Positions 1-20,339 of a stretch of 20,339 nucleotides of DNA are shown piece after piece. Origin of the DNA: a virus. Made by a program: the position numbers and the translations under genes. How positions within the stretch are numbered: position 1 is the first letter of the stretch; each line of letters starts with the position of its first letter. The notes beneath the pieces are model-generated. The model did not search any database, was not told the DNA's origin, and saw only the letters and a program-made list of their open reading frames with translations. Where the stretch lies: the IMG/VR virus record IMGVR_UViG_3300025872_000396, positions 1 to 20,339 of that record. The stretch is one strand, 5' to 3'.

Positions 1-1
1 A

Positions 2-97
2 GGATCCTGCGCCAGCTTTTACGCTGCTGCTGAATGGGGGTACAAGCAAGCCCTAAAAGAGCAGCGTGCAATTGCTGACGAACTTGAAGCCCAGTAG
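2..97 (+). CDS. C-terminal end of a truncated protein of unknown function
   Basis: An open frame enters from the left edge and stops at TAG (95-97). It gives the last 31 residues of a protein, ending in a Lys/Glu/Gln-rich, probably helical tail (ALKEQRAIADELEAQ). The rest lies outside the window, so no family can be named. The next small gene starts 12 bases downstream on the same strand, so the two are probably co-transcribed. Confidence 0.5.
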   Translation, partial: GSCASFYAAAEWGYKQALKEQRAIADELEAQ

Positions 98-109
98 TCC
101 GATCAACTT

Positions 110-286
110 ATGACTGACCAACAGATCATCCAAGCCGCTCTTGATGCAGGTCTGTGCTTCCCAGATTGCTGGGCACTGACCAGCCCCAGTGACCCAACCG
201 AAGACATCAGCGACACCTGGAGCAGCTACGAGCAGCGCAAGATGCAATCGCTGCGGGACTTTGCTGAACGGATCAAAGCTTTGTAG
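110..286 (+). CDS. Small hypothetical protein, 58 aa
   Basis: ATG at 110 to TAG at 284-286. The product is acidic and Trp/Ser-rich (LCFPDCWALTSPSD in the first third, SYEQRKMQSLRDFAERIKAL at the C-terminus) with a probable C-terminal helix. There is no signal peptide or membrane segment. It follows the truncated upstream gene by 12 bases with no recognisable Shine-Dalgarno, like most genes here. I do not recognise the family. Coding is supported by tight spacing and by the palindromic terminator that closes this short operon. Confidence 0.55.
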   Translation: MTDQQIIQAALDAGLCFPDCWALTSPSDPTEDISDTWSSYEQRKMQSLRDFAERIKAL

Positions 287-305
287 TCAGACCCCACTTG
301 TCAGC

Positions 306-339
306 AATGTTTACACATTGCGTAAATGTGTTAAACATT
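306..339 (+). repeat. AT-rich inverted repeat (possible operator)
   Basis: AATGTTTACACATT and AATGTGTTAAACATT form an inverted repeat of 14-15 bases per arm, with one extra T in the right arm and a 5-base centre (GCGTA). It lies just after the stop of the 58-aa gene and upstream of a separate strong terminator. It has no U-tract, so an operator or protein-binding site is more likely than a terminator. The function is unproven. Confidence 0.45.
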
Positions 340-410
340 CTTAATTTCCCTGACAGATTGTCTTAATTTATCAGGATTTCCAATAAACGTCATTTATCAA
401 GATTCCTGCT

Positions 411-434
411 AAAGCCCCTTAAGGGGCTTTTTCT
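411..434 (+). terminator. Palindromic intrinsic terminator
   Basis: AAAGCCCCTT followed directly by AAGGGGCTTT makes a perfect 20-base palindrome, followed by TTTC. It closes the operon ending with the 58-aa gene. The GGGGC stem with an A-tract before and a T-tract after is the standard terminator form in this window. Confidence 0.75.
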
Positions 435-457
435 TTGCCCACGTAGTATCACCAGGA

Positions 458-501
458 AGAGGCTCCATGCCTCTGTCCCAGGTATCAAAGCATGTTTTGC
501 T
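458..501 (+). other. Orphan leader hairpin followed by an ATG with no gene
   Basis: AGAGGC (458-463) pairs with GCCTCT (469-474). Fifteen bases later CAAAGC-ATG occurs (ATG at 490-492), resembling the hairpin plus CAAAGCC-ATG arrangement in front of the DUF932 gene. This ATG reads only three codons before TAA, and the HNH gene starts 54 bases further on. It may be the leader and start codon of a small gene whose body was lost when the HNH gene arrived. That is inference from the leader pattern. Confidence 0.3.
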
Positions 502-543
502 AAATACCATACCCCACGAAATCCACGCTATACTCGTTACGTT

Positions 544-1212
544 ATGAACACTTGTCCAATGCCTGCTTTTGTAGATTTATCTGGCCGTAGATTTGGCGCC
601 TTAACCGTTGGGTCTCTTAATACGGAACGCTCCACCACAAAGCGAAAAATTTGGGATTGCATCTGTGATTGCGGGAAAAAGAAGACGTGCGACGGTGAAA
701 ACTTAAAACAAGGAAGAACTAAAAGTTGCGGCTGTATTGTAAGCGAAGCATTAATTCAATCACGGGCCAAACGCAGGCAGTTTACAAAAGAGGAAAAACC
801 ATTTCGCCATATTTGGAGATTAATGATGCGTCGCTGTTACAATCCCAGTGATGGGGCTTATCGCCATTATGGAAAGAGGGGGATAACTGTTTGTGAGCGT
901 TGGCATAATTATTGGAATTTCAAGCTTGATATGTATCCAAGACCAGAAAATATGACTCTTGAGCGGATAGATAATAATCAGGGTTATTCACCCGAAAACT
1001 GCTGCTGGGCTTCACGAGCAAAGCAATGCAATAATCGAAGGACAAATAATTATCAAACAATAGATGGCGTGACAAAAACAGTCTCTGAATGGTGCAAAGA
1101 TTACGACATTGAGGTGCGGGCTGTTTATCAAAGGCTAGGCAGGGGGTGGAATATGCAAGACGCATTGACAAAACCAGTTAGGATTTTTTCCAAGTCGAAT
1201 CAAAAGGAATAG
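544..1212 (+). CDS. HNH homing-type endonuclease with N-terminal zinc motif
   Basis: A 222-aa free-standing phage endonuclease. An N-terminal module has the D-L-(S/T)-G-x-R-F-G-x-L-T-V motif (residues 11-22) and a likely zinc site made by CICDC (39-43) and SCGC (61-64). The central block RRCYNP...YGKRGITVCERW (96-120) leads into an HNH-like core at 139-165 with LERIDNN, Y-S-P-E-N-C and W. The C-terminus (170-210) resembles the DNA-binding SEW...ALTKP module of the same family. Proteins like this are usually selfish elements that nick DNA near their insertion point. The ATG at 544 has no Shine-Dalgarno; a possible -10 (TATACT, 529-534) is too close to leave much leader. Its 3' end overlaps a leftward gene by 35 bases. 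Confidence 0.85.
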   Translation: MNTCPMPAFVDLSGRRFGALTVGSLNTERSTTKRKIWDCICDCGKKKTCDGENLKQGRTKSCGCIVSEALIQSRAKRRQFTKEEKPFRHIWRLMMRRCYNPSDGAYRHYGKRGITVCERWHNYWNFKLDMYPRPENMTLERIDNNQGYSPENCCWASRAKQCNNRRTNNYQTIDGVTKTVSEWCKDYDIEVRAVYQRLGRGWNMQDALTKPVRIFSKSNQKE

Positions 1213-1357
1213 GCTCAAGACCTACATTCCAATCGTCGTAATCATCGCAATTCCTTAGTTTTCTAGCAAAATCTTCTTCATTGCGAGGATCGTACATTTC
1301 CCCCTTTGCCATCCATCGCTTAAGCCTTTCCTTTTCCTGCTCTGCAGAAAGCTTCAT
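1178..1357 (-). CDS. Small charged hypothetical protein, 59 aa
   Basis: On the minus strand ATG at 1357 reads to TAA at 1178. The product is highly charged: KLSAEQEKERLKRWMAKGE at the start, then RNEEDFARKL and a DDYDDW acidic segment. It is probably helical and cytoplasmic. Its last 35 bases overlap the tail of the converging HNH gene, so transcription from the two sides would collide. The next leftward gene ends 63 bases upstream in a bidirectional terminator. I do not recognise the family. Coding is supported by composition and by the lack of any competing frame here. Confidence 0.55.
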   Translation of the reverse strand: MKLSAEQEKERLKRWMAKGEMYDPRNEEDFARKLRNCDDYDDWNVGLEPIPFDSTWKKS

Positions 1358-1406
1358 GATCGGCTGATCTTGTATTGTCCGAGTCTAGCTGGCTTTGTAT
1401 AGGCAA

Positions 1407-1436
1407 AAGAAAAGGGGCCTTACAGCCCCTTTTCTT
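1407..1436. terminator. Bidirectional intrinsic terminator containing a stop codon
   Basis: AAGAAAAGGGGC (1407-1418) and GCCCCTTTTCTT (1425-1436) form a perfect 12-bp stem with a 6-base loop. Both flanks are A/T-rich, so it could terminate either strand. The stop codon of the leftward 91-aa gene (TTA on plus at 1420-1422) lies in the loop. Confidence 0.75.
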
Positions 1437-1695
1437 CACATCCTCCGATGCCGAATTTTCCCTGAAGATACAAGGGAGATGATGCGCCTCGCAGGAGACC
1501 ATGCAAAACTCCTTGGCTAAGCCATACGGCTTCGCCCGCATCATCATCGGCGTCCACCCTCACGGCTCGCCCGAAGACGAGAGCAGCAGTTAAGCCGCTA
1601 GGACCGAATGCTTCAAAAGCATAACACACCTTGCCCGCTCGGCAGCAACTGGTCTTTTCATGGCACAATGGGCATTGCCTTGTCGGAGACGGCAT
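1420..1695 (-). CDS. Hypothetical protein with N-terminal Cys cluster, 91 aa
   Basis: I chose the minus-strand ATG at 1695 because GCGAGGG lies just upstream, one of the few Shine-Dalgarno-like sequences in the window. The frame also opens further upstream, but that extension overlaps the RlpA gene. The protein starts PSPTRQCPLCHEKTSCC and has another Cys at residue 24, which suggests a small zinc ribbon. The middle and end are Gly/Ala-rich. The gene fills a stretch with no other convincing coding frame and ends inside a terminator loop, as does the candidate small gene at 16772. The function is unknown. It could still be a chance frame. Confidence 0.45.
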   Translation of the reverse strand: MPSPTRQCPLCHEKTSCCRAGKVCYAFEAFGPSGLTAALVFGRAVRVDADDDAGEAVWLSQGVLHGLLRGASSPLYLQGKFGIGGCEEKGL

Positions 1696-1724
1696 GGCCC
1701 TCGCTAGTTCTTTCGTACTAATTG

Positions 1725-2075
1725 ATGAAACGATTCCTTTTCTCTCTCCTGCTGCTCTGCCCCTTACAAGCGCAAGCAGCAACGCTCCAATGTGGCTACG
1801 CCTCGCACTACGGCATTGGCGACGGTTACCACGGACAACGAGCTGCTAACGGCTCCCGCTTTGACGCTTACGCCCTCACGGCTGCCCACCCTTGGCTTCC
1901 ATTCGGCACCAAGCTCCACGTTAAGAATCGCAACAATGGCAAGTCGGTGGTGGTGACAATCAATGATCGAGGCCCATACTACGGGGGTCGCATCCTGGAC
2001 TTGTCCTACGGCAGCTTCTCTCGCATTGCTTCCCCTTCTCAAGGCGAAGCCTCCATCTGCATTTCAAAGCTATGA
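1725..2075 (+). CDS. RlpA-like secreted double-psi beta-barrel protein
   Basis: 116 aa. A signal peptide ([18 protein letters not shown], cleavage after about residue 19) is followed by a complete RlpA-like barrel. Visible motifs are GYASHYG (24-30), [13 protein letters not shown] (50-62), [16 protein letters not shown] (70-85) and GGRILDLS (87-94). In RlpA lytic transglycosylases an Asp in the NDRGP segment (here D81) and a Glu earlier in the barrel matter for activity; here the usual G-E-x-F segment reads G-S-R-F, so the Glu appears to be missing. A role in cell-wall remodelling at lysis or entry is likely from the family but unproven. I used ATG at 1725 rather than the in-frame TTG one codon earlier. 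It overlaps the next gene by four bases (ATGA). Confidence 0.8.
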
Positions 2076-2260
2076 AAGACGCAGCTTCATTCCTGCTGGT
2101 GAGCCTCATCTTTGGGCTCGGCACTTTTGCTATTGCAGCTTCTCCTAATGTGCTGCCCAATAAGGAGGGCCTGGCAAAATGCATGCTCCTGCATCCTGAG
2201 CGCTACTGCCGCATCGCTAACGGCTTCCCCGTAGCCAAGCTTGACAGCCGGGCCAAATAG
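2072..2260 (+). CDS. Small secreted or membrane-anchored protein, 62 aa
   Basis: Its ATG overlaps the stop of the RlpA-like gene (ATGA), so the two are probably translationally coupled. Residues 5-24 are hydrophobic ([20 protein letters not shown]), fitting a signal peptide or one membrane span, followed by about 35 residues with two Cys (ECM-type spacing C37, C46) that could form a disulfide outside the cytoplasm. No family is recognised. Pairing with a cell-wall protein suggests an envelope role such as a lysis accessory. That is inference from position. Confidence 0.6.
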
Positions 2261-2282
2261 ACCTACAGTTCCCTCGGTCGAT

Positions 2283-2318
2283 GGGGAAGGAGCTTCGCAA
2301 GAGGCTCCCCCTTTCTTC
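2283..2318 (+). terminator. Hairpin with T-rich tail after the secreted pair
   Basis: GGGGAAGGAGC and GCTCCCCC flank a TTCGCAAGAG segment, forming an imperfect stem (GGAGC with GCTCC, plus outer G/C pairs) followed by TTTCTT and, slightly later, TTTTT. It is probably the terminator of the RlpA-like pair. A longer frame for the next gene reads through it, which is one reason I prefer the later ATG at 2350. Confidence 0.5.
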
Positions 2319-2331
2319 CATTTTTATACCC

Positions 2332-2349
2332 CCTGGCGACAGGCTCCTC
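2332..2349 (+). promoter_or_regulatory. GCGA-loop leader hairpin
   Basis: CCTG-GCGA-CAGG (2332-2343) is a 4-bp hairpin with a GNRA-type tetraloop, followed by a pyrimidine-rich GCTCCTC and then ATG at 2350. It belongs to the recurrent leader family of this window. There is no Shine-Dalgarno. The preceding TTTTTATACC could hold a -10 element. Confidence 0.5.
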
Positions 2350-2628
2350 ATGGACAAAACTAACAAAATCAAACAGTTCATCTTCAATGCTGGACACAGC
2401 ATTGTGAGCGTTGAGTTCATCAAAGCCGATGGCTCTGTGCGTAAGCTTCAGTTCAATCCTTGGGATACCAAGGAAATCAAGGGCACGGGCACGGCAGTAA
2501 AGAAGCCTAACATTGTACGTTGTCGTGATTTCTCCATTGCTCGCAAAGAAGGAGAAGGCGCCTGGCGTTCGTTTGATTGCGAGCGCGTCGTAAGCATCAA
2601 GGCCAATGGTGAAACCCTCGTCTTCTGA
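2350..2628 (+). CDS. Small beta-rich phage protein, DUF2693-like
   Basis: 92 aa from ATG 2350. The block VEFIKADGSVRKLQFNPW (near residues 19-36), the segment KKPNIVRC and the ending AWRSFDCERVVSI resemble the small beta-rich phage proteins that pair a V-x-F-x-K-x-D-G-x-x-R motif with a later W-R-S-F motif, as in DUF2693-like proteins. The molecular function of those is unknown. No signal peptide is seen. I chose 2350 over the longer frame from 2281 because the extra residues would come from a terminator and the leader hairpin. The next gene begins four bases after its stop. Confidence 0.65.
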   Translation: MDKTNKIKQFIFNAGHSIVSVEFIKADGSVRKLQFNPWDTKEIKGTGTAVKKPNIVRCRDFSIARKEGEGAWRSFDCERVVSIKANGETLVF

Positions 2629-2631
2629 ACC

Positions 2632-2838
2632 ATGGGGCTCTTTCGTAAATCCAAGCCGCGCATGTCAAATAGAGATCGCGTGTTGCTTTCTCGGTATCTG
2701 CGCTCAGAAGGGCGACCAGTGGCAGAAGAATTAATGGAAGAAGACGGCGTGATGTTAGAGCGCTTGTTTAATTACATTGGTGATCTAGAAGGTCGCATTA
2801 AAAGCTTATCCATTTACATTCACTCTCGCAATCTTTGA
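2632..2838 (+). CDS. Small helical hypothetical protein, 68 aa
   Basis: ATG 2632 lies in the context AACC-ATG-GG, matching the start context of many genes here, and the previous stop is four bases upstream. The N-terminus is basic (GLFRKSKPRMSNRDR), followed by probable helices (LSRYLRSEGRPVAEELMEE and ERLFNYIGDLEGRIKSL). It might bind nucleic acid, but no family is recognised. It sits in a tight run of small genes between 2350 and 3239. Confidence 0.65.
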   Translation: MGLFRKSKPRMSNRDRVLLSRYLRSEGRPVAEELMEEDGVMLERLFNYIGDLEGRIKSLSIYIHSRNL

Positions 2839-2841
2839 ACT

Positions 2842-3048
2842 ATGCCTCTCACAAAAACGCAACAAGCCATTGCCAAAATGGTTTCTGACAATGCAAAGCA
2901 CAAATGGAAGGATTACAGCGCCGATGATCGTTTTTCTGCTCGCAGCTTTATTCTTTCCCGCATTGATAAGCCCGCTTATAAAAAGAAACGGGACTTGCTA
3001 GTCACTCTTGCAGATGCTTTGCAAGATGACATTTGGAAAGTGCTTTAA
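2842..3048 (+). CDS. Small basic helical protein, 68 aa
   Basis: ATG 2842 follows the previous stop by three bases. The product is Lys-rich (PLTKTQQAIAKMVSDNAKHK, then DKPAYKKKRDLLVTLADAL) and predicted to be largely helical. Its TAA overlaps the ATG of the next gene (TAATG), so the two are probably translated together. No family is recognised. The next gene is HicA-like, so I considered an antitoxin, but this protein has no HicB features. Confidence 0.65.
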   Translation: MPLTKTQQAIAKMVSDNAKHKWKDYSADDRFSARSFILSRIDKPAYKKKRDLLVTLADALQDDIWKVL

Positions 3049-3239
3049 TGGCGCTTAAAGACAATAGAAGAGCAGTAATTGCACTTGCCGCAAAATATGG
3101 TTTTGTTCTCCATCGTGAGACAAAACATTATGTTTTTAAGCATGCTTCTGGCAAAATTCTTGTTACAAGCAAAAGCAGCATGGACAAGCGCCTGCTTAGA
3201 AATATTGAAAGCAATATCAAAAAGATTTTGGCTTCGTAA
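3048..3239 (+). CDS. HicA-like small protein (possible RNA-binding or toxin-like)
   Basis: 63 aa. I use the ATG at 3048 (TAATG overlap) rather than the upstream in-frame TTG. The pattern AAKYGFVLHRETKHYVFKH with a later G-K-I-L-V-T and a helical C-terminus (DKRLLRNIESNIKKIL) recalls the double-stranded-RNA-binding-like fold of HicA: GF near the middle, a conserved His (H27) before a beta strand, then a G-turn. HicA toxins cleave mRNA using that His. The match is by eye and could be only a shared fold. The last 34 bases of this gene are duplicated 1.1 kb downstream (4333-4372). Confidence 0.5.
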   Translation: MALKDNRRAVIALAAKYGFVLHRETKHYVFKHASGKILVTSKSSMDKRLLRNIESNIKKILAS

Positions 3240-3291
3240 CGTTTTGCAACAAGCCCTTGCCCCGCATTTTAATTTCCTCTAACTTAGGCAA

Positions 3292-3321
3292 GTCCACAAG
3301 GACATCCTCCCTTTCAAAACC
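3292..3321 (+). promoter_or_regulatory. Leader hairpin with CCTCCC tract before the ParB-like gene
   Basis: GTCC-ACAA-GGAC (3292-3303) forms a 4-bp hairpin 18 bases before the ATG, followed by ATCCTCCCTTTCAAAACC and the start codon. It has the layout of the GCGA-loop leaders but a different loop. There is no Shine-Dalgarno; the CCTCC run instead resembles the 16S rRNA 3' end. Confidence 0.45.
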
Positions 3322-4158
3322 ATGACCGATTCTTTCCACACTCAAGTTGTTGACATGACGCCCGAATGGGCTTCAGAACTCCTCAAAGGCAACGTCAATA
3401 ATCGTGGTCTTTCGCGCACAAAAGTTAAGTCTTTTGCTAAGCAAATTATCAATGGCAAGTGGCGTAAAACTGGTCAAGGCATTTCTGTCGCCTCTAATGG
3501 CAGGCTTCTTGATGGCCAAACTCGATTAAGTGCAGTCGTTCAAAGCGGACGCTCTGTGCCTATGGTCGTTGCTTGGAATTGTGACGAAGATTCATTCGCT
3601 GTTTTTGATACGGGTCGCGCCAGAAGCGCTACTGACGTGTTGAAGATTGCTGGACTTTCTCAGCATCAGGGGATTGTATCGTCCGGTCTTCGCCTTGCTA
3701 TTCCTCTCATTGAAGACTCAGAAGCTTATTTTGCTATTTCACAAGGCATCACCAACGAAGAGATTTTAGATCTATGGAATCAGACTAAGGATCAATGCGA
3801 ATGGTGCGCAAATCTTTCTTCTTCTGTCCATAAACAATTTACTACGTTCTCTAAGTCAATTTATTTCACCTTCCTTTATCTTGCTATCAATAAAGGATGG
3901 GAGCATGACGTATTGCTTGAATTTTCTAATTTGTTTGGTTCTGGAGCTGAACTGGAAAACGGATCACCAATTCTTGCCTATCGGCAGTACGTGACAAACA
4001 ATGTTCTTCGTTGCAATATGAATCAGCAGCGCCTGCAAACTCTTGCTTCGCTTATTTGTTGTTTTAACAAATATGTGACAGGTTCTTCAATGCGCAAGTT
4101 CCGCCCTCCCACCATTCCCCCAATGATTCAAATTGCTAACCCTCCAATGGCAGCTTGA
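3322..4158 (+). CDS. ParB-like nuclease-domain phage protein
   Basis: 278 aa. The N-terminal 110 residues match the ParB/sulfiredoxin-like fold common in phages: DMTPEWASELL (11-21), NRGLSRTKVKSFAKQIINGKW (27-47, helix and exit), the hallmark GRLLDGQTRLSAVVQSG (60-76) and AVFDTGRARSATDVL (93-107). LLDGQTRL is the family's core motif. The remaining ~170 residues are helical and specific to this phage type. Family members bind nucleotides or DNA and some have nuclease activity, but the phage role is not established; control of phage or host DNA is plausible. The gene has its own leader and is followed by a terminator, so it is probably monocistronic. Confidence 0.8.
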   Translation: MTDSFHTQVVDMTPEWASELLKGNVNNRGLSRTKVKSFAKQIINGKWRKTGQGISVASNGRLLDGQTRLSAVVQSGRSVPMVVAWNCDEDSFAVFDTGRARSATDVLKIAGLSQHQGIVSSGLRLAIPLIEDSEAYFAISQGITNEEILDLWNQTKDQCEWCANLSSSVHKQFTTFSKSIYFTFLYLAINKGWEHDVLLEFSNLFGSGAELENGSPILAYRQYVTNNVLRCNMNQQRLQTLASLICCFNKYVTGSSMRKFRPPTIPPMIQIANPPMAA

Positions 4159-4178
4159 TCTTTGTAAAGGTTTGTAAC

Positions 4179-4203
4179 AAAGGGGGTCATCAGGCCCCTT
4201 TTC
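4179..4203 (+). terminator. Intrinsic terminator after the ParB-like gene
   Basis: AAAGGGG (4179-4185) pairs with CCCCTTT (4195-4201) around a GTCATCAGG loop, with TTTTC at the 3' side. It has the GGGG/CCCC style found throughout the window. Confidence 0.75.
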
Positions 4204-4208
4204 TGGGC

Positions 4209-4300
4209 TGGTTTCAGCAAATGTTGAAGGGACATCCCACTGACGACTCTAGACTTAATTTCACTCTTGCAGGGCTTTTCAGCAACTGCTGAAAATGCCT
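4209..4300 (+). repeat. Non-coding stretch with a TTTTCAGCA inverted repeat
   Basis: TTTTCAGCA (4276-4284) and TGCTGAAAA (4287-4295) form a perfect 9-bp inverted repeat with a 2-base centre. A degenerate copy, GTTTCAGCAAATGTTGAAG, occurs at 4211-4229. No gene is visible between 4202 and 4442. The right part of this stretch is made of copies of neighbouring genes (next entries). Confidence 0.5.
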
Positions 4301-4304
4301 TAAA

Positions 4305-4336
4305 GCTATTGATGCCCTAGCAAAAGCTGAACTGAA
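4305..4336 (+). repeat. 32-bp copy of the interior of the 4443 gene
   Basis: These 32 bases are identical to 4533-4564, which encode residues AIDALAKAEL of the 86-aa gene just downstream. Here they lie outside any gene and begin in AAAGCTATTGATG. They run directly into a second copied segment, sharing TGAA at the junction. This is a recombination scar rather than a functional site. Confidence 0.75.
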
Positions 4337-4372
4337 AGCAATATCAAAAAGATTTTGGCTTTGTAACGTTTT
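4333..4372 (+). repeat. 40-bp copy of the 3' end of the HicA-like gene
   Basis: This segment matches 3206-3245, the last 11 codons, stop and first bases after the HicA-like gene, with one mismatch (C3235 versus T4362). It starts TGAAAGCAATATC and ends GTAACGTTTT. The first four bases are shared with the preceding 32-bp copy, the signature of joining at short homology. Confidence 0.75.
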
Positions 4373-4405
4373 ATAACAGACCCCGGAAACAGGGCCTTTC
4401 TTCTG

Positions 4406-4442
4406 TATTATTACCAAGTGTTCGGCGGCGACGCCTCTCCAA
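4406..4442 (+). promoter_or_regulatory. GCGA-loop leader hairpin
   Basis: GGCG-GCGA-CGCC (4424-4435) is a 4-bp hairpin with a GCGA tetraloop, seven bases before the ATG (TCTCCAA). TATTAT at 4406-4411 could be a -10 element placing the hairpin near the transcript's 5' end. There is no Shine-Dalgarno. Confidence 0.55.
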
Positions 4443-4703
4443 ATGGCAACCATCCCCACCATCCATCTCAATGGCACTGGCTTCATTACTCTCCGTGATG
4501 AATACGCTGCTGCCTACGATGCCATCAACAAGGCTATTGATGCCCTAGCAAAAGCTGAACTGAATGGCCGCGATTACTATCCGCAAGGGCCTGATGCTTA
4601 TTACAAAGCTCGTGATGAGCGCCAAACGGCTCTCGATAGCCTCCGCGAGGCTCATCAATATGCTGGCGAAATGCTTGCTGGTATCTGCGACCAACAGCGT
4701 TGA
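4443..4703 (+). CDS. Small helical hypothetical protein, 86 aa
   Basis: ATG 4443 follows a GCGA-loop leader. The product starts ATIPTIHLNGTGFITLRDEY, followed by two Ala-rich helices (AAAYDAINKAIDALAKAEL; KARDERQTALDSLREAHQYAGEML) separated by a Tyr/Pro/Gly loop, which suggests a small helical hairpin or coiled coil. No family is recognised. Thirty-two bases of its coding sequence are also found upstream at 4305-4336. A strong terminator begins ten bases after its stop. Confidence 0.65.
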   Translation: MATIPTIHLNGTGFITLRDEYAAAYDAINKAIDALAKAELNGRDYYPQGPDAYYKARDERQTALDSLREAHQYAGEMLAGICDQQR

Positions 4704-4712
4704 TTTTAGACT

Positions 4713-4735
4713 AGGGGCCACTAGGCCCCTTTTTT
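4713..4735 (+). terminator. Strong terminator abutting the next start codon
   Basis: AGGGGCC (4713-4719), loop ACTA, GGCCCCT (4724-4730), then TTTTT. It is a textbook intrinsic terminator. The ATG of the next gene (4736) comes directly after the T-run, so the hairpin occupies the place where a ribosome-binding site would be. Confidence 0.8.
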
Positions 4736-4936
4736 ATGCCCTTTCCCATTGGCACTCTCGTTGATCTTTACGATTTTGGTTTTAAGCAATGGAGAGGAGA
4801 ATATATAGTGATAAAGCTAGGTGATAATGGCCTACATAAGATTAAAAACACCAAGACCAGCAGTCAGCAATTCGTAAGCGAAGACAAGCTACGCATGAGC
4901 AGGCTTGGCCCATTCTCAATAAAGAGCCTCTATTGA
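4736..4936 (+). CDS. Small SH3-like or KOW-like hypothetical protein, 66 aa
   Basis: ATG 4736 starts right at the end of a terminator T-run. The product begins PFPIGTLVDLYDFGFKQWRG, then EYIVIKLGDNGLHKIKN, resembling a small five-strand barrel in which G-T-L-V and G-x-Y-x-V alternate as in SH3-like folds. The last third is basic. No family is named with certainty. There is no room for a Shine-Dalgarno, so its mRNA is either read-through with the hairpin melted by ribosomes or has an unusual start mechanism. Confidence 0.6.
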   Translation: MPFPIGTLVDLYDFGFKQWRGEYIVIKLGDNGLHKIKNTKTSSQQFVSEDKLRMSRLGPFSIKSLY

Positions 4937-4960
4937 GAATATTTCAAAATGTAACAACGC

Positions 4961-4989
4961 TTGACTTCGGCTCCGCTTTCATCTAATTT
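4961..4989 (+). promoter_or_regulatory. Candidate promoter for the DUF932 gene
   Basis: TTGACT (4961-4966) and TAATTT (4984-4989) are separated by 17 bases, a sigma-70-like arrangement. A start about seven bases after the -10 would put the transcript's 5' end at the leader hairpin at 5002. It lies in a gap between genes, as expected for a promoter. It is unsupported by any other evidence. Confidence 0.35.
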
Positions 4990-5031
4990 TTATTTTGTCA
5001 AGGGCAGCGACTGCCCCCTCTCTTCAAAGCC
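4988..5031 (+). promoter_or_regulatory. Leader hairpin of the DUF932 gene, shared with the 6133 gene
   Basis: GGGCAG-CGA-CTGCCC (5002-5016) forms a hairpin containing GCGA at its tip. It is followed by CCTCTCTTCAAAGCC and ATG 5032. The 23 bases at 4988-5010 are identical to 6086-6108 in front of the zinc-finger gene, so the -10-like TATTTT region, the spacer and the hairpin's left arm move as one unit. Confidence 0.6.
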
Positions 5032-6036
5032 ATGGCTCACGAATTCACCTCCGGCGCTTTCTTCAATGGCAAAGCTGCCTGGCATCGTCTTGGCACTGTC
5101 CTCGACGGCACCCTCCCTGCTCGCGAGGCTTTCCGCTTGGCCGATGCCGATTGGGACGTGCTGTCCACTCCCATCTTCGATCCCACTGGTTCACCTATCG
5201 AGGGTTATCAAGCCATTTCTCGTGGAGACAATGGGCAAGTACTCAGTGTTCAGAAAGATTCTTATACCATCGTTCAGAACGAACAGCTCATCCGCCTGGC
5301 TGAAGCCCTGCATGAAGATGCCTCCATGGATGCCGTAGTTGTCCTTCAGGAAGGTAGAAAAGTGGCCTTTACTGCTCGCATCAACAATGCAGAGGGCGAA
5401 GTGGTAAAAGGCGATGAAATTAATCAATATTTTGTTGGCACCACTTCTCACGATGGCACTATTGCTTTCCAAGCCATCTTTTCGCCCATCCGAGTGGTGT
5501 GCATGAATACGCTTTCAGCCACGCTCAACCATGCTGCACGTTCTGGCGTAAGCAAGCGCATGAGCATTCGCCACACTGCCAATGCCAATTCTCTCATTGA
5601 TCGTCTTCCTGAGATTATTGACATGAAGCGGCAACAATTCACTGCCACCATTGAAGAACTGCAGGCAATGGCTGCTAAACCCTGCACGTCTGAAATGTTC
5701 AAGCAATATTGTGAGCAAGTATTTGCCGATCAACTGGCAGGCACTATTAACGACAAGCGTGGAGATAAGGCCACTGCTCGCCCCAAGACCATTGCAGACC
5801 TGCCCCAGTGGGATTCCTTGGCTAATAAATTCGCTGGCGACGGCATTGGTTTCGATATCAAAGGTGTGCAAGGGACTATGTGGGGGGCTTACAATACTGT
5901 CACTGAATTTCTTACGCACGAAGCTGGTCGTGGTGATGCAGATAATCTCGATACGGCTCGACGCCGCCTGGAGAGCCTTTACTGGGGAAGTGGAGCAGCC
6001 ACGCTGAACAAGGCTCACTCCCTGGCGCTCGCATAA
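5032..6036 (+). CDS. DUF932 phage/plasmid-like protein
   Basis: 334 aa. This is the TIGR03299/DUF932 family found in phages and plasmids: AWHRLG (16-21) near the N-terminus, the strand block GYQAISRGDNGQVLSVQKDSYTIVQNEQL, FTARINN, then the family segment FSPIRVVCMNTLSATL with a downstream H-T-A-N region and an extended helical C-terminus ending YWGSGAATLNKAHSLALA. The length is normal for the family. Its biochemical role is unknown, though the gene is often found near recombination and replication genes. ATG 5032 is in GCC-ATG-GC context with no Shine-Dalgarno. The gene has its own leader and is followed by a hairpin at 6053. Confidence 0.9.
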   Translation: MAHEFTSGAFFNGKAAWHRLGTVLDGTLPAREAFRLADADWDVLSTPIFDPTGSPIEGYQAISRGDNGQVLSVQKDSYTIVQNEQLIRLAEALHEDASMDAVVVLQEGRKVAFTARINNAEGEVVKGDEINQYFVGTTSHDGTIAFQAIFSPIRVVCMNTLSATLNHAARSGVSKRMSIRHTANANSLIDRLPEIIDMKRQQFTATIEELQAMAAKPCTSEMFKQYCEQVFADQLAGTINDKRGDKATARPKTIADLPQWDSLANKFAGDGIGFDIKGVQGTMWGAYNTVTEFLTHEAGRGDADNLDTARRRLESLYWGSGAATLNKAHSLALA

Positions 6037-6052
6037 GCAACGCTAATAGCAA

Positions 6053-6070
6053 GGGGGCTTTACAGCCCCC
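6053..6070 (+). terminator. G/C-rich hairpin after DUF932
   Basis: GGGGGCT (6053-6059), loop TTAC, AGCCCCC (6064-6070). It lacks a T-run, so it may stabilise the 3' end or terminate weakly. Confidence 0.55.
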
Positions 6071-6085
6071 GCGAAATGAACTAAC

Positions 6086-6132
6086 TTTTATTTTGTCAAG
6101 GGCAGCGATGTCCACGCCACGTTTTAAAAACC
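6086..6132 (+). promoter_or_regulatory. GCGA-loop leader hairpin (repeat of the DUF932 leader)
   Basis: GGGCA-GCGA-TGTCC (6100-6113, one G-U pair) forms a tetraloop hairpin 19 bases before the ATG, followed by ACGCCACGTTTTAAAAACC. The left 23 bases repeat 4988-5010 exactly. The right arm differs from the DUF932 leader but still pairs, so the stem is conserved rather than the sequence. Confidence 0.6.
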
Positions 6133-6495
6133 ATGGCCACCATCACCCGCGAAACCGCCACCTGCCCCGTCTGCAGCGGCTCTGGCAAGCTTCCCCACTT
6201 CAGTCACATCGCCAACGGCACTTGCTTTGCCTGCGGCGGCACCGGCACCATCACCTTCAAGACCTTCATCGGCGACAACAGCGATGTGATCCTGGAAGTG
6301 TCCATGTGGAAAGGCAAGTTCTATGACGCCCATCTGCGTTGCCGCACCTGGGAGAGCTATGTCAGCCCTTCCCATGGCCCAATGAAGGAATGGGGCAAGG
6401 ACAAGTGGGTGAAGCGCATCACTGATGTAGAAGAGGCTCGTGAGCTGTGGCGCAATGCCGAGGCCCATGGCATCAAAACTCAGCTTTGTGACTGA
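6133..6495 (+). CDS. Small protein with DnaJ-type zinc-finger motif
   Basis: 120 aa. The first 40 residues contain CPVCSGSGK (11-19) and CFACGGTGT (31-39), two C-x-x-C-x-G-x-G repeats of the DnaJ cysteine-rich type that should bind one zinc. The remaining 80 residues (ITFKTFIGDNSDVILEVSMW..., then RITDVEEARELWRNAEAHG) look like a small mixed domain with a final helix. Many small phage proteins use this zinc knuckle; the partner is unknown. Its codons are unusually C-rich at third positions compared with its neighbours. A terminator follows at 6506. Confidence 0.75.
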   Translation: MATITRETATCPVCSGSGKLPHFSHIANGTCFACGGTGTITFKTFIGDNSDVILEVSMWKGKFYDAHLRCRTWESYVSPSHGPMKEWGKDKWVKRITDVEEARELWRNAEAHGIKTQLCD

Positions 6496-6505
6496 TTGTT
6501 AAAAC

Positions 6506-6526
6506 GGGGCCGACCACGGCCCCTTT
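6506..6526 (+). terminator. Intrinsic terminator
   Basis: GGGGCCG (6506-6512), loop ACCA, CGGCCCC (6517-6523), TTT. It closes the zinc-finger gene. Confidence 0.7.
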
Positions 6527-6531
6527 CAGAC

Positions 6532-6576
6532 TATTGTTCTCTCATGAAGCGCGAGCTTCCCTCGATTTTTAAAACC
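6532..6576 (+). promoter_or_regulatory. GCGA-loop leader hairpin
   Basis: GAAGC-GCGA-GCTTC (6546-6559) is a perfect 5-bp hairpin with a GCGA tetraloop 17 bases before the ATG, then CCTCGATTTTTAAAACC. TATTGT at 6532-6537 may be the -10. There is no Shine-Dalgarno. Confidence 0.65.
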
Positions 6577-6777
6577 ATGAGCACCCTGCCTGCTGCAAAA
6601 CACACTTACGCCGTCACCATCGAGCACCATTACGGCGACATCTATTTCAACTGGCAAACTATCAACCTTGATGCCACCAGCGAAGAAGAAGCTAAAACGC
6701 TGGCCGAGCATCGTTTTCCTGAATCCTGGAACGTGAAGGCTATTCGTGCTGTTCGTCACGAATACTCTGCTCTTTGA
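6577..6777 (+). CDS. Small hypothetical protein, 66 aa
   Basis: I chose ATG 6577 because it follows the AAAACC leader; in-frame starts further upstream would translate through the hairpin and the preceding terminator. The product has strand-rich segments (HTYAVTIEHHYGDIYFNWQTINLDAT) followed by an acidic helix (SEEEAKTLAEHRF) and another strand, a beta-alpha arrangement. No family is recognised. The next gene starts 29 bases after its stop. Confidence 0.65.
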   Translation: MSTLPAAKHTYAVTIEHHYGDIYFNWQTINLDATSEEEAKTLAEHRFPESWNVKAIRAVRHEYSAL

Positions 6778-6806
6778 TTTTCATTCATCTTTTTTCCATT
6801 ATTACC

Positions 6807-7136
6807 ATGAACGCTTCCATCAAACAGGCCTGGACTAATGCTCTTCGCTCTGGCCAGTACGAACAAGGCAAAGAAAGTCTCTATAGCAATGGTAAATTCT
6901 GCTGCCTTGGCGTTCTCACGGACCTCTACATTCAAGAGACTAATCAAGAATGGCATCATGATGCTGGTTGTTGTTATAGCTTTGAAACCGAAGGAGGCAT
7001 TCTTCCTCTTTCAGTGCAGCAATGGGCGCAACTTCACGATCCCAATCCCTATCTTGCCGGCTACCACATCACTTCTTGGAATGATGAGGGGACAAGCTTT
7101 ACAGAACTGGCTGATTTAATTGATTCTCATCTTTGA
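6807..7136 (+). CDS. Conserved hypothetical phage/bacterial protein, 109 aa
   Basis: The sequence follows a recurring family pattern: a short helix W-T-N-A-L-R-S-G-Q-Y-E-Q-G (9-21), then FCCLGVLTDLY (31-41), a middle W-x-H segment, LPLSVQQWAQL (about 67-77), and an ending with SFTELADLIDSHL. Related proteins are scattered among phages and bacteria, but I know of no assigned function. ATG 6807 sits in ATTACC-ATG context. I rejected the upstream in-frame extension because it would be translated from T-rich non-coding sequence. It is probably co-transcribed with 6577 and 7146. Confidence 0.75.
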   Translation: MNASIKQAWTNALRSGQYEQGKESLYSNGKFCCLGVLTDLYIQETNQEWHHDAGCCYSFETEGGILPLSVQQWAQLHDPNPYLAGYHITSWNDEGTSFTELADLIDSHL

Positions 7137-7145
7137 TAGCCACCA

Positions 7146-7448
7146 ATGATCACCACCATCAAGACCTACCAAGACAACGGCCCGTATTTCTCCTGCACAA
7201 GAGGCAGCTACCAAGCTGCCTCGCTCCAGCAGCTTGTTTTTCACGTCAGGCAGGCGATGGAAGACCGTGAGCATGTCATTGGCATCTTTGGCCCCGATGG
7301 GGCCTGCAAGGGCGTCTGGCAGCTCGATATCGAAGGGCACGTAGACAGTGCTGGCGACACCATCGTAGATCACGAGGGCTATGAACTGCTCAGGCCAAGC
7401 ACCAAAAGCAAATGGACGTGGGACTTCCTGCAAAGGCAACTGGCTTGA
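7146..7448 (+). CDS. Hypothetical protein, 100 aa
   Basis: ATG 7146 is nine bases after the preceding stop, in CACCA-ATG context. The product begins ITTIKTYQDNGPYFSCTRGS, has a helix (ASLQQLVFHVRQAMEDRE), then strands (HVIGIFGPDGACKGVWQLDI) and a Trp-rich C-terminal helix (KWTWDFLQRQLA). It is probably a small alpha/beta domain. No family is recognised. Two terminator hairpins follow. Confidence 0.65.
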   Translation: MITTIKTYQDNGPYFSCTRGSYQAASLQQLVFHVRQAMEDREHVIGIFGPDGACKGVWQLDIEGHVDSAGDTIVDHEGYELLRPSTKSKWTWDFLQRQLA

Positions 7449-7450
7449 TT

Positions 7451-7479
7451 GAAGGAGCATCTTGGATGCTCCCTTCTTA
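7451..7479 (+). terminator. Intrinsic terminator
   Basis: GAAGGAGCATC (7451-7461), loop TTG, GATGCTCCCTTC (7465-7476, one bulged C), followed by TTAA. It ends the 6577-7448 gene group. Confidence 0.65.
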
Positions 7480-7512
7480 AACCCTGTTCAGGCATTGTTT
7501 CGTTTTGTTAAC

Positions 7513-7535
7513 AAGGGGCCTCCAGGCCCCTTTCT
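7513..7535 (+). terminator. Second terminator in tandem
   Basis: AAGGGGCC, loop TCCA, GGCCCCTT (7513-7532), then TCT. It lies 34 bases after the previous terminator and directly upstream of the next cassette's -10-like element, giving full insulation. Confidence 0.7.
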
Positions 7536-7539
7536 GCTG

Positions 7540-7585
7540 TATTGTTTGTTCAACGAGGCGCGAGCCTCTCCTCTGGCTTAAAACC
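7540..7585 (+). promoter_or_regulatory. GCGA-loop leader hairpin
   Basis: GAGGC-GCGA-GCCTC (7555-7568) is a perfect 5-bp tetraloop hairpin 17 bases before the ATG, then TCCTCTGGCTTAAAACC. TATTGT (7540-7545) may be the -10, in the same relative place as in the 6577 leader. Confidence 0.65.
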
Positions 7586-7867
7586 ATGACTCGCCTGATC
7601 TTCGACATGGCTTCCTTCAGCTCCACTCAGGGGCAATGGTGGAAGGACATGCGCAATGACAATACTGAGCGTCGAGTGAGTCTTGTGGCTTCCCACATGG
7701 GCTTTTTCCTCTGGACTGCTGATTTTCGCGAAGCCCGCAGCGGCAAGTTCATCTGCCAGAAGTTCTTCTGCACCAAGCCTGATAGCGAAGAGCCTGTAGC
7801 GTTGTTTGAGCACCTGCAGGATCGCCAGGAATGGCTTGAAAAGCAATGGAAGCTACAAGCAGCCTGA
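7586..7867 (+). CDS. Hypothetical protein, 93 aa
   Basis: ATG 7586 directly follows the TTAAAACC leader; the open frame extends upstream but only through the hairpin and terminator. The product (TRLIFDMASFSSTQGQWWKD..., then SLVASHMGFFLWTADFREA, RSGKFICQKFFC and a Glu/Trp-rich C-terminal helix) is probably a small beta-alpha domain. No family is recognised. A G/C-rich hairpin follows ten bases after its stop and also serves as the next gene's leader. Confidence 0.65.
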   Translation: MTRLIFDMASFSSTQGQWWKDMRNDNTERRVSLVASHMGFFLWTADFREARSGKFICQKFFCTKPDSEEPVALFEHLQDRQEWLEKQWKLQAA

Positions 7868-7877
7868 TTTAGCAAAA

Positions 7878-7915
7878 GGGGCGCCCCAAAGCGCCCCGCT
7901 CTCCTCCTTAAAACC
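7878..7915 (+). promoter_or_regulatory. Combined 3' hairpin and leader
   Basis: GGGGCGC (7878-7884), loop CCCAAA, GCGCCCC (7891-7897), then GCTCTCCTCCTTAAAACC and ATG. It lacks a T-run, so it is a poor terminator, but it is placed exactly like the other leader hairpins (18 bases before the ATG) and the CTCCTCCTT tract is the clearest 16S 3'-end mimic here. Confidence 0.5.
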
Positions 7916-8104
7916 ATGCAAGACTCAATTAACATTCTCGCCATCAGCAATCGAGGCCGATCACGTATTGGCACTCACATCACCACTGCCATTGTTGAGC
8001 AGAACCACCACGATAAGCTTTTTATTGTGTTGCCTCAATTCAATCAATGTCGATGGATAAAGAAAGATAACGATCCTGATTTTCGCATTATTTCGCAAGG
8101 TTAA
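7916..8104 (+). CDS. Small hypothetical protein, 62 aa
   Basis: ATG 7916 after TTAAAACC. The product is strand-rich (QDSINILAISNRGRSRIGTH, then HDKLFIVLPQF) with a basic C-terminal half. No family is recognised. Its stop is two bases before the ATG of the next small gene, so the two form a tight pair. Confidence 0.6.
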   Translation: MQDSINILAISNRGRSRIGTHITTAIVEQNHHDKLFIVLPQFNQCRWIKKDNDPDFRIISQG

Positions 8105-8106
8105 TC

Positions 8107-8265
8107 ATGATTCTCATTGATTTCTTTGATGAAGCTTCTTGCAAAGGCACTGAACTCATTGAAGGCTGGTATTTCTACGATGATGCAGATGATTCCGTAA
8201 TAGGCGGGCCGTTTTCCAATGAAGAAGCCGCCATAAAGGCGGCTTTTGATGGGCATGGCTGGTAA
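8107..8265 (+). CDS. Small acidic hypothetical protein, 52 aa
   Basis: ATG 8107 to TAA 8263-8265, two bases after the previous stop. The product is acidic and Gly/Trp-rich: ILIDFFDEASCKGTELIEGW, then YFYDDADDSVIGGPFSNEEAAIKAAF. The G-x-x-F-S-N-E-E-A-A-I-K-A-A pattern resembles small phage proteins that end in an aromatic-Asn-Glu-Glu-Ala helix. The function is unknown. It closes the cassette array. Confidence 0.6.
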   Translation: MILIDFFDEASCKGTELIEGWYFYDDADDSVIGGPFSNEEAAIKAAFDGHGW

Positions 8266-8290
8266 AGCTTGAAATAATTGTTAGCATGGC

Positions 8291-8324
8291 GAAACGACGC
8301 GAGACTGGCATCTCGTGACGTTTC
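8291..8324 (+). promoter_or_regulatory. Long interrupted hairpin before the NUMOD4-HNH gene
   Basis: GAAACG (8291-8296) and CGAGA (8300-8304) pair with TCTCG (8311-8315) and CGTTTC (8319-8324) around a CTGGCA loop, with a 3x3 internal loop: 11 pairs in all. It is followed 14 bases later by AGAGGAG, a true Shine-Dalgarno, unlike the other leaders. Confidence 0.5.
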
Positions 8325-8350
8325 TAACCACTACCAAGAGGAGTTTGGCC

Positions 8351-8950
8351 ATGGCTACAAATAAGCATAGCAGCGTGCCTACAGGGTTTAAGGAGATCCC
8401 TGGGTATAACGGACGCTATTTCATCAATGAGAAGGGCGAGGTGTGGAGTCTTGCCAAATCAAGACTCATGAGTCCGCAAACCAGCGGAAGCAAAGATTAT
8501 CCATGGGTGCTAATCACGGAGAATAACAAGAAGAAACAACCTCGTACTATTCATTATTTAATGCGTCTTACTTGGATGCCTCCTGCGCCCGGGGAAATAG
8601 GGTCTGGTGGCGATAAATGGTGTGTAAATCATAAAGATGGAAATAAACTTAATAATCATATTTCTAATCTTGAATGGACCACAAACAGCGACAACGCAAA
8701 GCACGCTTGGGATAATGGACTGCAAGCCTGTGGAGAGGCAAAGAAAAATGCTAAATTTACATCGCGGCAAATTACAGCAGTTCGTTTGCGCGTGAAATAT
8801 GGTGAAAGCGCTTATTCCATTGCAAAAGAATTAAATGTTTCGCATGGAACTATTAAAAAGATTTGTCGTTTTGATAGTTGGCGCCATCAAGACCTTAATC
8901 TTCGTGGCAGGATCCGGGCAAAGTGGTATAGCAAATTTGGACACGGATAG
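8351..8950 (+). CDS. NUMOD4-HNH homing endonuclease with C-terminal HTH
   Basis: 199 aa. Domains in order: NUMOD4 (FKEIPGYNGRYFINEKGEVWS, split as residues 13-22 and 23-33), HNH nuclease (WCVNHKDGNKLNNHISNLEW, split as 90-99 and 100-109, with catalytic His in V-N-H), and a C-terminal helix-turn-helix (SAYSIAKELNVSHGTIKKIC, about 153-172) of the NUMOD1/IENR type. These free-standing enzymes cut DNA to spread their own gene. ATG 8351 has AGAGGAG nine bases upstream, the best Shine-Dalgarno in the window, which suggests recent acquisition. The last ~20 residues are Arg/Lys-rich and unlike the family's usual end. The stop codon lies inside the first unit of a 27-bp repeat. Confidence 0.9.
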   Translation: MATNKHSSVPTGFKEIPGYNGRYFINEKGEVWSLAKSRLMSPQTSGSKDYPWVLITENNKKKQPRTIHYLMRLTWMPPAPGEIGSGGDKWCVNHKDGNKLNNHISNLEWTTNSDNAKHAWDNGLQACGEAKKNAKFTSRQITAVRLRVKYGESAYSIAKELNVSHGTIKKICRFDSWRHQDLNLRGRIRAKWYSKFGHG

Positions 8951-9027
8951 AAAAAGGCTTGTTTTGAAAAATTGGGCACGGCTGGGTTTTGGCTTGTTTA
9001 GGGCACGGCTGAAAAAAGGCTTGTTTT
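8939..9027 (+). repeat. Three copies of a 27-bp repeat overlapping the HNH stop codon
   Basis: Units at 8939-8965, 8974-9000 and 9001-9027 share GG(A/G)CACGG(A/C)T near the start and GGCTTGTTT at the end. The last two are in direct tandem; the first is set off by eight bases (GAAAAATT) and contains the TAG of the endonuclease gene. The stretch from here to 9160 has no gene. Confidence 0.7.
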
Positions 9028-9128
9028 ATACCATTTCATCACACCTTCTCATCATCACATCATCACGCTGCCATTATATGCGCATACAGACATAAATAGT
9101 ATAGGCGTACTAGTCCGAAGCGAGGGCG

Positions 9129-9153
9129 ATTCCCCGGTTCTCCGGTGGGGAAT
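9129..9153. other. ATTCCCC/GGGGAAT hairpin
   Basis: ATTCCCC (9129-9135) pairs with GGGGAAT (9147-9153) around an 11-base centre that contains CCGG-TTCT-CCGG, allowing an alternative inner hairpin. It stands at the left edge of the repeat array. Confidence 0.5.
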
Positions 9154-9167
9154 AGGGAGAATATACT

Positions 9168-9620
9168 CTACCTAGCGGCCGTAGATATACCCTACCCAGC
9201 AAGCGTAGATATACCCTACTGGTGACGGCCTTAAGAGAGGCTCACTTGTGACCGTGCTAAGTGAGGCTCACTTGTGGCCGTACTAGGTGTCTCCTATTGG
9301 TGGCGGCCTTAAATGTAGGCTACTGGCAGTGTGCTGATTCCACTTACTTACTGGCGCGATTCTGCCGAGCTTCAGTGAGACTAACTGCCGCGAGTGGCTG
9401 TCTACTCTCACCAGCGTGATTCTGCCGCGATCGCCTATGTTTACCGTTCCGCCGTATTTGTGCTGTCTACCGCTAGGCCTTAGGTGAGCTTTACTGCGCA
9501 GTGCTAGTTGAGCCTCACTGTTTAGCGCTAGTTCTCTCTCACTGTTTAGCGCTAGTTCTCTCTCACTGTTTAGCGCTAGTTGAGCCCTACTGTTCAGCCC
9601 TAAGTGTAGATATTTCAATA
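9168..9620. repeat. Divergent 24-26-bp hairpin-like tandem repeat array
   Basis: About 17 units, each marked by CTAC or CTCACT, spaced mostly 24 bases (9168, 9192, 9216; later 9493 through 9589) or 26 bases (9244 through 9322), with two gaps of 33-34. Units at 9525-9548 and 9549-9572 are identical. Several units fold on themselves with different stems: CTAC/GTAG (9168 and 9192 units), CTCACTT/AAGTGAG (9241) and CACTT/AGGTG (9269). Changing both arms together argues for selection on structure. A HIP1 palindrome GCGATCGC lies at 9428. No convincing protein is encoded; a leftward frame here has an ALNSEREL repeat only because the DNA is repetitive. Confidence 0.65.
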
Positions 9621-9759
9621 CGTAACGCCGATGGCGGTTCTGGCGCTTCCAATGGTATGAGCGCTGAATGTTGCGGATTGTTGCGGCGGTTGACCTTTTG
9701 GCAGGAGAGATGATACGCGCGTGCGCGCGATCGTTTCTCTGCTGAGCACTGCGCGCAGT

Positions 9760-9838
9760 CTCTCCCCACTGATAAGCCTGGCTTGTCATTGCGTCGCGGA
9801 TCGGGCACTGATAAGCCTATCCGCTTATCAGCGGCCTT
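9760..9838 (+). terminator. GATAAGC inverted repeats, terminator-like
   Basis: CTGATAAGC (9808-9816) and GCTTATCAG (9823-9831) form a perfect 9-bp stem with a CTATCC loop, followed by CGGCCTTTTC. An alternative fold pairs CCGCT with AGCGG. A weaker sister copy, TGATAAGC-CTG-GCTTGTCA, lies about 38 bases upstream. The stretch from 9621 to 9928 has no confident gene; a further hairpin (CGCCTG/CAGGCG, 9855-9875) lies just before the antirestriction gene. Confidence 0.5.
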
Positions 9839-9928
9839 TTCAACGCCAAACGATCGCCTGTGCTTATCGCAGGCGCTTCTAGCCTCGCTTTGCCCCTTAT
9901 CGGTGGTATTGTTCCTTTAGCCGCAGCG

Positions 9929-10618
9929 ATGCGGCCCTCTTGCTTACTTTCGATCATGCTTGCCCTTCCTATTGCCGCTTCCGGCATCACTGGCTTCTAT
10001 CCCGGCACTGCTTGTGCAGCCGCGATCAGTGCTTACTACTACGTGGTTCCCAGCGTTCCACTTAAAGGCGCCGATCTTATCGAGCACGCTAAGCAATACC
10101 CCGAACGATTCCCCAGCAAAACTGATCTTGTGGCCGCATCCGGCCACGTTCGCGAGAACGGCAAGGTCAGCTTTATTAGCTTTTATGAAGCCCTCTTGGA
10201 AGCCAAACTAGGGGCCGACCCTAACTATCACGTAACGCTTCAAGACGCTATTGATGAAGATAAAGAATTTGACGCACTTAGCCTACCGTTGCAAGAACTG
10301 TACAACGACATCACTGATAAGTTCGGCGAGAAGTGGACTCATCGCCAAACTCTAGACTTTATGGCTGAGTTGGATGATCTTGGCATCACTACTGCGCAGC
10401 AGCTAGAAGATGCCTTTTATACCGTCATCCACCATCCAAACTATCATTGGGAACGAGAATTTGCTGAGGAATACTACTGTGAGCTCGATTACAGCATCGC
10501 TGATAGCCCTGTAGCTTGCTTTATTGACTGGCAGCGTGCTTGGGACCATCAGCTTACCTATGATTTCTCAACCATAGAGTTCGATAATTCCGTCTTTATT
10601 CTCCACAATAACTACTAA
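9929..10618 (+). CDS. ArdA-like antirestriction protein (putative)
   Basis: 229 aa from ATG 9929. The last ~100 residues resemble ArdA: a WTHRQTLDFMAELDDLGIT helix, QQLEDAFYTVI, then HWEREFAEEYYCELDY, CFIDWQRAWDHQLTYDF and a final strand. ArdA proteins are acidic DNA mimics that block type I restriction enzymes, and this protein is strongly acidic in that half (many Asp/Glu). The N-terminal ~40 residues are hydrophobic and may not be translated; GTG 9860 (inside a hairpin), ATG 9956 or GTG 10042 are alternatives. Codon use, with many CTA Leu codons, differs from the left part of the window. It is followed by two small genes with little spacing. The assignment rests on pattern only. Confidence 0.55.
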   Translation: MRPSCLLSIMLALPIAASGITGFYPGTACAAAISAYYYVVPSVPLKGADLIEHAKQYPERFPSKTDLVAASGHVRENGKVSFISFYEALLEAKLGADPNYHVTLQDAIDEDKEFDALSLPLQELYNDITDKFGEKWTHRQTLDFMAELDDLGITTAQQLEDAFYTVIHHPNYHWEREFAEEYYCELDYSIADSPVACFIDWQRAWDHQLTYDFSTIEFDNSVFILHNNY

Positions 10619-10620
10619 TA

Positions 10621-10794
10621 ATGAAGCTATCACGTTCACAAGCGTTCATGCTTCTATATCTTGTGGAATCTTACTTACCACAAGCCGACCACGACGAACT
10701 GCCCACGCTAGAAGCGCTTCTAGAAGCGCTTCAAACTCTCTCACCAGCCGCCCCTTTTCGTACCGCTACCGAAGCCCGCAGCCATGCTCACTAA
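10621..10794 (+). CDS. Small hypothetical protein, 57 aa
   Basis: ATG 10621 comes two bases after the TAA of the ArdA-like gene. The product starts KLSRSQAFMLLYLVESYLP, continues with an acidic Leu/Glu helix (DELPTLEALLEALQTL) and ends with a Pro/Ala-rich tail. Codons for the helix lie on two adjacent copies of the palindrome GAAGCGCTTC, spaced 12 bases. It overlaps the next gene by 11 bases. No family is recognised. Position suggests an accessory to the putative antirestriction protein. Confidence 0.6.
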   Translation: MKLSRSQAFMLLYLVESYLPQADHDELPTLEALLEALQTLSPAAPFRTATEARSHAH

Positions 10795-11023
10795 CACGCA
10801 AATCCGGACCCTCTCCCGCGACCACCTAACACGCGTGGTTCACAACATGGACCCACGTGACGCAATAAGTTTACTTATTGAACACCTAGTGGCAGACTAT
10901 GACCTAGATCAAGACGCAATCTTAGAAGATATCACCGACTACTACGGTGATATAGAAGCCGCTAGACGATACCTTCTAGAGTTTGGTCTTGAAGCTTCTA
11001 TGGCTGATCAGCTTCTAGACTAG
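10784..11023 (+). CDS. Small acidic helical protein, 79 aa
   Basis: ATG 10784 overlaps the end of the preceding gene by 11 bases. The product is helical and acidic: LTNTQIRTLSRDHLTRVVHN, DAISLLIEHLVADYDLDQDAI, LEDITDYYGDIEAARRYLLEFG. Strong acidity next to an ArdA-like gene invites the idea of another DNA mimic or a regulator, but nothing in the sequence proves it. The gene ends inside a 10-bp inverted repeat and is followed by a terminator. Confidence 0.65.
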   Translation: MLTNTQIRTLSRDHLTRVVHNMDPRDAISLLIEHLVADYDLDQDAILEDITDYYGDIEAARRYLLEFGLEASMADQLLD

Positions 11024-11035
11024 CCTCTAGAAGCT
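11010..11035. repeat. Inverted repeat across the stop codon
   Basis: AGCTTCTAGA (11010-11019) and TCTAGAAGCT (11026-11035) are perfect 10-bp inverted arms with a 6-base centre containing the TAG stop. The TCTAGA core recurs throughout this island. Confidence 0.6.
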
Positions 11036-11056
11036 CTCACAAGACGTCACAAGCTG

Positions 11057-11087
11057 AGCCCGCTAGCCTCTCACCTAGCGGGCTTTA
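11057..11087 (+). terminator. Terminator of the ArdA-like operon
   Basis: AGCCCGCTAG (11057-11066) and CTAGCGGGCT (11075-11084) form a perfect 10-bp stem with an 8-base loop, followed by TTAT. It ends the three-gene operon. Confidence 0.7.
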
Positions 11088-11179
11088 TCGCCTCAGGATG
11101 CCGATCCTAGCGGGCTCTGGCGGTCAGTCTCCTACTGGCGATCCTATCGGTGGAGAGAATATCTTTTTCCGCAGGGCTG

Positions 11180-11251
11180 TGCAAAACTAATCCCGACCTG
11201 CCAACTCGGGATTAGTTTTGCAACAATCCGCCGTGTAACGTATTGTTGCAA
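11180..11251. repeat. Two overlapping large inverted repeats
   Basis: The first has perfect 17-bp arms (11180-11196 and 11206-11222) around a 9-base centre, CCTGCCAAC; the arm core is CTAATCCCGA/TCGGGATTAG. The second, TTGCAACAAT/ATTGTTGCAA (11218-11227 and 11242-11251), shares bases with the first, so the two folds compete. There is no T-run, so neither is a normal terminator. This lies in a 300-base gap between the converging antirestriction operon and the endonuclease VII-like gene, a possible place for a replication or packaging signal or a structured RNA. Confidence 0.6.
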
Positions 11252-11331
11252 GTGCTTGACATTTGAGCCGTGGCGCGGTAGCCCGGCTGTTTTTGTTTGC
11301 GGGGCTGCGGTATATCCTCCATAATGTGGCG

Positions 11332-11760
11332 TCATTTTTCATCTAGAAAATCGCCTTTAGTATTTATACCTAGCAAGTAATCAAGGGCAGCTTGGACAAG
11401 ATCTGGATTGTCATCAAAATGACCAAGGCCAAGATTGCATGATCTACAGATGTAACCACGAAAGGCATCAGTGTTATGACAATGATCAAGCACCCATTCT
11501 TCTGTATAGCGATGGCATATAGGGCATAAACCTGGAGGAGGCACTGGAAATTTTCGTTTTAAGCGAGCACGTAATTTAGTGTGTTGTCGAATGCAGGTTC
11601 TACAACGAGAATCAAGATTATCTTTATTGCGAGGTTGATTAGGAAAAGCGATTAGTGGTTTTGATTCTTTGCAGAGCTGACAAGTTTTAGTTGCTTCAGT
11701 TGCATGTGAATTACTTAAGAGGATTGAGAAGAGATTGCCTTGTAGCAAGCCAGGATTCAT
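11332..11760 (-). CDS. Recombination endonuclease VII-like protein
   Basis: 142 aa from the minus-strand ATG at 11760; a longer frame needs a TTG start. The N-terminal part has a zinc module with CQLC (27-30) and CRTC (53-56), the first half of a common two-domain arrangement. The C-terminal part is Endonuclease VII: CPIC (79-82), VLDHCHNTDAFRGYIC (90-105), RSCNLGLGHFDDN (106-118) and LVQAALDYLL. The HCH and CxxCN positions hold the catalytic His-metal site and structural zinc. T4 endonuclease VII resolves DNA branches; small phage versions are also free-standing homing-like nucleases. It is one of three leftward regions of genes and lies in a gene-poor accessory zone. Confidence 0.9.
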   Translation of the reverse strand: MNPGLLQGNLFSILLSNSHATEATKTCQLCKESKPLIAFPNQPRNKDNLDSRCRTCIRQHTKLRARLKRKFPVPPPGLCPICHRYTEEWVLDHCHNTDAFRGYICRSCNLGLGHFDDNPDLVQAALDYLLGINTKGDFLDEK

Positions 11761-11784
11761 TAAGAGGCAGCGTGCTTTCGTCAA

Positions 11785-12480
11785 AATTTAACGAGTAAAA
11801 AGCTAGTTGCACTATGCCGAAGGCAAGTCGAAGACGCCGCCTGAGGCATCTCTAGAGATCTCAAGCAATTTTCTAGACCAATGGAGACGCCCTAAAGGCG
11901 TCGGAATGACGCACTAATCAAAAGCAAGCGCTAACGATTCGCGCATTCCTTCTTTGCATTGCTCTTAATGCCAGAAAGCGGCCCTTAAAGGGGCCGCTGC
12001 TCAGAAGATAAAGATGGAAATCAATGATTTTTTGCTTTTCCCGCAGCGACGCATAGTATGCGCGACCCATTACTTAGGATCTGGATCAGCCCTTGGTGTT
12101 TCGCCGCTTGTCTGGAGCGTTCCGCCCTTTTGGGGGCTCCACTTCATGAGAGTCAAGCGGCTTGTCTAGCCTTTTAGCTAGTAGACGTTCCGACGCTTGG
12201 GGCGTCTCCACTTGCCAGGGTGCTTTGGCTTGAGGAACGTCGTCTAGACCAGCGGTGCTGCTCTTGCTTGCACTAGGCAGCAGCTCCGCTTTAGCTATCG
12301 TATCTCGCACCGTGGCTCAAATGTGATGTTTTTGGTATCGTAGTGATACAAAAGCCCAAATTTTTTCCGTTTTTCTTAAGGATTCAATGGTAATACAGAC
12401 ACAAAGGTGGAGAAAGTATTAAAACCTACTTACGTAATTCTTGATAACGATTAGCGTGAGATGATCTTCGATAAAGCATT
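11785..12480. other. Gene-poor stretch with several hairpins
   Basis: No confident gene is seen in about 700 bases. Structures present: GACGCC-CTAAA-GGCGTC (11887-11903); AGCGGCCC/GGGCCGCT (11977-11998); an inverted copy of the GGAGACGCC...GCGTCGGAA element at 12188-12210; and GTATC-GTAGT-GATAC (12335-12349) in an A/T-rich setting that could end transcripts from either side. A leftward frame at 12086-12310 is Pro/Lys/Glu-rich and starts only with GTG, so I do not call it. Confidence 0.5.
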
Positions 12481-12672
12481 ATGTGGGGACTGCCTGATCG
12501 CCAGCCATTTAACATTGGCCCGTATAAATTGTGGCCATGTTTTAGCAAGCCAGAATTTCAATGGTTTGCTGCCATTGATGGCAAGCCATTTTATTTCAGG
12601 ACCACAAATGAAGCCAAGTTGTTTGTCAAGGACTTATTGGCAGTGGACGATCCAGAGGGGCTTTGCGATTAA
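12481..12672 (+). CDS. Small aromatic-rich hypothetical protein, 63 aa
   Basis: ATG 12481 to TAA 12670-12672. The product is rich in Trp, Phe and Pro (WGLPDRQPFNIGPYKLWPCF, then FQWFAAIDGKPFYFRTTNEA) with a C-terminal helix (KLFVKDLLAV). Such composition is untypical of chance frames. It may be a small beta-hairpin-plus-helix protein. No Shine-Dalgarno and no leader hairpin are seen. It lies 75 bases before the HNH-AP2 gene. No family is recognised. Confidence 0.6.
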   Translation: MWGLPDRQPFNIGPYKLWPCFSKPEFQWFAAIDGKPFYFRTTNEAKLFVKDLLAVDDPEGLCD

Positions 12673-12747
12673 AGCCATTTGCTAAAATATTGTGAAGCGG
12701 CAACGTTGGCGCGTTCCGCTTCTGGCCACCTACTACTACTAGATGAC

Positions 12748-13326
12748 ATGGCAAAGCTAGCACATCGTTCTCTTCCTTCATTGCAGCTCTTGGAGGATTT
12801 GTTGATTCTTGACCCCGAAAGTCCAAGCTGGCTTTCTTGGCGCAATCCTCGCAGCAGAAAGCTCAAGCCTGGTGACCACGCTGGATGGCAAGATACAAGC
12901 GGAAGTCGCAGTACGGGCTACTTTCAAGTGGGCATTCGAGTGGAAGGAAAGGACGTTCTATTTCTTGGCCACCGCATTGTTTATTTTTTGCATTACAAGG
13001 TTGATCCAAGCGAATATCAAATTGATCACATTGATGGGAATAAATTCAATCACAATCCATTGAATTTGCGTCTTGTTTCCGATTCTCAAAACAGGGCGAA
13101 TGCCCCTAAGAGGAATCAACTCACGTCGAGTCAATTTAAGGGCGTCTGCAGAAATAAGCGTTCAGAAAATAAGCCATGGATGGCATATATTGATTGGCAG
13201 AAAAAGCGTAAATACCTGGGTACTTTTGCCACCGAAGAAGAGGCCGCGATGGCCTACAACAAAGCAGCTTCTGAGCTGCATGGATCATATGCTTTTCTTA
13301 ACGATTTGATCGTTCCGGCGAGCTGA
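12748..13326 (+). CDS. HNH homing endonuclease with AP2 DNA-binding domain
   Basis: 192 aa from ATG 12748 (in-frame TTG 12679 rejected because it would add a poor N-terminus). The HNH core is at about residues 75-118: GHRIVYFLHY, then QIDHIDGNKFNHNPLNLRLV and SDSQNRANA, the standard D-H-I-D-G-N/N-N-L-R pattern. The C-terminus (126-182) is an AP2-type domain: SSQFKGVCRNKR, WMAYIDWQKKRKYLGTF, TEEEAAMAYNKAASELHG. Phage HNH-AP2 proteins are free-standing mobile endonucleases. This one lies 57 bases upstream of the ribonucleotide reductase alpha gene, a frequent target of homing, so it probably cuts reductase alleles that lack it. Confidence 0.9.
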   Translation: MAKLAHRSLPSLQLLEDLLILDPESPSWLSWRNPRSRKLKPGDHAGWQDTSGSRSTGYFQVGIRVEGKDVLFLGHRIVYFLHYKVDPSEYQIDHIDGNKFNHNPLNLRLVSDSQNRANAPKRNQLTSSQFKGVCRNKRSENKPWMAYIDWQKKRKYLGTFATEEEAAMAYNKAASELHGSYAFLNDLIVPAS

Positions 13327-13354
13327 TTTGCGCTAGCCTGCTTTCGTTGGTCGC

Positions 13355-13378
13355 GCCCCGCATCGCGGGGCTTTGTTG
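13355..13378 (+). terminator. Hairpin between the endonuclease and reductase genes
   Basis: GCCCCGC (13355-13361), loop ATC, GCGGGGC (13365-13371), then TTTGTTGT. It fits an intrinsic terminator, but it ends 11 bases before the reductase ATG and could also act as that gene's leader hairpin. Confidence 0.6.
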
Positions 13379-13382
13379 TCTC

Positions 13383-14828
13383 ATGAGTTTGAAGGGAAAA
13401 GCGAAGTGCGAAATGATTGCTCGCACTGGTCGAGTGCAGGATTGGCTTAATGATCCAGAAGGGCGGTTAGCCGTAAGTTGCACTACGTTTGCAGTGGAGG
13501 ACTCAATGGAAGGGCCTGATGGCATTGAGGCGTCTTGGCGTTTCGTTAGTCATGCTCTTCGCAATGCTGCTGGCGCTGCTGTAAATCTTTCAAAGTTGCG
13601 CCCCAAAGGCGAAGAAAACGGGAAAGGGCTTGTTGCCAGTGGCCCCGTAAGCTTTGCTGGTATTTACAGCAAGCTGAATGAAGTGTTGCGTCGTGGTGGA
13701 AAATTTAAAAATGGCGCTGTTACTTTGCATCTTGATTACGATCATCCTGATGCCATTGATTTCATCCAAGCTCCGCGAGCTGAACTTCCTTGGGTGAAGC
13801 GCTCTTTGACCGTTGACGAACAGTTTATGGAGAAAGCTTCTCCTGCATTAATGGCAGCGGTTTTGCGCGGCCTTGAAACGGGAGACTTATGGCTAACCAA
13901 GAAGCGTGTTGATAGCAAAGGCGAACGCATTTGGCCAAATGTTTGCGAAGAAATTTGGCTGAAGCATCGTGGTACTTGCTTGTTGCAGCATGTAAATCTT
14001 GGCGCCTGCACCATGGAAAACCTTCAAGGTGCATTTATTGAAGGCATGAAACAGCTCTGCGAGTTGCATCCTGGTACTGGTGTTGGCGATACTGGCGAAT
14101 ATCTTTCCCCGGCTGTCGATAAGCAGGTAGGACTAGGCGTGCTTGGTTTGGCTAATTTCTTGGCTATTCATGGCGTTAGCTACGAAGATTTTGGTAATGC
14201 TCTTGAGGCTTATCTAGCCGAAGACCCGCGTAATTGGAATGATTTCTGGAACGGCACTCTCTCTGGTGATGCTGTATGGCATCTTGATCAAGGCATTCAA
14301 AAAGCAGCGGAAATTGCTCGCGAACATGGCATGGAACGTGCTTTCTGCATTGCTCCCACTGCATCATGTTCCTACCGCTATCTTGACACAAAAGGTTTTA
14401 CTACAGCCCCTGAAATTGCTCCTCCCATCGGCCGCATTGTTGATCGGGATAGTGGCACTTTTGGCGTGGAGCAATTTGATTATGGCGACGTAGAAATTGC
14501 CGCAGAAGTTGGCTGGGATAAGTTCTTTAAAGTGGCCAATGGCTTTGTCGCATTGTTTCAGCGCACAGGATTATTCCATGGATATTCAATGAACACTTGG
14601 GGGGATTTGGTTATTTACGACGAAGCATTCTTGCGCTCTTGGCTAGAATCACCTCAGACGAGCATCTACTACAGCTTGCAGGTTCTCCCGGACATGCAGC
14701 GGAAAGATGATGCGTATGCAGCGCTAGATGAAGACTTTAAGAGCATGTTTGGCTTCAATGATGAAGTTGACGATTCTTCTGAAAGCTGTTCGCTAGATGC
14801 AGGATTTTGCTCTAGCTGCGCCGAATGA
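13383..14828 (+). CDS. nrdA: Ribonucleotide reductase class I alpha subunit (minimal type)
   Basis: 481 aa from ATG 13383; E. coli NrdA is 761 aa. It reduces ribonucleotides to deoxyribonucleotides for phage DNA synthesis. Key residues are visible: C33 (AVSC, equivalent to Cys225), NVCEE at 186-190 (N437, C439 and E441 equivalents), C199 (Cys462), GLGVLGLANFLA (250-261), the substrate-binding APTASCSY (324-331), YY at 429-430 (Y730/Y731) and a Cys-rich C-terminus (C469, C476, C479). The YY pair marks class I rather than class II. There is no room for the N-terminal ATP cone, so no standard activity site. This fits the minimal class I type reported from cyanophages such as S-CBP4. The beta subunit follows. 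Confidence 0.93.
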   Translation: MSLKGKAKCEMIARTGRVQDWLNDPEGRLAVSCTTFAVEDSMEGPDGIEASWRFVSHALRNAAGAAVNLSKLRPKGEENGKGLVASGPVSFAGIYSKLNEVLRRGGKFKNGAVTLHLDYDHPDAIDFIQAPRAELPWVKRSLTVDEQFMEKASPALMAAVLRGLETGDLWLTKKRVDSKGERIWPNVCEEIWLKHRGTCLLQHVNLGACTMENLQGAFIEGMKQLCELHPGTGVGDTGEYLSPAVDKQVGLGVLGLANFLAIHGVSYEDFGNALEAYLAEDPRNWNDFWNGTLSGDAVWHLDQGIQKAAEIAREHGMERAFCIAPTASCSYRYLDTKGFTTAPEIAPPIGRIVDRDSGTFGVEQFDYGDVEIAAEVGWDKFFKVANGFVALFQRTGLFHGYSMNTWGDLVIYDEAFLRSWLESPQTSIYYSLQVLPDMQRKDDAYAALDEDFKSMFGFNDEVDDSSESCSLDAGFCSSCAE

Positions 14829-14855
14829 GAAAGGGGCCTAACGGCCCCTTTCTTG
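14828..14855 (+). terminator. Terminator between reductase alpha and beta
   Basis: AAAGGGGCC (14830-14838), loop TAAC, GGCCCCTTT (14843-14851), with G-C and A-T pairs extending it to the stop codon, then CTTG. It would uncouple alpha from beta or make beta depend on read-through or its own promoter. Confidence 0.75.
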
Positions 14856-14882
14856 CCCAAATCACTTTTGCATTGTTAGAAA

Positions 14883-15623
14883 ATGACCACTGCCATTGCC
14901 TCCCCTTATTCGTCCACCATTGCCAAGAAGAGCCCGTGGCAGGCCGTTGCCGTTGACAAAGGGCAAGTGCTTGAAGGGGCTGAAGAGACGCTGCTCAAGA
15001 TGCTTGCACTGCGCCATCTGGAGATTCCCGTAAAGGAGCTTCTGGAGCAGGGCATGGAGCGTGAGCTTCCTTCTACGCCTGGCATCATTGAAGCGCTGCG
15101 TTCCAACCAAGACGATGAGGACCGCCATTTGGAAGCCCTTAATTACGTCGCTGTCGCCCATGGCACTGATGCCAAGGCCGAGAAGGAAGTCATGAGTATT
15201 CTGCAAGCCTGGAACGACCACCCTGCCCACCCCATTCTTAAGGCGGGCATTATGGAGCGTTCTATCTTCTTCGTGGCGCTACCATTCTTCCGCCAAACTG
15301 GCGATGTTGGTATGCGCACTGTGTCGCAAGACATTTCCAAAGACGAGCGCGTTCATGTGGCGGTGAATGGCATGCTCAGCAAAGAACTTGGCGAGAAAGA
15401 AAGTCAAAGTCTTGACAAGCTTCGTGCTGCCACTGCTGCATGGATGTTTGAAAAGCTTGGCAGTTCTTCCAATAAATGGCTTGATAAGGATTTCTGGCTG
15501 CGTCAGTCCAAGAGTTTGTTTTGGACTGGCAAAGCTGAAGACCTTTCCTCTCTGCGTGCAAGCCGGGCTATAGCTTTTTTTGAGAGTTCAAACGTATCAC
15601 TTCCTAGCTACGGCAGAGCGTAA
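14883..15623 (+). CDS. nrdB: Ribonucleotide reductase class I beta subunit (small, atypical)
   Basis: 246 aa, short for an R2 (375 in E. coli). The ferritin-like metal ligands can be placed by motif spacing: E47 (RHLEIP), E79 and H82 (EDRH), E125 (MERSIFF), E155 and H158 (ERVH). In standard R2 the radical Tyr is four residues after the first ligand His; here that place is L86, though Y88 lies nearby. The C-terminal tail keeps a Tyr (Y243, PSYGRA), the likely equivalent of Y356 that relays the radical to alpha. So the radical may be metal-centred or reside on another residue. ATG 14883 follows TTGTTAGAAA without a Shine-Dalgarno. It is separated from alpha by a terminator. Confidence 0.88.
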   Translation: MTTAIASPYSSTIAKKSPWQAVAVDKGQVLEGAEETLLKMLALRHLEIPVKELLEQGMERELPSTPGIIEALRSNQDDEDRHLEALNYVAVAHGTDAKAEKEVMSILQAWNDHPAHPILKAGIMERSIFFVALPFFRQTGDVGMRTVSQDISKDERVHVAVNGMLSKELGEKESQSLDKLRAATAAWMFEKLGSSSNKWLDKDFWLRQSKSLFWTGKAEDLSSLRASRAIAFFESSNVSLPSYGRA

Positions 15624-15660
15624 TGCTATATTGACCAAGTTCCCGCTATGCATTAGCATC

Positions 15661-15731
15661 GGGCTGATAGAGCTTAAGCCTCTGAAGCGATTAGCACTTG
15701 TTAATCGCTTCACGCTTAAGCCATCTGGCCC
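15661..15731 (+). ncRNA. Long multi-segment hairpin after the reductase genes
   Basis: Nested pairs: GGGC (15661-15664) with GCCC (15728-15731); AGA with TCT; GCTTAAGC (15672-15679) with GCTTAAGC (15714-15721); GAAGCGATTA (15684-15693) with TAATCGCTTC (15702-15711), loop GCACTTGT. That is 25 base pairs in 71 bases. There is no T-run after it. It may be an RNA element, a processing site or a recombination site. I found no match to a family I know. Confidence 0.5.
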
Positions 15732-15770
15732 TGAAGTGTTGGTACACGTTAGGCAGATAGCCTAGAATTC

Positions 15771-15797
15771 CGTGGTTCGATTCCCGGCAGCGCCTTT
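15771..15797 (+). other. tRNA T-arm-like 3' segment (possible att or tRNA remnant)
   Basis: CGTGGTTCGATTCCCGG followed by CAGCGCC looks like the T-arm and 3' acceptor strand of a tRNA: GGTTCGATTCC is the T-loop consensus. Only 3 of 5 T-stem pairs form and I could not find the matching acceptor strand (GGCGCTG) upstream, so it is not a working tRNA. Such 3' ends are typical of phage attachment sites, but no integrase is present in the window. Confidence 0.35.
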
Positions 15798-15798
15798 C

Positions 15799-15996
15799 AT
15801 GATCCGCTATCGCATTGTTCGACGGGCCTCTTTTTTGAATTTAGGCGTGCCAATTTTCGACGTGGAAGAGCGTTGTTGGTGGTGGTGGGAGCCGCGTGGG
15901 ATCTGCGAGTCTTTAGCTGAGGCGGAACTTCGCGTGGCTGAGCTAAAAATGACAAAGCCGATCAAGCGGCAAGTGGTTAAGGAATACAGCCAATGA
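15799..15996 (+). CDS. Small Trp-rich hypothetical protein, 65 aa
   Basis: I chose ATG 15799, since the longer frame from GTG 15772 would translate the tRNA-like segment. The product has a WWWW run in the middle (EERCWWWWEPRGICESL) and a basic C-terminus (KMTKPIKRQVVKEYSQ), with a probable amphipathic helix (AEAELRVAELK). It overlaps the metallophosphoesterase by four bases (ATGA), so the two are translationally coupled. No family is recognised. Confidence 0.65.
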   Translation: MIRYRIVRRASFLNLGVPIFDVEERCWWWWEPRGICESLAEAELRVAELKMTKPIKRQVVKEYSQ

Positions 15997-16550
15997 TCAA
16001 CTGTTGGCTCACGTCAGACAATCACTTTTGCCACGATAAGGCCTATACGTTTTTGAGGCCTGATGGCGAGAAACTGCGTCCATTTAAGGACGCAGCAGAA
16101 GGTGATGCGTTCATGGTGGAGCAATGGAACAAGCGCGTTAAGCCTAAAGATCGCATTTACGTGCTTGGTGACGTGGCAATTGCCCGTCGCGGCTTGAAGA
16201 TCTTGGAGCAGCTCAATGGGAGGAAAGTATTAGTGCGTGGTAACCATGATATTTTCAAGCTGCAAGATTATGCGCAGTATTTTGATGACATTCGTGGATG
16301 TTTTTATCATCATGAATTCATGATGAGCCACATTCCGCTACATCCTGAGCTGTTTAAACAGCGATTTAAAGGAAATATTCATGGTCACTTACATTGTCAT
16401 AACGTGAGACTCCCTGATGGGAGCCTAGATAGGCGCTATCTTAATTGTTGTGTAGAACAACACAACTTCGCGCCCATTCATTGGGACGAGGCGATGCTTT
16501 ATTTCTCCTCCAATGACCGAGCGCCGAACGTTCAACACGCCATTGCGTGA
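15993..16550 (+). CDS. Calcineurin-like metallophosphoesterase
   Basis: 185 aa. All five signature motifs are present: D-N-H in TSDNHFCHD (D9, H11), GD in VLGDVA (D60), GNHD (83-86), H in SHIPLHP (H113) and GHLH (131-134). These coordinate two metal ions in phosphodiesterases, including bacterial 2',3'-cyclic and related enzymes. Small phage versions have been reported, but the substrate cannot be read from sequence; nucleotide or RNA-end processing, or removal of a signalling nucleotide, are possible. It is coupled to the gene before (ATGA) and overlaps the gene after by 38 bases. Confidence 0.88.
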   Translation: MINCWLTSDNHFCHDKAYTFLRPDGEKLRPFKDAAEGDAFMVEQWNKRVKPKDRIYVLGDVAIARRGLKILEQLNGRKVLVRGNHDIFKLQDYAQYFDDIRGCFYHHEFMMSHIPLHPELFKQRFKGNIHGHLHCHNVRLPDGSLDRRYLNCCVEQHNFAPIHWDEAMLYFSSNDRAPNVQHAIA

Positions 16551-16755
16551 GCCGCTCAATCCTATTATTTACCAATCTTTGCGAGCCATTGATTGGCATA
16601 ATGCCCAATATTTTCTCACCATGGACCAGTGGCATTTAGAAAAAGCTGCCATCATTAGACAGTATGTCAGGGAACTAAAGGCCTGGATTTATGAGCAGGA
16701 AGAACGCATGGAGAATTTGGGCGAAAGCGTTAGGAGAAAAAGCGAGCAAGCATGA
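16513..16755 (+). CDS. Small helical hypothetical protein, 80 aa
   Basis: ATG 16513 lies within the end of the metallophosphoesterase gene (38-base overlap, different frame). The product starts TERRTFNTPLREPLNPIIYQ and continues with a long helix (AAIIRQYVRELKAWIYEQEERMENL) typical of coiled coils. It ends in a basic tail. No family is recognised. It may be a partner or regulator of the preceding enzyme. Confidence 0.6.
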   Translation: MTERRTFNTPLREPLNPIIYQSLRAIDWHNAQYFLTMDQWHLEKAAIIRQYVRELKAWIYEQEERMENLGESVRRKSEQA

Positions 16756-16771
16756 TCATGAAGCAGATAAA

Positions 16772-16900
16772 GTGGCATTCATTCGCACCCTTATCTTTGC
16801 ATCGTATTTAATTACTAACGTTGCCATCATTGCAAATGCTGCGAGGCATTGGGAAAAGCAACCTTCTGGTTGCGTTCAAACAATAAAAAAGGGAGCTTAA
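16772..16900 (+). CDS. Possible small membrane protein, 42 aa
   Basis: A GTG at 16772 reads AFIRTLIFASYLITNVAIIANAAR, a clear single membrane span, and ends with a basic tail (PSGCVQTIKKGA) at TAA 16898-16900 in the loop of the terminator hairpin. ATG 16691 in the same frame gives a longer form that overlaps the preceding gene. The stop-in-terminator arrangement is shared with the leftward gene at 1420. A holin-like or other small membrane role is possible, but the start is uncertain. Confidence 0.4.
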   Translation: MAFIRTLIFASYLITNVAIIANAARHWEKQPSGCVQTIKKGA

Positions 16901-16906
16901 ACTCCC
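16885..16906 (-). terminator. Leftward terminator after the tRNA
   Basis: On the minus strand GGGAG-TTTAAG-CTCCC is followed by TTTTTT (plus strand 16885-16890). It is an intrinsic terminator six bases after the tRNA's 3' end, so the leftward transcript of the terminase block ends here. Confidence 0.75.
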
Positions 16907-16911
16907 GTTCA

Positions 16912-16985
16912 TACCCTCGGTCAGATTTGAACTGACACTCCTTCGGGCTTAAACCGAATACCTCTTCCGATTGGGCTACGAGGGC
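16912..16985 (-). tRNA. tRNA with anticodon UAA (Leu by anticodon), short variable loop
   Basis: The minus strand folds as a cloverleaf: acceptor GCCCTCG with CGAGGGT (first pair G-U), D-arm GCC...GGT with conserved GG in the loop, anticodon stem TTCGG/CCGAA with loop TTTAAGC giving anticodon UAA, variable region of five bases (GGAGT), T-arm GTCAG-TTCAAAT-CTGAC, discriminator A. No CCA is encoded. By anticodon it reads UUA Leu. Bacterial Leu tRNAs normally have a long variable arm; this one has a short class I arm and a weak 3-bp D-stem. A terminator follows at once. Confidence 0.8.
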
Positions 16986-17039
16986 TAGTGAAGTTGAGGG
17001 CGCCGAGCGGGGCTTCAATCCGCCTTGTACGACATTTCA

Positions 17040-17104
17040 AAACGGGTTGGCCCGTTTCCCTCTTTCCCCTAGAAGGAAACAATGGCTCCTGAAACCATTG
17101 TTCC
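17040..17104. other. Two hairpins between the tRNA and the next leftward gene
   Basis: AAACGGG-TTGG-CCCGTTT (17040-17057) and GGAAACAATGG/CCATTGTTCC (17075-17104, one bulge). Neither has a long T-run on the leftward side, and they may be processing sites in the precursor of the tRNA. Nothing else is seen from 16986 to 17170. Confidence 0.45.
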
Positions 17105-17170
17105 TTGTTGAACTAACGCTGGCCAGCGTGCTTCGCGAAAGCTCCAAAAGCATAGCACGGTTATTCGCCG

Positions 17171-17416
17171 TCAAACGTCATATTCTTTTAAGGAAGCGTT
17201 TTCAGGAAAGAAACCTTCGTCTGCGTCGTAAGCCTGTTCAAGAGCTTCAATTTGCTTCAGGCGCTTGGCATGGGCTTGGAGCTTAGGAAGGAGAGTGGGA
17301 ATGTAGAGATGTTCGGCTGCAAGAAGCTGTAAGGCAGTTTGCCTATTGGAGCTTCCGCATTCAAGCAAGGAGATAAGAAACTTTACCTCCTGCATAGTTA
17401 AATCGCTGTTCTTCAT
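17171..17416 (-). CDS. Small helical hypothetical protein, 81 aa
   Basis: Minus-strand ATG at 17416. The product begins KNSDLTMQEVKFLISLLE, then CGSSNRQTALQLLAAEHLYI, LLPKLQAHAKRLKQIEALEQ, and an acidic end. It is predicted to be nearly all helical, a size and position that would suit a helical DNA-binding protein or small terminase-like accessory, but the usual helix-turn-helix is not evident. It lies 45 bases after the terminase stop on the same strand. No family is recognised. Confidence 0.65.
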   Translation of the reverse strand: MKNSDLTMQEVKFLISLLECGSSNRQTALQLLAAEHLYIPTLLPKLQAHAKRLKQIEALEQAYDADEGFFPENASLKEYDV

Positions 17417-17461
17417 TCCATAGGAGAACTATTGTTTGAAAATCATACTAAGCCAATGCTT

Positions 17462-18829
17462 TTAGGAAATCAGGCTTTCAATCCAACCAATATCATCATC
17501 TTTACTAGCAGCAAGAATTGCCCCTGCCATTGCAAACGCTAAGTCGTCAATTCCAGAAGCTTTACCACCAGTGACGCTCCATTGTCCGCTGGGTTTATAG
17601 ATGACAGTAAGATTCTTAAGTTGCATAATCGCCTTCTCATGACGATAAATATTGATCTGTCCTGAATTAAATAGCTCTCGCATCTTGCTAAATGCTTTCA
17701 TCTTGGAGCTGACTGTCCAAGTAAGTTCAGTGATGGGCAAATCACTCGCCAAGCTTTGAATGGTGCCAGCACTATTGAACTGGTCCATCACAATAGTGTC
17801 AAACACATATAGACGATGCTGTTCCTTAATCCAATCTTCCACTGCATTGATATTCACTTCCATTCTTCCATTGATTTCAAAATCAGCAACGAACGAATGG
17901 AATTTATCAACGACTAACGTGCCGTTTTCATAGTGAACAATACAAGCAGTGTAGTCGTCACGGCCAACGCCACCACGGGCGGGGTCAAGGGCAAGTACAT
18001 AAGCTCCTTGGAATTCAGGGCGTGGTGGTAGAGCCGCTCGGCGGTCATCAATACAGGCATCAATAACATCGCTTGCAACAAGGGCCGAAAGATTGCTCGC
18101 GAATTGCGCCCCATACTCAACTTTAAATTTTTCTGGATCACGCTGGCGCTCTGTGTCAAGAAACTCTTGCGAAATACTTGGGTTCATCTCCCATGTTGGG
18201 AGATTCACTGCTTGCATAAAAGGGAAGCGGCCAGAGCTTGCTTCTTTGAAATGCTGATAGAAGATGCCGTCTGTTAGCCATGGTGAGGAGAGTTCAAGGA
18301 TGCGTCCTTTTCCTCCGAACTGAGCAATGGCAGGAGAAAGTGCGTCGTAAATACCACGGCCTCCACTATTTGCATCGCCTTCAGTGGCAAAGGCAAGCTC
18401 GTCAAATACTGCGCCTGCGCAAGCAAGACCACGAGCGGCACGACCTGAAGTGGGGATGGCCTTAAAGACGCAATTATTGCTTAATTCAATAATGTCGGCA
18501 GTTTCTCTGACAATTTCTTGAGCGAAGGGGCTATCGAGAATTAGCTGGCGAATGTTATTAAGAGCAATGCGGGCCTGATCCTGACTGTTTGCTACGGTCA
18601 CGATGTACCATTTTTCGCCTTTTCTCACGCGTCTGCGATATTCATCTTCCAGGACGAAGCACATATAGACGCAAGCCACTGCAGCCATGACAGTTTTGCC
18701 TGATCGCCGTCCAAGTGCCCACACTGCATGGCTTTTATCTGGCTGGAAGAAATTGTCAAGAATTTGCGCTTGCCTCGGATAGAGATCGAGCTTAAGGGCG
18801 TGTCTTGAAAAGTCAGAACATTTCAGCAT
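17462..18829 (-). CDS. terL: Phage terminase large subunit
   Basis: 455 aa. It packages genomic DNA into the capsid: ATPase motor plus nuclease. Walker A is GRRSGKT (40-46), Walker B GAVFDE (139-144), and motif III ELSSPW (179-184). The RNase H-like nuclease domain shows D282 in VLALDPARGGVG, D349 in IVMDQFN and the DD pair in GIDDLAFA (428-429). Length and order are normal for terminases of tailed phages. Its start overlaps the previous leftward gene by 17 bases, so they are coupled. The portal gene lies on the other strand beyond that gene, an unusual divergent arrangement. Confidence 0.95.
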   Translation of the reverse strand: MLKCSDFSRHALKLDLYPRQAQILDNFFQPDKSHAVWALGRRSGKTVMAAVACVYMCFVLEDEYRRRVRKGEKWYIVTVANSQDQARIALNNIRQLILDSPFAQEIVRETADIIELSNNCVFKAIPTSGRAARGLACAGAVFDELAFATEGDANSGGRGIYDALSPAIAQFGGKGRILELSSPWLTDGIFYQHFKEASSGRFPFMQAVNLPTWEMNPSISQEFLDTERQRDPEKFKVEYGAQFASNLSALVASDVIDACIDDRRAALPPRPEFQGAYVLALDPARGGVGRDDYTACIVHYENGTLVVDKFHSFVADFEINGRMEVNINAVEDWIKEQHRLYVFDTIVMDQFNSAGTIQSLASDLPITELTWTVSSKMKAFSKMRELFNSGQINIYRHEKAIMQLKNLTVIYKPSGQWSVTGGKASGIDDLAFAMAGAILAASKDDDIGWIESLIS

Positions 18830-19328
18830 GGCGCAAGTCTATAAGAGGAAGCAATGCAGATTGTGGAACGAAATAAGCAGGTCTTCCATGAGCAGGATCT
18901 TTCTTCCATTGTTCTTTCATGGCATCCTCACTCCTTATCCAGCCATGGAGAAGAGTGATTTTGTTTTGAATTGTAACCAGCACTAAAGTTTTTCCGGGCT
19001 TCTCGTCTAGTTGGCAGATGAGATCATAGTTATGACGAGAGCGTGTTTTCACGTCGATGTTGGGAGGGAGATCAAAGGATCCGCGAATTGCTTCTGTTTC
19101 TTGATAGAGAAACTCCCGTAGATGGAGATAATCTGCCACTGCTAGTTCGCCAGCGGCACCAAGCTTGTGAGCGAAAAGAGCTTTCTCTCCTTCTTTCGGG
19201 CCTCCATTGCGTCCCTTTAGGCCTTTTCTTTCATTGAAACGCTGCCTGCGCATGGCTTCTGTCCGCACGAGCTTTTTGTCTTCCTCGCTGAAATGGAAAA
19301 CAATACCAAAGCTGGCCATAGTGTGCAT
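18813..19328 (-). CDS. PD-(D/E)XK-like phage protein
   Basis: 171 aa from ATG 19328 (ATG 19319, in CT-ATG-GCC context, is the alternative). The core AAGELAVADYL (E as a possible first acid), then FDLPPNIDVKTRSRHNYDLI with an acid-x-V-K-T element, and LVTIQN, HGWIRSEDAM, AYFVPQSALLPLIDL follows a known phage family pattern related to PD-(D/E)XK nucleases. The basic N-terminus (RRQRFNERKGLKGRNGGPKEG) could bind DNA. It precedes the terminase in the same transcript, so a packaging-linked or DNA-end-processing role is likely by context. Activity cannot be judged from sequence. Confidence 0.75.
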   Translation of the reverse strand: MHTMASFGIVFHFSEEDKKLVRTEAMRRQRFNERKGLKGRNGGPKEGEKALFAHKLGAAGELAVADYLHLREFLYQETEAIRGSFDLPPNIDVKTRSRHNYDLICQLDEKPGKTLVLVTIQNKITLLHGWIRSEDAMKEQWKKDPAHGRPAYFVPQSALLPLIDLRHAEMF

Positions 19329-19340
19329 AAGCTACGTGAC

Positions 19341-19369
19341 AATGTAGCCGGGTTCTAGAATAAAAGCAA
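19341..19369 (-). promoter_or_regulatory. Candidate leftward promoter of the terminase operon
   Basis: On the minus strand TTGCTT (plus 19364-19369) and TACATT (plus 19341-19346) are separated by 17 bases. It lies in the 66-base gap between the divergent PD-(D/E)XK-like and portal genes, where promoters for both are expected. The start site would be very close to ATG 19328, which slightly favours ATG 19319. Confidence 0.35.
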
Positions 19370-19394
19370 CACATCATGGCCATAAATAAAGCTT

Positions 19395-20339
19395 ATGGAA
19401 AGCGAAGCAGTTGATCTCGGTCATGCCGGTAGCGGTGGCGTGAGGGCAGATGGCCTTCAGAACGTGCTCATCGGCATGGGCACTGGTCGTGACAAGGCGC
19501 AATATACCAAAACTACAGCCACAGTATTCCTAGCGCAAGAAGAACTAGAAAATCTTTATGGTGAATGGCTTCCTCGTCGCATTGTTGATATTTATGCTGA
19601 TCAAGCCACGCGGAAAGGCTTCAAAGTATTGTTTGGCGGAGATGGCGTTAGAGCCGAGGAAGTGCAAGGGATTGAGCAAATTATTGAAGACCTATACATC
19701 CTCGAACATCTCAATCTCGCAGCGAAAAACGCCCGCCTTTACGGGGGTGCTTGTTTACTTCTTTTTATTGACGATGGGCGTCCCGCTTATATGCCTGTCG
19801 ATAAACGCAATATTCGTCGGATTGAAGACATTGAGTGCTTGGACCGATGGCAAATTGCGCCCGTTATTAATGAGGAAAACTTATACGACTATTCAAAAGC
19901 CACTTATTATCAGATCATCTCTGGAGATTTAATTAACCAGCCGCAGCTTACTTATATTCATAAAGATAGGATCTTGCGTTTTGATGGCGATTGGCTGCCC
20001 TATCGCATTAGGCAAAGGAACTATGGATGGGGCATGAGCAGCTTGCAAACTGTTTATGACAGCTTCCGTCATTATTGGACGGGCTTGAATTCAGCAGCAA
20101 CGCTCCTCACTGAGTTTGACATTTTTGTTCATAAAGTGAGGGGCTTAGCAGCAATGTTGGCTGCTGGCAAGGAAAGCTCCATTCGTGATCGCTTGCAAGT
20201 GAACGATATGAGTAAGAGCATCTATCGCGGCTACGCAATTGATGCAGAGAAAGAGGAGCTTGAATTTATTAGTCGTAATTTTGGCGGCATTGGAGAAATC
20301 TTAGAGAAGTTGCGCGTAGACATTATTGGTGCTAGCAAG
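19395..20339 (+). CDS. Phage portal protein, DUF1073-type (N-terminal 315 aa)
   Basis: ATG 19395; the frame stays open to the window edge, so the C-terminus is missing. The portal is the ring at the capsid vertex through which DNA enters. Recognised blocks: YGEWLPRRIVDIYADQATRK (about 55-74), a GVRAEEVQGIEQII helix, ARLYGGACLLLF (about 113-124), the RQRNYGWGMSSLQTVYDSF segment and the long helix DAEKEELEFISRNFGGIGE. DUF1073 portals have this order. It has no Shine-Dalgarno (ATAAATAAAGCTT-ATG). It diverges from the terminase operon, sharing a 66-base promoter region. Confidence 0.9.
   Translation, partial: MESEAVDLGHAGSGGVRADGLQNVLIGMGTGRDKAQYTKTTATVFLAQEELENLYGEWLPRRIVDIYADQATRKGFKVLFGGDGVRAEEVQGIEQIIEDLYILEHLNLAAKNARLYGGACLLLFIDDGRPAYMPVDKRNIRRIEDIECLDRWQIAPVINEENLYDYSKATYYQIISGDLINQPQLTYIHKDRILRFDGDWLPYRIRQRNYGWGMSSLQTVYDSFRHYWTGLNSAATLLTEFDIFVHKVRGLAAMLAAGKESSIRDRLQVNDMSKSIYRGYAIDAEKEELEFISRNFGGIGEILEKLRVDIIGASK

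Follow-up and report, generated by a model that had tools for sequence, protein, structure and literature searches.

Sequence constraints on the radical site of a class Ø ribonucleotide reductase of cyanophages

How does a ribonucleotide reductase (RNR) start its radical chemistry when its beta subunit has no tyrosine where the radical is usually kept? The question is raised by an alpha/beta gene pair in a viral DNA of 20,339 nucleotides (IMG/VR record IMGVR_UViG_3300025872_000396, positions 1 to 20,339), here called the window. An earlier note had described an alpha of 481 aa with C33, N186/C188/E190, C199, and Y429-Y430 and no ATP cone, and a beta of 246 aa with six metal ligands and Leu86 in the place of the radical tyrosine. 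The open reading frames, which put the start codon of alpha at the ATG at 13383, and a Pfam search, in which alpha matched the RNR barrel only (from residue 31) with no ATP-cone match, agreed with this account of alpha; that of beta was borne out by the sequence and the alignments. The features of alpha are the following.

13383 to 14828, plus strand: class Ø RNR alpha, 481 aa, without ATP-cone, with a C-terminal CxxC (phmmer match to 7urg, identity to S-CBS4, tree)
13479 to 13481, plus strand: C33, active-site reducing Cys, S-CBP4 C30 (alignment to 7urg)
13938 to 13952, plus strand: finger loop N186-V187-C188-E189-E190, with C188 the expected thiyl radical site
13977 to 13979, plus strand: C199, partner of C33, S-CBP4 C196 (conserved in the alignments)
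14667 to 14672, plus strand: Y429-Y430 dyad for radical transfer, S-CBP4 Y420/Y421 (conserved in the alignments)
14808 to 14819, plus strand: C-terminal CSSC, C476-C479 (alignment)

It is close to certain that the pair is a class Ø RNR, a group also called clade Ø or Cyano SP. In a phmmer search of the PDB, alpha matched S-CBP4 alpha (7urg) with an E value of 3e-186, and the top-scoring structures of class II and of class I with E values of about 5e-6 and 2e-4, respectively. In a tree of 27 alphas, the window fell among the class Ø sequences, and the five sequences each of class I and class II stood apart (support 100/100); this tree, unrooted, without outgroup and with some long branches, shows separateness and not age. 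The class Ø traits found were the minimal alpha without ATP-cone, the YY dyad together with the C-terminal CXXC, and, 54 nt past alpha, a small ferritin-like gene with L86 and Y243. Sequence, tree, finger-loop and YY residues, and synteny with S-CBS4 thus upheld the membership in the S-CBP4 group that had been proposed, but not the label of a basal class I group, since the group is usually treated as the separate class Ø.

Conservation in beta was assessed in 175 loci (80 plus 80 viral and 15 prokaryote contigs, partly overlapping) and ten phage records, which after removal of duplicates gave 138 distinct betas. Of these, 137 cover the radical region, and the betas form 69 clusters when grouped at 90% identity. 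Relatives of beta spanning 80% or more of its length occurred in 56 phage records, and the close phage relatives were S-CBS4, Syn5, S-TIP28, SS120-1, and other cyanophages. In alpha, C33 was Cys in 67 of 67 rows of the first alignment, C188 was kept in 122 of 122 distinct alphas, and the YY dyad was present in all 122 but for one masked letter. In the cryo-EM structure of S-CBP4 this dyad is stacked beside the catalytic Cys, and CXXC or CXC tails are a feature of class Ø (PMC9531940). The finger loop NVCLE, the class Ø signature (30 of 35 published class Ø), was found in most of about 121 alphas, versus NVCEE in nine including the window (the others in loci L009, L010, L014, L018, L020, L076, L094, and L096), which gives the catalytic Cys a charged neighbour. 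In the class Ø alpha of another locus (L149), an intein of 366 aa (Pfam matches Intein_splicing and LAGLIDADG_3) separates V187 from the catalytic C188.

S-CBP4 (7urg; PMC9531940) shares with the window the minimal alpha without ATP-cone, the YY dyad, the NVCxE loop, and the Cys pairs, as well as a six-ligand beta of about 240 aa that has Leu/Phe in the radical position and a Tyr near its C terminus, at identities of about 60% (alpha) and 49% (beta). It differs in its NVCLE loop (NVCEE in the window) and CxC tail (CxxC in the window), and, unlike S-CBP4 beta, the window beta ends three residues past the C-terminal Tyr. Identity to the cyanosiphovirus Synechococcus phage S-CBS4 was 68% in both subunits, and the gene order was the same (alpha, beta, and phosphoesterase, followed by a terminase encoded on the other strand); however, S-CBS4 has an NVCLE finger loop, compared to NVCEE in the window, and carries endonuclease VII right after beta, whereas the window has its endonuclease VII-like gene upstream. 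The podovirus P-SSP7 (Cyano SP), whose identity to the window is about 46% in beta and 56% in alpha, has the same metal pattern in both the first and the second sphere and also lacks the radical Tyr (PMC6370689). Its beta, for which a new class I subclass was suggested (Harrison et al. 2019, PMC6370689), has the ligands E42/E71/H74/E117/E147/H150 and the second-sphere residues D70/D146. Class Ø was defined, and S-CBP4 alpha solved, by Burnim et al. (2022, PMC9531940), who reported that its betas have either Phe or Leu in the radical position; according to a 2026 preprint (PMC12918982), the class is yet to be biochemically characterised. The missing radical tyrosine is therefore already published, the window pair is no new discovery, and its novelty is below what the earlier note implied; what is new here are sequence-derived constraints on the radical site, namely that residue 86 is never Tyr, that Y88 appears replaceable, and that D150 stands at the place of Y222 of the class Ic protein of Chlamydia.

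The surroundings of the pair contain the following features.

544 to 1212, 8315 to 8950, and 12679 to 13326, plus strand: three HNH endonuclease genes
9161 to 9285 and 9503 to 9602: short arrays of tandem repeats (units of 24 and 26 bases), in a region with no clear genes
11332 to 11784, minus strand: endonuclease VII-like gene
14828 to 14853, plus strand: terminator-like hairpin between alpha and beta, AGAAAGGGGCC-TAAC-GGCCCCTTTCT (-22 to -24 kcal/mol)
16912 to 16985, minus strand: tRNA-Leu, anticodon taa

One of the HNH genes, with an AP2 domain, is directly upstream of alpha. Many S-CBS4-type relatives also have a hairpin between alpha and beta, of different sequence; none is present where the two genes abut or overlap, as in podoviruses. 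Across the window there were 11 strong short hairpins (stem of at least 8 pairs), mostly intergenic, versus 0.5 expected in dinucleotide shuffles; others lie at 411, 1407, 7454, 7513, 8225, 10711, 11057, and 11977. Identity to the window was 92% in alpha and 66% in beta for one locus (L076), and 81% and 96%, respectively, for another (L004); judged from these identities, the two loci look recombined relative to the window, and alpha and beta appear not to be strictly co-travelling. Insertions of about 400 to 560 nt separate alpha from beta in four loci and were, by eye, homing-endonuclease-like (L052 and L067), endonuclease VII-like (L169), and hydroxylase-like (L175). Microcystis phage Mic1 (L199) has a divergent class Ø-like alpha (46% identity), with its beta about 12 kb from alpha and not adjoining (ORFs 1616 to 2386 and 14599 to 16110, both minus strand). 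In both S-CBP4 (L084) and P-GSP1 (L086), a -1 frameshift at one shared, slippery-looking AAAAATTTT breaks the beta gene; programmed frameshifting was considered, but a homopolymer sequencing error is likelier, because a scan of viral contigs for the site returned the S-CBP4 record alone.

The features of beta are the following.

14883 to 15623, plus strand: class Ø RNR beta, ferritin-like, 246 aa (phrog_6799, AlphaFold model, Foldseek)
14907 to 14909, plus strand: Y9, invariant N-terminal Tyr (Tyr in all 135 class Ø rows covering the position)
14937 to 14939, plus strand: W19, probable relay residue matching E. coli W48 (Trp in 137 of 137)
15021 to 15023, plus strand: E47, metal ligand 1, P-SSP7 E42 (conserved)
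15114 to 15128, plus strand: D78 (second sphere) and E79 and H82 (ligands 2 and 3), P-SSP7 D70, E71, and H74
15138 to 15140, plus strand: L86, radical-Tyr position (H82 + 4), aligned with Chlamydia F127
15144 to 15146, plus strand: Y88, conserved but Phe-replaceable (Tyr in 131 and Phe in 6 of 137 betas)
15255 to 15257, plus strand: E125, metal ligand 4 (kept in 137 of 138)
15330 to 15332, plus strand: D150, place of Chlamydia R2c Y222 (Asp in 136, Glu in 2, including Mic1)
15342 to 15356, plus strand: D154 (second sphere) and E155 and H158 (ligands 5 and 6; conserved)
15609 to 15611, plus strand: Y243, C-terminal Tyr, counterpart of E. coli Y356 (invariant where present)

Beta belonged to phrog_6799, the RNR beta of cyanophages (E value of 3.5e-102 in PHROGs), and had no Pfam domain match. 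This match, that of alpha to 7urg, and the 56 phage records with a beta relative lie far outside what chance would give. The six ligands and D78/D154 were kept family-wide, barring single odd rows and gaps. Position 86 was Leu in 134, Phe in 3, and Tyr in none of the 137 betas; the Tyr at ligand His + 4 that is a trait of classes Ia, Ib, and Ie is thus missing from the window beta, and L86 provides the redox-inert residue at this position that is a trait of class Ic. An AlphaFold model built from a 50-row alignment of window-related sequences had a pLDDT of 90 and a pTM of 0.86 and placed the six ligands across four helices (residues 34 to 58, 68 to 93, 117 to 139, and 142 to 168); folding without an alignment was uninformative (pLDDT of 34). 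When the model was compared with the PDB by Foldseek, the best 38 matches were all R2 proteins, among them the Mn/Fe R2c of Chlamydia and Mn2 class Id proteins (probabilities of 0.98 to 1.00, E values of 2e-3 to 3e-2, and TM scores of about 0.4 to 0.6). Overall, the Foldseek E values of 2e-3 to 5e-2 and TM scores of about 0.4 to 0.58 are modest, a point against the reading preferred below. By sequence, beta found no match in the PDB with phmmer, and its profile gave no significant HHalign alignment with E. coli NrdF, NrdB, or a staphylococcal phage R2; searched against the PDB, the profile reached Chlamydia R2c chains only, and weakly (E values of 0.2 to 0.33). In the register given by this sub-threshold alignment and the ExxH motif, L86 fell on F127, Y88 on 129, and D150 on Y222, the Chlamydia numbers being derived from the alignment register and the published ligand numbers (PMC6370689).

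Where, then, could the oxidising equivalent reside? The earlier note had suggested a metal-centred or a displaced radical, the latter on Y88, two residues past the usual site. The window beta has just three tyrosines (positions 9, 88, and 243). Of these, Y88 is kept in 131 of the 137 betas, but a radical on it is highly improbable because of its natural replacement by Phe and because on an ideal helix its face would point away from the metals. The six Y88F betas came from the isolate S-TIP28 (L091) and from two viral and three MAG contigs (together L149, L167, L173, L176, and L186), represented 4 of the 69 clusters, occurred in both '..ALQF' and '..ALGF' backgrounds and in at least two lineages, and kept every ligand covered, the sequence from L186 being incomplete. 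Y88 stands at +6 from the ligand H82 in the predicted helix 68 to 93, which also contains E79 and L86, and on an ideal helix it would face about 150 degrees away from the metal-facing direction of E79/H82, compared to about 10 degrees for L86. The alignment, weak and below threshold, likewise puts Y88 opposite Chlamydia R2c residue 129 and not at the radical site 127. The displaced radical is not supported, and the metal-centred alternative is, by inference, the best reading. A stored or relayed radical that sits on another invariant beta aromatic (Y9, W19, W110, or W187) is very unlikely. Y9, W19, W110, W187, and Y243 were invariant in the class Ø rows covering them (W205 had a single exception), and Y9 is the sole invariant Tyr besides Y243; however, W19 is simply accounted for as a W48-type relay residue, and Y9 lies in the low-confidence N terminus of the model (block pLDDT of 69) and is Phe in one sequence, the divergent Mic1 beta. 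We know of no precedent for stable radical storage at Y9, W19, W110, or W187.

Resemblance to class Ic raises the further alternative of a standard Mn(IV)/Fe(III) enzyme. Chlamydia trachomatis R2c shares the ligand set, the redox-inert radical-site residue, and the R2 fold; the first-sphere ligands are as in class Ic (PMC6370689), the class Ic references have Leu or Phe at the radical position (PMC12918982), and R2c was the only profile match in the PDB. Chlamydia R2c is nevertheless about 100 residues longer, its sequence similarity is weak (E value of just 0.2), and ligand 2 is preceded by a second-sphere Asp here and by Glu in class Ic (PMC6370689). Moreover, R2c proteins conserve Y222, through which the Mn(IV)/Fe(IV) intermediate is reduced (PMC4118035); every class Ø beta covering the position has Asp or Glu there instead, D150 in the window. 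By sequence, class Ø would therefore be like class Ic at the radical site yet fail in one class Ic marker, and since Y222 is replaced by D150, the Mn/Fe mechanism could not be copied unchanged; a standard class Ic enzyme is accordingly unlikely, and the window beta is most likely not one. The least probable account is that alpha is a B12-dependent class II reductase and beta no radical generator: class II sequences are the nearest non-Ø relatives of alpha, and class Ø alpha genes were long annotated nrdJ, but in S-CBP4 the stacked dyad occupies the adenosyl pocket (PMC9531940), the dyad is kept throughout the alphas, beta follows closely after alpha in almost all loci of sufficient length to show both, and the tree splits class Ø from class II. 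Finally, the oxidant may be held on the metal cluster but activated by a route unlike those of classes Ia to Ie, with no radical Tyr, Y222-type relay, or phage NrdI, an Asp at the relay position, and possibly Y9 or W19 as the electron entry. This is a tentative possibility, rather doubtful at present; if true, class Ø would be a mechanistically separate way to start ribonucleotide reduction.

The reading we prefer, a metal-centred oxidant that is relayed to alpha, is probable for class Ø beta; we infer the identity of the metal, the location of the oxidant, the relay path, and the activity from sequence comparison and the predicted fold. The pair would act as a two-gene alpha/beta enzyme of an S-CBS4-like cyanophage, supplying dNTP precursors in phage replication. 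Beta would bind two metals via E47, E79/H82, E125, and E155/H158, and, because L86 leaves no Tyr at the radical position, the metal centre itself would hold the oxidising equivalent, and most probably this centre is a cluster that contains Mn (Mn/Fe or Mn2). Metal-held oxidants on Mn-containing clusters are characteristic of classes Ic and Id. At each turnover, the equivalent may pass from D154/W19 to Y243, on to Y430-Y429 of alpha, and then to C188, the thiyl radical of which would start ribonucleotide reduction, with electrons drawn from C33/C199 and the C-terminal CSSC re-reducing these two. For this path we take W19, which precedes ligand 1, to be like W48 of E. coli R2, and D154, directly before the ligand E155, to be like D237. 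For the C-terminal beta Tyr corresponding to Y356 a role has been proposed (PMC9531940). Class Ø beta does not have the C-terminal tail by which class I beta binds alpha (PMC9531940), a point against the preferred reading. In its favour, none of 12 related phage records, among them seven contigs of 70 to 80 kb that may be incomplete, had a match to NrdI (PF07972), while control genomes were positive; no glutaredoxin, and no thioredoxin above the cut-off, was found in the related phage records, in which contigs may likewise be incomplete. Because of this lack of phage glutaredoxin and of thioredoxin above the cut-off, host reductants probably serve the RNR.

Apart from the constraints on its radical site, the locus is an ordinary member of a known family. 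Class Ø is, to our knowledge, the smallest RNR architecture reported, and an ancestral position relative to classes I and II has been assigned to it. Because Y88 appears replaceable, position 86 is never Tyr, and the residue at the relay place is an almost invariant Asp, the radical chemistry possible in this family is narrowed, and these conservation results name the residues for mutation.
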